Origin: Cognatiluteimonas profundi
GTDB lineage: Bacteria; Pseudomonadota; Gammaproteobacteria; Xanthomonadales; Xanthomonadaceae
Reading direction: 5' to 3'
DNA length: 64,000 bases
NCBI RefSeq assembly: GCF_009792795.1
Contig: NZ_VKHQ01000003.1
Location: 673,601-737,600 of the forward strand
In this document: in pieces, positions 1 through 64,000 of the stretch
How positions within the stretch are numbered: the first letter of the stretch is position 1
How the letters are laid out: every line of letters begins with the position of its first letter
Translations under genes and position numbers: made by a program
Notes under the pieces: model-generated
Told to the model about the DNA's origin: nothing
What the model saw: the letters and a program-made list of their open reading frames with translations, nothing else
The model's database searches: none

Positions 1-540
1 GCCGCCGCAGGTGCGCTCGGGATGGCGAAGGCCGCCATGTATCCCAACGTTGCGATCGGTGGCTCGCTGGTCCAGTCGACGAGCCTGGCGGAGCGAACGC
101 AGAAGAGCACGGGCAGCATTGGTGCATTCGGGCCGCTGATCGACATCCCGCTCTTCGACTGGGGGATGCGGCGTGCAACCGCCGATGCCAAGGGCGAACT
201 GCTCAAGGCAGCGACCTACGCATACAGGAAGAGCGTCCTGGACGCGGTCGCGGAAGTGGAAACCTCGCTGGCGGCGCTGGAGCAGCAGCGCATGCGCGAG
301 CAGGAAGGCGAGCGCGCATTGCACGCACTGGACGCGGTCGACCGCGCGACCGCCAGTCGCCATCGCCTGGGCCTGGCCAGCGGGTTGGACGTCGCGGCCA
401 GCCAGGTCGATCGCGACGAGATGGCCCTGGAGGTCGCCGGCGCGCGTTCAAGCCGCGCGATCGACTACGTCGCCGTCTGCAAGGCGCTGGGCGGCGCAGC
501 CGGCCTGCCGTCGACCGCGACCGCGGAGCGGAATCCCTGA
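1..540 (+). CDS. Outer-membrane efflux protein (TolC/NodT type), C-terminal part
   Basis: The frame is open from the first base, so this is the last 179 residues of a protein that begins outside the window. The visible part has the pattern of an outer-membrane efflux protein: a beta-strand stretch (PNVAIGGSL, FGPLIDIPLFDWG) followed by long heptad-rich helices with many Ala, Glu and Arg residues. The phrase IPLFDWGMRRA matches the usual 'PLFD.G..R' repeat of this family. Such proteins form trimeric channels linking inner-membrane exporters to the outside. The ABC permease starts 1 nt after the stop and the ATPase and adaptor follow, so this is probably the outer-membrane exit of that exporter. 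The family call is secure; the substrate is unknown. Confidence 0.85.
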   Translation, partial: AAAGALGMAKAAMYPNVAIGGSLVQSTSLAERTQKSTGSIGAFGPLIDIPLFDWGMRRATADAKGELLKAATYAYRKSVLDAVAEVETSLAALEQQRMREQEGERALHALDAVDRATASRHRLGLASGLDVAASQVDRDEMALEVAGARSSRAIDYVAVCKALGGAAGLPSTATAERNP

Positions 541-541
541 C

Positions 542-1675
542 ATGGTTGCCCTCGCACGCCGGACATTGCGCTACGAATGGCGCCGCTTCCTGCCCGCAAC
601 GGTGGCAATCGCATTCGCCAGCCTGCTGCTGCTGCTCCAGGCATCGCTGGTGCTCGGCATTTTCGGCAGCGCCAGCGTGTACGTGACCGGATCAAGCGCG
701 GACCTGTGGATGGGCTATCCGGGCACGCAAAGCGTCGACCAGGGTCGGCCGATCGATCCCGATGTCGCAACGCTGCTGGAAATGGATCCGGACGTCAGCC
801 GGATTGAATCATTCCAGTGGTTCGAAGGCGACTGGCGTGGCCCCCCGGGCACCGGCTCCGTGGCGGTGTACGTCTCGGGCATCGACGCCAGGCCCGGCGG
901 CATGATGTTCTCGCGCGTCCTGTCGCCTGCCCTGCGCGCGCAGCTTCGCATTCCGGGCGCGGTCGTCGTCGATCGCGCGGAACTGGAGAAACTCGGGGTC
1001 CGTGTCGGCAGCCCGGCGTACATCAACGGCGAGCCAGTGCATGTCGTGGGAGTCGGGTCGGGCCTGCGCGCACTGGGTGGCGTCAACGTCCTCGCCTCGC
1101 TGGAAACCGCGCGTGGCTTGAATGCGGACTCCGCGCGCCCGGACTGGCCGACCTACCTGGTGGCAACTCTCAGGCACCCGCAGCGGGCCGCCACGATCGC
1201 GGCGCGACTGAATCGCATGCCGGGCGATGCCCCTCACCAGGCCTGGGATGCGGGCGCCTTCGCACGGCAATCGACGCTGTTCTGGTTGTTCGATACGGGT
1301 GCGGGGGCCGGCGTCCTGTTCCTCGCGGGCGTCGTGTTCCTCGTCGGCGCGGCCATCACCAGCCAGACGCTCGTGGCCGCGGTCTTTGGTTCCATTCGCG
1401 AATACGCCACCTTGAACGCATTGGGCGTGGGGATGGCCGCCTTGCGATGGGTGGTGCTCGAACAGTCGGTATGGGTCGGTGCCGTCGGAATGGTCGCCGC
1501 CAGCCTCAGTGGCATCGTCGTGATCGGCATCGCGCACATGCGGGACATACCCGTGGCGTTCAATGCGTCGTTGTGGGTGGCCTGTGGACTGGTCGTCATG
1601 CTGCTCGCCGTCGTGTCGGGCCTGGTCGCGTTGCGCAGCCTGCGCCGGGCCGATCCAGCCGAGTTGCTGCGTTGA
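542..1675 (+). CDS. ABC exporter permease, DevC/MacB (FtsX-fold) type
   Basis: Encodes 377 residues. One N-terminal membrane segment (about 17-41) is followed by a periplasmic domain (about 42-250, with SADLWMGYPGTQS near the start) and three C-terminal segments (about 252-281, 303-330, 342-363). This is the layout of DevC and MacB-type permeases (MacB_PCD plus FtsX domain), which move substrates out of the inner membrane or periplasm by a mechanical cycle rather than through a classical pore. The ATG lies 1 nt after the stop of the outer-membrane protein, and the stop overlaps the start of the ATPase. The length fits DevC. DevBCA exports glycolipid in cyanobacteria, but the substrate here cannot be read from the sequence. 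A longer open frame begins upstream at 173 inside the previous gene; it is rejected because the membrane domain starts just after 542. Confidence 0.85.
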   Translation: MVALARRTLRYEWRRFLPATVAIAFASLLLLLQASLVLGIFGSASVYVTGSSADLWMGYPGTQSVDQGRPIDPDVATLLEMDPDVSRIESFQWFEGDWRGPPGTGSVAVYVSGIDARPGGMMFSRVLSPALRAQLRIPGAVVVDRAELEKLGVRVGSPAYINGEPVHVVGVGSGLRALGGVNVLASLETARGLNADSARPDWPTYLVATLRHPQRAATIAARLNRMPGDAPHQAWDAGAFARQSTLFWLFDTGAGAGVLFLAGVVFLVGAAITSQTLVAAVFGSIREYATLNALGVGMAALRWVVLEQSVWVGAVGMVAASLSGIVVIGIAHMRDIPVAFNASLWVACGLVVMLLAVVSGLVALRSLRRADPAELLR

Positions 1676-2430
1676 CCGGCGCGACCAACGGGCCAAAGGC
1701 GGCGCTGCAGGCGGAAGCGATCAGCAAATCCTTCGTCTCCGGTCGCATGCGGACCACCGTGCTCGAGCGCATCACCCTGGACATCCACGCCGGAGAGCTC
1801 ACGCTGATCGCCGGTCCATCCGGCTGCGGGAAGAGCACGCTGCTGTCGATCCTCAGCGGACTGCAGCGCCCGGACGGCGGCCGCGTCGTCGCACTGTCTC
1901 AGGAGCTTGCCGCGCTCGGCCTGCCGGCACTGGAGCACTTCAGGCTCAGGCACACCGGCTTCGTGTTCCAGGGTTTCAACCTGTTTCCCGCATTGAAGGT
2001 CTTCGAACAAGTGGAATTGCCGTTGCAGTACATGGGCCTGGCCAGGGCGGAAGTCCGTATCCGGGCAACCGAAGCATTGAACGAAGTCGGCATGGCCGCC
2101 AAACGCCAGCTCCGGCCCATCGAACTGTCCGGCGGGGAAAAGCAACGCGTGGCGATCGCGCGCGCGCTGGCCAAGCGACCGGCGCTGCTGTTCGCCGACG
2201 AGCCGACCAGTGCGCTGGATGCAGCCAACGGACAGATGGTGATCGACATGCTGCGTGAAATCGCCCATCGACACGGGACCACCGTGTTGTGCGTCAGCCA
2301 TGATCCGCGCCTGATCGCGCACGCCGACCGCGTGCTGAGCATGGAGGACGGTCGCATCCTCGATGACGTGCGCTCGAGCCCGCTGCCATCCCATTTCCCG
2401 GCACGAACCTCCTGGAGCAACATGCAATGA
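1672..2430 (+). CDS. ABC exporter ATPase (DevA/LolD/MacB-N type)
   Basis: A 252-residue nucleotide-binding subunit. Walker A is GPSGCGKST at 48-56, the Q-loop Gln is at 100 (FVFQGFNL), the signature is LSGGEKQR at 152-159, Walker B is ALLFADEPT with Asp176-Glu177, and the switch His is at 210 (CVSHD). The FNLFPALKVFEQVELPL stretch is typical of the LolD/MacB/DevA family that energises FtsX-fold permeases. A TTG codon at 1672 overlaps the permease TGA as TTGA, so I chose it as the start; the next feature also overlaps by 4 nt. This points to translational coupling and equal dosage of permease, ATPase and adaptor. Confidence 0.88.
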   Translation: MTGATNGPKAALQAEAISKSFVSGRMRTTVLERITLDIHAGELTLIAGPSGCGKSTLLSILSGLQRPDGGRVVALSQELAALGLPALEHFRLRHTGFVFQGFNLFPALKVFEQVELPLQYMGLARAEVRIRATEALNEVGMAAKRQLRPIELSGGEKQRVAIARALAKRPALLFADEPTSALDAANGQMVIDMLREIAHRHGTTVLCVSHDPRLIAHADRVLSMEDGRILDDVRSSPLPSHFPARTSWSNMQ

Positions 2431-3383
2431 GATTCACTGCACCGGCCCGGTTGTTCTGGCTTCCGACCCTGTTGCCGGCCCTGCTTGCCGGTTGCCAGGG
2501 ATCCCACACATCGACGCCGCCGACGATGGAGGAGCAATCGCCGCAACTGCTCGTGGCAAGGGGCCGTGTCGATGTCGAAGGCGGACCCCACGCGCTGTCC
2601 CTTGCGACGGATGGAGTGGTCTCCGCGGTGGACGTCAAGGAGGGAGACCGCGTCAGGAAGGGACAGGTGCTGGTGACGGAGGACAGCACGGCCGCGCGCC
2701 TGGACGAAGACCTCGCGAAGGCCCACCTGGCCCAGGCCGAGGCACAAGTGCGGCTGTGGTCCCCTCGGCTGGCCTCTGCGCGCCTGCATGCCGCGCGCCT
2801 CGCCGAAGCCGCCAGGCTGGATGCGGGGGATCGGCAAACCGCCGATGACGCCCACGCGGCGGCGGCCGAAACAAGTGCGGAACTGGCCAATGCGCGCGCC
2901 GGGGTCGACATCGCGCGCGCCGACATGGAGCGGGCGCGATACCGGTTGGCGCAACAGGACCTGCGTGCGCCGGTTGATGGCGACGTGCTGGGCCTCACCG
3001 CGTGGGTCGGAATGCACGTGCAGCAAGGCGCCACATTGCTCACCGTCCTGCCATCGTTCGCGCGGATTGTCCGGGCGGAGTTGTCGCCGGAGGTCGTCGA
3101 TGCCATCGCACCAGGAACCACGGCGCAGATCCTGAGCGACGACGGGAGGCAATCCGTCCTTGGTACCGGCCAGGTGCGCCGGATCGGCGGCACCTACGGC
3201 CGCGCGACGTTGCAGGACGACCCGCTTCAACCCATCAACGAACATGCCGTCGAGTGCATCATCGCACTCGATCGCGCAACCGCGGTTCGCGTCGGCCAGC
3301 GCGTGCTCGTCCGCTTTTCGCCCGCCAACCTGCCCCGCACCGCGAGCGAAAGGTTGGCGAAATGGCGGCCCGCCAGTCTTTGA
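2427..3383 (+). CDS. HlyD/DevB-like periplasmic adaptor, predicted lipoprotein
   Basis: A 318-residue membrane-fusion protein. The N-terminus is a lipoprotein signal peptide ending in LLAG|C, with Cys23 the predicted lipidated residue, so the adaptor is anchored by lipid rather than by a transmembrane helix as in DevB. A biotinyl-lipoyl half motif (GVVSAVDVKEGDRVRKGQVL) is followed by an Ala/Glu/Arg-rich coiled-coil hairpin (about 90-170), the second lipoyl half (LRAPVDGDVLGLTAWVGMHV) and a beta-barrel domain to about 300. It would bridge the ABC permease and the TolC-like channel. The start ATG overlaps the ATPase stop by 4 nt. Its use as an exporter adaptor is well supported by the gene neighbourhood. 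Confidence 0.86.
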   Translation: MRFTAPARLFWLPTLLPALLAGCQGSHTSTPPTMEEQSPQLLVARGRVDVEGGPHALSLATDGVVSAVDVKEGDRVRKGQVLVTEDSTAARLDEDLAKAHLAQAEAQVRLWSPRLASARLHAARLAEAARLDAGDRQTADDAHAAAAETSAELANARAGVDIARADMERARYRLAQQDLRAPVDGDVLGLTAWVGMHVQQGATLLTVLPSFARIVRAELSPEVVDAIAPGTTAQILSDDGRQSVLGTGQVRRIGGTYGRATLQDDPLQPINEHAVECIIALDRATAVRVGQRVLVRFSPANLPRTASERLAKWRPASL

Positions 3384-3435
3384 CGGTACGCAGCCGGTCA
3401 CGATGGCGCGCCTGCAATCGCCTCCAGGGAACGGC

Positions 3436-4275
3436 ATGATCCGGAAAGCAGACTTCCAGCTCGAGGGCGATCGTCGCGGCGTCCTGCTGGTGCATGGACT
3501 GACAGGCACGCCTGCAGAGATGCTGATGCTGGGCAAGCGGATGCACCGGGAAGGATTCACCGTGCATGGCGTGCAATTGGCGGGGCATTGCGGCGACGAG
3601 GACGACCTGCTCGCCACCGGCTGGCGCGACTGGTATTCCAGCGTCGAGGCGGCCGCACGAAACCTGCGTGGGCAGGTGGATCACCTGTTCGTCGCCGGAT
3701 TGTCGATGGGCGCGCTACTGGTGCTGCTTCTCGCCGCGGAGCGGTCGGAACTTGTGGATGGCGTCGGCGTGCTTGGTGCGACGTTCCGCTACGACGGCTG
3801 GAACATGCCGCCGATCGCCCGATTGTCCTTCATGCTGCCATTGATCAAGCGGTTGGGGCTGGCGCGCAATCGTTCCTTCCAGGAAGAGCCGCCGTATGGA
3901 TTGCGCGACGAACGCATTCGCAGCCAGGTCAGTGGGGCGATGCTTGGCGGCGACAGCTCTGCCGCCGGCCTGCCCGGGAATCCCTGGGACTCCCTGGCGG
4001 ATCTGTACGTGCTGTCCGCACGCGTGCGTCGCCGCCTGCCGGATGTCACCGCCCCCTGCCTGGTGGCCCACGCCGAAGAGGACGACATCGCCCATGTCCG
4101 TAACGCCTACCTCGTGGCGAATCGGGTCAATGCGCCAGTCGAGTTGCTGCTGTTGAAAGACAGCTATCACATGATCACGCTGGATCGCGACAGGCGCCTG
4201 CTGGCGGACCGCCTCGGCGCGTTCTTCGCGCAGATCGTCCGCCAGGACCACGCGTCCGTCCACGCCAGCGGATGA
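3436..4275 (+). CDS. Alpha/beta hydrolase, Est30-like carboxylesterase / S33-type
   Basis: Encodes 279 residues with an alpha/beta-hydrolase core: oxyanion-hole motif HGLTG at 20-24, nucleophile elbow GLSMG with Ser90, an acidic pair at 216-217 (EEDDIAH) and catalytic His245 in YHMITLD. The SxxHxITLD-like end resembles thermostable carboxylesterase Est30, which hydrolyses short to medium acyl esters. The start at 3436 has AGGGA 5 nt upstream; an in-frame ATG at 3403 is possible but has a poorer site. Lying between the exporter genes and the acyl carrier protein, it could act as an acyl-thioesterase or ester-trimming enzyme for the cluster product. That role is inference. Confidence 0.8.
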   Translation: MIRKADFQLEGDRRGVLLVHGLTGTPAEMLMLGKRMHREGFTVHGVQLAGHCGDEDDLLATGWRDWYSSVEAAARNLRGQVDHLFVAGLSMGALLVLLLAAERSELVDGVGVLGATFRYDGWNMPPIARLSFMLPLIKRLGLARNRSFQEEPPYGLRDERIRSQVSGAMLGGDSSAAGLPGNPWDSLADLYVLSARVRRRLPDVTAPCLVAHAEEDDIAHVRNAYLVANRVNAPVELLLLKDSYHMITLDRDRRLLADRLGAFFAQIVRQDHASVHASG

Positions 4276-4628
4276 TGTCGTTCGTTCCGGTGTGGTTGCT
4301 CGCCGGCATGCTCGGTACCGTTGGACAACTGTCCTTCAAGGCCGTGGCTGCCGATCCGCGCGCCGGCGAGGGATTGGCCCGCTGGCGCCATATGGCGCGG
4401 CGACCGGCCTTGTGGCTGGGGATTGGATGTTACGTACTCGAATTCCCCGCGTGGACCGCATTCCTCTCGCTGGTGCCGTTGGGGCGCGGCGTCTTGCTGG
4501 GCTCGATCAACCTGGTCGCGATCATGCTGGGTGGGCGGCTGCTGTTCGGTGAGCCGCTGACGCGAGTCCGGCTGGCAGGCATCGGCCTTGTCAGCGTGGG
4601 CATCGCGATCGTTGGGCTCGGCACGTGA
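4272..4628 (+). CDS. Small EamA/SMR-like four-helix membrane protein 1
   Basis: A 118-residue, almost entirely hydrophobic protein with four predicted membrane helices: about 3-25, 43-68, 73-93 and 100-117. The first helix carries GTVGQLSFKAVA, similar to the 'G...Q..lK.a' pattern of ArnE/ArnF and other half-size EamA/SMR proteins. Such proteins work as dimers; ArnE-ArnF is the proposed flippase for undecaprenyl-phosphate aminoarabinose. The start overlaps the hydrolase stop (ATGATG at 4272), and the next gene, another protein of the same type, overlaps this stop as GTGA. A paired flippase or transporter subunit is likely; the substrate is unknown. Confidence 0.75.
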   Translation: MMSFVPVWLLAGMLGTVGQLSFKAVAADPRAGEGLARWRHMARRPALWLGIGCYVLEFPAWTAFLSLVPLGRGVLLGSINLVAIMLGGRLLFGEPLTRVRLAGIGLVSVGIAIVGLGT

Positions 4629-5065
4629 CCGCCCGCAAGCTCAAGGTCGGGCTTGGATTCCTGTTGCTGATGGCTTTCGACACGGAGGCCCAGATCAGTT
4701 TCAAGCTCGCCGGGATGCACGCGTTCCCCCCGCGGGCGGACCTGCACTGGTTACTGAGCCTGTTCGGGCACCCGTGGATCTATGGGGCAGTCGTCGGTTA
4801 CGTCGGTGCGTTCTTCACCTGGATCAAGCTGTTGCGCCGGGCACCCATCGGACCGGCCTTTGCCGCCTCGCACATGGAAGTCGTCAGCGTGATGCTGGTA
4901 TCGGCCATCGCGTTCGGCGAGCACGTGGGCCCCATGCAGGGACTCGGCGCAGTCGTCATCGTGGGCGGGATCGCGTGCCTTGCCATGGCGGGTGCCCGGG
5001 AGACGCTGCCCGGGGACGCGGCGACATCCCTCCCGCGAAAGGCCTGCGCAAGATTGGTCGACTAG
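4625..5065 (+). CDS. Small EamA/SMR-like four-helix membrane protein 2
   Basis: A 146-residue partner of the preceding protein. Helix 1 contains AFDTEAQISFKLAG, again the Q..FK signature, and three more hydrophobic segments follow (about 50-70, 75-98 and 102-122). A polar tail of about 20 residues ends the protein. The GTG start overlaps the previous stop by 4 nt. Two adjacent, non-identical four-helix proteins of this family normally form a hetero-dimer of opposite topology, as in ArnE-ArnF or EbrAB. In this cluster they could flip a lipid-linked intermediate; this is inference from family and context. Confidence 0.72.
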   Translation: MTARKLKVGLGFLLLMAFDTEAQISFKLAGMHAFPPRADLHWLLSLFGHPWIYGAVVGYVGAFFTWIKLLRRAPIGPAFAASHMEVVSVMLVSAIAFGEHVGPMQGLGAVVIVGGIACLAMAGARETLPGDAATSLPRKACARLVD

Positions 5066-5116
5066 GGTGCTAACCGGAACCGGAGCTTCCTGCGCTCGAC
5101 CGGACGGAGACGCGAC

Positions 5117-5383
5117 ATGGATCAATCGATAACAGAACAGGTGTTCGACATCGTTGCCAGGCATGGCGGCATCGATCGCTCCACCTTGACATCCACTTCA
5201 ACGCTGAAGGACCTGGGCATCGATTCGCTCGAGGCCATCGAAACCATCTTCGACATCGAAGAGCATTTCGACATCAATTTCCCCAACAGGGATCCGAACC
5301 TGGATGACGGAACACTGGCCGGGCTGATCCAGTCCGTGCAGCAGGCCCTTGCGCCAGGTGCGGGCGCGGTACCCACGACCTGA
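5117..5383 (+). CDS. Acyl carrier protein
   Basis: An 88-residue acidic protein with the carrier motif GIDSLEAIE; Ser37 is the predicted phosphopantetheine site. Helix II (SLEAIETIFDIEEHF) matches the ACP surface that docks with synthases. The N-terminal half is less acidic than housekeeping AcpP, and the sequence TLKDLGIDSLE fits stand-alone ACPs of secondary pathways. GGAG lies about 8 nt before the ATG. It lies 51 nt after the SMR-like pair and 40 nt before a ketosynthase, so it probably holds the growing acyl chain of this cluster's product. Confidence 0.88.
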   Translation: MDQSITEQVFDIVARHGGIDRSTLTSTSTLKDLGIDSLEAIETIFDIEEHFDINFPNRDPNLDDGTLAGLIQSVQQALAPGAGAVPTT

Positions 5384-5423
5384 ACACACCCGACCTGCAT
5401 ACGACCTGCATGCGACGGTGCCG

Positions 5424-6638
5424 ATGACACGCCGAATCGCCATCACCGGCATGGGCGCGGTGAGCGCCCTCGGCCTTGGCGCGCCAGCGCTGTGGAGCGG
5501 CATGCTCGCCGGACGCAGCGGTATCGCGCCGTTGGCTCCGCCGCAGGGTGAGTCCGGCCTGCGCATGCAGGTCGCCGCCGCATTCAACGGATTCGATCCC
5601 GCCGCGCATTTCCCGCCCGGCCAACTGGCGATGCTCGATCGGGTCTCGCAGTTCGCCCTGCTGGCGGCCGATGAAGCCATCGCGCAGTCAGGTCTTGCCT
5701 TCGACGCCGGGACGGCAGCACGCACGGCCGTGGTGGTCGGCACCGGCATCGGCGGAGAAACCTCCCGCGACGAACAATCCCGTCGCCTGTATCGCGATCG
5801 CGCCGAACGCGTGCACCCGATGTCGATCATCCGGGTCATGCCAAGCGCACCCGCCAGCCTGGTCGGGATGAGATACAAGCTCAGGGGAGCGACATTCTCG
5901 GTTGCCAGTGCATGCGCGTCGTCGAACCATGCGATCGCACAGGCGGCATTGATGCTGCGCCACGGACTGGCGGACTTCGCGGTGGCGGGTGGAACCGAAG
6001 CCTGCTTCACGCTGTCCGGCATCCGTGCATGGGAGGCCATGCGCGTGGTCGCCGACGACACCTGCCGGCCCTTCTGCGCGCAGCGACGCGGACTGGTGCT
6101 CGGCGAAGGGGCTGGAATCTTCGTGCTCGAGGACATGGACCATGCCCGCGCACGCGGCGCCGACATCCTCGCCGAGCTGGCGGGATTCGGCCTTGGCGCG
6201 GACGGAGGCGACATCGTGGCGCCGTCGGTCGAAGGCGCGGCAGCGGCGATGCGGGAGGCGATCCGCGATGCCGGGCTTCGCCCCGAGGACATCGATTACA
6301 TCAACGCCCATGGCACCGGGACGCTGTTGAATGACCAGACCGAAACCCAGGCCATACGGCAGGTCTTCGGCGACCATGCCGATGCTCTCGCGGTGACATC
6401 CACCAAGGGCGTGCATGGACACGCGCTCGGCGCGGCCGGCGCGATCGAACTGGTCGCGGCGATCAATGCCCTGCGCGAACAGCTCGTCCCTCCGACCGCA
6501 AACTTCATTGACCCGGATCCGGCTTGCGACCTGGACTACGTGCCCAACATCGCGCGCGTGATGCCGGTGCGCGCGGTGTTGAGCAATTCATTCGCCTTCG
6601 GCGGGCTGAACGCGGTGCTGGCGCTCAAGGCCTGTTGA
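5424..6638 (+). CDS. Beta-ketoacyl-ACP synthase, KAS II (FabF) type
   Basis: A 404-residue condensing enzyme. The nucleophile Cys164 lies in ASACASSNHAI, one catalytic His is at 296 (NAHGTGT), and Lys328 and His333 lie in STKGVHGHALGAAGA. All residues needed for decarboxylative condensation are present, so this is not a chain-length factor. It would extend an acyl chain with malonyl-ACP. An earlier in-frame codon at 5349 lies within the ACP gene; 5424 is chosen because the conserved RRIAITGMGAVSALG begins immediately after it. It is not part of a standard fab cluster (no fabD, fabG or fabH nearby). It most likely works with the adjacent ACP in a dedicated pathway that borrows the remaining enzymes from primary fatty-acid synthesis. 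Confidence 0.88.
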   Translation: MTRRIAITGMGAVSALGLGAPALWSGMLAGRSGIAPLAPPQGESGLRMQVAAAFNGFDPAAHFPPGQLAMLDRVSQFALLAADEAIAQSGLAFDAGTAARTAVVVGTGIGGETSRDEQSRRLYRDRAERVHPMSIIRVMPSAPASLVGMRYKLRGATFSVASACASSNHAIAQAALMLRHGLADFAVAGGTEACFTLSGIRAWEAMRVVADDTCRPFCAQRRGLVLGEGAGIFVLEDMDHARARGADILAELAGFGLGADGGDIVAPSVEGAAAAMREAIRDAGLRPEDIDYINAHGTGTLLNDQTETQAIRQVFGDHADALAVTSTKGVHGHALGAAGAIELVAAINALREQLVPPTANFIDPDPACDLDYVPNIARVMPVRAVLSNSFAFGGLNAVLALKAC

Positions 6639-6649
6639 GCGCGCTAGGC

Positions 6650-8068
6650 TCAGGGCAAGCGCTTGGCACGGGTCAACAACTGGTCGAGCAGGCCAATCGC
6701 GAGGTCGATTTCGTCTGCGGAAATATGCAGCGACGGCGCCAGCGTGATCACGTTCTTGTAATAGCCGCCGACATCGAGCACCAGGCCTATCGGTTCGCCG
6801 CGATGGCGCAGCTCGCCTGCCAGGCCGATGTCGACCATGCGGTCGAGCAGCTTGCGGTTGGGCGTGAAGCCGTCCGCTTCGCAGATCTCCGCACGCAACG
6901 CCAGTCCCAGGCCATCGACATCGCCGATCTCCGGGTGGCGTGCCTGCAGGTCCTTCAATCCCGCGAGGAAATGCGCACCCTTGGCCATCACCATGCTTTC
7001 GTAATCGGTCTCGGCGAGCATGCGCATCGTCTCCAGTCCCACCGCGGTCCCGAGCGGATTGGAGGCGAAGGTCGAATGGGTCGATCCCGGGGGGAACACC
7101 GTCGGGTTGATCAGCTCTTCGCGCGCCCAGATTCCGGCCAGCGGATTGAGCCCGTTGGTCAGCGCCTTGCCGAACACCAGCACGTCCGGCTGCACGCCGA
7201 AGTGCTCGATCGCCCACAGCTTGCCGGTGCGGAACAGCCCCATCTGGATCTCGTCGACCACCAGCAGGATGCCGTACTGGTCCAGCACCTTCTTCAGGCC
7301 GGTGAAGAAGTTCGGCGGCGGGATGACGTAGCCGCCGGTGCCCTGGATCGGCTCGACATAGAACGCGGCGTATTCGCACTGCTGCGCCTTGGCGTCCCAC
7401 ACGCCGTTGTATTCGGTCTCGAACAGGCGCGCGAACTTCGCCACGCACTGCTCGCCGTACTCCTCCTTCGACATCCCCTTCGGGCCGCGGAAGTGGTACG
7501 GGAATTCGATGAACTGGGCGCGATCGAAATGGCCGTAGCGACGGCGGTAGCGATAGGAAGACGTGATCGCCGATGCGCCGAGCGTGCGGCCGTGGTAGCC
7601 GCCCTCGAAGGCGAACACGAGGCTCTTGCCGCCCGAGGCATTGCGCACGATCTTCAGCGAGTCCTCGACGGACGACGAGCCGCCGACGTTGAAATGCACC
7701 CGGCCCTTGCGGCCCCACTTGCGTTCGGCGTCCTGCGAGATCACCTTGGCGAGTTCGATCTTGGTCGGATGCAGGTACTGGCTGGCAACCTGCGGCAGCG
7801 TGTCGATCTGGTGCTTGAGGACCGCATTGAGGCGCGGATTCGCGTAGCCGAAGTTGACGGCGGAATACCACATCTGCAGGTCGAGGAACGGCACCCCCGC
7901 GGTGTCATGGAGATAGCTGCCCTCGCACCGCGCGAAGATCTTCGGGGGTTCGCTGTAATGCACCGTGTCGCCGAACGAGCAGTACAGCGCCTCGTCGGCC
8001 AGCAACTCCCCGTCGTCGGGGTTGGCTGCAATGGAGGACAGGGGCATTGGCATCACGATGTTGTTCAT
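6650..8068 (-). CDS. Class III PLP-dependent aminotransferase
   Basis: A 472-residue fold-type I aminotransferase. PLP features: GGSSSVED at 129-136 (phosphate-binding loop), YHG at 158-160, Asp272 in VVDEIQMG, and Schiff-base Lys301 in FGKALTNGLNPLAG. Relatives include GABA, acetylornithine and diaminobutyrate aminotransferases, so an omega-amino donor or acceptor is likely, but the substrate cannot be named. Its ATG overlaps the stop of the phosphatase gene by 4 nt (minus strand). It ends 11 nt from the convergent ketosynthase gene with no obvious terminator between. It may install an amine on the cluster product. Confidence 0.85.
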   Translation of the reverse strand: MNNIVMPMPLSSIAANPDDGELLADEALYCSFGDTVHYSEPPKIFARCEGSYLHDTAGVPFLDLQMWYSAVNFGYANPRLNAVLKHQIDTLPQVASQYLHPTKIELAKVISQDAERKWGRKGRVHFNVGGSSSVEDSLKIVRNASGGKSLVFAFEGGYHGRTLGASAITSSYRYRRRYGHFDRAQFIEFPYHFRGPKGMSKEEYGEQCVAKFARLFETEYNGVWDAKAQQCEYAAFYVEPIQGTGGYVIPPPNFFTGLKKVLDQYGILLVVDEIQMGLFRTGKLWAIEHFGVQPDVLVFGKALTNGLNPLAGIWAREELINPTVFPPGSTHSTFASNPLGTAVGLETMRMLAETDYESMVMAKGAHFLAGLKDLQARHPEIGDVDGLGLALRAEICEADGFTPNRKLLDRMVDIGLAGELRHRGEPIGLVLDVGGYYKNVITLAPSLHISADEIDLAIGLLDQLLTRAKRLP

Positions 8069-8775
8069 GCGTATTCGGTCCGATGGCCGGGGGAAGGGGG
8101 CGGAAGTGGATTGCGGTCGAACATGCCCTGGACGAGGTCCGGCAACATCGCCAGCACGTCGCTGAAATCGTCGAACGGCTGGTGCGCGATGCCTTCATCC
8201 TGGCAATGCGCGAGCAGGCGCCGCTTGGCGAAGACGAAGTCGGCCCTTGCCGCGACGCAGACGTCCGACTGTCCGTCGCCGATGAGCAGGACCTTGTTGC
8301 CTGCCGCGATCGAATGCGCGGCGCACGCACATTTGCAGGTCCCGCTCTTCACGACACAGGCATGGTTCGCGTGCGGGGATTGCATCTCCCAATTGCGCGG
8401 CCCCGCCTGCACAAGGTGGTTGGCTATCACCGTCAACCCATCCAGTCGGTTGTTGGCGAGGATGCGGTGGATGATCCGGTCGAGACCGTCACTGACGATG
8501 ACGAGCTCCAGTCCCAGCCGGCGTGCGTGCTCGACGAATTGCGGGAAAGCCGGGTCGATCGGGATCCCGTCGCAGACCCGATCGATCTCGCGTTCGCTGG
8601 CTTCGATCAGGCCGACCTGCCTGGACATGCAATCGCGCGAGCCAATCGCGCCTTCGTGCCATTGGCGCTCCAGGTCCTTCCACTCGGGCCGGGCGTATTG
8701 TTCGAGCAGCGCGTCGGTTGCGTCGGGAATGGACACGGTGCCATCGAAGTCACAGAGGATTTTCCAGGGATGCAC
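8065..8775 (-). CDS. HAD-IB phosphatase, MtnX/PHOSPHO-like
   Basis: Encodes 236 residues from a GTG at 8775. HAD motif I is DFDGT with Asp9 and Asp11, motif II is VIVSDG with Ser95, and motif III-IV is GDGQSD at 166-171. The segment WHEGAIGSRDCMSRQVGLI resembles the cap of MtnX-like phosphatases. Residues 140-151 hold four cysteines (CVVKSGTCKCAC), like the Cys cluster seen in MtnX and PHOSPHO1. The start is uncertain: a TTG at 8889 would overlap the previous stop as TTGA, but it adds an Arg-rich stretch with no family match, so GTG is preferred. It probably dephosphorylates a small phosphorylated intermediate used by the aminotransferase gene that follows. Confidence 0.75.
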   Translation of the reverse strand: MHPWKILCDFDGTVSIPDATDALLEQYARPEWKDLERQWHEGAIGSRDCMSRQVGLIEASEREIDRVCDGIPIDPAFPQFVEHARRLGLELVIVSDGLDRIIHRILANNRLDGLTVIANHLVQAGPRNWEMQSPHANHACVVKSGTCKCACAAHSIAAGNKVLLIGDGQSDVCVAARADFVFAKRRLLAHCQDEGIAHQPFDDFSDVLAMLPDLVQGMFDRNPLPPPSPGHRTEYA

Positions 8776-8885
8776 GTTTTCGCTGCTCCGGAGTAAACGA
8801 GGGAAGCGTAGGGACGGTGTCTTTCTACGTCCTTTCCCCGGCACCGCCCTGTTGCCGGTCCATCGGGCGCTGGCTCCCCATGCGA

Positions 8886-9977
8886 TCAACTCGGAACGGT
8901 CTCATCGTCGGCTACCGAGGGCGCCATGGCGCCAGTCGCGGTGACCCGGCGCAAGCGGGAGCCGGTCGGCAGCGCCGCATGATGGATGGATTCCTGCAAG
9001 GCTTCCGTGCAACCGGTCCAGGCGAAGGAATCGAAGACGTTGATGCGGTGGTCCGTACCGAGCTTTGCCAGGACGATCGCGTACTGCGGCCATGGCGGCC
9101 CGATTTCGACCTCCAGCGCGAGCCGGGAGGGGCGCGTGACCCGCAGCACGTTGTCCCGCCCTGCGCCACGCAGTTCGAAACTCACTGCATGCAGCGCCCC
9201 TGTCGCCGAGACAGCCACGACATGAACCCGACGCGCGGCCGCCATCGACCATGACCGGCGCGCCACGAATCGCCAGCGCCACTGCCCTCGCACTTCATGC
9301 CGCGGCCACCCCGGCTCAAGGAATCGCTCCACCACGTCGACGAAACGCAGCAGCCGTGATCGTCCGAAGTGGGTCTGGCTGACATGGCTGAGGGCCGCCG
9401 CGCGCTTTATCGCCAGCTCGCTGGGCGACAACGTCACTTGCGGCGAGGGACGGACTGGCGCTCCGCGTCGACCATGCAACCAGTACGTGAGTACGCGGGC
9501 CTTGCTCGATTCCGCCCGCAAGGCCGCCTCGACAAGGATGGCGAGCGCACTGTGGTCGGGATGCGAATCGCGAATGTCAGGCATGACGACCAACGTGGGA
9601 CGCTGCAGCGCGACGAACTCCCTGAGTTTCGCGACGCTCGCATCGCCCTCGCGCACCAGACGTGTGGTCAGGCCCTGGTCCGCCCACTGCAGGAAGCACA
9701 CGCGATCGTCCGCCACGCCCAATATTTCCAGTGCTGCGCGTGCCTCGCTGGTCCTCAGCGCACCCCAGCGCGCGACCGCCGCAGGGTCCAGTCGCCAACG
9801 CCGTTCTGACCATCGCTGCGGCCATGGGTTGGCATCGCCGCGCGTGGCAATGACGACGCACACGTCGGCACCCGCCGCCACCGCCCGCTGGATCAGTCCG
9901 CCGCATGCCAGGCTTTCGTCATCGGGGTGTGGAGCGATAACCAATAGCCTGTCGCCGGCATGGCAAGTGATTTCCAC
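8886..9977 (-). CDS. PIG-L/LmbE-type deacetylase with C-terminal extension
   Basis: A 363-residue protein. The N-terminal 220 residues are a PIG-L/LmbE zinc deacetylase: PHPDDE at 16-21 (metal ligands His17, Asp20) and SHPDHSAL with His139, Asp141 and His142. Family members remove acetyl groups from GlcNAc-containing glycolipids or small molecules. Residues about 230-363 form an additional beta-rich region (RVHVVAVSATGALHAVSFELRG) that I cannot assign. The GTG start is 2 nt after the glycosyltransferase stop, with GGGAG 8 nt upstream, so the two genes are coupled. It would act on a sugar added by its neighbour; this is inference. Confidence 0.82.
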   Translation of the reverse strand: MEITCHAGDRLLVIAPHPDDESLACGGLIQRAVAAGADVCVVIATRGDANPWPQRWSERRWRLDPAAVARWGALRTSEARAALEILGVADDRVCFLQWADQGLTTRLVREGDASVAKLREFVALQRPTLVVMPDIRDSHPDHSALAILVEAALRAESSKARVLTYWLHGRRGAPVRPSPQVTLSPSELAIKRAAALSHVSQTHFGRSRLLRFVDVVERFLEPGWPRHEVRGQWRWRFVARRSWSMAAARRVHVVAVSATGALHAVSFELRGAGRDNVLRVTRPSRLALEVEIGPPWPQYAIVLAKLGTDHRINVFDSFAWTGCTEALQESIHHAALPTGSRLRRVTATGAMAPSVADDETVPS

Positions 9978-9979
9978 CC

Positions 9980-11827
9980 TCAGTGCTCCCGCCAGGACAA
10001 CAGGGATTGCGCCGGTTGCCAGACCAGTGCGTAGCGGCCTGCCTGGGCCACGGACAACGCATGCGGTCCGGCGGCGAGCAGTCGCGGGGTGACGTACGCG
10101 CTGCCATCCAGGAGCACGCCGGATTGACCCGGGCCGGACGTGGCATCCAGCGCATAAAAGCCAGGTAGCAGGACCTGCATCGTCTCGACGGCATTGCGGT
10201 GCAACCAGCCGAAATCATGGCCGGCAACCATCAGGCCGTCGCGCGCGGGCAGGTAGTTTGCAGCCACGAACCGCGCATCCATTGGCGAGAGGCGCCTGGC
10301 CCAGACAAGGTGCGTGTCGGTTGCCAGCAATCGCTGCTGGATATCGTCCTTGATCAAGCCCCTCCTGATCCGCGCCAGCGTGATGTCTTCCAGCGCGAAA
10401 TAAAAGGGACGCATGCGGAAGATCGACGCACCCTTGTCATCCATCACCTGATCGCGATCCGTGGTGGTGGCCAGGATGTCGGCCAGCGATGCGTGCTCCT
10501 GCGCGAGGCGGTTCTCCCAGGGAGGGTGGCCGAAGCCTACCCAGGCCAATCCGGCAATCGCCAGGCCCGTCGGCAGCCATGCCGCTGCAGGATGTCGGCG
10601 GCCCGCCAACCATGCCGCCAGGCCAAGGGCCAGCAGTGGCGCCGAGGGCAGCAGATCCTGGCGCGACAGCAGCGGCCAGATGCCCAGCAGGAGCAGCGTG
10701 TAAGCCACGGCGGAACCGGCGACCAGGCACCGTCGCGCGGACAGCGCCTTGTCGGTTGCGCCTGCAATGACCTTGCGCACGACAAATGCGAGCAGTCCGA
10801 TCGCCAATATCATCAGCGGCAAGCGCCACGGGATCCCGTGCGTCCGACCCACGTCGGGCAGGATGTTGTGCTCGATGACGCCATAACGCATCGCGGCCAG
10901 GCCGCCCTTTGCAGCGACCCAGCCCACCACCAATGCGGGAACGATCGCGGCTCCCGACAACGCTGCCCCGAGACTGCGAAAGCTGGCGCCCAACGAGGGT
11001 CGCTGGGCCGCGGGTAATGCCGCGACCACGAACGACCAGGTCAACGCAAGCCCCGAAAGCAGCAACAGTGTCTTCATCGACACGGCGAATGTCGTGCCGA
11101 CCAGGACGCCGAACCAGAATGCGCGCTGCAACGTCCAGCGGCCGTGGACCGCCCAGGCGACCGCGCCGATCCATGCGACCGCCCACATCGCGTCCGTCCG
11201 GAACGTGCCGACTTCCATCATGTAAGGCGGGAAAGCGCAGAGCAGCAGGATGGCCCACAAACCGGTTTTTCGACTCCACAGCCGGCCTGCGATCACCATC
11301 GTCAATCCGATCGCGGCAACCGCCAGCGGGATGATGGCAAGGCGCAGCCACGCCATCACATCCGGGGTTTCGCCGAGCACGGCCAGCAACGGCGCGTAGA
11401 GCAGGTGGAAAAGTGGTGCGTGGTTGTCGAACACGTCCCGGTAAGGAACCAGCCCCCGACTCAATGCCCAGGCCACGTGCGCGTGCTGCGGCTCGTCGGA
11501 ATTCAGGGGAACGCTCCACAACAGAGCCACGCGCAGGCAAGCGTAGGCAAGCAGCACGCCAACGCCCGCCCACACCGATGGCGCCTCGGCGGCATTTGCC
11601 GGAACGTGGCTGCTGCGCACGTCCGACACCTCGCATCGCATCGCGTGGCGGAACGCCTCCTCGGCTGTTTTGCCGACCTGCGATGTGTCCGCCCTGCTCG
11701 CCCGACTCTGGGTACTCGTCATGCGAGCAGGTTCGGCGCCACGGCTTTCAAGAGGCTTTCGTCGACGTGAGTCGCGACGTGCGTTGGGTCGCGATGCGCC
11801 CCGGCCGGTTGGTCGGAGCTGCCGCAT
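9980..11827 (-). CDS. Polytopic membrane glycosyltransferase, GT39/ArnT-like
   Basis: A 615-residue multi-spanning membrane protein. After a basic, apparently cytoplasmic N-terminus of about 80 residues, the first helix is followed by LNSDEPQHAHVAW (Asp111-Glu112) and YRDVFDNHAPLF (Asp131, Asp134). This is the periplasmic acidic motif and 'DN..P' pattern of GT-C enzymes such as PMT_2 and ArnT that use polyprenyl-phosphate sugars. About ten further hydrophobic segments follow, then a soluble C-terminal region (about 450-615). AGGA lies 8 nt before the ATG at 11827, which favours this start over the downstream ATG at 11722. It heads the minus-strand operon. It likely transfers a lipid-carried sugar in the periplasm; donor and acceptor are unknown. 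Confidence 0.72.
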   Translation of the reverse strand: MRQLRPTGRGASRPNARRDSRRRKPLESRGAEPARMTSTQSRASRADTSQVGKTAEEAFRHAMRCEVSDVRSSHVPANAAEAPSVWAGVGVLLAYACLRVALLWSVPLNSDEPQHAHVAWALSRGLVPYRDVFDNHAPLFHLLYAPLLAVLGETPDVMAWLRLAIIPLAVAAIGLTMVIAGRLWSRKTGLWAILLLCAFPPYMMEVGTFRTDAMWAVAWIGAVAWAVHGRWTLQRAFWFGVLVGTTFAVSMKTLLLLSGLALTWSFVVAALPAAQRPSLGASFRSLGAALSGAAIVPALVVGWVAAKGGLAAMRYGVIEHNILPDVGRTHGIPWRLPLMILAIGLLAFVVRKVIAGATDKALSARRCLVAGSAVAYTLLLLGIWPLLSRQDLLPSAPLLALGLAAWLAGRRHPAAAWLPTGLAIAGLAWVGFGHPPWENRLAQEHASLADILATTTDRDQVMDDKGASIFRMRPFYFALEDITLARIRRGLIKDDIQQRLLATDTHLVWARRLSPMDARFVAANYLPARDGLMVAGHDFGWLHRNAVETMQVLLPGFYALDATSGPGQSGVLLDGSAYVTPRLLAAGPHALSVAQAGRYALVWQPAQSLLSWREH

Positions 11828-12160
11828 CTCACTTCCTACCCCGGTGCGACGATCGCGGGACGACCGCGACCTGGCCGCAGCCGGGCGGTGAACTCCCGTA
11901 CGCCACCGGTGCCTGCAGGCAGGCTAGATGGAGACCGTGCGATCCAGCCCACCGCGATCCGTCCAACACGACGCGCAGGGTAAAGTGGCCTGGCGGCCAT
12001 GACAGGCGCTGCCATGCAAAAGGACCTGCCGAATGGGTCACAGCCGCAGGCACCGCGCCGTACCCGCCATGGCGGGAGCCACACATCGCCACACCGGCGG
12101 CAGGATCGTTGACTGGAACATGCGGCCGAACGATCTTGCTGACGCAACAAGGAGCATTGA
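11828..12160. other. Divergent intergenic region with candidate promoter and palindrome
   Basis: This 333-nt stretch separates the glycosyltransferase (minus) from the alcohol dehydrogenase (plus) and should hold both promoters. I see no credible gene in it. Two items stand out: a perfect 14-bp palindrome, CCCGCCATGGCGGG, at 12063-12076, and a promoter-like element for the dehydrogenase (listed separately). No terminator-like hairpin was recognised. Confidence 0.6.
12109..12137 (+). promoter_or_regulatory. Candidate sigma-70 promoter of the alcohol dehydrogenase
   Basis: TTGACT at 12109-12114 matches the -35 consensus at five of six positions. After a 17-nt spacer GATCTT at 12132-12137 is a weak -10. 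Transcription would begin about 17 nt before the ATG, just upstream of the AAGGAG ribosome-binding site. Confidence 0.4.
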
Positions 12161-13213
12161 ATGAACACCAAAGCCTACGGCGCCCACGCCGGCGACAAGC
12201 CGCTCGAGCCCATCGACATCCAGCGGCGCGAGCCGGGCGCTCACGACGTGCAGATCGAAATCGCCTATTGCGGCGTCTGCCATTCCGACCTCCACACCGT
12301 CCGTTCCGAATGGGGCGGGACGAAATTCCCCTGCGTGCCGGGCCATGAAATCGTCGGCCATGTGACGGCCGTCGGTGCCGATGTCACCGGCTTCAAGGTG
12401 GGAGACACGGTCGGCGTCGGCTGCCTCGTCGGCAGTTGCCAGCACTGCAGCGCCTGCGACGGCGGACTGGAGCAGTACTGCGAGAACGGCTTCGTCGGCA
12501 CCTACAACGGGCCGGCCGCGGATGCGCCGGGACACACGCTGGGCGGCTATTCGCAGCGCATCGTCGTCGACGACAAGTTCGTGCTGAAGATCCGCCATCC
12601 CGAAGCCCAGCTCGCCGCGGTGGCGCCACTGCTATGCGCGGGCATCACCACCTACTCGCCGCTGCGCCACTGGAACGCGGGGCCAGGCAAAAAGGTCGGC
12701 ATCGTGGGCATCGGTGGCCTCGGCCACATGGGGGTCAAGCTCGCGCACGCCATGGGCGCGCACACCGTTGCGTTCACCACCAGCGAGGGCAAGCGCCAGG
12801 ACGCACTGGACCTGGGCGCGGACGAAGTCGTCATCTCCAGGAATCCCGATGAGATGCAGAAACACGCGGGCAGCTTCGACTTCATCCTCAACACGGTCGC
12901 GGCGAGCCATGACCTGGATGCGTTCACGAAGCTGCTCAAGCGCGACGGGACCATGTGCCTGGTCGGCGTACCCGAGCATCCGCACCCGAGTCCGAACATC
13001 GGCCAGCTGATCTTCGGGCGCCGATCCATCGCCGGCTCGCTGATCGGCGGCATTGCCGAAACCCAGGAGATGCTCGATTTCTGCGCCGAACGCGGCATCG
13101 TGTCGGATATCGAGATGATCCCGATCCAGCAGATCGACGCTGCCTACGACCGCATGCAGAAGAGCGACGTCAAGTACCGCTTCGTGATCGACAACGCGTC
13201 GCTCACGGCCTGA
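12161..13213 (+). CDS. Zinc-dependent alcohol/aldehyde dehydrogenase, YahK/CAD type
   Basis: A 350-residue NADP(H)-type medium-chain dehydrogenase. Catalytic zinc ligands are Cys37, His62 (GHE) and Cys159. Structural zinc cysteines lie in CQHCSACDGGLEQYC (93, 96, 99, 107). The Rossmann motif GIGGLG is at 183-188. The best family match by pattern is the YahK/cinnamyl-alcohol dehydrogenase group, which reduces aldehydes to alcohols. AAGGAG lies 7 nt before the ATG. It is transcribed alone, away from the glycosyltransferase operon and towards an intrinsic terminator. A link to the neighbouring lipid cluster is possible but not shown by the sequence. Confidence 0.9.
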   Translation: MNTKAYGAHAGDKPLEPIDIQRREPGAHDVQIEIAYCGVCHSDLHTVRSEWGGTKFPCVPGHEIVGHVTAVGADVTGFKVGDTVGVGCLVGSCQHCSACDGGLEQYCENGFVGTYNGPAADAPGHTLGGYSQRIVVDDKFVLKIRHPEAQLAAVAPLLCAGITTYSPLRHWNAGPGKKVGIVGIGGLGHMGVKLAHAMGAHTVAFTTSEGKRQDALDLGADEVVISRNPDEMQKHAGSFDFILNTVAASHDLDAFTKLLKRDGTMCLVGVPEHPHPSPNIGQLIFGRRSIAGSLIGGIAETQEMLDFCAERGIVSDIEMIPIQQIDAAYDRMQKSDVKYRFVIDNASLTA

Positions 13214-13244
13214 AGGCGGGCTGGCAGGGGCGGATTCGAGCCCC

Positions 13245-13285
13245 TGAAAAAAACAAACCCCTGATTTCTCAGGGGTTCTTTTAGA
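13245..13285. terminator. Bidirectional intrinsic terminator between adh and tRNA-Leu
   Basis: A 9-bp perfect stem (AACCCCTGA at 13256-13264, TCAGGGGTT at 13269-13277) with a TTTC loop is followed by CTTTT on the plus strand. It is preceded by an A-run, which gives TTTGTTTTTTT on the minus strand. It can end both the dehydrogenase transcript and the tRNA transcript, more strongly the latter. Confidence 0.85.
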
Positions 13286-13372
13286 TGGTGCCCGGGAGAG
13301 GACTCGAACCTCCACGAAGTTGCCCCCGCTAGCACCTGAAGCTAGTGCGTCTACCAATTCCGCCACCCGGGC
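13286..13372 (-). tRNA. tRNA-Leu, anticodon CAG
   Basis: The minus strand folds as a class II tRNA of 87 nt including an encoded CCA. The acceptor stem is GCCCGGG/CCCGGGC with A as discriminator base. The anticodon stem is CTAGC/GCTAG enclosing the loop TTCAGGT, which gives anticodon CAG (codon CUG, the major leucine codon in this high-GC genome). The variable arm is long, as expected for leucine, and the T arm contains GGTTCGAGTCC. A terminator lies immediately downstream. No other tRNA is near, so it is a single-gene transcript. Confidence 0.96.
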
Positions 13373-13488
13373 AGGGTGCAGGGCGCGTATGTTGCGGGCC
13401 GGCGGCATCCTTGTCAACGCGCCAGCAGCCCTCGCCCGTTCTGGACGGATCCAACGGTCGCGCCTGCTGGGCGGCGAACGCGAGCCAG

Positions 13489-13494
13489 TAGAAT
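13489..13494 (+). promoter_or_regulatory. Candidate -10 element of parC
   Basis: TAGAAT at 13489-13494 matches the -10 consensus at five of six positions and lies 34 nt before the parC ATG. No good -35 hexamer is seen at 16-18 nt spacing. The call rests on the -10 alone. Confidence 0.35.
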
Positions 13495-13528
13495 CGCGGG
13501 GTATTCGATACCCACGGCTCCCTTTGCA

Positions 13529-15772
13529 ATGAACGATCCCGTCCGCCCCGTTTTCCACGGCTTCGAACAGATCCCGCTACGCGAATACGCCGAACGCGCG
13601 TACCTGGATTACTCGATGTACGTGGTGCTCGATCGCGCGCTGCCATTCCTGGGCGACGGGCTCAAGCCGGTGCAGCGGCGGATCATCTATGCCATGAGCG
13701 AGCTGGGCCTGAATGCCGGCGCCAAGCCGAAGAAATCGGCGCGTACCGTCGGCGACGTCATCGGCAAGTTCCATCCGCATGGCGACTCGGCCTGCTACGA
13801 GGCGCTGGTGCTGATGGCCCAGCCCTTCTCCTACCGCTATCCATTGATCGAGGGCCAGGGGAATTTCGGCTCCTCGGACGACCCCAAGTCGTTCGCGGCC
13901 ATGCGCTACACCGAGTCCAGGCTGACGCCCATCGCCGAGGTGCTGCTCGGCGAACTGGCGCAGGGCACGGTCGACTGGGACGCCAACTTCGACGGCACGC
14001 TGGAGGAGCCCAAGTGGATGCCGGCACGATTGCCGCACCTGCTGCTCAATGGCACCACCGGCATCGCGGTCGGCATGGCCACCGACGTCCCGCCACATAA
14101 CCTCAACGAGATCGTGAGCGCCTGCGTGCGCCTGCTCGACGATCCCGAGGCGACCGTTCGCGACCTGTGCGAGCACGTTCGCGGGCCGGATTACCCGACG
14201 GAAGCGGAGATCATCACACCCGCCAGCGACCTGCTCGCCATGTACGAATCCGGCCATGGCAGCGTGCGGGCGCGCGCGACCTTCGCGCGCGAACAGGCCA
14301 ACATCGTCATCACCGCACTGCCCTACCAGGTGTCGCCTTCCAAGGTGATCGAGCAGATCGCCATGCAGATGCGCGCCAAGAAACTTCCCTGGCTCGAGGA
14401 CCTGCGCGACGAATCGGATCATGAGAATCCGACCCGCATCGTGATGATCCCGCGCTCCAGCCGCATCGATGCGGACCAGCTCATGGGCCACCTGTTCGCG
14501 ACGACCGACCTGGAAAAGAGTTACCGGGTCAACATGAACATCATCGGCGTCGATGGCCGCCCGCAGGTCAAGAACCTGCGCATGCTGCTCGGCGAATGGC
14601 TGGCGTTCCGCTTCGACACCGTGACCCGGCGGCTGCAGCATCGCCTGGAACGCGTCGAGCGTCGCCTGCACATGCTCGAAGGCCTGCTGATCGCCTTCCT
14701 CAACCTGGATGAAGTGATCCGCATCATCCGTCACGAGGACGAGCCGAAGGCCGCGTTGATCGCGCGCTTCGCGCTCAGCGACGACCAGGCCGACTACATC
14801 CTCGACACGAAGTTGAAGCAGCTGGGCCGGCTGGAGGAAATGAAGCTGCGCGGCGAGCAGGATGAGCTGGACAGCGAACGCGACCGGCTGATGACCACGC
14901 TGGGCAGCAAGTCGAAACTCAAGAAGCTGATCAAGGATGAACTGCTGGCCGATGCCAAGCGCTTCGGCGACGCCAGGCGCTCACCATTGGTGACGCGCGG
15001 CGCGGCACAGGCACTGGATGAGACCGAACTGGTCGCCAGCGAACCGGTGACGATCGTGCTCAGCGAAAAAGGCTGGATCCGCGCTGCCAAGGGACACGAC
15101 GTGGATGCAACGTCGCTGGCATACCGCGAGGGCGACAGCCTGCTGGCAACGGTGAAGGGACGCAGCAACCAGCTGGTCGCCTTCCTGGATTCCACCGGGC
15201 GCAGCTACTCGACGACGGCGCACACGCTGCCGGGTGCACGCGGCAATGGCGAGCCGTTGACAGGACGTTTTTCGCCGCCGGCTGGCGCATCGTTCCAGGC
15301 ACTCGCCACGGGCGACGGCGCGACACGACTGCTGCTCGCCAGCTCCCACGGCTACGGATTCATCACCGCGCTCGAAAACCTCACTGGTCGCAACAAGGCC
15401 GGCAAGGCGATCCTGTCGCTCGCGCCGGGAGCACGGGTGCTGCAGCCGGCCCTCGCCACTGCCGTCGACAACGAACGTGTCGTCGCGGTGACCACCGCCG
15501 GCCACCTGCTTGCCTTCCCGGCCGGCGAACTCCCACAGCTCGACCGCGGAAAGGGCAACAAGATCATCGACATCCCGAAAGCCAAGCTGGGCACCGAGCG
15601 CGTGATCGCGGTTGCCGTCGTCGCGCCGGGCAGCACGCTGTCGATCAGGTCCGGCAACCGCACGATGACGCTGTCGTTCAAGGACCTGGATGCCTATGTT
15701 GGCCATCGCGCCGGGCGTGGCGGGTTGTTGCCGCGCGGGTGGCAGAAGGTCGACGGATTGTCGGTGGAATAG
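13529..15772 (+). CDS. parC: DNA topoisomerase IV subunit A
   Basis: A 747-residue type IIA topoisomerase breakage-reunion subunit. The catalytic Tyr127 is in AAMRYTESR. The quinolone-determining region reads [11 protein letters not shown] with Ser87 and Glu91, the susceptible-type residues. The winged-helix/tower domains occupy the first 480 residues or so. The C-terminal beta-pinwheel is short, and I see no GyrA box (QRRGGKG) in it, which supports ParC over GyrA. ParC with ParE decatenates daughter chromosomes. parE is not adjacent. A longer frame starts at 13376 but runs through the tRNA flank; the conserved [19 protein letters not shown] begins at 13529. tpm follows 2 nt after the stop. 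Confidence 0.95.
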
Positions 15773-15774
15773 CC

Positions 15775-16431
15775 ATGGATCCTGCGTTCTGGCAACAACG
15801 GTGGTGCGAAGGCCAGATCGGCTTTCACCAGCAACGCGTCACGCCGCTGCTCGAGCGGTACTGGGATGCCACGGGCGTCGTATCGGGCGCACGCGTCTTG
15901 GTGCCGCTTGCCGGCAAGTCGCTCGACATGCTCTGGCTGGCCGCACGCGGGCATCGCGTCCTGGCCGTGGAATTGTCGCCAATTGCGGTGGAGCAGTTCT
16001 TTGCCGAGAACGGCCTGGCGCCAATCCTGCGGGAATCTCGCCACGGCGTTCACCACGTCGCCGGGGAGATCGAGGTGATCTGCGGCGACGTCTTCGCGCT
16101 CGGCGCGCAGGCACTGGCTGGATGCGCCGGCGTCTACGATCGCGCGGCGCTGATCGCATTGCCGCCGGACATGCGCCGGCGCTACGCCGCGCATGTGTAT
16201 GGGCGCCTGCCCGCGGACTGCCGCGGCTTGCTGGTGACCCTGGACTATCCGCAACAGCAGAAAGCCGGACCGCCGTTTTCGGTTGACGCCGACGAGGTTC
16301 GTGCGCTGTTCGAGCCCGCATGGAATGTCGGAGTGCTCGAGCGCAGCGACATCCTGGCCTCACAACCAGGTTTCGTCGCCGAGGGCGTGACCGAACTGCA
16401 CACGGCCGCGTACCGCCTGCAACGCAACTGA
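15775..16431 (+). CDS. tpm: Thiopurine S-methyltransferase
   Basis: A 218-residue SAM-dependent methyltransferase. The N-terminal [14 protein letters not shown] is the bacterial TPMT signature. [30 protein letters not shown] holds the SAM-binding Gly-rich loop and acidic residue, and [16 protein letters not shown] matches motif II. Bacterial TPMT methylates selenium, tellurium and sulphur compounds and can contribute to tellurite or selenite tolerance. It starts 2 nt after parC and probably shares its transcript. The length equals that of E. coli and Pseudomonas TPMT. Confidence 0.93.
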
Positions 16432-16472
16432 TCTCGGCTATCCTCGCGGGACGACGTCAAGCGGGGGGATGC

Positions 16473-18848
16473 ATGGCCATCTGGTTGAAGCGCATCGCCG
16501 TCGCGCTGACGGTCCTGCTGATGCTCGCCGGCCTGTCCGGATGGCTGCTGCTGCGCGGCAGCCTGCCGACGCTGGACGGCGCCATGTCCCTGCCCGGCCT
16601 CTCCGCGCCGGTCACGATCCAGCGCGACCACCTGGGCGTTGTCACGGTCGACGCGGCCAACGAACTCGACGCCATGCGCGCACTGGGTTACGTGCATGCG
16701 CAGGAACGTTTCTTCGAAATGGACCTGATGCGGCGCACCGCGGCGGGAGAGCTGGCGGAGCTCTTCGGGCCCATCGCCGTGAAGACCGACAGGCAGCATC
16801 GCGTGCATCGCATGCGCACGCGCGCCATCGAGGACCTTGCGACGTTTGCAGGTCCCCAGCGGGCGGTGTTGCAGGCCTACGTCGAGGGCATCAACGCCGG
16901 GCTTTCCGACCTGAAGGTACGGCCGTGGCCGTACCTGCTGCTGCGCACCAAGCCCAGGCCATGGCAGCTGGCCGATACGCCGCTGGTGGGTTTTGCGATG
17001 TATTTCGACCTGCAGGATGCAGGCAACCAGCGCGAACTGGCGATGTCGCGGATCCGGCAGGTCGTGCCGCCCGTGCTGTATGCGCTGCTGTCGCGCGATG
17101 GCACCCGATGGGATGCGCCGCTGATGGGACAGGCGCGCGGTGATGCCGTGCTGCCCGACGCGGCGGAGCTCGACCTGCGCACGTCGCCCATCCCCCGGCA
17201 ACCGCGTCCGCTTGCGGACCTGCCCGCCGCGGCGCAGGACATCGGCAGCAACAGCTTTGCCGTCTCCGGTGCACTGACGAGGGACGGACGCGCGATCGTC
17301 GCCGACGACATGCACCTGGCCCTGCGGGTGCCGAACATCTGGTTCCGGGCGCGCCTGCGCTATCGCGACGCGCAGGCACCGGGGGGTAAGGTCGACACGT
17401 CCGGCTTCACGCTTCCGGGCTTGCCGATGGTGGTGGTCGGCAGCAATGGCCATGTCGCATGGGGGTTCACCAACAGCTACATCGACACCGCGGATTGGGC
17501 TGCCGTTCCCGGATGTCACCAATCGACCGGTCCGCGCACCGCGTGCCTTCCCACGGCCCATGAACGCATCGCCGTTGCCGGTGCGCCTGACGTGGATCTT
17601 GCCGTCGCCCAATGGACTGCAACCGTGCCCGTGCCCGTGTTGCAGACCGATGCTGGCGGAGACGATCTCGTCGGCTACTGGGCGGCGCAGGCCAAGGGCG
17701 CGGTCAACCTGGATCTCAACGAACTGGCGCGCGCCGATACGCTCGACAACGCCATCGCCCTCTCGGCGCCGGCGCGCATCCCGACGCAGAACATGGTGAT
17801 CGTCGACCGGGCCGGGCAGGCAGCGTGGACGCTTGTCGGAGGCGTCCCCGATCGCCGGCCCGATTGCCGCGGCAACCTCGCCTTCGACCAGCGCTGCATC
17901 GGCTGGCGACTGCGCGACAAGCCCGAGGTGGCCAGCCAGATCGATGGCTCGCGACTGTGGACCGCCAACAACCGGATCCTGGACGGCGCCGCACTCGCGC
18001 AGCTCGGCAATGGCGGCTATGCGCTGGGCGCGCGCGCGAGGCAGATCCGCGACGACCTTCTGGCGAAAAACACCTTCACCGAACGCGACCTGCTGGCGAT
18101 CCAGCTCGACGACCGCGCGGTGTTCCTGCAGCGCTGGTGGCAGTTGCTGCAGTCCACCGCGACCAGCACACGGTCGCCGGCGCTCGACGCGCTTGCCGAG
18201 GCGGCCAGCACCTGGGACGGGCATGCCAGCACCGACTCGGTCAGTTACCGCGTCGTGCGTGCGTGGCGACTGGCGGTCCATGCACGCCTGCTCGATGGCC
18301 TGACCGCGCCCGCGCAGGTCGCGCTCGGCGAGCGCTTCCTGATGCCCGACCTGCCGCAGTTCGAAGGCGTGGCCTGGCCGCTGGTGACGCAGCGGCCGCG
18401 CAACCTGCTGCCGCGGCGCTTCGCCAGCTGGAATGCCTTGTTCGAGGATGCCGCCAGGGCGGTTCGCGACGACCCGGACGCGCAGGGGACCTTGTCCAGC
18501 CGCACCTGGGGCGAACGCAACACCGCACGCATCTGCCATCCGCTGTCGAAGGCGCTCCCGGCGTTCGCACGGGGATTGTTGTGCATGCCGTTCGATCCGC
18601 TGCCTGGCGACAGCAACATGCCGCGCGTCGCGGGTCCGGATTTCGGCGCCTCCGAGCGCATGGTCGTGTCGCCGGGACACGAAGCCGATGGCTTCATCCA
18701 CATGCCCGGCGGGCAAAGCGGGAATCCGCTATCGCCCTACTGGGGTGCCGGGCACGAGGATTGGGTCCATGGCCGCGCGACGCCTTTCCTGCCGGGCAAG
18801 GCGGAGCACACGCTGCACTTCGTTCCCGGGCTGAGAAGCGGGCATTAA
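16473..18848 (+). CDS. Penicillin acylase family (Ntn) hydrolase
   Basis: A 791-residue precursor of an Ntn hydrolase. An N-terminal hydrophobic segment (about 8-27) directs export or anchors it. The region GYVHAQERFFEMDLMRRTAAGELAE is the conserved alpha-chain signature, and the autocleavage site with nucleophile Ser259 is in GSNSFAVSG. The usual GSNxW motif has Phe here instead of Trp. VVVGSNGHVAWGFTN is also typical. Family members include penicillin G acylase and acyl-homoserine lactone acylases such as PvdQ. AHL degradation or periplasmic amide hydrolysis are both possible, and the substrate is not determined. The ATG at 16473 lies just after GGGGGG. The last codons and TAA are inside a repeat element (see 18818-19004). 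Confidence 0.85.
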   Translation: MAIWLKRIAVALTVLLMLAGLSGWLLLRGSLPTLDGAMSLPGLSAPVTIQRDHLGVVTVDAANELDAMRALGYVHAQERFFEMDLMRRTAAGELAELFGPIAVKTDRQHRVHRMRTRAIEDLATFAGPQRAVLQAYVEGINAGLSDLKVRPWPYLLLRTKPRPWQLADTPLVGFAMYFDLQDAGNQRELAMSRIRQVVPPVLYALLSRDGTRWDAPLMGQARGDAVLPDAAELDLRTSPIPRQPRPLADLPAAAQDIGSNSFAVSGALTRDGRAIVADDMHLALRVPNIWFRARLRYRDAQAPGGKVDTSGFTLPGLPMVVVGSNGHVAWGFTNSYIDTADWAAVPGCHQSTGPRTACLPTAHERIAVAGAPDVDLAVAQWTATVPVPVLQTDAGGDDLVGYWAAQAKGAVNLDLNELARADTLDNAIALSAPARIPTQNMVIVDRAGQAAWTLVGGVPDRRPDCRGNLAFDQRCIGWRLRDKPEVASQIDGSRLWTANNRILDGAALAQLGNGGYALGARARQIRDDLLAKNTFTERDLLAIQLDDRAVFLQRWWQLLQSTATSTRSPALDALAEAASTWDGHASTDSVSYRVVRAWRLAVHARLLDGLTAPAQVALGERFLMPDLPQFEGVAWPLVTQRPRNLLPRRFASWNALFEDAARAVRDDPDAQGTLSSRTWGERNTARICHPLSKALPAFARGLLCMPFDPLPGDSNMPRVAGPDFGASERMVVSPGHEADGFIHMPGGQSGNPLSPYWGAGHEDWVHGRATPFLPGKAEHTLHFVPGLRSGH

Positions 18849-18927
18849 AGGGGTCCAGCATTAAAGGGGGTCAGAGTGGAGTTTCGGCGCTTCGTTCCCG
18901 GGCTGAGAAGCGGGCATTAAAGGGGTC
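18818..18927. repeat. 72-bp-period partial duplication of the acylase 3' end
   Basis: A 38-bp sequence occurs at 18818-18855 and again, identical, at 18890-18927. It contains the last codons of the acylase gene, its TAA and the start of the CATTAAAGGGGTC element. A variant third core (CATTAAAGGGGGTC) lies between them, from 18859. The pattern suggests repeated copying or slippage of the element together with the end of the gene. Confidence 0.85.
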
Positions 18928-19004
18928 AGAGTGAAGTTTCGCGATGGGGATCTCCGCTGAATCACGGCGTGCCGGCGCGAAACTTCACTCTGACCCCTTT
19001 AATG
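18915..19004. repeat. 28-bp perfect inverted repeat (REP/MITE-like element)
   Basis: Two 28-bp arms, 18915-18942 and 18977-19004, are exact reverse complements and flank 34 nt. They begin CATTAAAGGGGTC and continue AGAGTGAAGTTTCGC. GGGGTCAGAGTGAAGTTT is a motif I associate with dispersed REP/RAYT-type or MITE-like repeats of Xanthomonadaceae. The transcript would form a very stable hairpin, so it could act as a bidirectional terminator between the convergent acylase and dapE genes. The outer CATTAA ends encode the stop codons of both neighbours. No transposase is present. Confidence 0.85.
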
Positions 19005-20129
19005 CAACAGCAGTCGCTCGATGAGTGCGCGGTACAGGTCCGGCAATGCATCCAGGTCAGCGATGCTGACGTGCTCGTCGACCTTGTGGATGCTGGCATT
19101 CACCGGCCCGATCTCGATGCATTGCGCGCCCAGCGGCGCGATGAATCGCGCATCGGAAGTGCCACCGCCGGTACTCTCCTCCGGCGGCGTGCCAACGAAG
19201 CGCGTGAGGACATCACGCGCCGCAGCGCGCAACGGACCTTCAGGCGTGTGGAACGGCTCGCCGCCGCGATGCCATTCGACGCGAAAGTCCAGGCCATGCC
19301 TGCGCAGGATGTCTTCGCATTCCTGCTCGAGTCGTTCCGCGCGCCACGTGGGGTTGTAGCGCAGGTTGAACAGGACCTGCAGCTCGCCCGGGATGACGTT
19401 GTTCGCCCCCGTGCCCGCATGCACGTTGCTGATCTGGAAGCTGGTCGGCGGGAACGATGCATGGCCCTCGTCCCACTGCCGTGCGGCGAGCTCCGCCAGC
19501 GCCGGCAGCGCCTCGTGGATCGGATTTCGCGCCTTGTCGGGATACGCAACGTGGCCCTGCACGCCCTGCACCGCCAACGTCGCCGACAGCGTGCCGCGTC
19601 GCCCGACGCGCAGCAGGTCGCCAAGCGCCTGCTTCGACGACGGCTCCCCCGTGATGCACCAGTCGATTGCCTGCCCACGCGTGCGGAATACCTCCGCGAC
19701 CTTGCGGACGCCATCGACCGCATCGCCTTCCTCGTCGGACGTCAGCAACAATGCGACGGTGCCATCGTGGCCGGGGTGCGCCGCAACGAAACGTTCGAGG
19801 GCGACCACGAAAGCAGCCACGCTGCCCTTCATGTCCGCAGCACCGCGTCCGTACAGGTTGCCGTCGCGCACTTCCGGGATGAAAGGATCGCTGCTCCACG
19901 ATCCTGCAGGGCCCGGCGGCACGACGTCGGTATGTCCGAGCAGTACCAGCACCGGCCCACCAGACCCATGCGTCGCCCACAGGTTGTCGACCGCGCCGAA
20001 ACGCATCGATTCGATCGCGAAGCCGGCCCGATGCAGTCGTTCGGCAACCAGCGCCTGGCAGCCCGCGTCATCCGGCGTGATCGAGGCGCGCGCGATCAGT
20101 TGCATGGCCAGGTCGAGCACGTCGCTCAC
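18999..20129 (-). CDS. dapE: Succinyl-diaminopimelate desuccinylase
   Basis: A 376-residue M20 metallopeptidase-fold enzyme of the succinylase branch of lysine/diaminopimelate synthesis. It cleaves N-succinyl-LL-2,6-diaminopimelate. Zinc ligands are visible in [12 protein letters not shown] (His66), GRGAADMKG (Asp99) and [10 protein letters not shown] (Glu133/134), plus a His near the end ([12 protein letters not shown]). The GTG start overlaps the yffB stop as GTGA, the same gene pairing as in E. coli. Its TAA lies in the outer end of the 28-bp inverted repeat. The protein still has its full-length family end, so function is probably intact. Confidence 0.95.
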
Positions 20130-20503
20130 TTGCGATCCCCGAAGCGCTGCTTGAACAGGTTGTCGCTGAAACCCTGGGTCACGGTTCCATCGGCCGACAC
20201 GACGACGGGACGGCGGATCAGTTGCGGATACTCGCGCACGAGCAGGTTCCATTCCGCGTCCGAGCCCGGCGCCTTGCGGTGCGGCGAGAGGTTGCGCCAC
20301 GTCGTGGAGGACTTGTTGATCATCAGGTCCCAGCCGCCGACGCGCTCCTTCCAGTCCAGCAGCGTTGCCGCCGACTGCGGCTGGTCGCGATAGTCGATGA
20401 AGACATGCGGGATCTCGAATCGCTCGAGCCAGTTGCGAGCCTTCCTGCAGCTGTCGCAATTTGCCAGGCCGTACACGTACAGGGTTGTCATGGATGCTTT
20501 CAT
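20126..20503 (-). CDS. yffB: ArsC/Spx-family protein YffB
   Basis: A 125-residue thioredoxin-fold protein with an N-terminal CDSC pair ([15 protein letters not shown]) and the ArsC-family ending [22 protein letters not shown]. The length and the CxxC-containing first strand-helix match YffB rather than a true arsenate reductase. YffB may be a glutathione-dependent thiol reductase, but its role is unsettled. The ATG at 20503 has a second in-frame ATG at 20491 (MTTLYVYG), which matches homologues better; neither has a strong ribosome-binding site. Its coupling to dapE is conserved across gammaproteobacteria. Confidence 0.88.
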
Positions 20504-20612
20504 GCCGGGTTGCGGATGCGGTCGACGCGCTGGATGAGCGTCTTGGCCACCATGCGCGCGAACCGATCGAATGGGAATGGCGATATGGGAATGGGAGGTT
20601 CCTTGTGCGGGG

Positions 20613-21506
20613 TCAGTGCGCGAGGCCGCGCAGCAGATCGTTGATCGAGGTCTTGCCGCGTGTTTTCGCGTCGACCTTCTTGACGATCACGGCACAGTAC
20701 AGGGAATGGCTGCCGTCGCTGGCCGGCAATTGACCCGACACGACGACGCTGAACGGTGGAATGCGGCCATAACTGACCTCGCCGGTGCTGCGATCGTAGA
20801 TGCGCGTCGACTGTCCGAGGAAGACACCCATGCCGATGACGCTGTGGTGTCCCACCACCACGCCTTCGACGACCTCCGAACGCGCGCCGATGAAGCAGTG
20901 GTCCTCGATGATCGTTGGCGTCGCCTGCAGCGGCTCCAGGACGCCGCCGATGCCGGCGCCGCCCGACAGGTGGCAATGCCGGCCGATCTGGGCGCAACTG
21001 CCAACGGTGGCCCAGGTGTCGACCATCGTGCCGGTGCCCACGTGCGCGCCGATGTTGAGGAAGCTCGGCATGAGCACGACATCCTTGCCGATGAAGGTGC
21101 CGCGCCGGACGATCGCGCCCGGAACGACCCGGGCACCGAGCTTGCGGAACTGCGATTCGTCGAAATCCGCGAACCGCGCAGGCACCTTGTCCCAGAAGGG
21201 CGCGGGTTCGGCCTCGATCAGTTCCATTTCCTGCGTGCGGAAATACAGCAGAACGGCCTTCTTCAGCCATTCGTTCACCCGCCAGCCGCCCTCGCCGTCG
21301 GGCTCCGCCACGCGGAATTCACCGGTCTCAAGGCCGGTGATCACGCGTTCCACGGTGGGCGCGGTCGAGCCTTCGAGCTCCTCCGGCGTCAACATCGCGC
21401 GACGTTCCCACGCGCTGTCGATCACGAACCGCAGTTCATCCGCGGCTGGGCCCTTGGGTTTCGGCTTGGCCTTGGCGACCTTTTTTGCCGGCTTGCGTTC
21501 GGTCAT
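20613..21506 (-). CDS. dapD: 2,3,4,5-tetrahydropyridine-2,6-dicarboxylate N-succinyltransferase
   Basis: A 297-residue left-handed beta-helix acyltransferase of the succinylase DAP pathway; it makes N-succinyl-2-amino-6-ketopimelate. The hexapeptide repeats run through [31 protein letters not shown], and the conserved [29 protein letters not shown] is present. The N-terminus has an added basic stretch ([11 protein letters not shown]) compared with the 274-residue E. coli enzyme. The ATG overlaps the glnD stop (ATGA), with GGGAG about 10 nt upstream. It supplies the substrate path for DapE encoded nearby. Confidence 0.95.
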
Positions 21507-24130
21507 TGGATGGAATCTCCCTGGAGGCAGGCGATCAGTGCTTCGCGCAATGCGAGCTGCTGCCGTGGATCGGTCAGCGCAAGATCATGTTCATCGGTGA
21601 TCTGGAAAACGTCTTCGGCGCGGGCGCCGAACGTCGCGATACGCGCGTCGTGTACGCGCAGGCGCTGCCGGCGCAACACGCGCGCGACATCCGCCAGCAG
21701 GCCGGGCCGGTCGGTGGACACCAGGCTCAGGGTCGTGCGCGCCGAACCATGGTCAGCCGTGTCCAGCCGGACCATGGGCGCCGTCGCGAAGTGCCGCAGA
21801 TGCCTGGGCCGCGTGCGCCGGACCGATCGCACCACGTCGAGGTCCGGCAATGCGAGCACCTGGCGCAGGGCCGCCGCGATGCCTTCCGGATCGCCGTGCC
21901 GCGCATCCATCGGCACGACCTCGAAGATGTCGAATACATTGCCCGCCGGTCCGACGAGCAGGCGCGCCTGCTGGATCGCGCAGCCCAGCCTGTCGAGAGT
22001 GGCGACGATCGCGGCAAACAATCCATCGCGATCCGGCGAATGGACGAACACCTCGAGCGCGCCAGCCGTGGGCAGCGATCGTGCGCTGACCGCAGTGTCA
22101 CGCTCGCCGATCGTGCGGATGACACCGGCCTGCCAGGCCACCTGCGCAGGGCTGCGAAGGAATGCCGCATCCGGCATCCGGGCGAAGGCGGCCTCGATCC
22201 GGGCGGGCGTCAAACCCGCCTGGGCCAGCAACGTCGCCGCTGCCTGGCGCGTGTCCGACATGCGCTCGTCGGCGGCCAACGGATGCTCCAGCCCCCTGCC
22301 CAGCGCGACGCGCGTCGCCGTGTAGAGATCGGCCAGCAGGCGATCCTTCCATCCGTTCCAGAGCTTGGGCGAGGTGCCGGCGATATCGGCGCAGGTCAGC
22401 AGGTACAGCAGGTCGAGGCGTTCCTGGTCGAGCACCAGCGTTGCGAACCGGTGGATGACGTCGGGGTCGCCGATATCCTGTTTCTGCGCCGTCACCGACA
22501 TCAGCAGGTGGTTGCGCACCAGCCACGCCACGCTGTCGGTATCGCCGCGACTCAGCCCGTGCGCCGCGCAGAACGACAGTGCCTCGACCGCACCGAGCTG
22601 CGAGTGATCCCCGCCCATGCCCTTGGCGATGTCGTGGAAGAGCCCGGCCAGCAGCAGCAATTCCGGCTTGCGCAAGCGCGGCCACACATCGTGCGCGATG
22701 GAGAATCGCTCATCGACGACGCCCGATGCGAAGCCGGCGATATTGCGCAGCACCGCGAGCGTGTGCTGGTCGACCGTGTACACGTGGAACAGGTCGAACT
22801 GCATCCGCCCCGAGACGCGCGCGAATGCCGGCAGCCACCGGCCGAGCACGCCGAGCCGCGCCATGCGCGCCACCGTCTCGACCGGTTGCGGCCCGCGCAC
22901 CAGCGCCATGAAGGCATTGCGCTGCATCGCGCCCGCGTCGACATAGGCCGGCATCCGCGGCAAGGCCTCGGCGAGCGCGCGTGCGGTCTGCGAATGCAGT
23001 CCGCGCAATTCGGGATGTGCGGCCCACGTCGAGAACATGGCGAAGACGTCATCGATGCCCGAAGGCCAGGCCGGCGCGCAGGCGTGCAGGTAGCCCCGAA
23101 TGGACTGGAACCCGCCATCGAGCGGCTGCGGAACCGCCTCGCCTTCCAGTTGCTCCTCGAATCGCTGCAGCAAGCGCTCGTTGACGCGCAGCACCAGCGC
23201 GGCACTGCGGTAGAAACCCTGCATCATCTGTTCGACGGCCAGGCTCTCCGGCGTATCGACGTAGCCCAGCCGCTGCGCGAGCGTCTTCTGGTGATCGAAG
23301 CGCAACCGCTCCTCGCGCTTTCCGGCAACCAGGTGCAGGCCGAAGCGAAGGCGCGACAGGACGCGACGCTGGAATTCGATCGTGGCGTATTCGTCGGCGC
23401 CCAGCTGGCCGAGTCCGATCAGCGGCTCGAGCCCGCGGGATCCCAGAACGCGCAACGACATCCATCGCAGCGTCTGCACGTCGCGCAATCCGCCGGGACC
23501 TTCCTTGAGGTTCGGCTCCAGGTTGTCGCTGGTGTCGTCGAAGCGCGCATGCCGCAAGCGTTGCTCCTCGCGCTTGGCGAGGAAGTATTCGCCAGGCGGC
23601 CAGCAGGCCCCGGCCGCGATCGACGCGGCGAGTTCGCGCGCGGCATCGGCACGCACGACGAGTGGCCTGGCTTCGAGCAATGCGGTCATGACGGTGATGT
23701 CGCCCGTCGCGGCCTGCGTGCATTGCGCCGTGGAACGCACGGCATGGCCGACCGGCAGGCCGGCATCCCACAGCAGCGCGAACAGGCGCGCCAACGGCTC
23801 CTGGTGCGCCTGCTGCGCGGAAGCTTCGGCCAGCACCAGCAGGTCGATGTCCGATTGCGGGAACAACTCCCCGTGCCCATACCCGCCGACGGCAAACAGC
23901 GACATCGGCGCGTCGGCATCGATGCATCGCGCCCAGGCCTCGGCCACCACGGCGTCGACGGTCCGCGTGCGCGAGGCGAGCAATGCGTCGATATCCTCGC
24001 CGCGATCGAATCGACCGGCGAGGACGGCGTCAGCTTCCGCAAGAGCGGCCCGGCTCGCAGCGGCCCATTGGCCGTCGGATTGCCCAGGCTGCCGCGATGG
24101 ACCCTGCGTTGCGGCGGCCGGTTTGTTCAC
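21503..24130 (-). CDS. glnD: [Protein-PII] uridylyltransferase / uridylyl-removing enzyme
   Basis: An 875-residue bifunctional nitrogen sensor. The nucleotidyltransferase domain has [19 protein letters not shown] (82-100, metal ligands Asp94 and Asp96). The HD domain has [14 protein letters not shown] (His499-Asp500), which removes UMP from PII. Two C-terminal ACT domains (about 690-760 and 800-875) sense glutamine. It starts with GTG overlapping the map stop as GTGA and ends overlapping dapD. A longer frame reaches 25225 through map, but that part is antiparallel noise. Confidence 0.95.
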
Positions 24131-24903
24131 AGGTCGTTGTCGTCGCCCGGAAGCCTGGTCAGGATTTCGACCCCGTCGTCGGTCACCAGCACCGTGTGCT
24201 CCCACTGCGCGGACAGCTTGCGATCCTTGGTGACCACCGTCCAGCCATCGGGCAGCAGGCGCGTGTGGCGCGCGCCCTCGTTGATCATGGGCTCGATGGT
24301 GAAGGTCATGCCGGGCTTGAGCACCAGGCCTTCGCCGGCACGCCCGTAATGCAGCACCTGCGGCTCTTCGTGGTAAACGCGGCCGATGCCGTGGCCACAG
24401 TATTCGCGGACGACCGAGAACCGCTCGCCCTCGGCGTACTGCTGGATCGCCTGCCCGATGTCGCCCAGGGTCGCCCCGGGTCGGACCGAACGGATACCGC
24501 GGAACATGGCCTCCCGGGTGACTTCCACCAGGCGACGCGCCATCACCGACGGGGTGCCGGCGTAGTACATCCTGCTGGTGTCGCCGTGCCAGCCATCCTT
24601 GATGACGGTCACGTCGATGTTGACGATGTCGCCTTCGCGCAGGACCTTGGCCGGGCTGGGAATGCCGTGGCAGATGACGTTGTTGACGGACGTGCACACC
24701 GTCGCCGGGAACCCGCGATAGCCGACGTTGGCCGGGATCGCCTGCTGGACGTTGACGATGTGCTCGTGGCAGATGCGATCGAGTTCCTCGGTGCTGACCC
24801 CCGGCTTCACGTGGGGTGCGACGACCTGCAGCACTTCGGCGGCCAGGCGGCCGGCGACGCGCATCTTCTCGATATCCTGGGGTGCTTTGGTTGCGACGGG
24901 CAT
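24127..24903 (-). CDS. map: Methionine aminopeptidase, type I
   Basis: A 258-residue pita-bread-fold metalloenzyme that removes the initiator Met from nascent proteins. Metal ligands lie in VNIDVTVIKDGWHGDTS (two Asp), YCGHGIG (His), FTIEPMINEG (Glu) and QWEHTVLV (Glu). The N-terminus PQDIEKMRVAGRLAAEVL matches E. coli Map, so the ATG at 24903 is firm. There is no Shine-Dalgarno before it, and a -10-like GATAAT ends 6 nt upstream, which suggests a leaderless message. It heads the map-glnD-dapD operon and diverges from rpsB as in other gammaproteobacteria. Confidence 0.95.
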   Translation of the reverse strand: MPVATKAPQDIEKMRVAGRLAAEVLQVVAPHVKPGVSTEELDRICHEHIVNVQQAIPANVGYRGFPATVCTSVNNVICHGIPSPAKVLREGDIVNIDVTVIKDGWHGDTSRMYYAGTPSVMARRLVEVTREAMFRGIRSVRPGATLGDIGQAIQQYAEGERFSVVREYCGHGIGRVYHEEPQVLHYGRAGEGLVLKPGMTFTIEPMINEGARHTRLLPDGWTVVTKDRKLSAQWEHTVLVTDDGVEILTRLPGDDNDL

Positions 24904-25224
24904 CGCCCATTATCGCCGATGCGGCTACCGCTTCCCGCCCGGCTGGCTGAATCCCCGCGGGATGGGGCTCGGGTTGCCCAGGATCATCCTTCGGGCTACC
25001 ATTCCGCGGCTGACCCGGGGAGTTCCTGCCCGGGATGGCCGCCCACGCCGGGCGACACCGGCGAATCCACACCTGCTGCAACCACCCGTGCCGGGGTGTC
25101 CACGCCTTGAAGGGCGCGGATTCGGACACGGTGGCAGCAGGGAGGCCCAACCCCGGAACTTCGTCCCCGCAACGGGACGACCGCCATTCACCCATCGGCG
25201 GCGGTTCCCCATCGGAGTTTTGCA
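24904..25224. other. Divergent map/rpsB control region with long rpsB leader
   Basis: This 321-nt gap holds no gene that I can support. It contains a -10-like GATAAT for map on the minus strand (24909-24914) and a plus-strand promoter candidate at 24974-25002, which leaves an rpsB leader of roughly 215 nt. The leader is GC-rich with several short complementary segments. rpsB leaders are known autoregulatory targets of protein S2 in gammaproteobacteria, so a similar element may be here, but I could not derive a confident fold. Confidence 0.5.
24974..25002 (+). promoter_or_regulatory. Candidate rpsB-tsf promoter
   Basis: TTGCCC at 24974-24979 and TACCAT at 24997-25002 are separated by 17 nt, the optimal sigma-70 spacing. 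Matches are four of six in each hexamer. The position, about 220 nt before the rpsB ATG, fits a regulated leader. Confidence 0.45.
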
Positions 25225-26094
25225 ATGCCCCAGATCACCATGCGCCAGATGCTGGAAGCCGGCGTCCATTTCGGCCACCAGACCCGCTACTGGAATCCCA
25301 AGATGGCGCCTTTCATCTTCGGCGCCCGCGGCAAGATCCACATCATCAACCTCGAGAAGACCGTGCCGCTGTTCAGCGACGCGATGAACTTCATCTCGGC
25401 CATCGCACAGAAGCGCGGCATGATCCTGTTCGTCGGCACCAAGCGTTCGGCGCGCGATGCCATCAAGGAAGAAGCCGAGCGTTGCAACATGCCGTACATG
25501 ACCCAGCGCTGGCTCGGCGGCACGCTGACCAACTTCGCCACGGTGAAGAAGTCGGTTTCGCGCCTGAAGGAACTGGAAGCCGGCGAAACCGACGGCAGCT
25601 TCCAGAAGCTGGTCAAGCATGAAGTCCTCGGCCTGCGCCGCGAGCGCGAGAAGCTGTTCGCCTCGCTGGGCGGCATCAAGGAAATGAACCGCCTTCCCGA
25701 TGCCCTGTTCGTCATCGACATCGGCCACGAAGACATCGCCATCAAGGAAGCCAAGAAGCTTGGCATCCCGGTGATCGCCGTCGTCGATACCAACTATGAC
25801 CCGGCGCTGGTCGACTACCCGATCCCGGGCAACGACGACGCCATCCGCGCCGTGCAGCTGTATGCACGCGCCGCCGCCGACGCCGTGCTGGAAGGCAAGG
25901 CCGCCGCCCCGCAGGCAGCGGTTCGCGAAGACGAATTCGTCGAGCTCGATGCCGAAGGCAACCCGGTGAAGCCGGCCCGTGGCCGTGCGCCGGCACGCAA
26001 GCCGCAGGCCAAGAAGGCCGACGCCCCGACGACCGACGAAGCACCCAAGGCTGACGAAGCCCCCGCGGCCGAAGAAGCCCCGGCCGCCGAGTAA
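25225..26094 (+). CDS. rpsB: 30S ribosomal protein S2
   Basis: A 289-residue S2 protein; [28 protein letters not shown] and [13 protein letters not shown] are signature stretches. S2 binds 16S rRNA at the head-body junction late in 30S assembly and is needed for S1 binding. It is about 48 residues longer than the E. coli protein because of a low-complexity Ala/Pro/Lys/Glu tail (residues about 245-289) with AEEAPAAE-type repeats, probably disordered. GGAG lies 8 nt before the ATG. It starts the rpsB-tsf unit, with a structured spacer before tsf. Confidence 0.97.
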
Positions 26095-26106
26095 TCCGGC
26101 GCTCAA

Positions 26107-26192
26107 GCGGCCGCTGCGCTTGTCGCGGCCGCATCCACGTAGGGCGGGCCCTGGCCCGCCGTATCGCGATGGCGGGCCAAGGCCCGCCCTAC
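26107..26192. repeat. REP-like double hairpin between rpsB and tsf
   Basis: Two inverted repeats lie in tandem. The first pairs GCGGCCGC at 26107-26114 with the same palindrome at 26125-26132. The second pairs 26139-26160 with 26171-26192 (22 bp, one mismatch, arms beginning GTAGGGCGGGCC), enclosing 10 nt. The GTAGGGCGGGCC...GGCCCGCCCTAC arrangement is that of dispersed REP elements. In RNA both would form strong stems between the two reading frames, which could reduce read-through or protect upstream mRNA and so set the S2 to EF-Ts ratio. Confidence 0.85.
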
Positions 26193-26214
26193 AACTATTT
26201 TCGAGGTCTACCCC

Positions 26215-27084
26215 ATGGCAGAAATCACTGCAACCCTGGTCAAGGAACTGCGCGAGCGCACCGGCGCCGGCATGATGGAATGCAAGAAGGCCCTGGTCGA
26301 AAACGCCGCCGACATCGAGGCGGCGGCCGACTGGCTGCGCAAGACCGGACTCGCCAAAGCCGACAAGAAAGCCAGCCGCGTCGCTGCCGAAGGCCGCATC
26401 GCCATGGCGCAGTCCGGCAACAATGCAGTCATCGTCGAAATCAACTCCGAGACCGATTTCGTGGCCAAGGACGCTGGCTTCCTGGCGTTTTCGGACGCGG
26501 TCGCGCAGGCTGCGCTGCAGGTCGACGACATCGATGCGCTCAAGGTCGCAAAGCTCGACGGCGGTTCCGTCGAGGACCTGCGTTCGGCATTGATCGCAAA
26601 GGTCGGCGAGAACGTGCAGGTGCGGCGCATGGCGCGCATGCAGAGCGACAACACCATCGGTGCCTACGTCCACGGCGGCCGCATCGGCGTGCTGATCGAA
26701 GTCAAGGGCGGAACCCCGGAGCTTGCGCGCGGCCTGGCGATGCACATCGCCGCAATGAACCCGCCGTACATCTCGCCGGCGCATGTTCCGGCCGACTTCG
26801 TCGCGCGCGAAAAGGAAATCGCACTGGCCCAGGTCAGGGACTCGGGCAAGCCCGCCGAGATCCTCGAGAAGATGATCTCCGGCAAGGTGGCGAAGACGGT
26901 TTCCGAAATCACGCTGACCGGCCAGCCGTACGTCATGGACACCAACCAGACCGTGGAGGCCGCGCTCAAGGCCGCCGGCGGCGCGCAAGTGCTGTCGTTC
27001 GTCCGCCTTGCCGTTGGCGAGGGCATCGAGAAGCAGGCTGACGATTTCGCGGCCGAAGTGATGAAGCAGGCCGGACTGGCCTGA
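26215..27084 (+). CDS. tsf: Elongation factor Ts
   Basis: A 289-residue guanine-nucleotide exchange factor for EF-Tu. The N-terminal UBA-like domain has the family signature [20 protein letters not shown], and the core has the second signature [15 protein letters not shown], whose Thr-Asp-Phe-Val contacts EF-Tu. The length is close to the 283 residues of the E. coli protein. GAGG lies 8 nt before the ATG. An intrinsic terminator follows 26 nt after the stop, separating this unit from pyrH. Confidence 0.97.
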
Positions 27085-27110
27085 AGTCCCGCCCCAAGGC
27101 TGCAGACAGG

Positions 27111-27133
27111 ACCCGCGGAAACGCGGGTTTTTG
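27111..27133 (+). terminator. Intrinsic terminator after tsf
   Basis: Stem ACCCGCG (27111-27117) and CGCGGGT (27122-27128) with a GAAA tetraloop is followed by TTTTG. It is a compact rho-independent terminator on the plus strand that ends the rpsB-tsf transcript. Confidence 0.9.
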
Positions 27134-27144
27134 TTGTCCTGGCC

Positions 27145-27171
27145 TTGGTCGCCGGGGCCATCCGCTACAAT
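27145..27171 (+). promoter_or_regulatory. Candidate pyrH promoter
   Basis: TACAAT at 27166-27171 matches the -10 consensus at five of six positions. TTGGTC at 27145-27150 is a possible -35, but the 15-nt spacing is short. The position just after the tsf terminator makes a new transcription start here likely. Confidence 0.45.
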
Positions 27172-27196
27172 CGGCCGACCGCAATTGGAGCCCGCC

Positions 27197-27919
27197 ATGT
27201 CGCAACTCGCCTATCGCCGAATCGTGTTGAAGCTGTCCGGCGAGGCGCTGATGGGCGATGAGGATTACGGGATCGATCCCAAGGTCATCGGTCGACTGGC
27301 GCGCGAAGTGATCCAGGCGCAGCAGGCAGGCGCTGAAATCGCGCTGGTGGTGGGTGGCGGCAATATCTTCCGCGGTGCCGGCCTCGCCGCGGGTGGCATG
27401 GACCGCGTCACCGGCGACCAGATGGGAATGCTCGCCACCGTCATCAATGCGCTGGCGATGCAGGATGCCCTGGAAAAGCTCGGCGCCAAGGCGCGGGTCA
27501 TGAGCGCGATCAAGATCAACGACGTCTGCGAGGATTACATCCGTCGACGTGCGATCAGGCACCTCGAAAAAGGCCGGATCGTGATTTTCGCCGCGGGCAC
27601 GGGCAACCCCTTCTTCACCACCGATTCGGGCGCCGCGCTGCGGGCGATCGAGATCGGCGCGGACCTGCTGCTCAAGGCCACCAAGGTGGACGGCGTCTAC
27701 GACAAGGATCCGAAGAAATTCGCCGATGCCGTTCGCTTCGAGACGCTGGATTACGACGAAGTCCTCAGTCGCGACCTGCAGGTCATGGACACCGCTGCAT
27801 TCGCATTGTGCAGGGACAGCGATCTCCCCCTGCGCATTTTCGACATGGGCCAGCCCGGCGTGCTGCAACGGGTCCTGCGCGGCGAAAACATCGGCACCCT
27901 GGTCAAGGGTCGCGGCTAG
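27197..27919 (+). CDS. pyrH: UMP kinase
   Basis: A 240-residue hexameric bacterial UMP kinase of the amino-acid kinase fold; it phosphorylates UMP to [16 protein letters not shown] is the N-terminal phosphate-binding strand, [10 protein letters not shown] the Gly-rich loop, and [20 protein letters not shown] the ATP/UMP-binding signature. The length matches the E. coli enzyme. GGAG lies 7 nt before the ATG. UDP made here feeds UDP-sugar and lipid A precursors used by genes downstream in the same block. Confidence 0.97.
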
Positions 27920-27932
27920 CGCGATCGTGCCT

Positions 27933-27949
27933 GCCCGGTTTTGCCGGGC
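27933..27949 (+). other. Short hairpin downstream of pyrH
   Basis: GCCCGG (27933-27938) pairs with CCGGGC (27944-27949) across a TTTTG loop. There is no U-tract, so it is not a standard terminator; it may stabilise the pyrH 3' end. Confidence 0.4.
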
Positions 27950-28007
27950 GCGTCGTTGCCGTTTTCCGGCCCAGGCCGCGGAAGACGGCCGATTCGCAGC
28001 CTTCGCT

Positions 28008-28013
28008 TATACT
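28008..28013 (+). promoter_or_regulatory. Candidate -10 element of frr
   Basis: TATACT at 28008-28013 matches the -10 consensus at five of six positions, 30 nt before the frr ATG. No clear -35 hexamer is present at normal spacing. Confidence 0.35.
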
Positions 28014-28042
28014 GATCCGATGCATTCGCTTCGGAGCCGGCC

Positions 28043-28600
28043 ATGATCAGCGACATCCAGAAAGACGCACAGGCGCGCATGAGCAAGAGCGTCGAAGCGC
28101 TTCGCCATGACCTGACCAAGGTGCGCACCGGCCGGGCGTCCACCGCGCTGGTCGACCACCTGAAAGTGAATTACTACGGCGCCGACATGCCCTTGACCCA
28201 GGTCGCCAGCATCGCCGTCACCGACGCGCGGACGCTGACGATCACTCCATGGGAAAAACAGATGGTGAGCCCGGTCGAGAAGGCCATCCTGGGCTCGGAC
28301 CTGGGCCTGACCCCCAACACCGCGGGCACCGTGATCCGGATCAACCTCCCGGCACTGACCGAGGAGCGCCGCAAGGAACTGTCCAAGCACGTCCATGGCG
28401 CCGGCGAAGACACCAAGGTCGCCATCCGCAACATCCGCCGTGACGCCAACCACCACGTCAAGGAACTGCTGAAGGACAAGCAGATCACCGAGGACGAATC
28501 GTCGCGCAGCGAGGCGGACATCCAGAAACTCACCGACAAGGCGATCAAGGACGTCGATGAAGTCGTGAAGGCGAAGGAACAGGAGTTGATGGCGGTCTGA
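28043..28600 (+). CDS. frr: Ribosome recycling factor
   Basis: A 185-residue two-domain protein that, with EF-G, splits post-termination ribosomes. The N-terminal half shows DIQKDAQARMSKSVEALRHDLTKVRTGRAS and the C-terminal half shows LPALTEERRKEL and the long helix with KEQELMAV. The length equals that of E. coli RRF. uppS begins 7 nt after the stop, so frr leads the uppS-cdsA-dxr-rseP run. Confidence 0.97.
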   Translation: MISDIQKDAQARMSKSVEALRHDLTKVRTGRASTALVDHLKVNYYGADMPLTQVASIAVTDARTLTITPWEKQMVSPVEKAILGSDLGLTPNTAGTVIRINLPALTEERRKELSKHVHGAGEDTKVAIRNIRRDANHHVKELLKDKQITEDESSRSEADIQKLTDKAIKDVDEVVKAKEQELMAV

Positions 28601-28607
28601 TCGTCGC

Positions 28608-29387
28608 ATGAGCACGCCGACGGGGCCCCGGATTCCACGACACCTTGCCGTCATCATGGACGGCAACGGTCGTTGGGCGCAGCAACGCCGACGACCGCGC
28701 GTGATCGGGCATCGTGCTGGCACGCGCGCGGTCAACCAGTGCATCGACTTCTGCATCGAGCAAGGCATCGAGGCACTGACGCTGTTCGCCTTCTCCAGCG
28801 AAAACTGGGGGCGTCCGCAGGACGAGGTCGGCGCCCTCATGAAGTTGTTCATGAACGCCCTGGACCGCGAAGTCGCCGAACTCGATCGGCGTGGCGTGCG
28901 CATCCGCTTCATCGGCGAGCGCGGGCGATTCAACGAGCAGATCCGCCAGCGCATGGATGCCGCCGAGCGCCTCACGCAGGGCAATTCGCGGCTGAACCTC
29001 GCCATCGCCGCCAGTTACGGCGGACGCCAGGACATCGCCGCCGCCGCGCGCGGATTGGCCGAGGACGTCGCGGCTGGCCGCCTGCAGCCCGCGGAGATCG
29101 ACGAACGCCTGTTCGCAAGCCGCGTCGCCCTGGCCGACCTGCCCCCGCCGGATCTGTTCATCCGGACCGGCGGCGACTTCCGGATCAGTAATTTCCTGCT
29201 GTGGCAACTCGCCTATACCGAGTTGTGGTTCACCGAGACGTTGTGGCCGGACCTCGATGCAGCCACACTGCGCTGCGCCCTGGAGGACTACGCCAGTCGC
29301 GAGCGCCGTTTCGGGCTGACGGGCGCCCAGCGCCCGGACAGTGATGCATCTGGCGCCGCTTTTCCCCCTGACGAGACTTCCGCATGA
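28608..29387 (+). CDS. uppS: Di-trans,poly-cis-undecaprenyl-diphosphate synthase
   Basis: A 259-residue cis-prenyltransferase that makes undecaprenyl diphosphate, the lipid carrier for peptidoglycan and O-antigen. The catalytic P-loop-like motif VIMDGNGRWAQQRRRPR lies near the N-terminus, with the metal-binding Asp in MDGNG. FAFSSENWGRP and RTGGDFRISNFLLWQLAYTELWF are the other signatures (usually GGExRxSNF; here Gly-Gly-Asp-Phe-Arg). The carrier may also serve the periplasmic glycosyltransferase in the first 12 kb. The stop overlaps the cdsA start. Confidence 0.95.
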   Translation: MSTPTGPRIPRHLAVIMDGNGRWAQQRRRPRVIGHRAGTRAVNQCIDFCIEQGIEALTLFAFSSENWGRPQDEVGALMKLFMNALDREVAELDRRGVRIRFIGERGRFNEQIRQRMDAAERLTQGNSRLNLAIAASYGGRQDIAAAARGLAEDVAAGRLQPAEIDERLFASRVALADLPPPDLFIRTGGDFRISNFLLWQLAYTELWFTETLWPDLDAATLRCALEDYASRERRFGLTGAQRPDSDASGAAFPPDETSA

Positions 29388-30223
29388 CCAAGACCCGCGT
29401 GCTCGCGGCGCTCGTGCTGACCCCATTCGCGATTGCGGCGATGCTGTGGCTTCCCACCGCATGGCTGCTGGCGCTGGTGGCAGTCGTGTTCCTCGCCGGG
29501 CTGTGGGAATGGTTCAAGCTGGCCGACGTCGACGACACGCTCGCGCGGACGATCCTGCTCGTGGTCAACCTGGCCTTGATGGTGGCGATCGTCTGGGCGT
29601 CGCGCCTGCCCGGCGGCGGGCTGTCCTATGTGCTGTTCAAGCTAGCCACGATGATCGGCGTGATCTGGTGGCTGCTGGCGGCGCTGTGGCTGAGTCGCTA
29701 CAAGTTCGCCTCCGACCACGATACGCACGCGCGCGTCTTCAAGCTCGCTGCCGGCACCCTGGCCATCATTCCAGCATGGTGCGCGGCGGCCTGGATCCAT
29801 GGCGACTCCAACCATGGGCACGGATGGCTCTTCGTCGCCGTGGCGCTGGTCTGGGCGGCGGATACCGGCGCGTATTTCGTCGGCCGTCATTATGGAAAGC
29901 GCAAACTGAGCCCGCGGATCAGTCCAAACAAGACCGTCGAGGGCTTGATCGGCGGGCTGGTGGCCGGCGTTGCGGTTGCCCTCGCATTCGCGCCGCTCGC
30001 AGGCGCTTCCGTGGCGCAACTGCCGGCTGTGGCGCTGGTCGCGGTCGTGGCGGTTGCGTTCTCGGTGGTTGGCGACCTGTTCGAAAGCCTGCTCAAGCGA
30101 CATGTCGGCGCCAAGGATTCGGGCGACCTGATTCCCGGCCATGGCGGCATCCTCGACCGCATCGATGGCGTCATCGCAGCCCTGCCGGTTTTTGCCCTTG
30201 GCAAGGCATGGCTGGGGTTTTGA
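29384..30223 (+). CDS. cdsA: Phosphatidate cytidylyltransferase
   Basis: A 279-residue integral membrane enzyme with about eight hydrophobic segments; it makes CDP-diacylglycerol from phosphatidate and CTP. The signature near the C-terminus, KRHVGAKDSGDLIPGHGG followed by ILDRID, carries the metal-binding Asp residues. GAYFVGRHYGKRKLSPRISPNKTVEG is the conserved middle motif. The start overlaps uppS as ATGA. Confidence 0.95.
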   Translation: MTKTRVLAALVLTPFAIAAMLWLPTAWLLALVAVVFLAGLWEWFKLADVDDTLARTILLVVNLALMVAIVWASRLPGGGLSYVLFKLATMIGVIWWLLAALWLSRYKFASDHDTHARVFKLAAGTLAIIPAWCAAAWIHGDSNHGHGWLFVAVALVWAADTGAYFVGRHYGKRKLSPRISPNKTVEGLIGGLVAGVAVALAFAPLAGASVAQLPAVALVAVVAVAFSVVGDLFESLLKRHVGAKDSGDLIPGHGGILDRIDGVIAALPVFALGKAWLGF

Positions 30224-30306
30224 ACCGACGGACGCAACAGGTGAGCTGACGTCCATCGCCCCATTGCGTCACGCCGCATCGCCTTTCAACGGAAATCCAC
30301 CACGTC

Positions 30307-31533
30307 TTGAGCAATACGACGCTTCCCCGCCGCATCGCAGTGCTTGGCGCAACCGGATCCATCGGTTCGTCGGCCTTGGATGTCATCGCGCGAAATCCCG
30401 ACCGCCTGCGTCCGGCATTGCTGGCCGCGGGCAGCAACGTGGATGGCCTGCTCGCGTTGTGCCGGACGCATGCGCCCGACCATGCAGTGATCGCCGACCA
30501 GTCCGCGTACGCCCGCCTGCGCGACGGCCTTCGCGAGGCCGGCCTGGCCACGCAGCCCCACGCCGGCGACCCTGCATTGGTGCAACTGGTTGCCAGCGAG
30601 GCCTGCGATACCGTGGTCGCGGCCATCGTCGGTGCAGCGGGACTGACTTCGACGATGGCAGCGGCCAATGCCGGCAAGCGGTTGCTGCTGGCCAACAAGG
30701 AGTCGCTGGTACTGGCTGGCGAGTTGCTGACCGCCGCCGCCCGCGCCGCCGGATCCCGCATCATCCCGATCGACAGCGAGCACAATGCGATCTTCCAGTG
30801 CCTGCCCGCCGCCGATGCGCGCAGCGGTCTGCGGCGGATCGTGCTGACCGCATCGGGCGGTCCGTTCCGCGGACGCCGTCGCAGCCAGCTTTGCGATGTG
30901 ACGCCAGCGCAGGCCGTGGCGCATCCGAAATGGTCGATGGGCGCGAAGATTTCGGTGGATTCGGCCACGTTGATGAACAAGGGGCTGGAAGTCATCGAAG
31001 CCCACCACCTGTTCGATCTCCCGGGCGACCGCATCGACGTCCTCGTCCACCCGCAAAGCCTCGTGCACTCGATGGTCGAATTCATCGACGGTTCGACGCT
31101 GGCGCAGCTGGGACTTCCGGACATGCGCACGGCGCTGGCCGTGGGTTTTGCATGGCCGCAGCGCATCGAGTCGGGCGTCAAGGGACTGGATCTCGCCGCC
31201 AGCGGACGCCTGGATTTCGAGCCGCCCGATCTCGATGCGTTTCCCTGCCTGTCGCTCGCCTACGGCGCGCTGGCCACCGGCGGTACCGCGCCTGCCGTCC
31301 TCAATGCCGCCAACGAAATCGCCGTCGCTGCATTCCTGCAGGGACGCATCGATTTCCTGCGCATCGCCGAACTCGTCGAAGACACGCTCGCAGCCATCCC
31401 CGCTGTCGCGGCAGACTCCCTGGACGCATTGCTGGACGCGGACGCGCGATCGCGCCTGCACGCCGACAGCATCATCTCCAGCGATCGCGCCCGCGGGTTC
31501 CGCCGCCAGCCTGATGGATCCCGCGCCGCATGA
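30307..31533 (+). CDS. dxr: 1-deoxy-D-xylulose 5-phosphate reductoisomerase
   Basis: A 408-residue enzyme of the MEP isoprenoid pathway that converts DXP to MEP using [24 protein letters not shown] is the NADPH-binding Rossmann turn, [13 protein letters not shown] the central loop, and [13 protein letters not shown] and [20 protein letters not shown] bind metal and substrate. The start is TTG at 30307; the next in-frame ATG lies well inside the protein. It lies 83 nt after cdsA and overlaps rseP by 4 nt. Confidence 0.94.
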
Positions 31534-32879
31534 GCAATTTCTTCGGATCCGTGTGGTGGATGATCGTCAGCCTCGGCGTGCTGGTGACATTCCATGAGTT
31601 CGGGCACTTCTGGGTCGCGCGCCGATTCGGGGTGAAGGTGCTGCGCTTTTCCGTCGGCTTCGGGCGACCGCTGTGGATGCGGCGCGGCAGCGACGGCACC
31701 GAATTCGCCATCGCGGCCATTCCGCTCGGCGGCTACGTGAAGATGCTCGACGAGCGCGAAGGCGAGGTCGCGGCGGCCGACCTTCCACAGGCGTTCAACC
31801 GGCAATCGGTCGGGCGCAGGATCCTGATCGTCGCGGCGGGTCCTTTCGCCAACCTCCTGCTCTGTGTCGCCCTGTTGTGGGGCATGTTCGTGATCGGGCG
31901 CCCCGATTACGCGCCGGTGATCGGCCACGTCGAGGGCATTGCGGCGCGCGCGCAACTCGAGGCCGGTGACACGATCCTTGCGGTCGGGGACAGGAAGACG
32001 CCAACCTGGAGCGAAGCCGCGCTGGCATTGGCCACCGCGGCAATGGACCGCGAGGATGTGCCGGTCCGAGTCCGCAGCGCCGGCCAGCAGGAATCCGTGC
32101 ATACGCTTGAGCTCTCCAGCCTGCCGGCGGGCTCCGATGAGCAGCACGCGATGCAGGCGGTCGGACTGACGCCCCGGCACCAGCTGCTCAAGCCGGTCGT
32201 GGGCCGGATCGAGCCAGGCTCCGCTGCGTGGGGCGTGCTGGCCGAAGGCGACCAGATCACCGCCATCGACGGCAGGCCGGTGCCGTCCTTCGACGACATC
32301 GGCCCGCTCGTGCAACAGGTCGGCGCCCGCGCGGCGATGATCGAGGTCCAGCGCGACGGTGACCGGCTGGCGCTGGAAATCACCCCCCGGCAGCGCACGG
32401 ATCCACAACGCGGGCGCTACTGGGCGCTGGGAATCGGCCCGCAACCGGGCCAGGCGCCTGCTTATGACGCCCGGCTGCAGTTCGGCCCGGTCGCCGCCGT
32501 GCCGGCCGCCCTGGAGGAAACCTGGAAACTGGGCAGCGACTCGGTTGCCATGATCGGGCGCCTGGTCAGCGGCCACGCTTCGGCGGGGAATGTCTCCGGC
32601 CCGATCACGATCGCCCGTTACGCCAACGCGTCAGCCCAGCTGGGGCCGGCGTGGTTCCTGAACTTTCTGGCCCTGATGTCGCTCAGTCTTGCGATCATCA
32701 ACATCCTGCCGATCCCCGTCTTGGACGGCGGCCACCTGCTGTATTACCTTATCGAGCTGGCCAAAGGCAGCCCGTTGAGCGAACGCGCGATGGCGGCGGG
32801 ACAATACATCGGGCTGGCGCTGCTGGCCGGCCTGATGGGCCTGGCGTTCTACAACGATATCCTGCAACTGCTGCGCTGA
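31530..32879 (+). CDS. rseP: Site-2 intramembrane metalloprotease RseP
   Basis: A 449-residue S2P-family protease. The zinc motif HEFGH is at 22-26 in the first membrane helix, and the third ligand is in [14 protein letters not shown] near the C-terminus. Two PDZ domains lie between (around 120-200 and 205-290; [24 protein letters not shown] is the second carboxylate loop). RseP makes the second cut in anti-sigma factor RseA under envelope stress and degrades remnant signal peptides. Its position just before bamA is conserved. Confidence 0.95.
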
Positions 32880-32952
32880 CCCGACTCCCAGCCAGCAAGT
32901 CCGCCCGTCGCGAGACACATCGCGCGGGCACACATCTCAATTGGACGTACTG

Positions 32953-35490
32953 ATGACGCGAATGCCCGCCCGCCGCCTGCTTGTCCTTGCCCTTGCCACG
33001 GCGTTGTCGCCGGCTCCGGCGCTCACCGCGATGGCGCAGTCGGCCAATCCCTTCGTGCCCCAGAGCGCACCGCAGGTGGCCGAACCGGTCACCCTGCCCG
33101 CTCCGCCGGAGGCGTTCACGGTCAGCGACATCCGCGTCGACGGCCTGCAGCGGATTTCGGCGGGAACGGTATTCACCTACCTGCCCATCGAGCGTGGCGA
33201 CACGGTCGACCAGACCAGGATCGCCGAGGGCATCCGCGCCCTGTACAAGACCGGCTTCTTCGAGGACGTCAGGATGGGTCGCCAGGGCAACATCCTGGTG
33301 GTCACGCTGGTCGAGCGACCGGCAATCAACAAGCTGACGCTGGACGGCAACAAGGACATCAAGACCGAGGACCTGGAGAAGGGCCTGAAGGACATCGGCC
33401 TTGCCGAAGGCGACACCTTCGACCGACTCAGCCTGGACCGCGTCACCCAGGAACTCACCCGGCAGTACAACAACCGCGGCAAGTACAACGTCGAGATCAC
33501 GCCGGCCGTGGCCCGGCTCGATCGCAACCGGGTGGACGTCATCATCCACGTCAAGGAAGGCAAGCCCGCCAAGATCCGGCACATCAACCTGATCGGCAAC
33601 GAGCAGTACAAGCAGAAGGAAATCGTCGACCAGTGGGAGTCGCAGGAGAGCAACTGGCTGAGCTGGTACCGCCGCGACGACCAGTACTCGCGCGAAAAAC
33701 TCACCGGTGACCTCGAGAAGCTCAACGAGTTCTACCTCGATCGCGGTTACATCGACTTCAGCGTCGACAACACGCAGGTCGCGATCAGCCCCGACAAGCG
33801 CGACATGTTCATCACCGCCGGCCTGACCGAAGGCCAGAAGTACACGGTATCGGACGTGAAGGTCACCGGCGACACCGTCATCGCGAAGGCCTCGATCGAG
33901 AAGATGCTGCTGGTCAAGCCGGGCCAGGTGTTCTCGCGGAAGCTGCTCGAACTGACCTCCGATTCGATCACCGCGACGCTGGGCAACATCGGCTATGCGT
34001 TCGCGCAGGTCAATGCGATCCCCGAACTCGACCGCGACAAGCGCACCGTCGCCATCAACCTGCAGGTCGTGCCCGGCCCGCGCGTCAACGTGCGTCGCAT
34101 CGTGTTCAAGGGCAATACCAGCACGGCCGATGAAGTGCTGCGTCGCGAGATGCGCCAGTTCGAAGGCGCGTGGTACTCGCAGGCCGCGATCGACCGCTCG
34201 AAGATCCGCCTGCAACGACTGGGCTTCTTCGAGAGCGTCGATGTCGAAAACCAGCCGGTGGCCGGCACCAACGACCAGGTCGACGTCGTCTACACCGTCA
34301 AGGAGACGACGTCCGGCAGCTTCACCTTCGGCCTGGGCTTCTCCCAGCTCGCCGGACTGACCACGTCGATCCAGCTGTCGCAGAACAACTTCCTCGGCAC
34401 CGGCAACCAGGTCTCGGTGGAAGCCGAGCGCAACGTCTACCTGCAACGCTATTCGTTCTCGTTCCTGAATCCCTATTTCACCGACGAGGGCATGTCGCTC
34501 GGTTACAACCTTGCCTATCGGGAATTCGACAACTCCAACTTCAACACCGCGGCGTTCTCCAGCACCAACGCCTCGGCCCAGGTCGTACTCGGCCTGCCGA
34601 TCACCGAAACCGACACGGTGTCGGCGATGTTCGGCATCGACAGCAACCAGATCAATGTATTCCCGGGCTCCACCCCGCCTTCGATCATCGATTACATCGA
34701 TGCCCTCGGGCAGCGCACGTTCCATTCCTGGCGCTCCCAGCTGGCGTGGGCGCGTGACACCCGGAACGACTACTTCACCCCGACGCGCGGCACCTTCCAG
34801 CGCATCTCGGCGGAAATCACGCTTCCAGGCTCGACCGTCGAGTACTACAAGCTCAACTACGACTTCTCGAAGTTCTGGCCGATCTCGCGCTCGTTGGTGC
34901 TCAATACCCGGGTGAGCCTGGGTTACGGCAACAGCTACGGCAGCGCCGTCACCCGCGATGTCTGCTACACCGCGGGCAGCCTGCAGGACACCGACAACAA
35001 TCCCAGCACGCCGCCAGTGTTCGTCCCCGGGCCGGCTCCCAGCGACCCCTGCATTCCGGGGACGTCCCCTGATTACGTCAGGACGCTCACGGCTGACGGC
35101 CTGCCGTTCTTCGAGAACTTCTATGCCGGCGGCACGCGCTCGGTGCGCGGCTTCCGCGACAACACCCTGGGCCCGCGCGAAGGCTTCACGCCGACGAGCA
35201 CGTTCAAGCAGCCTCTCGGTGGCGCGGTGAAGACGACCGGCTCGGTCGAGGTCTTCTTCCCGAACCTGATCAAGAGCCCGTCGGCACGCGTCTCGGCGTT
35301 CGTGGACTTCGGCAACGTCTTCGCGAACACGACGGCGTTCAGCGCCAACCAACTGCGCGCGTCGGCCGGTGTCGCCGTGCTGTGGCGCGCGCCGGTCGGC
35401 CCGATCTCGATCAGCTACGCGTTCCCGATCCGCAAGGAACCCGGCGACGAGATCGAGCGCCTGCAGTTCACATTCGGCGGCGCCTTCTGA
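32953..35490 (+). CDS. bamA: Outer membrane protein assembly factor BamA
   Basis: An 845-residue Omp85 protein. A signal peptide of about 30 residues ends at AMA|QSAN. Five POTRA domains follow (roughly 38-430; VSDIRVDGLQRISAGTVFTYLPI is the first). The C-terminal 16-stranded barrel includes the lid motif YAGGTRSVRGFRDNTLGP, and the protein ends in a Phe (RLQFTFGGAF), the outer-membrane insertion signal. BamA inserts beta-barrel proteins. The ATG at 32953 is chosen over the TTG at 32941 because the n-region and hydrophobic core start there. skp, which follows bamA in E. coli, is not present; lpxD starts 22 nt later. Confidence 0.96.
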   Translation: MTRMPARRLLVLALATALSPAPALTAMAQSANPFVPQSAPQVAEPVTLPAPPEAFTVSDIRVDGLQRISAGTVFTYLPIERGDTVDQTRIAEGIRALYKTGFFEDVRMGRQGNILVVTLVERPAINKLTLDGNKDIKTEDLEKGLKDIGLAEGDTFDRLSLDRVTQELTRQYNNRGKYNVEITPAVARLDRNRVDVIIHVKEGKPAKIRHINLIGNEQYKQKEIVDQWESQESNWLSWYRRDDQYSREKLTGDLEKLNEFYLDRGYIDFSVDNTQVAISPDKRDMFITAGLTEGQKYTVSDVKVTGDTVIAKASIEKMLLVKPGQVFSRKLLELTSDSITATLGNIGYAFAQVNAIPELDRDKRTVAINLQVVPGPRVNVRRIVFKGNTSTADEVLRREMRQFEGAWYSQAAIDRSKIRLQRLGFFESVDVENQPVAGTNDQVDVVYTVKETTSGSFTFGLGFSQLAGLTTSIQLSQNNFLGTGNQVSVEAERNVYLQRYSFSFLNPYFTDEGMSLGYNLAYREFDNSNFNTAAFSSTNASAQVVLGLPITETDTVSAMFGIDSNQINVFPGSTPPSIIDYIDALGQRTFHSWRSQLAWARDTRNDYFTPTRGTFQRISAEITLPGSTVEYYKLNYDFSKFWPISRSLVLNTRVSLGYGNSYGSAVTRDVCYTAGSLQDTDNNPSTPPVFVPGPAPSDPCIPGTSPDYVRTLTADGLPFFENFYAGGTRSVRGFRDNTLGPREGFTPTSTFKQPLGGAVKTTGSVEVFFPNLIKSPSARVSAFVDFGNVFANTTAFSANQLRASAGVAVLWRAPVGPISISYAFPIRKEPGDEIERLQFTFGGAF

Positions 35491-35512
35491 GGGCGCCCCG
35501 GACGACGCCATC

Positions 35513-36550
35513 GTGAACCAGGCCAACGCGACGCACACGGCCGCGCAACTCGCATCGCGGTTCGGCCTCGCGCTGCACGGCGACGGCGAGGCGGGCGTAT
35601 CCGGCGTCGCCACGCTCGCCGGCGCGCGGGCTGACCAGTTGTCATTCCTGGCCAACCCGCGCTACCGATCGCAACTTGCCGAGACGGCGGCTGGCATCGT
35701 GATCATGCGGGCCGAGGACGCAATCGGTTACGCGCGCACCGCCTTGCTTGCCGACGACCCGTACTCCGCGTTCGCGCGCGTGTCGGCATTGTTCGACACC
35801 GCTGAGCCGTTCGAACCGGGCATCCATCCCAATGCGGTGGTGCACGCCACTGCCGTCGTGGATCCTGCCGCCCGGATCGAAGCTTTCGTCAGCATCGGCG
35901 CCCGCTCGCGGATCGACGCGCACGCGGTCGTCGGGCCCGGCTGCGTGGTCGGCGAGGACTGCATCATCGGCGACGGCTGTTCGCTCGGCGCCCGCGTCAC
36001 GCTCGTCAAGCGCGTGCGACTGGGCAAGCGTGTCCTGATCCATCCCGGCGCGGTGCTGGGTGCCGATGGCTTCGGACTCGCGATGGCGGGTGGCCGCTGG
36101 ATCAAGGTGCCGCAATTGGGCGGCGTGCTGGTCGGCGACGATTGCGAGATTGGCGCCAACACCACCATCGACCGCGGCGCGCTCGAGGACACGGTGCTCG
36201 AAGACGACGTCCGCCTGGACAACCAGATCCAGATCGGCCACAACGCGCATATCGGCGCCCACACCGCGATGGCCGGCTGCTCGGCGGTCGCCGGCAGCGC
36301 GCGCATTGGCCGCTATTGCCTGATTGGCGGTGGCGCCGGCGTGCTGGGCCACCTGGAGTTGTGCGACCGCGTTGTCGTGACCGCGATGACGCTGGTCACC
36401 CACTCCATCCGCGAGCCTGGCGAGTATTCCTCGGGCACGCCTTTGATGGACAATCGCAGTTGGCGCAGGAGCGCTGCCCGTTTCCGGCAACTGGACAAGC
36501 TCGCGCGACGCATGGGCAGCCATACGCCCGACGACAAGGACCCGGAATGA
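35513..36550 (+). CDS. lpxD: UDP-3-O-(3-hydroxyacyl)glucosamine N-acyltransferase
   Basis: A 345-residue trimeric left-handed beta-helix enzyme that adds the N-linked hydroxyacyl chain of lipid A. The N-terminal uridine-binding domain includes the strand LSFLANPRYRSQL. Hexapeptide repeats run from about 100 to 300, with the catalytic His in QIGHNAHIGAHTAMAGCSAVAG. The start is GTG at 35513 (VNQANATHTAAQLASRFG) without a strong ribosome-binding site, so expression may depend on the upstream message. The stop overlaps fabZ as ATGA. Confidence 0.95.
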   Translation: MNQANATHTAAQLASRFGLALHGDGEAGVSGVATLAGARADQLSFLANPRYRSQLAETAAGIVIMRAEDAIGYARTALLADDPYSAFARVSALFDTAEPFEPGIHPNAVVHATAVVDPAARIEAFVSIGARSRIDAHAVVGPGCVVGEDCIIGDGCSLGARVTLVKRVRLGKRVLIHPGAVLGADGFGLAMAGGRWIKVPQLGGVLVGDDCEIGANTTIDRGALEDTVLEDDVRLDNQIQIGHNAHIGAHTAMAGCSAVAGSARIGRYCLIGGGAGVLGHLELCDRVVVTAMTLVTHSIREPGEYSSGTPLMDNRSWRRSAARFRQLDKLARRMGSHTPDDKDPE

Positions 36551-37017
36551 GCGTATCCATCGAGCTGCCGATCGACGTCAACACCATCCGCAAGCTGCTG
36601 CCGCACCGATATCCGTTCCTGCTGGTGGACCGCGTGGTCGAGTTCGAGGCGCACAAGCGGGTGCTGTGCATCAAGAGCGTCAGCATCAATGAGCCGTTCT
36701 TCCAGGGTCACTTCCCCACTCAACCGGTGATGCCCGGCGTGCTGGTGATCGAGGCGCTGGCGCAGGCTGGCGGTCTTCTGACACAGCTGTCTGGATTGGT
36801 GGACAGCGATGGCGGCCAATCCAACGGGAAGATCTTCTACCTGGTGAAGATCGACAACGCCAGGTTCTCGAAGATGGTCGTCCCCGGCGACCGCCTCGAG
36901 CTGGAAGTCACCCTCACCCGCGTCATCCGCAACATGGCCCTGTACAACTGCACCGCGCGCGTCGACGGCGCACAGGTCGCCAGTGCGGACATCCTCTGCG
37001 CGGAAGTGAAAGCCTGA
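36547..37017 (+). CDS. fabZ: 3-hydroxyacyl-[ACP] dehydratase FabZ
   Basis: A 156-residue hot-dog-fold dehydratase. The catalytic His is in [23 protein letters not shown], which also holds the catalytic Glu (QGHF...PGVL.(I/V)EA signature). [16 protein letters not shown] is the N-terminal signature. It removes water from 3-hydroxyacyl-ACP in fatty-acid elongation and sits between lpxD and lpxA because both pathways compete for 3-hydroxyacyl-ACP. It could also serve the ACP/KAS cluster at the start of the window; that is inference. The length matches the family. Confidence 0.97.
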
Positions 37018-37019
37018 CC

Positions 37020-37811
37020 GTGGGCGGCGCGGCAGCCAGCATCCATCCCAGTGCCGTGGTTGATCCATCGGCGCAGATCGGCAGCGATGTGCAGATCGGT
37101 GCTTTCAGCCTGGTCGGCCCCGATGTCAGCATCGGCGACGGAACACACATCGGGCCGCATTGCAGCATCAGCGGTCCCACCCGCATCGGGCGGGACAACC
37201 GGATCCACGGATTCGCGGCCATCGGCGGGGATCCGCAGGACAAGAAGTTCGCGGGCGGCCGCACCGAACTGGTGATCGGCGACGGCAACACCATCCGCGA
37301 ATTCGTCACCATCAATCGCGGCACCGAGAATGGCGGCGGCACCACCCGCGTCGGCGACGACAACTGGCTGCTGGCCTACGTGCACATCGCGCACGACTGC
37401 ATCGTCGGCAGCCACTGCGTGTTTTCCAACAACGCGACCATCGCCGGCCACGTCGAGATCGGCGACCACGCCATCCTCAGCGGGTTCGTCGGCGTGCACC
37501 AGTTCTGCAGGATCGGCGCGCACGCGTTCATCGGCATGGGCGCACTGGTCAACGGCGACGTCCCGCCGTTCGTGCTGGTGGCGCAGGAAGGCTACGGCCG
37601 CCCGCGCGGCATCAACAGCGAAGGCCTGAAGCGTCGCGGTTTCGACAGCGAGCGCATCGCGCTCATCAAGCGTGCGTATCGGGCGCTGTATGTGTCCGGC
37701 GCCAACATGGTCGAGGCCCGCGGCCAGCTTTCCGAACTGGCGCGCGACAGCGATGACGTGCGCGCATTGCTGGACTTCATCGACAGCGGCGAGCGGCCGC
37801 TGCTGCGCTGA
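37020..37811 (+). CDS. lpxA: UDP-N-acetylglucosamine O-acyltransferase
   Basis: A 263-residue hexapeptide-repeat enzyme that performs the first step of lipid A synthesis. The catalytic His125 lies in [11 protein letters not shown], aligned with His125 of E. coli LpxA; His122 is also conserved. The C-terminal helical domain starts near 190 with [20 protein letters not shown]. The GTG start is 2 nt after the fabZ stop, and the N-terminal [14 protein letters not shown] repeat begins at once, which supports that start. Confidence 0.96.
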
Positions 37812-37818
37812 CGGCCGG

Positions 37819-39015
37819 GTGGAACGGCGCACCAGGATCGCGCTGGTTGCCGGCGAGGCATCGGGCGACCAGCTCGGCGCCGGGCTGGTCCGGGCGCTGC
37901 GCATACGGTTTCCGGACGCCGAGTTCGCGGGCATCGGCGGCGATGCGATGCGCTCGGCCAGCATGGAGACATGGTTCGACTCGTCCGCACTGGCGGTCAT
38001 GGGACTGGCCGAGGTGCTGTCGCACCTGCCGCGCCTGCTGCGGCTGCGACGCGCATTGCGCCAGCGCGTACTGGCCTGGAAGCCCGACGTCTTCATCGGC
38101 ATCGACGCGCCTGATTTCAACCTGGGCGTGGAGCGCTGGCTGAAGCAGCGCGGCATCCGCACCGTCCATTACGTCAGCCCATCGGTCTGGGCGTGGCGCG
38201 AGGGCCGCGCTGCGCGGATCGGCCGGAGCGCCGAGCGCGTGCTCTGCCTGTTCCCGATGGAGCCGGCGATCTATGCACGGCATGGCGTCGATGCGCGCTT
38301 CGTCGGCCATCCGCTCGCCGACGACATGGCGCTGGATCCCGATCGCGACGCGGCGAGGCAACGCCTGCACCTGCCCGTGGACGTGCCGGTGCTCGCGCTG
38401 CTGCCGGGTTCGCGCAGCGGCGAGATCCGACGGCTTGCGGCGGACTTCATCGCGGCCGCGGTGCGCGTGCTGGCCGAGATCCCGCAACTGCTGGTCGTCG
38501 CTCCCATGGCCAGTGCGCAGGCGCGAGTCGTGTTCGAGCAGGTCCTGCAGTCGCACGAGGACGCCGCGCTGCTGCGACCGGCGTTGCGCATCCTCGACGG
38601 TGATGCGCGCACCGCCATGGTCGCCAGCGACGTCGTGCTGCTGGCTTCCGGCACGGCCACGCTCGAGGCCATGCTGGCGCAGCGACCGATGGTCGTCGCA
38701 TACAGGATCGCGCCGCTGACCCACGCCATCGTCAAGGGCATGGGCCTGCTGAAGGTCGACCATTACGCGCTGCCGAACGTGCTCGCCGGACAGCAAGTGG
38801 TTCCTGAATTGATGCAGCGCGACTGCGCGCCGCAACCGCTCGCCGATGCCGTGCTCGCGTGGCTGCGCCATCCAGATGCCATGGCCGCGCTGCAGCCGAC
38901 GTTTCGTGCGCTGCATGCCCGATTGCGACGCGACGCTTCCGCACAGGCAGCGGACGTGGTGGCAGAATTGCTGCAGGCAGGCCCGGGAGGTCGCGCCAGC
39001 GGCAGCAGCGGATGA
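37819..39015 (+). CDS. lpxB: Lipid A disaccharide synthase
   Basis: A 398-residue GT-B fold glycosyltransferase (GT19) that joins lipid X and UDP-diacylglucosamine. [21 protein letters not shown] is the N-terminal family signature, followed by [27 protein letters not shown] and the C-terminal [12 protein letters not shown] and [20 protein letters not shown] nucleotide-sugar site. The GTG start lies 7 nt after lpxA. The stop overlaps rnhB as ATGA. Confidence 0.95.
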
Positions 39016-39722
39016 ACGACGACGCCACAACCCTTCCAGCCGAGCCAGCCGAAGCGACGGATCCCGACGCATCCTGCGCCGGTCGCGATGCACTGCAGTG
39101 TTTCGCCGGCATCGACGAGGCCGGACGCGGCCCACTCGCTGGCCCCGTGGTCGTGGCGGCCGTGGTCTTCGAGCCCGGGCGCACCCCGATCAACGGCCTG
39201 GCCGACTCCAAGCAGCTCTGCGCGGAGCGACGTGAAGTCCTGTATGCACGCATCATCGAGCGTGCGCTGGCATGGCATGTCGTCTTCATCGAGGCCGATG
39301 AGATCGACCGCATCAACATCTACCACGCGACCATGCTGGGCATGCGCCGCGCGCTGGAAGGCGTGCTCCATGTTGCCCGCTTCGCGCGGATCGACGGTAA
39401 TGCGCTGCCGCGCGACCTGCCCTGCCCCGCGCAGGCGATCGTCGGCGGCGACGCAACCGACCGCTCGATCATGGCCGCATCGATCCTGGCGAAGGTCACG
39501 CGCGATCGGCACATGCGCGTACTGCATGGACAATGGCCCGGCTACGGCTTCGACGAGCACAAGGGCTATGCGACGCCCGCGCACCGCGAGGCACTGGCGC
39601 GCCTGGGGCCCTGCCCGATCCACCGCCGCAGCTTCGTCACCGTTCGCGAGTCACTTCAGCCCGGATTGTTCGGCGACGAAGGGGATGCGATCGCATTCGC
39701 GGCCAGCCCGATCGAGGGATAG
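39012..39722 (+). CDS. rnhB: Ribonuclease HII
   Basis: A 236-residue RNase H2 that nicks at ribonucleotides in DNA and RNA-DNA hybrids. The catalytic set is visible as [15 protein letters not shown] (Asp, Glu) with further Asp in [41 protein letters not shown] is the family ending. The N-terminus has about 30 extra residues before the catalytic core, rich in Ala, Asp and Pro. The last 67 nt overlap the 3' end of the convergent regulator gene. Confidence 0.95.
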
Positions 39723-42175
39723 GCCGCGTACAGCAGCGACTGCAGGTGCTGCTGACGGTCATGGCGCCCCGCCTGGAACAGCCGCTCGGCGTCCGCTTCG
39801 CCAAGACCACGGCGCATCGCCTCCCAGACATGCCGATGGGCATCCTGCCAATGCCGGGACATCGGCACGCCGGTGAGCTCCCGCAATCGCTGTGCCCCGC
39901 CGAGCAGGCGCGCGCCCAGGGCCTGCTGCCCGCGGGTTGCCAGCACATAGGCGAAGCCTTCCAGGGCCGCGGCGCTCATCCGCAGGTTGCGCAAGGTGGC
40001 GGACAACGACAGGGTGCGCTCGAATGCCTGCGCGGCAGCGGTGGGGTCACCGAGCATCAGTGCCTGCAGCCCGCAGTTGACCTCGGCGAAACCAAGCAGG
40101 AAACCCGGTCCGCTGTTTCGCTCCAGCCAGAACGCCCGCAGTTCCGAGACAGCGCAGCGCGCCGAGATCGACGCCAGCCGGTATTCGCCAACCGTGGAGT
40201 GCATGGCCGTGATCCAGATGCGGGCATAGGCACGAACGTGCATGTCGCCCGCCTCGATGGCACGGCGCATGGCATGTGCCAGCATCCGCCTGGCCTCGGG
40301 ATAGCGTCCCGACGCCACGCGCAGCATTGCAAGGCCGGCCAATGCCATGCCGTGTTCGCGCGGCAGTTCCGCCCGCGCCGTGAGCGCCACGGCCTCTTCC
40401 AGGAGCGGTTCGGCTTCGGCCCGACTGAGATGCAACTCCATCAGGCCGATGAACTGCAATGCCTTGGCGCGCGCCACCAGCGTCGGCGACGGATGCGCCT
40501 CCAGCGCACGACCAATCCATTCCCGGGCCGTGCGGAAGCTGCCGATGACCCACCAGTACCAACGCAGGTTGAGCGCCAGCTGCAGCGCCTCGTCGGCAAG
40601 TCCGTGTTCCAGCGCGAAGTCGAAGGCACTGCGGATGTTGGGTTGCTCGCGGTCCAGCAGACCCCCATAACGGTGCGTCGGCCGGTCGTAGAGGACGGCG
40701 TCGGCGCTCGCGGTCAGCGCGATGTAATGGCGCAGTTGCCGCAGACGGTAGACGTTGGCATCGCAATCGCTGCGCAGCCGCTCCCCTGCATAGTCGCGCA
40801 CTGCCTGGAGCATGCGAAAACGCCGTGGAACCGCATCGTGTTCGACGATGACGAAGCTCTTGTCGATCAGCGAGCCCAGCGGGCCGACGATATCGCGCGC
40901 CTTCCCGCTTGCATCGGTCATGACGGCTTCGGCGCCCTCGAGGGTCCAGCCACTGGAAAACAGCGTCAGTCGCTGCAACAGCTCCGCTTCCGCTGGCGAC
41001 AGCAGGTCGAAACTCCAGTCGAGCATCTCGCGAACCGAATGCTGCCTGTCCGGGCCGCCGTGCAGGTCCGACACGAGCACCTCGCGTCGCGCCGACAGGC
41101 GCTCGAGCAACTCCGCCGGCCCGAGCACGCGTAGCCGCGTTGCCGCCAGCTCCAGCGCCAATGGCAACCCTTCCAGGTACCTGCACAGCCGGACGACGGC
41201 GGCGATGTTGCCGGCGTCCAGCTCGAAACCGGGATCGGCTTCGCGCGCACGCATCTCCAGCAGCCGCACGGCATTGCTGCTCCGCGCAGCGGCCAGCGGA
41301 GCGTCGGCGTGGTCCCAATCGTCGGGCGGCAACTCCAGGGGTGGGACGCGATAAGCCTGTTCACCCTCGACACCGAGCCGCACCTGGCTCGTGGTGAGGA
41401 TGCGCAATCCCGGACACCGTTGCAGCAATGGTGCCGCCAGCATCGCCACCTGTCCGGCGACGCGATCGCAATTGTCCAGCAGCAGCAACAACCGGCGATG
41501 CAACAGCGCTTCCACGAGCAGGGCCGCGTTGCTTGCCTCGCCCTGCCGCACGAATCCGAACGCGGCAAGCAGGGCCTCGGCGACCTCGGCGCCATTGCGG
41601 CAAGCGGTGAGGTCGACCAGCCATACACCGTCGGGATAGTCGCCCTCGCAGCGGCGGGCCAGGTGCAGCGCCAACCGCGTCTTGCCGATGCCACCCGGTC
41701 CGTTGAGGGTCAGCAATCGCACGTCGCCCAACAGACGCTGCAAGGTCGCGAGTTCGGCGTCACGTGGCACGTCCGAGCCGATCGGCGAGGGTAGCGGTGG
41801 CGGGTTGAAGGGGCCGCGCATGGGCTGCGGCGATCCGACCTGCACCTGCTCGACGTTGCGCACGGCGGCGATGAACCGATATCCGCGGCGCGGTACGGTC
41901 TCGATGTATCGCGGTGAGTCGCGCCTGTCGCCCAGTGCCTGGCGCAGCAGCGTCACGACGCGATTCAGGGCCGATGGCGTGACGTGGCGGTGTCCCCACA
42001 CGGCATCGAGAAGCTCATCGCGCTCATGCAGGTGCCCCGGTTGCTCGAGCATGCGCCCGAGCACCTCCATCGCCTTCGGCTCGAGGATGACGACCTGGCC
42101 GCGACGCGTCAGTCGCGCCTCGTCCGGCTCCAGGCGGAACTCGCCGAATTCGTAAATGCCTGACCCAGGCGACAT
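39656..42175 (-). CDS. STAND-type transcriptional regulator (OmpR-like wHTH, NTPase, TPR)
   Basis: An 839-residue cytoplasmic regulator. Residues about 5-105 form an OmpR/PhoB-type winged helix ([26 protein letters not shown]; the recognition region is around [16 protein letters not shown], then the wing at [14 protein letters not shown]). A P-loop NTPase follows: Walker A GPGGIGKT at 159-166, Walker [10 protein letters not shown] near 230-238, and [16 protein letters not shown] typical of the winged-helical part of AfsR/MalT-like STAND proteins. The C-terminal half (about 500-810) is helical TPR-like repeats, the usual sensor. No membrane segment is seen. It diverges from a DUF1232 gene it might control. 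Ligand and targets are unknown. Confidence 0.85.
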
Positions 42176-42407
42176 GGCCGCCCCGCATCGTTGTCCACCG
42201 CGCAGTGGCCGTGAAAGGTAGCGCGGGCCCGTGGATGCCAGGGTGAGAGCGTCCGTTGCCGCCTGCCGGTCCGCTGGACAGCGGGAGCGCCGACACGCGC
42301 CGCCTCATCCCGCGATCATGAAAACATCGTCCATCCATCCAGACCATTGCCTGCAGGAAGCGCAGGATCCGGATGCGAGAACGTGAATTGCATTTGGGAG
42401 AACCACG
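42176..42407. other. Divergent control region between regulator and DUF1232 gene
   Basis: These 232 nt separate two divergent genes and contain no supported gene. A short inverted repeat, CCGCTGGACAGCGG, is the only operator-like pattern that I noticed. GGGAG lies 7 nt before the DUF1232 ATG. Confidence 0.4.
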
Positions 42408-43040
42408 ATGAACGCCTTGCTTGCACAACTGCATCCGCTCCCCGCCGAGCTGCCGCGACCGGCCCACAGCGCGCATGGCAGGCGGCATCGCATCGGCACC
42501 CATGAGATCAACGAGCAATCGCTGGCGTTGTTCAACGAACTGTTGATGAAGCTCGACCTTCGCCAGCCCCAGCTGGAGCGTGACCAGCTCGTGACCGCCG
42601 CCCGGGACGTGGCCAATCGACCCGACAGCAGCCATGCGGCCATCTTCGAGCGGATGCGGCGCGCCGCCGCGATCGACCGCATGCTTCGCGACCATGGCTG
42701 GACGCCGGCCGACCAGGTCGTCCCGTCGGCACAGCTGGTGGTCGAATACGTGCGTCGCGCCAACGACCTGATTCCCGATGCGCTACCGATGGTTGGACGA
42801 CTGGACGACGCCATCGTGGTCGACGTGGCCTGGCCCGCGCTGGCGCCGGAGGTTGGCGACTACATTGACTTCTGCCGGTTGCGGCACGTTGAAACCGCCC
42901 TTGGCGGGACTGCCGACGGCTACGACCGCGATTCATGGCTGGCCGCCCGTCGAGCGGAAGCCCGGTTGCTGGAGCACTTGCAGCGCGTCGGCGCGCAAAC
43001 CTACCTGAGCGGGCCGCCGGCGCTCTTCCACGTCCACTGA
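42408..43040 (+). CDS. DUF1232 (YkvA-like) domain protein
   Basis: A 210-residue protein. The stretch ANDLIPDALPMVGRLDDAIVV (about 118-138) matches the DUF1232/YkvA core pattern 'D.IPD..P..G..DDa.v', although here the segment is less hydrophobic than in membrane-bound members. The N-terminal 110 residues are helical, charged and unassigned. No signal peptide is seen. The function of the family is unknown. It is divergent from the STAND regulator and lies 129 nt before dnaE, so it is either a regulator target or a passenger in the rnhB-dnaE gap. Confidence 0.7.
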   Translation: MNALLAQLHPLPAELPRPAHSAHGRRHRIGTHEINEQSLALFNELLMKLDLRQPQLERDQLVTAARDVANRPDSSHAAIFERMRRAAAIDRMLRDHGWTPADQVVPSAQLVVEYVRRANDLIPDALPMVGRLDDAIVVDVAWPALAPEVGDYIDFCRLRHVETALGGTADGYDRDSWLAARRAEARLLEHLQRVGAQTYLSGPPALFHVH

Positions 43041-43100
43041 AGCCTGGGCCAGGCGCGTCCGTGCCGCCACGGCCGCGCCGGTTTCGACGGCTGTCAAGCC

Positions 43101-43129
43101 TTGTCCCGGCAGTGTCCGGAGGCTAGGCT
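43101..43129 (+). promoter_or_regulatory. Candidate dnaE promoter
   Basis: TTGTCC at 43101-43106 and TAGGCT at 43124-43129 are spaced by 17 nt. The start site would lie about 35 nt before the dnaE ATG. Hexamer matches are moderate (four and three of six). Confidence 0.4.
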
Positions 43130-43169
43130 CATCTGCGCTGTCGCGTTGATCGAGTCCATCCGGGAAGGC

Positions 43170-46100
43170 ATGTCCGCCCGCTTCGCCCACCTCCACCTGC
43201 ACAGCGAGTATTCGCTGGTCGACTCGACGATCCGGATCCCGGAACTCGTCGCGCGTTGCGCTGCGATGGGCCAGCCCGCGGTCGCGGTGACCGACCAGAA
43301 CAACCTCTTCGCGCTGGTGAAGTTCTACAAGGCCGCCGAAGCGGCGGGCATCAAGCCGGTCATCGGCGCGGACGTGCTGCTCGCGGACGGCACCGAGGCG
43401 CCTTCGCGCCTGACCCTGCTGTGCCGGGACCACACCGGCTACCTCACGTTGTCGCGGTTGCTGACCCGCGCGTGGATGGAAGGCCATCGCGTGGATGGCG
43501 TCGTCGTGCGGCCCGAGTGGCTGCGTGATTCCAACGCGGGATTGTTCACGCTGGCCGGACGCCACAGCGAAGCCGGACGGCTGGCCGCGGCGGGCAAGCA
43601 CGATCTCGCCGCGCAATGGCTGGCCGACTGGCAGCGCCACACCGGCGAGCGCCTGCACCTGGAACTCACCCGCAGCGGACGCGATGGCGAGGACGCGTTC
43701 AATGCGTTCGCGCTGCAGGCCTCATCCGAGCGCGGCATTCCCGTTGTCGCCAGCAATGACGTGCGTTTCCTCGACGCCACCGGGTTCGACGCGCACGAGG
43801 CGCGCGTGTGCATTTCGACCGGACGCGTCCTCGATGATCCCAAGCGTCCGCACGAGTACAGCGCCGAGCAGTTCCTGAAATCGTCGGAGGACATGGCGGA
43901 GCTGTTCGCCGACGTGCCCGATGCGATCGACAACGCGCTGGCACTGGCCACGCGCTGCAACCTCGAACTGTCGCTGGGCACCTATTACCTGCCGGCGTTT
44001 CCCGTGCCCAGCGAACACACGCTGGAGAGCTGGATCCGCAGCCAGGCGCGCGAAGGGCTGGCCAGGCGCCTGGCCAGGCATCCGCCCGCACCGGAGCACG
44101 GCAACGCCCCTTATGAACTGCGCCTGGAAAGCGAGCTGGACGTCATCGTCGCGATGGGCTTCCCGGGTTACTTCCTGATCGTCGCGGACTTCATCAACTG
44201 GGCGAAGGACCACGACATCCCCGTCGGTCCCGGGCGCGGCTCCGGCGCCGGCTCGCTGGTGGCGTGGGCGCTGGGCATCACCGACCTGGATCCGCTGCCG
44301 TACGACCTGCTGTTCGAGCGCTTCCTCAACCCCGAACGCGTGTCGATGCCCGACTTCGACATCGACTTCTGCATGGACCGGCGCGACGAGGTCATCGACT
44401 ACGTTGCCGCCAAGTACGGCCGCGATCGCGTCAGCCAGATCATCACCTACGGCACGATGGCGGCGAAGGCGGTCGTGCGCGACACCGGGCGCGTGCTCGG
44501 CCATCCCTATGGTTTCGTCGATGGCATCGCCAAGCTCATCCCGCTGACGCTGGGTGTGTCACTGGACGATGCGCTCGGCGAATCCGAAGCGGCCCGCAAG
44601 AATCCGGAACTCGCATCCGCCGAACTCATCCAGCGCCACGCGGCCGAGGAGGACGTGCGCGACCTGCTGTCGCTCGCCCGCGAACTGGAAGACCTCACGC
44701 GCAACGCCGGCAAGCACGCCGGTGGCGTCGTGATCGCACCATCGCCGTTGTCGGATTTCTGCCCGCTGTTCGCCGAACACGATGGCCATGGTCGTGGCCG
44801 CAATCCGGTGACGCAGTTCGACAAGGACGACGTCGAGACGATCGGGCTGGTGAAATTCGACTTCCTCGGCCTGCGCACGCTGACGATCATCGACTGGGCG
44901 GTGAAGGCGATCAACGCGCGCAAGCCGCCGTCGGAACCGCCGCTGGACATCATCAGCCTGCCGCTGGACGACGTGGCGACCTACGAGCTGTTCGCCCGCG
45001 GCGAAACCCATGCGGTGTTCCAGTTCGAATCGCGCGGCATGCGCGAGCTGCTCAAGCGCGCCAAGCCCGATCGCTTCGGCGACCTGATCGCCCTGGTGTC
45101 GCTGTTCCGTCCGGGACCCATGGACCTGATCCCCGACTTTGTCGAGCGCAAGCACGGGCGCGCCGAGGTCAGCTATCCGCATCCGGCGCTGGAGCCGGTG
45201 CTGGCGCCGACCTACGGCGTGATCGTGTACCAGGAACAGGTGATGCAGATCGCCCAGGTGCTGGCGGGTTATTCGCTCGGCGGCGCAGACCTGCTGCGTC
45301 GCGCGATGGGCAAGAAGAAAGTCGAGGAGATGGCGAAGGAGCGCGCCAAGTTCGAGGCCGGCGCCTCCGAGCGCGGGGTGGATCCGCGCAAGGCATCGCA
45401 GATCTTCGACCTGATGGAGAAGTTCGCGGGCTACGGTTTCAACAAGTCGCACGCCGCGGCCTACGCACTCGTCTCCTACCAGACCGCCTGGCTCAAGGCG
45501 CACCATCCGGCGGAGTTCATGGCCGCCGTGCTGTCCTCGGACATGGACAACACCGACAAGGTCGTCGGCTTCCTCGACGAAGCCCGCTCGCTCGGCCTCC
45601 TGGTGCTGCCGCCCGACGTCAATGCATCGCGCTACATGTTCGATGCGATGGACGACAGGACAATCCGCTACGGACTGGGTGCGGTGAAGGGCGTCGGACG
45701 CGGGGCATGCGACGCCATCACCGAGGAACGCAGCAAGGGTGGCGCCTTCGCCGACCTGCTGGATTTCTGCAGGCGCGTGGATACCGGCCGGCTCAACCGC
45801 CGCGCGCTGGAGGCGCTGGTCAACGCCGGCGCAATGGATGCGCTCGGGCGCAACCGACCGTCCCTGATGCTGCAGCTGCCCGAGGTCATGAAGGCAACCG
45901 AGCAACTGGCGCGCGAACGCGAAGCCGGGCAGAACTCGCTCTTCGGCAGCCTGCCGTCCGACAACGCGGCCGCCAACGACCTGCGCATCGAACTTCCCGA
46001 TGCCGACGACTGGCCGCTGCTGCAGAAGCTGCAGGGCGAGCGCGACACCCTGGGCCACTATCTCAGCGGTCATCCGCTGGACCCCTACCGCGACGAGCTG

Positions 46101-46691
46101 TCCGCGCTGGTCGGGCACGACCTCGGCGACCTGGACCGGCTGTGGAACGAGCGTCCCGAGGACGAACGGCGCGGCTGGCGGCAGGAGGCGACGGTCGTCG
46201 TCGCGGGCCTGGTCATCGGCATGCGCAAGCGTGGCGACAGCCAGGCGTTCGTGCAGCTCGAGGATGGTCGCGGCCGCATCGAATGCGCGTTCTTCGCCGA
46301 GCCCTACCACCAGTACGCCCAGCTGCTCACGCGCGATCGCATCCTGCTGGTCGAGGGCGGCCTGCGCGAGGACGAGTTCAGCGGCGGATTTTCACTGCGC
46401 GCCCGGCGCTGCTGGGACTACGTGCAGGTCTGCACCCAGCATGCCCAGCGCCTGTCGGTGAAACTCGACCTGCGCGAACACGATGCGCTGGGGCATTTCG
46501 CCAAGGTCCTCAAGAGCCACGGCGGCGGCACCCCGCTGCTGCTGGAAGCCATCACCGGCAAGGCGGTCGGGCGGCTGAACATCAATGGCGGCCAGGGCGT
46601 GCGCGTCGATGCCGCCCTGCCCGGCCTGTTGCGCAGCCTGCCCGGCGTCCGCGGGGTGAAGCTGGCGCTGTCCAAGCCATGGGCCAGCTGA
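43170..46691 (+). CDS. dnaE: DNA polymerase III subunit alpha
   Basis: A 1173-residue replicative C-family polymerase. The N-terminal PHP domain begins FAHLHLHSEYSLVD. The catalytic palm has PGRGSGAGSLVAWALGITDLDPL and SMPDFDIDFCMDRRDEVIDY with the metal-binding Asp residues. Further regions are AGYGFNKSHAAAYALVSYQTAWLKAHHPAEFMAA (fingers), a helix-hairpin-helix around FADLLDFCRRVD, and an OB fold near the end (VVVAGLVIGMRKRGDSQAFVQLEDGRG). Size and order match E. coli DnaE (1160 residues). GAAGG lies immediately before the ATG at 43170. The usual neighbour rnhB is displaced by two inserted genes. Confidence 0.97.
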   Translation: MSARFAHLHLHSEYSLVDSTIRIPELVARCAAMGQPAVAVTDQNNLFALVKFYKAAEAAGIKPVIGADVLLADGTEAPSRLTLLCRDHTGYLTLSRLLTRAWMEGHRVDGVVVRPEWLRDSNAGLFTLAGRHSEAGRLAAAGKHDLAAQWLADWQRHTGERLHLELTRSGRDGEDAFNAFALQASSERGIPVVASNDVRFLDATGFDAHEARVCISTGRVLDDPKRPHEYSAEQFLKSSEDMAELFADVPDAIDNALALATRCNLELSLGTYYLPAFPVPSEHTLESWIRSQAREGLARRLARHPPAPEHGNAPYELRLESELDVIVAMGFPGYFLIVADFINWAKDHDIPVGPGRGSGAGSLVAWALGITDLDPLPYDLLFERFLNPERVSMPDFDIDFCMDRRDEVIDYVAAKYGRDRVSQIITYGTMAAKAVVRDTGRVLGHPYGFVDGIAKLIPLTLGVSLDDALGESEAARKNPELASAELIQRHAAEEDVRDLLSLARELEDLTRNAGKHAGGVVIAPSPLSDFCPLFAEHDGHGRGRNPVTQFDKDDVETIGLVKFDFLGLRTLTIIDWAVKAINARKPPSEPPLDIISLPLDDVATYELFARGETHAVFQFESRGMRELLKRAKPDRFGDLIALVSLFRPGPMDLIPDFVERKHGRAEVSYPHPALEPVLAPTYGVIVYQEQVMQIAQVLAGYSLGGADLLRRAMGKKKVEEMAKERAKFEAGASERGVDPRKASQIFDLMEKFAGYGFNKSHAAAYALVSYQTAWLKAHHPAEFMAAVLSSDMDNTDKVVGFLDEARSLGLLVLPPDVNASRYMFDAMDDRTIRYGLGAVKGVGRGACDAITEERSKGGAFADLLDFCRRVDTGRLNRRALEALVNAGAMDALGRNRPSLMLQLPEVMKATEQLAREREAGQNSLFGSLPSDNAAANDLRIELPDADDWPLLQKLQGERDTLGHYLSGHPLDPYRDELSALVGHDLGDLDRLWNERPEDERRGWRQEATVVVAGLVIGMRKRGDSQAFVQLEDGRGRIECAFFAEPYHQYAQLLTRDRILLVEGGLREDEFSGGFSLRARRCWDYVQVCTQHAQRLSVKLDLREHDALGHFAKVLKSHGGGTPLLLEAITGKAVGRLNINGGQGVRVDAALPGLLRSLPGVRGVKLALSKPWAS

Positions 46692-46698
46692 CGAATCC

Positions 46699-46738
46699 GC
46701 AGCCCGGGTAAGCGAGGCTGTGGCCTTACCCGCGCTAC
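46699..46738. repeat. REP-like imperfect inverted repeat after dnaE
   Basis: Arms 46699-46712 and 46725-46738 pair over 14 bp with two mismatches around a CGGGTAAG/CTTACCCG core, with a 12-nt loop. The arm form GTAGCGCGGGTAAG resembles a dispersed repeat rather than a terminator because no U-tract follows. It may protect the dnaE 3' end. Confidence 0.6.
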
Positions 46739-46815
46739 AGGCCTGAGCCACTTCGCGTCCTGCCCGACCCCAGGAGAGGACTCGGGCGAAAGAGGCCCGA
46801 AGCAGCGTCGTCCGC

Positions 46816-46821
46816 TAGACT
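46816..46821 (+). promoter_or_regulatory. Candidate -10 element of accA
   Basis: TAGACT at 46816-46821 lies 26 nt before the accA ATG and matches four of six -10 positions. No convincing -35 is seen. Confidence 0.3.
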
Positions 46822-46846
46822 GTCCCCTTTTCCGCCCGCCACCTCG

Positions 46847-47806
46847 ATGAATCCGAACTACCTCGATTTCGAGCAGCCCATCGCCGATCTGGAAGCGAAA
46901 ATCCAGGAACTGCGACATGCCAGCCACGGTTCCGCGGTCAACGTGGACGCCGAAGTGCATGCCTTGCAGAACAAGCTGCGGCAGCGGACGGCGCACATTT
47001 TCCGCGACCTGACGCCATGGCAGGTGTCGCAACTGGCACGGCATCCGGCCCGTCCCTACACCTACGACTACATCCGGGTGATCTGCGACGAGTTCCAGGA
47101 ACTGGCCGGTGACCGTGCCTTCGCCGATGACGCCGCCATCGTCGGCGGCCTGGCCCGCATCGACGGCCGCAGCGTGATGATCATCGGCCACGAGAAAGGC
47201 CGCGACACCAAGAGCAAGATCCGCCGCAATTTCGGCATGCCGCGGCCGGAGGGCTACCGCAAGGCGTTGCGGTTGATGAAGATGGGCGAGCGCTTCGGCC
47301 TGCCCATCCTGACGTTCATCGACACGCCGGGCGCCTATCCCGGCGTCGGCGCCGAAGAGCGCGGCCAGTCCGAAGCGATCGCCCGCAACCTGCTGGAAAT
47401 GTCGGAACTGAAAGTGCCGGTGATCTGCACCGTCATCGGCGAAGGCGGCTCCGGCGGCGCGCTGGCGATCGGCGTCGGCGATCGCACGCTGATGCTCGAA
47501 TACAGCACCTACTCGGTCATCACGCCCGAAGGTTGCGCGTCGATCCTGTGGAAGTCCGCCGACAAATCCAAGGATGCCGCCGAGCAGATGGGCATCACCG
47601 CCAAACGCCTGCTCGGCCTCGGCCTGATCGACAAGCTGATCCGCGAACCGATCGGTGGCGCGCATCGCAATCCGACACAGATGGCGAAGCGCCTGAAGGC
47701 CGTGCTGCTGAATGAGCTCGACGCGCTCGCGCACCGCCCCACCGACGAACTGCTGCAGCGCCGTTACGAGCGCCTGCGCGGTTACGGCGCCTACGAGGCG
47801 GCGTAA
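46847..47806 (+). CDS. accA: Acetyl-CoA carboxylase carboxyltransferase subunit alpha
   Basis: A 319-residue crotonase-fold subunit that, with AccD, transfers carboxyl from biotin to acetyl-CoA to give malonyl-CoA for fatty-acid synthesis. [50 protein letters not shown] and [15 protein letters not shown] (oxyanion site) match the E. coli enzyme, which is also 319 residues long. It follows dnaE, as in E. coli. tilS begins 11 nt downstream. Malonyl-CoA from this enzyme would also feed the ACP/KAS cluster. Confidence 0.97.
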
Positions 47807-47817
47807 GTCGCAGCGCG

Positions 47818-49113
47818 GTGCTCGCGCTCCCCCACATTCCCGCCGCCGGCGCCGGCCGACCGCTGCTGGTCGGCCTGAGCGGCGGCCTGGATTCCACCGT
47901 CCTGCTGCAGCTGCTGGCGGCGTCCAGTGATGCCAGGGCGCGTGGGCTGCGCGCGCTGCACGTCCACCACGGCCTGCATCCGGGTGCCGACACCTGGGCC
48001 GCGCTGTGCCAGCAGCTATGCGATGACCTTGGCATCGAGCTGACGATCATCCGCGCGCAGGTGCGACGCGATGGCGGGGAGGGCCTCGAGGCAGCCGCGC
48101 GCCACGCCCGTTACGCGGCCTTCGACGCCGCCATGCGCGACGACGATGTCCTGGTCCTCGCCCATCACCGCGATGACCAGGCGGAAACCTTCCTGTTGCG
48201 CGCACTACGCGCATCCGGACCCGATGGCCTGGCAGCCATGCGCGCCTGGCGTACGTTCGGCCGTGGCTGGTTGTGGCGACCGCTGCTCGAAGTGCCGCGT
48301 CCTGAACTGCTGCGCCATGCGCAACAACACGGGCTGCAATGGATCGATGACGCCTCCAACGCCGATACCGCGTTCGATCGCAACTTCCTGCGGCACCGCG
48401 TGCTGCCGCTGCTGCGCGAACGCTGGGCCAGCGCCGATGCGGCGCTCGCACGCAGCGCGGAGTTGTGCGCGCAGGCTGCCGACCTGCTGGACGAGGAAGA
48501 TGTTGCCGCACTGGCAGGGGTGCGGGATGGCGATGGCCATCGACTCGACGTGCCGCGATTGCTGCTGCTGGGGAAGGCGCGACGGGCGCGCGTCCTGCGA
48601 CGCTGGATCGCGGGCCTGGCGCTCGCACCGCTGCCGGCGCAGGCCATTGCCCGCATTGAATCGGAGTTGCTGCGCGCCGCGCCCGATGCACAGCCGCAGG
48701 TCGAATGGTCCGGCGCATGGATCCGGCGCTGGCGCTCGGCCTTGCACGCGGGCCGCCGGCAGGTTCCCTGGCCAGACGCCTGGATGGTGGAATGGGACGG
48801 GAGTCAGCCGCTGCGACTTCCCGATGACGGATCGCTGCACCTGGATGGCGCACCTGCATTCGATGCACCGATGCGTGTCCGCGCACGCCAGGGCGGTGAG
48901 CGCATCACCCTGCCCGGCCGCGCGCATTCGCACTCGCTCAAGCATGTACTGCAGGCCTGTGACGTGCCGCCATGGCAGCGCGCGCAGCTGCCGTTGCTGT
49001 TTGCCGCCGATGGCGGACTGCTGGCGGCGGGAGACAGCATCATGTCCGCTGCCATGGCGGCGTGGCTGCATGAACGTGGCGCGCACTTGCGGCACGTCGC
49101 GGGCAACGATTGA
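47818..49113 (+). CDS. tilS: tRNA(Ile)-lysidine synthase
   Basis: A 431-residue N-type ATP pyrophosphatase that converts C34 of tRNA-Ile(CAU) to lysidine, changing decoding from AUG to AUA. The PP-loop is SGGLDST at 21-27, followed by [17 protein letters not shown] and [18 protein letters not shown]. The conserved [26 protein letters not shown] lies before the substrate-binding and C-terminal domains. The start is GTG at 47818, 11 nt after accA, without a strong ribosome-binding site. Confidence 0.94.
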
Positions 49114-49144
49114 CCCTCCCGGCCCTGCGCCGCACACTTCGCCC

Positions 49145-49417
49145 ATGGCGCGCAAACCCGCATCGGATCCGTCCCCCGTCGCCGACTTCGAGGCGTCGCT
49201 CGACCAGCTCGAGCAACTGGTCGAGAAGATGGAACACGGCGAATTGAGCCTCGAAGAGTCGCTCGCCGCGTACGAGCGCGGCGTCGGGCTGTACCGTCGG
49301 TGCCAGACCGCACTGGAACAGGCCGAGTTGCGCGTACGCCTGCTCAGCGATCCCGGCAACGCGGATAGTGCGGAGCCGTTTCCGGACAGTGCGTCGCCTT
49401 CGGGTCCCGATGCCTGA
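49145..49417 (+). CDS. xseB: Exodeoxyribonuclease VII small subunit
   Basis: A 90-residue protein with the XseB helical core [20 protein letters not shown] followed by [19 protein letters not shown], which matches the family closely. Several small subunits bind one XseA to form ExoVII, a single-strand exonuclease. The last 20 residues are a Ser/Pro/Asp-rich tail. The ATG lies 31 nt after tilS. The stop lies 5 nt inside ispA (8-nt overlap), so xseB and ispA are translationally linked, as in many gammaproteobacteria. xseA is not in the window. Confidence 0.93.
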
Positions 49418-50300
49418 TTCGGCGGGCGTCGAAGCGTCCCACGCGCGCTGGCGCGCCAGGGTCCAGCAAACGCTGGAACGCGCGCTTCCCGAACCGCAGG
49501 ACGAACCGCGACGCCTCCAGGCCGCGATGCGACATGCCGTGCTGGATGGCGGCAAGCGCATGCGACCGTTGCTGGTGTATGCGACGGGAGCGACATTGGG
49601 TTGCGACGACGCCATGCTCGACGCTCCCGCCGCCGCCGTCGAGTTGATCCATGCGTATTCGCTCGTGCATGACGATCTGCCGGCGATGGACGACGACGCG
49701 CTGCGTCGCGGCAAGCCGACCGTGCACGTCGCATTCGACGAGGCGACCGCGATCCTGGCTGGCGATGCGCTGCAGTCGTTGGCATTCGAGTTGCTGGTCC
49801 AGGCTCCCGCGGCGCCTGACGTTCGCCTGGCCATGCTGCATGAGCTGGCCGTCGCCGCGGGCGTGCGCGGCATGTGCGGTGGCCAGGCACTCGACATCGA
49901 CGCGACCGGGCGACAGATCAGCCTCGCGGCACTGCAGCGCCTGCATGCCCTGAAGACCGGTGCGCTGCTGCGGGCGGCAGTGCGCATCGGAGCCATCGCG
50001 GCCGGCGTCGACGCCGTCGCCATGGCACGGCTGGATGCATTCGCCGATGCGCTCGGGCTGGCCTTCCAGATCCGCGACGACCTGCTCGACATCGAAGGCG
50101 ACAGCGCCACGCTCGGCAAGACCGCGGGCAAGGATCGCGCGCAGGACAAGGCAACCTTCCCGGCGCTGCTGGGCGTGGAGGCGTCACGCAGGCGCCTGGA
50201 CGAGCTCGCGGTGGCGATGTCGGAGGCGCTGGAGCCGTTCGGTGCCGGCGCCGCATCCCTGGCCGCGCTCGGGCGTCGGGCGATCGCACGCGATCACTGA
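49410..50300 (+). CDS. ispA: Farnesyl diphosphate synthase (trans-prenyltransferase)
   Basis: A 296-residue isoprenyl synthase with both aspartate-rich motifs: [16 protein letters not shown] (first) and [13 protein letters not shown] (second). [14 protein letters not shown] and [11 protein letters not shown] are further signatures. The two-residue insertion in the first motif (DDxxxxD) is typical of bacterial farnesyl diphosphate synthase. It makes FPP from IPP and DMAPP, the primer for UppS encoded at 28.6 kb. dxs, often the next gene, is absent here. Confidence 0.93.
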
Positions 50301-50306
50301 GCGCGC

Positions 50307-50340
50307 TTGACACCCGAGCATCGCGGCAAGGATGCTCGGG
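50307..50340 (+). other. TTGACA box and perfect hairpin upstream of CHASE2 gene
   Basis: TTGACA at 50307-50312 is an exact -35 hexamer. It abuts a 10-bp perfect inverted repeat, CCCGAGCATC (50313-50322) with GATGCTCGGG (50331-50340), 8-nt loop. A weak -10-like GATGCT would fall inside the right arm. The repeat may be an operator overlapping a promoter, or an RNA hairpin after ispA; no U-tract follows. Confidence 0.45.
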
Positions 50341-50401
50341 ACGCAGGCTCCGCAGCCCGTCGGTGCTGTTCCTGGGGTGAACGCGCGCAATTGGGGGTTC
50401 G

Positions 50402-52273
50402 ATGCGCAAGCCATGGCGTGAGCGGGTGCTGTCGCGGCTGGAGGCGGGCTTCGCCTGGCTGGGCCACACCTTCGTCACCCGCTGGGGCGCGTTCGAGCGC
50501 GGCTACCGGCGGCCGTACGCGCGCGTCGCATTGCGGCTGCGGTTCGCCTTCTACCCGTTGCTGGCGCTGGTGGCGCTGGGATGGCTGGCCTGGGACTGGA
50601 ACCACGGCCGCAGCCTGGCGGCGGCGGAAGACGCGATCTTCGACCAGGTCATCAGCCTGCGTCCGTGGGAACCGAAACCGTCGGGACAAGTCGCCGTCGT
50701 CGAGATCGACGACTGCTCGATCGAGCATTTCCGCTCGCTCGGCGAAGGCGGATGGCCATGGAGCCGCCAGCGGCACGCCGACCTGCTCGACGCACTCGAC
50801 CGCGCGGGCGTGCGCGCCGTCGGCTACGACGTGCAGTTCGTCGATCGCTCCAGCAGGGATCCCATGGGCGACGACACGCTGGAGGCAATCGCCAAGGGCG
50901 GCGGTGGTCGATTCCTGTTCGGATCCACGCGCGTGCCTTCCGGGTTCGACGATGCCGGCAGCGTGACTCCGGCCTCCCAGGCGCCAGGTGCGTTCGCATT
51001 GACCCGGCAACCGGCCCGGCCCGGCCCCGGCGTGACCCTGCTGTTGCCTTACGGCGACTCGATGTCGCGTTACAGCGCCCTGCTCGACGTCGGCCGCGGC
51101 GCCGACGGCGTGTTGCGCGACGTGCCGCTGCGCGAGGAAGTCGGCGACTGGGCGCTTCCATCGATGTCCCTGCGCCTGGCGGCGACCGCCAGCGGGCGCG
51201 CCTTGGCCTCGTATCCCGCATCGGTCCGGGTGAACTGGCGCTCGCACAGCCAGTTGCCTTACATCAGCGCTGCGGACCTGATCGAAGGCCGCGCTGTCTG
51301 CGATCGCGCGCATGCCATCCCCGACCTGCGTGGCCGCGTCGTGCTGATCGGCTACACCGCCGCCGGACTCAACGATGCCAAGCCGACGCCGGTCAACGCG
51401 ACCATGCCCGGCGTCGAGGTACACGCCGAAGCCGTCGAGGCGCTGCTGTCGGGCAGCGCGATCTGGATGCCGCCGGCTGGCTTCAAATACCTGCTGGCGG
51501 CGGCGCTCGTGCTGCTCAGTGGCTTCGTCTTCTTCCGCGGCGAACCCGCGTGGGAGATCGACCAGGTCTTCGTCGCCAGCAACCTGCTGCTGGTGGCGCT
51601 TGCCTTCGTCGGGCTGACCGCGTTCGGCGTGTTCTTCGACATCTTCGCCGCGCTGGGTTTCGTCAGTGTGTGCTTCGGCCTGTGCCGCGCCTATGCGGCG
51701 ACACAGCGTGGCCGCGCGGTGGGCAACGACGACTACCGGCCGCAATTCGATCCCGACCACGATCGCTGGCTGGCGCTGGCGAAACTGCGTTTCGTCCCCG
51801 ACCCGGGCCTGGATGAGCGTGCACTGTCGCGCCGCATCCGCGAATACCGCCGGCGCCTGCGTCGCTTCCTCTACAGCGGCACCGAGGCGACGGCGCTGGA
51901 AGGCGTCGTCGAATACAAGAGCTGGCTGTGGGAATCGCTCAACGACGTGACCGTGCTGATGTGGGGCGGCGCCGAACGCGACGTCGTCGCCGCGACTGCG
52001 CAGCGCGAGTTGGAATCGCTGCGCGCGCATCTTGCCGGACACGATGACGTGCTGCCTGACGACGGCAGTGTCCGCGTGGCAAGCCTGATCAGCGTCGCGG
52101 TCGCCGTCGATGAATCCACGGCGCAGACCCGCGCACGCGTCTGCGCGGTGCTGGGACGGCTGTTGGCGAGTACCGACGAGAGGCCACTGTCCGCGCACGA
52201 TTCCTTCTCCGCCGACGATGTTGCCCAGGCCATGGTGGTGCCCTCGTCCACCACGGCCATCGACGCACAGTGA
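50402..52273 (+). CDS. CHASE2-domain membrane sensor without recognised output domain
   Basis: A 623-residue inner-membrane protein. One helix (about 48-65) leads into a periplasmic CHASE2 domain (about 70-360; VVEIDDCSIEHFRSLGEGGWPWSR and GRVVLIGYTAAGLNDAKPTPV are its ends). Three closely spaced helices (about 362-382, 390-410, 412-430) follow, the standard CHASE2 arrangement. Usually a cyclase, kinase or GGDEF domain follows. Here the last 190 residues are cytoplasmic, charged, and lack any catalytic motif that I recognise (no GG(D/E)EF, H-box or cyclase signature). It may signal by protein contact. The M48 protease gene lies 112 nt downstream. Confidence 0.82.
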   Translation: MRKPWRERVLSRLEAGFAWLGHTFVTRWGAFERGYRRPYARVALRLRFAFYPLLALVALGWLAWDWNHGRSLAAAEDAIFDQVISLRPWEPKPSGQVAVVEIDDCSIEHFRSLGEGGWPWSRQRHADLLDALDRAGVRAVGYDVQFVDRSSRDPMGDDTLEAIAKGGGGRFLFGSTRVPSGFDDAGSVTPASQAPGAFALTRQPARPGPGVTLLLPYGDSMSRYSALLDVGRGADGVLRDVPLREEVGDWALPSMSLRLAATASGRALASYPASVRVNWRSHSQLPYISAADLIEGRAVCDRAHAIPDLRGRVVLIGYTAAGLNDAKPTPVNATMPGVEVHAEAVEALLSGSAIWMPPAGFKYLLAAALVLLSGFVFFRGEPAWEIDQVFVASNLLLVALAFVGLTAFGVFFDIFAALGFVSVCFGLCRAYAATQRGRAVGNDDYRPQFDPDHDRWLALAKLRFVPDPGLDERALSRRIREYRRRLRRFLYSGTEATALEGVVEYKSWLWESLNDVTVLMWGGAERDVVAATAQRELESLRAHLAGHDDVLPDDGSVRVASLISVAVAVDESTAQTRARVCAVLGRLLASTDERPLSAHDSFSADDVAQAMVVPSSTTAIDAQ

Positions 52274-52385
52274 GCGAGTCGCATCCGATGCCGTCTGGTG
52301 GATTGACAGCAGTCCGATTGGCCCCACCCGGGCGCGGTTGACGTAATCATCCTTTGACGGACACACCTGTCGCTGGAGATCGGAC

Positions 52386-53738
52386 ATGCATGGTTCACCC
52401 ACCCACTGGCTGGCGTCGGCGTTGTCGCTGGCAGTCGTACTCGGCGCAGCCGGAACCGCGGTGGCTGCCTCGATGGCCGCCGTCGCATCCAGGCCGTCCG
52501 TCGCGGTGCATAGCGCACCCAGCTTCAGCTCACCGCAGCTGACGACGCTGCAGCGCAATGCCCCGCTGAGCGTCGCGGGACAGGAGGGACTCTGGTTCCG
52601 TGTCGAATTGCCCGCCGGCAAGTCCGGCTATGTCCGCGTCAATGACGTCCGCATGGCCTACGCCGGCAAGGAAGACGCCTCGGCCAACGTCCGCGCGCTG
52701 TTCACCGGGAAAGCCGGCAAGGGCCGCGTGACCGAGACGGCCGGCGTGCGTGGCCTGGACGAGAGCGACCTGAAGTCGGCCGGCTTCGATGCCGCGCAGC
52801 TGGCCAGGCTCGAGTCCTATCGATTGACGCCCCAGGCGGCAGCGGCGCAGGCGCATCAGTCCGGACTGGAAGACACCGCGGTCGCCTATGCGGGCGAAGC
52901 GAAGGCCGTGGCAGCGAGCGCGCAGGGCCAGGCCAGCCAGGCGCAGAAACGCAGCGGCTTCTCCATCGCGCGCAGCCTGCTGTCGCAGATCGGCGTGGGG
53001 TCGGTCGCCGATTCGGCACTGGGAGTCGCGAGCACGGCCGCCGGCAAGTCGGAAGCCGAACAGACCGCTGAGGAACTGGCGCTCGGACCGGAAATCGCCG
53101 GTCGCATCCTTGGTGCGGCGCCGCTGGTCCATGACGACGCGGCGCAGCGACGGGTCAACCGCATCGGTCGCTGGATGGCATCCCATTCGTCGCGTCCGGA
53201 CCTGCCGTGGACGTTCGGCGTCATCGACACCTCTGAAATCAATGCGTTCGCAGCGCCCGGTGGCTACGTGCTGCTCACGCGCGGCATGTACGAGCTGCTG
53301 GCCAACGACGGCGAGGTCGCCGGCGTGCTCGGCCACGAGATCAGCCACGTCGTGCAGCGCGACCATTACAACGTCATCCACAAGCAGGAGATGACGTCGG
53401 CCACGGAGGACGCGGTCGCCAGCCACGTCAGCGTCGGCGGCGGAGTGGCCGGCAGCATGGCCAAGGATTACGTGCGACGCCACGGTGCGGCGGTCATGCT
53501 CACCAGCCTGGACCGCAGCGCCGAATACCGCTCGGACGAAGCAGCGGAAATCTACCTCGCGCGATCGGGCTACAACCCGCTGTCGCTGTACGCCGTGCTG
53601 CAGAAGATGACGGCGCTGGGCAAGGCATCCGCGAGCCTTGCGCAGCTGTACAAGACGCACCCGCCGCTGGCCGACCGGCTTGACCGGATCGACCAGCGGG
53701 GTTTCGCGGGACTGCAGCCCTACACGCAGCGCAACTAG
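52386..53738 (+). CDS. Periplasmic M48 metalloprotease with N-terminal SH3 domain
   Basis: A 450-residue secreted protein. Residues 1-28 are a signal peptide. A bacterial SH3-like domain covers about 36-92 (VAVHSAPSFSSPQLTTLQRN, GLWFRVELPAGKSGYVRVND), followed by a linker of low complexity. The M48 protease domain starts near 235; its zinc motif is HEISH at 317-321 with the third ligand in EYRSDEAAE. The order of domains suggests a cell-wall-associated relative of BepA/LoiP. GGAG lies 8 nt before the ATG. The gene follows the CHASE2 sensor on the same strand and may be its partner. Confidence 0.87.
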   Translation: MHGSPTHWLASALSLAVVLGAAGTAVAASMAAVASRPSVAVHSAPSFSSPQLTTLQRNAPLSVAGQEGLWFRVELPAGKSGYVRVNDVRMAYAGKEDASANVRALFTGKAGKGRVTETAGVRGLDESDLKSAGFDAAQLARLESYRLTPQAAAAQAHQSGLEDTAVAYAGEAKAVAASAQGQASQAQKRSGFSIARSLLSQIGVGSVADSALGVASTAAGKSEAEQTAEELALGPEIAGRILGAAPLVHDDAAQRRVNRIGRWMASHSSRPDLPWTFGVIDTSEINAFAAPGGYVLLTRGMYELLANDGEVAGVLGHEISHVVQRDHYNVIHKQEMTSATEDAVASHVSVGGGVAGSMAKDYVRRHGAAVMLTSLDRSAEYRSDEAAEIYLARSGYNPLSLYAVLQKMTALGKASASLAQLYKTHPPLADRLDRIDQRGFAGLQPYTQRN

Positions 53739-53777
53739 GCGCCTCGTGGCGCGACTTTCGGAGCCCGGCCGCTGCGC

Positions 53778-54239
53778 CTACTTCAGCAGGCGCAGCGTCA
53801 GCGGATAGCGGTAGGACTCGCCATTCAAGGCCTTGACCGTGGCGATGATGCTGCACACCAGCCACGTGACGGCGATCGCGCCGCAGGCGATGACCAGCAC
53901 GATGCCGGCCGGCAACGTGAGGATCAGCCCGATCCCGAGCGTGACCACCGTCGCGCTGAGCAGGACGATGCCCGCAGCGACTGCGATGCACGCATAGATG
54001 AACATGCTGAGATTGAAGTTGATCGCTTCGCGGGCGTGCTCGGTCGCGAATGCGGAATCGTCGCGCTTGGCGAGGTAGACGACACCGGCGCCGAGCACGC
54101 CGGCGACGCCAGCCACCCAGCTGGTCAGCAAGGCAAGTACCAGCGCCGCAATGTGTGCCGATGCCGCCCAGTGGCGTTCGCTGCTGCTCGGTGCGAGCGG
54201 GCTGATGGCGCCGCCAGCGGCTTGTGGGATCTGTTCCAT
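53778..54239 (-). CDS. DUF4870 membrane protein 1
   Basis: A 153-residue protein with a polar N-terminus (about 22 residues) and membrane segments around 25-55, 78-100 and 105-135. The C-terminus NGESYRYPLTLRLLK is the DUF4870 hallmark '(G/N).xYRYP...R.i'. The conserved EHAREAINFNLSM is the second signature. The ATG at 54239 follows GGAGAAACGAC; an earlier in-frame codon at 54305 runs through the terminator-like hairpin and is rejected. The function is unknown. It is one of two neighbouring, diverged copies. Confidence 0.85.
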   Translation of the reverse strand: MEQIPQAAGGAISPLAPSSSERHWAASAHIAALVLALLTSWVAGVAGVLGAGVVYLAKRDDSAFATEHAREAINFNLSMFIYACIAVAAGIVLLSATVVTLGIGLILTLPAGIVLVIACGAIAVTWLVCSIIATVKALNGESYRYPLTLRLLK

Positions 54240-54251
54240 GTCGTTTCTCCG

Positions 54252-54295
54252 GCCGGAAACAAATCCGGCCTGCCCCGATGATGGGGGCAGGCCGG
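54252..54295 (-). terminator. Terminator-like hairpin between the two DUF4870 genes
   Basis: A perfect 12-bp stem (CCGGCCTGCCCC at 54265-54276 with GGGGCAGGCCGG at 54284-54295, 7-nt loop) is followed on the minus strand by ATTTGTTT. This is a likely intrinsic terminator or attenuator after the upstream DUF4870 gene. It lies about 25 nt before the next ATG, so it may set the relative expression of the pair. Confidence 0.7.
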
Positions 54296-54365
54296 CATGG
54301 TGCAAGCCAACTGATGGACTACGTCGCCGGCACTGGGCAGCGGCGGAGCGCCTGTTTGAGCAGGC

Positions 54366-54743
54366 CTACTTGATCAGGCGCAGGGCGAATGGATAGCGGT
54401 AGGCCACGCCCTCGTTCGCCTTGACGCCGGCGAGGATGCAGAAGATCAGGTTCACCACCCAGAGGATGGGCATCAGCAACACGCCAATGGCGATGGCCGT
54501 CAGCACGGTGCAGATCGCGTAGCCGATGGCGACGGTGATCTGGAAGTTCAGCGCTTCCTTGGCCTGGTCGTTGAGGAAGGACTTGTCGGGCTTGTCCTTG
54601 TGGATCAGCCAGACGATCAGCGGCACGATGAAGCTCAGCACGATGCCGGACAGATGGGTCAGCAGCGCCAGCGTCTTGTCCTCCTGCGACGCAGTGCCCG
54701 CCGGCGCGGGCGGCGGCGCGAGTGTTTCGTTGAAATCGCTCAT
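54366..54743 (-). CDS. DUF4870 membrane protein 2
   Basis: A 125-residue protein with a Pro-rich polar N-terminus (about 20 residues), membrane segments around 24-47, 68-90 and 88-108, and the DUF4870 motifs DQAKEALNFQ and AYRYPFALRLIK. It is shorter and more canonical than copy 1. GAGGGGAACCC precedes the ATG. It lies 64 nt after pmbA on the same strand and may be co-transcribed with it. The family function is unknown. Confidence 0.87.
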   Translation of the reverse strand: MSDFNETLAPPPAPAGTASQEDKTLALLTHLSGIVLSFIVPLIVWLIHKDKPDKSFLNDQAKEALNFQITVAIGYAICTVLTAIAIGVLLMPILWVVNLIFCILAGVKANEGVAYRYPFALRLIK

Positions 54744-54807
54744 GGGTTCCCCTCTTCGCGGATGAAGCCGTTTCGGCGGTCCGTCGGACCACCCAGCCCT
54801 AGGAACG

Positions 54808-56196
54808 TCAATCCGTACCGGCGACGGTCATCCTGCCAACGAGGATCGAGCCGGTCCGGATATGCGAGCGCGGGTCCACGTCGCTGCCGACCGCCTCGAT
54901 GGACTGGAACATCGATTTCAGGTTGCCGGCAATGGTGATGCCATCCACCGGGAACACCGGCTTGCCGTCCTCGATCCAGAAACCGGCGGCGCCGCGCGAG
55001 TAGTCGCCCGTCACCGCGTTGACGCCCTGTCCCATCAGTTCGGTGACGAGCAGCCCGCGCCCCATGCCCTGCAGCATCGACGCCAGGTCGCCCGCGTTGG
55101 CCGTCACGTGTAGGTTGTGGACGCCACCGGCATTGGCGGTCGTCTGCAGGCCGAGCTTGCGCGCCGAATAACTGCCGAGCACGTAGCGTTGCAGCACGCC
55201 ACCCGACACCAGCGCGGATTCGCGCGTGGCGACGCCTTCCGCGTCATACGCCGCCGAGCGGAAGCCGCGCGGCAGGAATGGCAGCTCATCGATCGCGAAC
55301 CAGTCCGGGAACAACTGCTTGCCCGCGCTGTCGAGCAGGAAACTCGCCTTGCGGTACAGCGCGCCGCCCGACACCGCACCGAGCAGGTGCCCGACCAGCG
55401 AGCGTGCGATCTCGGCGGAATACAGCACGGGCATTTCGGCGGTCGCGAGCGAGCGCGGTTGCAGCCGCGACACCGCGCGTTCCGCTGCGCGACGTCCGAC
55501 CGCGTTCGCCGGCTCCAGGTCCTCGACGGCCAGCGCCGTCGTGTACCAGCCATCGCGCTGCATGCCGTCGCCACGTCCGGCAATCAACGCGCAGCCGATC
55601 GAATGCTGGGTGCCGTGTTCGCGCCCGACGAACCCATGCGAGTTGGCATACACGCTCAGTGATGCGCTGGTGCCCACCGATGCGCCATCGGAATTCTCGA
55701 CGCGCGCATCGCTGTCGCGACCCGCCGTCTCGCAGGCAAGCGCCAGGTCGATGGCGCGGTCGGGCTCCAGCGCCCATGGATGCCATGCGTCGAAATCGGG
55801 GAAAGATCCCGTCGCCGGCAATTGCGCCATCAAGTCGGGGTCGGCCAGGCCGGCCGCAGGATCGTCTTCGGTATACCGTGCGATGGCGCACGCCTGCTCG
55901 ACGGTCGCATCGAGGCTCTCCTCGCGCAGGTCGCCGGTGCTGGCGCTGCCCTTGCGCTGGCCGAAGTACACGGTGACGGCGAGGCCGCGATCGCGGGTGG
56001 ACTCCACGGTTTCGACCGCGCCCATGCGCACGTTGACGTTGAGCCCGTGTTCCTCGCTGCAGCTCACCTCCGCCTGGCTGGCGCCACGCGAGCGGCAGCG
56101 GCGCAGCAGCTGCTGCGCGATGCCGGCCAGATGGTCCAGGCGCGCGACGCTGTGGTCACCGGCAGGCGCGGATGGAGTCGGGGTGACTGCGTTCAA
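54808..56196 (-). CDS. pmbA: TldE/PmbA metalloprotease subunit
   Basis: A 462-residue TldE subunit that forms a heterodimer with TldD. The complex matures microcin B17 and CcdA-like peptides and cleaves unfolded peptides. Typical stretches are [43 protein letters not shown] and [18 protein letters not shown] near the end. Like other TldE proteins it lacks the HExxxH zinc site found in TldD. The start is TTG at 56196 with AAGGA 7 nt upstream; no ATG or GTG fits. tldD lies on the same strand, separated from it by divergent darP. Confidence 0.92.
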
Positions 56197-56237
56197 TGCC
56201 TTATCCTTGCATGGGTCGATTTTTGGCAGGAATCCTG

Positions 56238-56786
56238 ATGCGCGGACGCGACGAAGACACCGGCGACTTTTTGGGGCCCAGCCGCAGCGAGCAGCGCCGA
56301 GCCGCGCTGGATGTGCTTGCGCTGGGCCAGCAACTGGCCGCATTGAGCGCCGCGCAGCTGGCGAAGCTGCCGATCCCCGACGACCTGATGCCGCATATCG
56401 TCGACACCCAGCGCATCACCTCGCACGTCGCCCACAAGCGGCAGCTGGCGTTCCTGGCCAAGCAGATGCGACGCGAAGACGACGCCACGCTCGACGCCAT
56501 CCGCGACGCGCTCGATGCCGGCGGCGAAGCCGGTCGCCGCGAGACGGCGTTGCTGCATCGCCTGGAAGGCTGGCGCGACCGCTTGCTGGCCGATGGCGAC
56601 GCGGCCCTGTCCGACCTGCTGGTGGAGTTTCCCGACGCCGATCGCCAGCACCTCAGGCAACTGGCGCGCAACGCGATCGAGGAGCGCAACCGCAACAAGC
56701 CGCCGCATGCATCGCGCGAGTTGTTCCGTGCGCTGCGCGAGTTGCTCGTGGAGCCCAGCGACAATATCGACGACGACGCGTTCTAG
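56238..56786 (+). CDS. darP: Ribosome-associated protein DarP (YjgA)
   Basis: A 182-residue all-helical, highly charged protein. [15 protein letters not shown] and the C-terminal [21 protein letters not shown] followed by REL(F)RALREL match the YjgA/DUF615 family, a late 50S assembly factor. AGGA lies 7 nt before the ATG at 56238; earlier in-frame ATGs at 56196 and 56211 have poorer sites. It diverges from pmbA with only 41 nt between the starts, the same pairing as yjgA-pmbA in E. coli. Confidence 0.92.
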
Positions 56787-56910
56787 CCCCTCGCCCGCTT
56801 GCGGGAGGGGGGTTGGGGTGAGGGCAATCGCCGACAAGGATCTGCTCGATGGCGACAACAGCGCCCTCATCCGCCCTGCGGGCACCTTCTCCCGCTTGTG
56901 GGGGAAGGGA
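56787..56910. repeat. Composite REP-like repeats between darP and tldD
   Basis: Two GC-rich hairpins. The first has CCCCTCGCCCGC at 56787-56798 opposite GCGGGAGGGG at 56801-56810. The second has CCTTCTCCCGC at 56885-56895 opposite GTGGGGGAAGG downstream. The CCCTCATCCGCCCTGCGGGCACCTTCTCCC wording, broken here into parts, is that of a widely dispersed proteobacterial intergenic repeat. Lying between convergent genes, it could work as a bidirectional terminator. Confidence 0.75.
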
Positions 56911-56932
56911 ACTGCCGCGACCGCCGTCGCGC

Positions 56933-58375
56933 TCACGCCTGCGTGCCGCCGACGGTGATCTGGTCGATCAGCAATGACGGCTGGCCGACGCCGACCGGGA
57001 CCGATTGCCCATCCTTGCCGCAGACGCCGACGCCTTCGTCCAGGGCGAGGTCGTGGCCGATCATGGTGACGCGCTGCATGGTTTCCGGCCCGTTGCCGAT
57101 CAGGGTCGCGCCCTTCACCGGCGCGGTGACCTTGCCGTCCTCGATGAGGTAGGCCTCGGTCGCCGAGAACACGTACTTGCCGCTGGTGATGTCGACCTGG
57201 CCTCCGCCGAAATTCACCGCGTACAGGCCGCGCTTCACCGAACGGATCATCTCCTCGGGATCGTGGGTGCCGGCGCGCATGTAGGTGTTGGTCATGCGCG
57301 GCATCGGCAGGTGCGCGAAGGATTCGCGACGGCCGTTGCCGGTCGGCTGCATGCCCATCAGGCGCGCATTGAGCGAATCCTGCATGTAGCCGACGAGCAC
57401 GCCATCCTCGATCAGGGTCGTGCATTGCGACGGCATGCCTTCGTCATCGATGTTGAGCGAGCCGCGGCGACCGGGCAGCGTGCCGTCGTCGACGATGGTG
57501 ACGCCCGGGGATGCGACGCGCTGGCCCATGCGGCCGGCATAGGTCGACGTGCCCTTGCGATTGAAATCGCCCTCGAGCCCATGGCCGACGGCTTCGTGCA
57601 GCAGCACGCCGGGCCAGCCGCTGCCCAGCACCACCGGCATCACGCCCGCCGGCGCATCGATCGCCTCCAGGTTCACGAGCGCCTGCCGCAGGGCTTCGCG
57701 GGCCCATGCCTCGGGCTTTCCGCCGTCGAACAATTCCGCGTAGGAATATCGTCCGCCGCCGCCGGCGAAGCCGCTTTCGCGACGACCGTTCTGCTCGACG
57801 ATCACCTGCACGTTCAGTCGCACCAGTGGCCGGATGTCCGCCGCGAGGATGCCGTCGCTGCGCGCAACCAGCACCGTGTCGACGCCGCCCGACAGGCCGA
57901 CCATCACCTGCTGCACGCGTGGATCGCTCGCGCGCAGCAGCTTGTCGAGCCTGCGCAGGGCCTCGACCTTGTCTTCGTTGCCCAGCCCATCGATCGGGTC
58001 CACGCCCGCATACAGCGCACGTCCGCCACCAGGCACGAGCGCACGCGGGCTGTGCGCGGCCCCGTCGCGGGCGATGGCACGCGCGGATTTCGCCGCCGTC
58101 ATCAGGGCCTGCGTGTTGATGTCGTCGGAATACGCGAAACCGGTTTTTTCGCCGGAGATCGCGCGGACGCCCACGCCCTGCTCGATCGAATGCGCGCCGT
58201 CCTTGACGATGCCGTCCTCGACCGACCAGCTTTCCCGACGGATGTGCTGGAAATACAGGTCACCGAAGTCGATGCCCGGTCCCAGCAGGGTTCCGAAGGT
58301 GCGGTCCAGTCCGCTGGCGTCGAGCCCCGCGGGCAGCAGCAGGCGGGTTTCGGCGAGGCTGAGGGCTTGCGTCAT
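56933..58375 (-). CDS. tldD: TldD metalloprotease subunit
   Basis: A 480-residue catalytic partner of TldE. The zinc-binding [18 protein letters not shown] (HExxxH plus downstream Cys in [10 protein letters not shown]) is complete. [21 protein letters not shown] and [27 protein letters not shown] are family hallmarks. The ATG at 58375 has AAGG 7 nt upstream; a TTG at 58378 directly before it is less likely. It follows yhdP as in the E. coli mre-maf-rng-yhdP-tldD cluster. Confidence 0.94.
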
Positions 58376-58462
58376 CAAGAGGCCTTGGGGAATGAATGCG
58401 TGGGTCGCGGACGGCGACCAGCGTGGCGCCAGCTTAGGGAATGCGGTCGCAAGGCAGCGTAA

Positions 58463-61400
58463 TCAACCGGGCGCGGGCCGCGTCGTGGTGCCGGCGCGCG
58501 ACTGCTCGCGACTGATCACCTCGACTTTCGGATCCTTCCATGGGCCCGTGACCCGGTAGGTCTTGGCGGCCAGTCGCCCGAGTGGTTTCTTCAACATCTG
58601 GTTGGCGGCGGCGCCAATGGCCGCGCCGACCGGGCCGCCTGCAATGGCGCCGACGGCCGTCAGCAGGTTGCCGGTCTTGGGCAGCACGAGGATGGTCTGG
58701 TCGTACTGCTGCTCGAGCAGGTTGGCGGTGCCGCTGATCCGGATCTCCGCTGCCGGGCCATCGATCACCAGGTTGTCGCTGCGCGCCAGGCCGCCACCGA
58801 GGCGGACATCGCCGTCGACCTTGCCGAATGCGAAACCCTTTTCGAAGAAGTCGCGGAAATCGAGCGTCAGCCGGCGAGGCAGCTGCGCAAGGCTGAGCAG
58901 GCCCAGCACGCGGCCGGCGCCGGGTTCGACCTCGACCAGCTGGCCATCGCGAATGGCCAGGTGCAGGGATCCAGTCAGGGCAGCGAGGCGGAAGTCCGCC
59001 GGGCTTCCCGGCCAGCCAGCGGCCAGGCTGGCGGTGCCGCGGCCAGCGGACAGTTGTCCGCCATAGCCGAATCCCGCCACCAGCGCGCCGAAGTCGTCGC
59101 TTGCGGCCGTCACCTGCAGCTGCGTCCGGCCAGCGGCTCCGCGACCGGTCCAGTCGCCGCTGACATCGATGCGCTGGCCTGGCGCGCGTGCCTGCAACTG
59201 CTGGACGTGCATGCCGCCGGCGATCGGCTGCGTGCGCAGGGTCGCGGCGCCCAGTGCCGCGTTGCCGACGCGCAGGTCCACCACGTCGAGCGCCAGCGGC
59301 GGCACCTTCGCCGGGTCGATGGTCGTCGTGGAATCAGTCGCCGTACGGTCGACGGCGCGGCTGGCGGCAACGTCCGCCGCTGCTGGCGCCATGCGCCAGT
59401 GCACGTGCTGCAAGCGGCCGCTGATCGCAGCCCCCTCGGCATCGGGAATGCGCACGCTGCCTGCGAGCGCATCGCCCTGCACCTGGACCAGGGTTGCACC
59501 TGCGGCCGGCGTGACCTGCATGCGCGTGTTCGCGAACTCCGCGCCCAGCAGGCGCAGGCGTCCGGCGTTCAGGTCGATGCTGCGCAACGGCATCGCGCCA
59601 CCGCCATGACCGTCCGACCTGGTCACGGCGATCCAGTCCAGCGCGTCGAGCGTGTCCGCACGACCGCTGGCGATCAACCCCGAGGCGGGCGGTGCGTCCG
59701 CAACCGTGTTGCCGCCGAGCACCACGCGGACGCCGGTCTGCTGGCTCCCGTTCGGGGCACGGCTGCTGCGCGCGCGCAGCGCCATCAGGCTGCCCAGCGC
59801 GACCTTCACCTCGCCGCTGCCCATCGGCAGCGCCGCGCTGATCGTCGCCGGCAGCGGCACGCCGGCCGCCTTGCGCAATGGCGCCGGCAGGCTGATGGCG
59901 GTACCGACGAGGTCCGAATGCAGTTGCAGCTGGCTCGGCTGGGCCGCTGTCTTGGCGGATTGTGTTTTTGGCACGGCGACGCCGACGGTCCAGGACGAGC
60001 TACCGTCCAGGTAGGGCTTGAGCCAGCCCAGTTCCGGAGCGCGCGCGACGAGGTCGTCGGCGGACAGCATCGCCTGCAGGTCTGCCTCGAACGCCTGGCG
60101 CTTGTCCAGCACGAACGTCCCTGCGCGCAGCGACAGCTTGCCGGGCTGGCCCGCGCGCACCACCGCGAGCTTGTCCGCGGCGAATCCGCCGTTGCCGTAG
60201 GTGGCGCGTCCGCGCACGGCGTCGAAGGCGATATCCCAGCGCTTCTCGGACAGGTGCGCGCCAGCCAGGTCAACCGTTCCACCCATCACGCTGCTGCGCG
60301 ATCGGTCGTCGAATGGAAGCAGCAGGTCGAACGTGACCGATGCCAGGCCGCTTGCGCCAATATTGTCCATCGTCTCGCCGTATTGCGCGTGCAGCGGGCT
60401 TTGCCTGAGCAATCCCAGCAACTGGGACGAATCGCCACCGCCCTGCGCATGCACGGTCAATTCCGCTCGGCTGAATCGCGCGATACCGGCGTCGAAACGA
60501 CGCACGCCCACACCGGCGAGCACTCCCTTGCCACCAACGCTGAAGCCTTCGCCAGCGAAAACAAGGTCCGCGTCGGCATGCTCGAGGGCGGGCCACTGCG
60601 GCTGGAATTTCAGCACCGCATCCTGCAGTTGCGCCGTCGCCTTGAACGCGCCCTTGCCGGGCAGGCCGTCCCTGGCGATGAACGGCCAATCCCGCAGGTC
60701 GCCGGAAACCAGCACGCGACCATCGTGCACGCGGCCGCCGACGAGTGCCGCGTCGAGCCAGTCGATGGTGGCCCGCGGCATCAGGTTGCGGATCCAGAAT
60801 TGCTTCGCGGCGAGCGCCGGAAAATCATCCAGCTGCGCGGCCAGGTCCAGGTGCGGACCATCGACCCCGAACCGCAGGCCGCCGCGCAACTGCGCCGAGA
60901 CACCGGCGCTGGTCACCCGCAGTGCCGGCGTCGCCAGCTGCCAGCCGGTGTCGTCGCGCCAGCCGTCCACTTCGCCCTGCACGCTTGCATCGCGCGAGCC
61001 GCCGAATCCAAGCGGCCAGTCGACGCGCGTGGCGGTGCGCGCGTCGAAGCGGAAACGCGCCGCGCGTTCGTCGCCTTCCAGCCATCCGGCCAGGCCGGAC
61101 ATGCCGGGTGCGGAGCCGACCGGGGCGAATGCCATGTTGTCGATGCGTGCAGAAGCCCGCAGTGCACCAGAGCGATTGCCGGCCAGGACGACGTCGCTCA
61201 GCGCAGCGTCCGGCCTTGCCGCCAGCAGCCAGCGGCGCACCGCCGGGGCCAGGCGATCACTCAATGCCGCGACCGCAAGCACCGGCCCGGCATCCACGTG
61301 ATCGGCCAGCAGCGCGTAACGCTGCCCGCCGCCGATCAGCAACCCATCCAGCGTCTGCCGCCGGTTTCCCGCCTCGACGCGCAACGTCGGCGCATCGAGC

Positions 61401-62335
61401 CGCCAGCCGCCGGCGATCGAACGCCAGCGCAGGCGTGCCTGCACGGCGGGCAGCAGGAGTTGCGCATCGGTGGTCGCTGCCTGCGTCGACGGCAATGGCG
61501 CCCCGTGCAGTTGCAGCTTGTCCAGCGCGGCGTCCACCGTGACGGCGGCGATCCGATGTTGCTGCAGGTCCGCCCAGGCCTCGGCACGACCGTTTCCGGC
61601 GACGGCGCGAACGCCGGCGATCTTCAACAGCGAGGACCAGGCCGACAGGTCGACGTTTTTGGCGCCGGCGTAGATGCGGCCGTCGCCGACGGTGCGATCG
61701 AAATCCGCGGCGCCGAGCACGGGCGGACGATCCAGTCGCGCCCATGCGCGGGCGCCGATGCGCACGCGGCGCCCATCCACGCGCAAGCGCACGTCCACGC
61801 GCGGCAGGTGGGTGTCGATGCCCAGCGCCGGCGCCACCACCGACAGCTTGCCGCCGATGACCTGCAGTTCGCCCAGGCCCTCGAGCGGGCCGAAGGGATC
61901 ATCCTCGGGTTGTTGCGCCTGCCCGGGCAGGCCGCGCACCGTCCAGCGGCCGTCGCGCCCCTGTTCCATCGTCAGGTCCAGGCCATGCAGTCGCAGCTCG
62001 GTGAACGAACGGCCGGGGAGCAAGCCGGCGTATTGCGATACCTGTATCTCCGCGTCGCCGATCACTACCGCCTTGCTGCCGGTTCCCACGCGCATGCCAT
62101 CCAGCCGCAGCAACGGCCCGCGTCGCGTCCATCGGGTTTCGACGGCGTTGAAGGTGACCGGTCGTCCGGCGCGCTGGCTCAGCCAGGCGGCAATGCGATC
62201 GGGATGTCGCTGCGCCAGCGGCAGCAACTGGCTGACGACGCCCGCGATGAGCGCCATGAGAACCAGGCTGACCGCGAACGCGTACCAGATCCCGCGACGC
62301 GCCATGCGCAGGCGTCGGCGCAACGGTGTCGGCAT
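58463..62335 (-). CDS. yhdP: YhdP (AsmA-like/TamB-like lipid transport protein)
   Basis: A 1290-residue envelope protein. One N-terminal membrane helix (about 16-38) is followed by a very long periplasmic region rich in beta-strand repeats, the bridge-like fold of the AsmA family. YhdP, TamB and YdbH are thought to carry phospholipids from inner to outer membrane. The C-terminal segment with GQLVEVEPGAGRVLGLLSLAQLPRRL and DGPAAEIRISGTANLLEQQYDQ is the most conserved part. Size is close to E. coli YhdP (1266). A large antisense open frame covers it but is a codon-bias shadow. Confidence 0.92.
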   Translation of the reverse strand: MPTPLRRRLRMARRGIWYAFAVSLVLMALIAGVVSQLLPLAQRHPDRIAAWLSQRAGRPVTFNAVETRWTRRGPLLRLDGMRVGTGSKAVVIGDAEIQVSQYAGLLPGRSFTELRLHGLDLTMEQGRDGRWTVRGLPGQAQQPEDDPFGPLEGLGELQVIGGKLSVVAPALGIDTHLPRVDVRLRVDGRRVRIGARAWARLDRPPVLGAADFDRTVGDGRIYAGAKNVDLSAWSSLLKIAGVRAVAGNGRAEAWADLQQHRIAAVTVDAALDKLQLHGAPLPSTQAATTDAQLLLPAVQARLRWRSIAGGWRLDAPTLRVEAGNRRQTLDGLLIGGGQRYALLADHVDAGPVLAVAALSDRLAPAVRRWLLAARPDAALSDVVLAGNRSGALRASARIDNMAFAPVGSAPGMSGLAGWLEGDERAARFRFDARTATRVDWPLGFGGSRDASVQGEVDGWRDDTGWQLATPALRVTSAGVSAQLRGGLRFGVDGPHLDLAAQLDDFPALAAKQFWIRNLMPRATIDWLDAALVGGRVHDGRVLVSGDLRDWPFIARDGLPGKGAFKATAQLQDAVLKFQPQWPALEHADADLVFAGEGFSVGGKGVLAGVGVRRFDAGIARFSRAELTVHAQGGGDSSQLLGLLRQSPLHAQYGETMDNIGASGLASVTFDLLLPFDDRSRSSVMGGTVDLAGAHLSEKRWDIAFDAVRGRATYGNGGFAADKLAVVRAGQPGKLSLRAGTFVLDKRQAFEADLQAMLSADDLVARAPELGWLKPYLDGSSSWTVGVAVPKTQSAKTAAQPSQLQLHSDLVGTAISLPAPLRKAAGVPLPATISAALPMGSGEVKVALGSLMALRARSSRAPNGSQQTGVRVVLGGNTVADAPPASGLIASGRADTLDALDWIAVTRSDGHGGGAMPLRSIDLNAGRLRLLGAEFANTRMQVTPAAGATLVQVQGDALAGSVRIPDAEGAAISGRLQHVHWRMAPAAADVAASRAVDRTATDSTTTIDPAKVPPLALDVVDLRVGNAALGAATLRTQPIAGGMHVQQLQARAPGQRIDVSGDWTGRGAAGRTQLQVTAASDDFGALVAGFGYGGQLSAGRGTASLAAGWPGSPADFRLAALTGSLHLAIRDGQLVEVEPGAGRVLGLLSLAQLPRRLTLDFRDFFEKGFAFGKVDGDVRLGGGLARSDNLVIDGPAAEIRISGTANLLEQQYDQTILVLPKTGNLLTAVGAIAGGPVGAAIGAAANQMLKKPLGRLAAKTYRVTGPWKDPKVEVISREQSRAGTTTRPAPG

Positions 62336-62347
62336 CAGCGTCCCTGC

Positions 62348-62392
62348 GCCGGATTACAGCAGGCCGGACTACAGCTGGCCGGACTACAGCAG
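62348..62392. repeat. Three 15-bp tandem units at the 3' end of rng
   Basis: GCCGGATTACAGCAG, GCCGGACTACAGCTG and GCCGGACTACAGCAG follow each other without gaps (62348-62362, 62363-62377, 62378-62392). The period is a multiple of three. On the minus strand each unit carries a stop codon in the rng frame: TAG, then TAG, then TAA. The first unit read by the ribosome is the true end of rng. Confidence 0.9.
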
Positions 62393-63880
62393 CACGACAT
62401 CGAACTGCTCCTGCATGTACTGGGTGTCGGCCTGGAAACGGATCGACTTGCCGAGGAATTCCTCAAGCTCGGCAACGGCCGCGGACTCCTCGTCGGTGAT
62501 GCGCGCGACGACCTTCGGCGAGGCGATCACCAGCAGCCGCGCCGCCTCGAACTGCCGCACCGCGCGGGTGATCTCGCGGAAGATTTCGTAGGTCACCGTT
62601 TCCGCGGTCTTGAGCATGCCGCGCCCACCGCACTCGTGGCAGGGCTCGCACAGCTGCCGCTCGAGGCTTTCCACGGTGCGCTTGCGCGTCATCTCGACCA
62701 GGCCCAGCGGCGAGAAATCATAGACCGTGGTCTTGGCGTGGTCGCGCGCCAGCGCCTTCTCGATGGTGCGCAGCACCTGGCGCCGATGGTCGGCGTCGTG
62801 CATGTCGATGAAGTCGATGATGATGATGCCGCCCAGGTTGCGCAGGCGCAGTTGCCGCGCCACCGCCTGTGCGGCCTCAAGGTTCGTGCGGTAGACGGTC
62901 TCCTCCAGGTTTCTTTGCCCGAGGAACGAGCCGGTGTTGACGTCGACGGTGGTCATCGCCTCGGTCTGGTCGATCACCAGGTAGCCGCCCGACTTGAGCG
63001 GCACCTGTTTCTCCAGCGCGCGCTGGATCTCGTCCTCGACGCCGTAGAGGTCGAACACCGGGCGTGCGCCGGTGTAGTGCTCGATCTTCTCGGCCAGGCC
63101 CGGCATGTATTGCGCGGCAAAGCTGCGAAGGCGTTCGCAGGTTTCGCGCGAGTCGACCTTGACCTTCTCCACATCGCGGCGCATGAGGTCGCGCACGGCG
63201 CGCATCGGCAGGCTCAGGTCCTCGTAGATGCAGGCGCCGACGCGGGCGCTGCGGACCTGCTCCTCGACCAGCGCCCATGCACGACCGAGATATGCGACGT
63301 CCTCGGCGAGCGCTTCGGCCGGTTGTCCTTCGGCGTTGGTGCGGACGATGTAGCCCGGGCTGCCCAGCGGCGCGGACAACTCCGCGACCAGGCCCTTGAG
63401 TCGCGCGCGCTCGGTCTCGTCCTCGATCCGCGACGACACACCGACCACCTTGGACTGCGGCAGCAGCACGAGGTAGCGCGACGGGATGCTCAGCTGCGTC
63501 GTCAGGCGCGCGCCCTTGCTGCCGATGGGATCCTTGACCACCTGCACGATCACCTCGCCGCCTTCGCGCAGCAATTCGGTGATCGAGGGAACCGTCGCGG
63601 GCATGGCCGGCGTCACCGGGGTTTCGACGCCATCGATCGTGCGCGCCGGGGCCGGACGCTGGATGTCGTTGGCATGCAGGAATGCGGCGCGGTCCAGCCC
63701 GATCTCCACGAATGCCGCCTGCATGCCCGGCATCACCCGTTGCACGCGACCCTTGTAGATGTTGCCCACGACGCCGCGACTCCAGCCGCGTTCGATGTGC
63801 AGCTCCTGCAGCATTCCGTTTTCGACGACGGCCACGCGGGTCTCGCGCGGCGTCACGTTGATGAGGATTTCCTCGGTCAT
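62384..63880 (-). CDS. rng: Ribonuclease G
   Basis: A 498-residue RNase E/G family endoribonuclease that processes the 16S rRNA 5' end and decays some mRNAs. The N-terminal S1 domain starts [18 protein letters not shown], the DNase I-like catalytic domain contains [16 protein letters not shown] with the metal-binding Asp residues, and the Zn-link CEPCHECGG lies near 410. The length is close to the 489 residues of the E. coli enzyme. There is no RNase E-like C-terminal scaffold. The ATG overlaps the maf stop (ATGA). The 3' end lies in a 15-bp tandem repeat with spare stop codons. Confidence 0.95.
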
Positions 63881-64000
63881 GCGCCGGCGCCGGCAGGAGG
63901 TGGTTCGCAGCCGATCAGACCGGCTTGGCGGAGCAACTGCCCGGTCTCGAACAGCGGCAGGCCCATGACGCCGGAGTAGCTGCCCGACAGGTGCGAAATG
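63877..64000 (-). CDS. maf: Maf/YhdE nucleotide pyrophosphatase, C-terminal part
   Basis: The frame is open to the right edge; about 40 C-terminal residues are visible. They include [23 protein letters not shown], matching the 'GS..gV.GLPL..t..lL...g' ending of Maf-family proteins, which hydrolyse modified or canonical nucleoside triphosphates. The stop overlaps the rng start as ATGA. maf-rng adjacency is conserved in gammaproteobacteria. The last residues are a Pro/Ala/Gly-rich tail. Confidence 0.88.

Follow-up and report, generated by a model that had tools for sequence, protein, structure and literature searches.

A repeat lies between the convergent acylase and dapE genes in a 64,000-nucleotide stretch of Cognatiluteimonas profundi DNA (the window). 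This is very probably a non-autonomous palindromic dimer of the TIR class, joined by two satellite arms, that was mobilised by, or descends from, a TIRYT-type HUH tyrosine transposase. A copy landing at the very end of a coding sequence, among its final codons, would swap the native stop codon for one of its own. Sequence comparison establishes the dispersed copies, a TIRYT-like gene, the stop codons, the displaced native gene ends and their recurrence at other genes.

At the core of the element is a perfect inverted repeat. The sequence-only reading recognised this structure, assigning a length of 28 nt; the arms are in fact 30 nt long. The left arm (GCATTAAAGGGGTCAGAGTGAAGTTTCGCG; 18914-18943, forward strand) and the right arm (18976-19005, reverse strand) are separated by a 32-nt loop (18944-18975). 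Left of the dimer are two extra partial arms, both on the forward strand: degenerate arm 1 (GCATTAAAGGGGTC; 18842-18855) and satellite arm 2 (GCATTAAAGGGGGTCAGAGTGGAGTTTCG; 18858-18886). There is also a 41-nt direct duplication (98%, spacing 72; 18815-18855 and 18887-18927, forward strand) that contains the acylase end. Its first copy consists of the C-terminal acylase codons and GCATTAAAGGGGTC. The 38-bp exact repeat, described earlier as recurring 72 bp further on, sits inside this duplication.

Both gene ends fall within the repeat. The acylase gene (Penicil_amidase, PF01804; 16320-18848, forward strand) terminates at a TAA (18846-18848) in the tail of degenerate arm 1, and its C-terminal GH* is repeat-derived sequence. 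On the reverse strand, dapE (TIGR01246; 18999-20129) ends LLLH*. Here, the tail of the right dimer arm supplies the TAA (18999-19001), and the final codon, CAT, is also inside the repeat. Comparing open reading frame coordinates with the arms hence bears out the original proposal that the repeat provides both stops. The dapE start at 20129 was picked from homologues; the open reading frame itself spans 18999-20459 on the reverse strand. The nearest DapE relatives, in a search that may omit the window's own records, belong to a Lysobacterales MAG (82%), Thermomonas hydrothermalis (80%) and Luteimonas species (79-80% and lower). The arm GGGGTCAGAGTGA and its A-rich outer tail (in the window, GCATTAAA) hold stops in two frames and the window loop closes the third. 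All six frames are closed by the window dimer, as they are by one other among the ten dimers of the genus. Just outside several dimers the tails are tandemly duplicated, for example CTTTACCGCTTTACCG and CCTTTAATGCCACCTTTAATGCC (L014 near 1627, L027 near 1575, L292 near 1575 and window 18842-18869).

The repeat is multicopy, as the sequence-only reading had anticipated. The 2.71-Mb genome has 33 exact copies of the arm GGGGTCAGAGT and 0 of the reversed pattern. With one mismatch allowed, the counts are 50 and 13, respectively. The 33 exact arms are dispersed as dimers, clusters and singles, and 4 of the 9 genus genomes contain the arm. Across the family, 24 of 198 genomes have paired arms at a distance of 35-65 nt, with the reversed control at 0 in each; among these 24, the matches of G148 include runs of G and N. 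Loops vary among copies. The window loop has weak similarity to that of one G007 copy (0/500 shuffles, with no correction for 45 pairs), and 3 of 45 genus pairs appear related at z>3. Hence, we claim no conserved loop.

A stable hairpin between convergent genes might instead be kept as a bidirectional terminator or 3'-end protector, with stop overlap a by-product of tight packing. The location agrees with this, and the RNA structure predicted for 18830-19020 is much more stable than those of shuffled sequences (z -6.3, 0/200). However, a scan for intrinsic (Rho-independent) terminators, defined as a short G+C-rich hairpin plus a U-run, gave 0 sites, compared with 0.4 in shuffles. The hairpin is long and stable but a U-run follows neither arm, and the earlier expectation that the element probably terminates both transcripts is not borne out. 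Furthermore, some copies separate tandem genes, and dimers of other genera can sit inside long open frames. We consider a terminator or protector role unlikely as the explanation for the repeat, while noting that the stable hairpin may protect 3' ends. A comparison with Rfam returned two microRNA models, the best at 24.6 against a gathering threshold of 70 bits; these were taken as chance.

Stops supplied by the element recur elsewhere in the genus. The window's genome (G000), G002 and G007 contain ten exact dimers. Codon-usage gene calls place 11 gene 3' ends no more than 100 nt from them. The stop is inside element sequence for 9 of these 11 ends, and for 10 of 13 when two imperfect dimers are added; the numbers are small. 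Five of the nine stops are TGA in the arm and four are TAA in A-rich tails. Of the tail stops, two are in satellite or degenerate arms (acylase and the left gene at C14:415k), and a third, that of the right gene at C14:470k, is borderline. The two remaining ends at exact dimers have stops 10 and 28 nt outside the element. At the imperfect dimers, one stop is 7 nt outside (C15:168k) and one is inside (G002:C1:845708). On the basis of the 42 genes called across the window, the average number of gene ends in a random 92-bp stretch is 0.060, and at least two ends occur at a frequency of 0.0028. For the 92-bp footprints of the ten dimers the expectation is 0.6, and 7 of the 9 in-element stops fall there. 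Hence, the tabulation suggested at the outset reveals that arms and tails often form stops in this genus.

The in-arm stop is read GGG-TCA-GAG-TGA, producing a common C-terminus, GSE*. Six proteins end this way: RuvB, AspRS and a GGDEF-EAL protein in the window's genome, RNase PH and a thioesterase-like protein in G002, and PepA in G007. The thioesterase-like protein was named by inspection and has no NCBIfam match. We checked the reading frame at 20 GTGA arms from 4 of the 9 genomes. Nine had no coding-like open frame and 11 did. Five of the latter (L299, L300, L301, L305 and L307) were dropped as antisense to the gene on that side. Four of them coincide with called gene 5' ends and L307 was judged by inspection, from the aspS-GNAT order in G005. 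Frames L300 and L301 would also read GSE*; the other three would not. All six sense-strand genes reading into a GTGA arm use the frame ending GSE*. GTGA arms, which contribute a second stop, occur among the matches listed only in exact dimers of this genus, and the window's own is the sole genome with a GTGA arm among 369 class genomes, few of which are from this family. The GSE* pattern, seen in six genes, hence rests on one genus.

A dimer is present at the end of pepA in both G000 and G007 (L189 and L197). In G000, where the gene was named by likeness to the G007 protein, an ordinary TGA precedes the dimer by 10 nt. The G007 gene instead has its stop within the dimer. The two sites have unlike loops and different stop usage. 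These dimers could reflect either one old insertion common to both genomes or separate insertions at a single spot.

We searched for relatives that lack the repeat and share the same gene ends; the ends differ instead. The dapE end is readable in 7 of 8 congeners, where it is LLR*, LLPG*, LLA* (three), LLG* or LLSAA*, with TAG, TGA or TAA. None of these congeners has the exact arm at dapE. For acylase, the ends are IPAGRSS* (TAG) in G005 and LLPAQ* (TAG) in G007, compared with VPGLRSGH* in the window. In G007, 24 nt without a repeat separate the acylase and dapE stops. At the G005 junction, the acylase stop is the TAG of a GTAG repeat unrelated to the window element. This GTAG repeat, GTAGGAGCGGCTT, has 24 exact copies in G005 (control 0), one of them at this junction. 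Hence, two different repeat families occupy one junction, each supplying a stop. Neither GSE nor GCATTAA was found at congener ends without the repeat (dapE readable in 7 of 8, aspS in 8 of 8 and ruvB in 5 of 8). These comparisons agree with the initial claim that the element sets both gene ends.

The same ends could have arisen in another way. The repeat may have inserted just behind native stops that were later lost by ordinary mutation, so that repeat stops are merely next in frame. For 3 of the 13 genus gene ends, the gene's own stop is retained 7-28 nt before the arm, and stops kept before the arm are common in other genera. However, on alignment with G005, the native stops of aspS and ruvB, together with some nearby bases, have no counterpart in the window's genome. 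Protein length is nearly unchanged, AspRS and RuvB being of similar length across congeners. The shared GSE* frame of all six sense-strand genes entering a GTGA arm also argues against chance use of the next stop. We regard insertion behind the stop as rather doubtful. Judged by the alignments, the repeat has displaced native gene ends.

A RAYT-type gene had also been suggested as a target for searching. The genome contains three Y1_Tnp genes, one of which (C13:383443; L029) is RAYT-like and, by its motifs, TIRYT-like. It spans C13:383404-384120 and, by inspection, has NHVH and YIELNP motifs and ~240 residues. Pfam identifies only Y1_Tnp, with no C-terminal HTH domain, and the NCBIfam model REP_Tyr_transpos is missed (66.5 against an 80-bit cut-off). 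The gene is flanked by an arm, GGGGTCAGAGTGCACTTC, upstream and a diverged arm, ACCTGACCCC, downstream; the TGA of ACCTGACCCC is the gene's own stop. These arms read GTGCAC and GTGGAACC, and the window arm GTGAAG, so the inner arm part differs. Two more genes in the surrounding cluster end at a diverged arm, CTCTGACCCG. A second TIRYT-like gene (G000:C17:31471; L030) is 55% identical to the first. No GGGGWSAS motif is present within this locus, so a different type of end repeat may flank this gene.

TIRYT homologues (E<=1e-40) were detected in 63 of 198 family genomes, including 16 of the 24 dimer genomes (Fisher p=0.0002, descent ignored); the other 8 of the 24 had none at this threshold. We surveyed TIRYT gene ends at 30 loci among the matches listed. 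Full-length open reading frames, 25 in total, were present at 24 loci and absent from 6. Within this set, 10 of 25 use the TGA in the arm's TGACCCC as their stop codon, 10 more have an arm-like TGACC 6-30 nt beyond the stop, and 5 have none within 40 nt. In many lineages, then, the transposase gene is terminated by its own arm. This would be a simpler source of gene-end tolerance than the idea, raised initially, that the termini evolved to be tolerated at gene ends. The latter is only suggested, by the confinement of the in-arm stop GAGTGA to this genus among the matches listed and, in a set of 369 class genomes, to the window's own.

We favour the following mechanism for the TIR-class element. 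The HUH and tyrosine motifs suggest that TIRYT mobilises the arms, moving them as single-stranded arms or dimers. A copy would land in the final codons of a gene, where the native stop is lost, the element stop substitutes and protein length is about kept. Copies in last codons would survive because translation stops at once. We infer that TIRYT mobilises the element, that insertion is into the last codons and not immediately after them, and that copies are tolerated because the protein barely changes; movement of the element itself was not observed.

A broader version can be offered tentatively. Here, the TIR arm would be a mobile stop codon that ends the transposase gene and, as dispersed copies, gives host genes a ready-made end, GSE* in this genus. 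In addition, fold-back copying may write the end of one gene (GCATTAA) onto the opposite gene. If true, both stop codons in the window would stem from one event.

We also compared arms at 64 dimer loci (the window and L176-L233), using 64 of 85 forward matches and omitting all eight of G148 and parts of G036, G071, G092 and G108. Right sides were shuffled within each genome as the null. The two sides of a site resemble each other more than sides taken from different sites of one genome, both in the inner arms and, for some genomes, in the outer tails. For inner arms, this was seen in G092 (p 0.0004), G108 (p below 0.0002) and G000 (p 0.049), and not in G114 (p 0.34). For outer tails, it was seen in G000 (40 against 17.1, p 0.0008) and G114 (p 0.014), and not in G092 (p 0.12) or G108 (p 0.93). 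Such matching is what compensatory change or fold-back copying would give.

Dimers in other genera have a different relationship with genes. Most stops near them fall outside the element. The mean number of frames closed per dimer, of a possible six, is 4.90 in the genus (shuffles 4.19) and 2.98 for 54 dimers of other genera (shuffles 4.07). The low value fits the frequent position of these dimers inside long open frames. In seven other genomes (L204, L205, L206, L208, L214, L218 and L227), an in-frame dimer occupies one shared site of a long open reading frame, near position 2001. According to Pfam, applied to L208 only, this encodes an icmF-like methylmalonyl-CoA mutase fusion. The added peptide is of the type GQSxxS...DSDP, and the arms differ between genera. 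Pfam places further in-frame dimers (L199, L215, L229, L228, L202, L212 and L232) in helicases of HrpA-like domain order, at other icmF sites, in a TPR protein and in a DinG-like helicase.

At the level of sequence, these observations show how the ends of housekeeping genes can harbour a repeat: since the stop codon comes with the element, only the last residues are altered. They also connect this behaviour with the parent transposase, whose gene often terminates at an arm of this kind. Since unrelated repeat families at one junction in two congeners have the same outcome, gene ends become testable as insertion targets.

Among known systems, the closest are the TIR repeats and TIRtrons of TIRYT transposases; many of the terminal repeats around these Y1 transposase genes have the consensus GGGGWSAS (Di Nocera et al. 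2013, PMC3733652). According to the available text, TIR copies occur as singles, dimers and groups, and the largest families are in Stenotrophomonas maltophilia. The consensus fits GGGGTCAG in both dimer arms, the copies described here are similarly dispersed, and a Y1 transposase gene is flanked by such arms, with inner arm parts differing from the window. In contrast, we noted no account of TIR arms as stops of TIRYT or host genes in the available text of PMC3733652; GGGTC and GACCC are absent from its main text, figures aside. A literature search for GGGGTCAGAGT gave no match on bacterial repeats, judged by titles.

In a separate classification, 20 of 26 TIRYT examples are in subclass 2.1, which has NHVH and YIELNP (Quentin et al. 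2018, PMC6006769). In its motifs and length, the TIRYT-like gene resembles TnpAY1 proteins of this subclass, with their median length of 238 aa and TIR consensus GGGG[AT][CG]A[CG]; a C-terminal HTH-like domain would also be expected of a subclass 2.1 member. However, the available text of PMC6006769 reports no REP-like sequences by these genes, whereas here long hairpin dimers share the arm.

It is very improbable that the repeat is a classical GTAG REP of a RAYT. The dimer layout and gene-end preference are the same as those of the REPs in the consulted part of PMC3733652. However, a GTAG or GTGG foot is absent from the arm, where the motif is GGGGTCAG and the hairpin base GCATTAAAGGGG, and separate GTAG repeats exist in the genus. 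With no GT[AG]G foot, the identity is contradicted by the sequence. As far as the text available to us goes, GTAG REPs often supply TAG stops (PMC3733652), and REPs often lie very near the rayt stop codon or directly behind it (PMC2817692). GTAG REPs and REPINs resemble the window repeat in being palindromic and at convergent gene ends, and their stop-adjacent position resembles that of the arm at the TIRYT end. They differ in foot and transposase subclass; here there is a TAA in the tail, a TGA in the arm and a fixed GSE C-terminus. Intragenic REPs and Rickettsia palindromic elements, as outlined in the same portion of PMC3733652, likewise give codons to host proteins. The window repeat, in contrast, ends proteins; in-frame copies are seen in other genera. 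Stop supply by GTAG REPs is hence already in print and, within the searches made, the repeat described here is an unreported variant in the TIR class.
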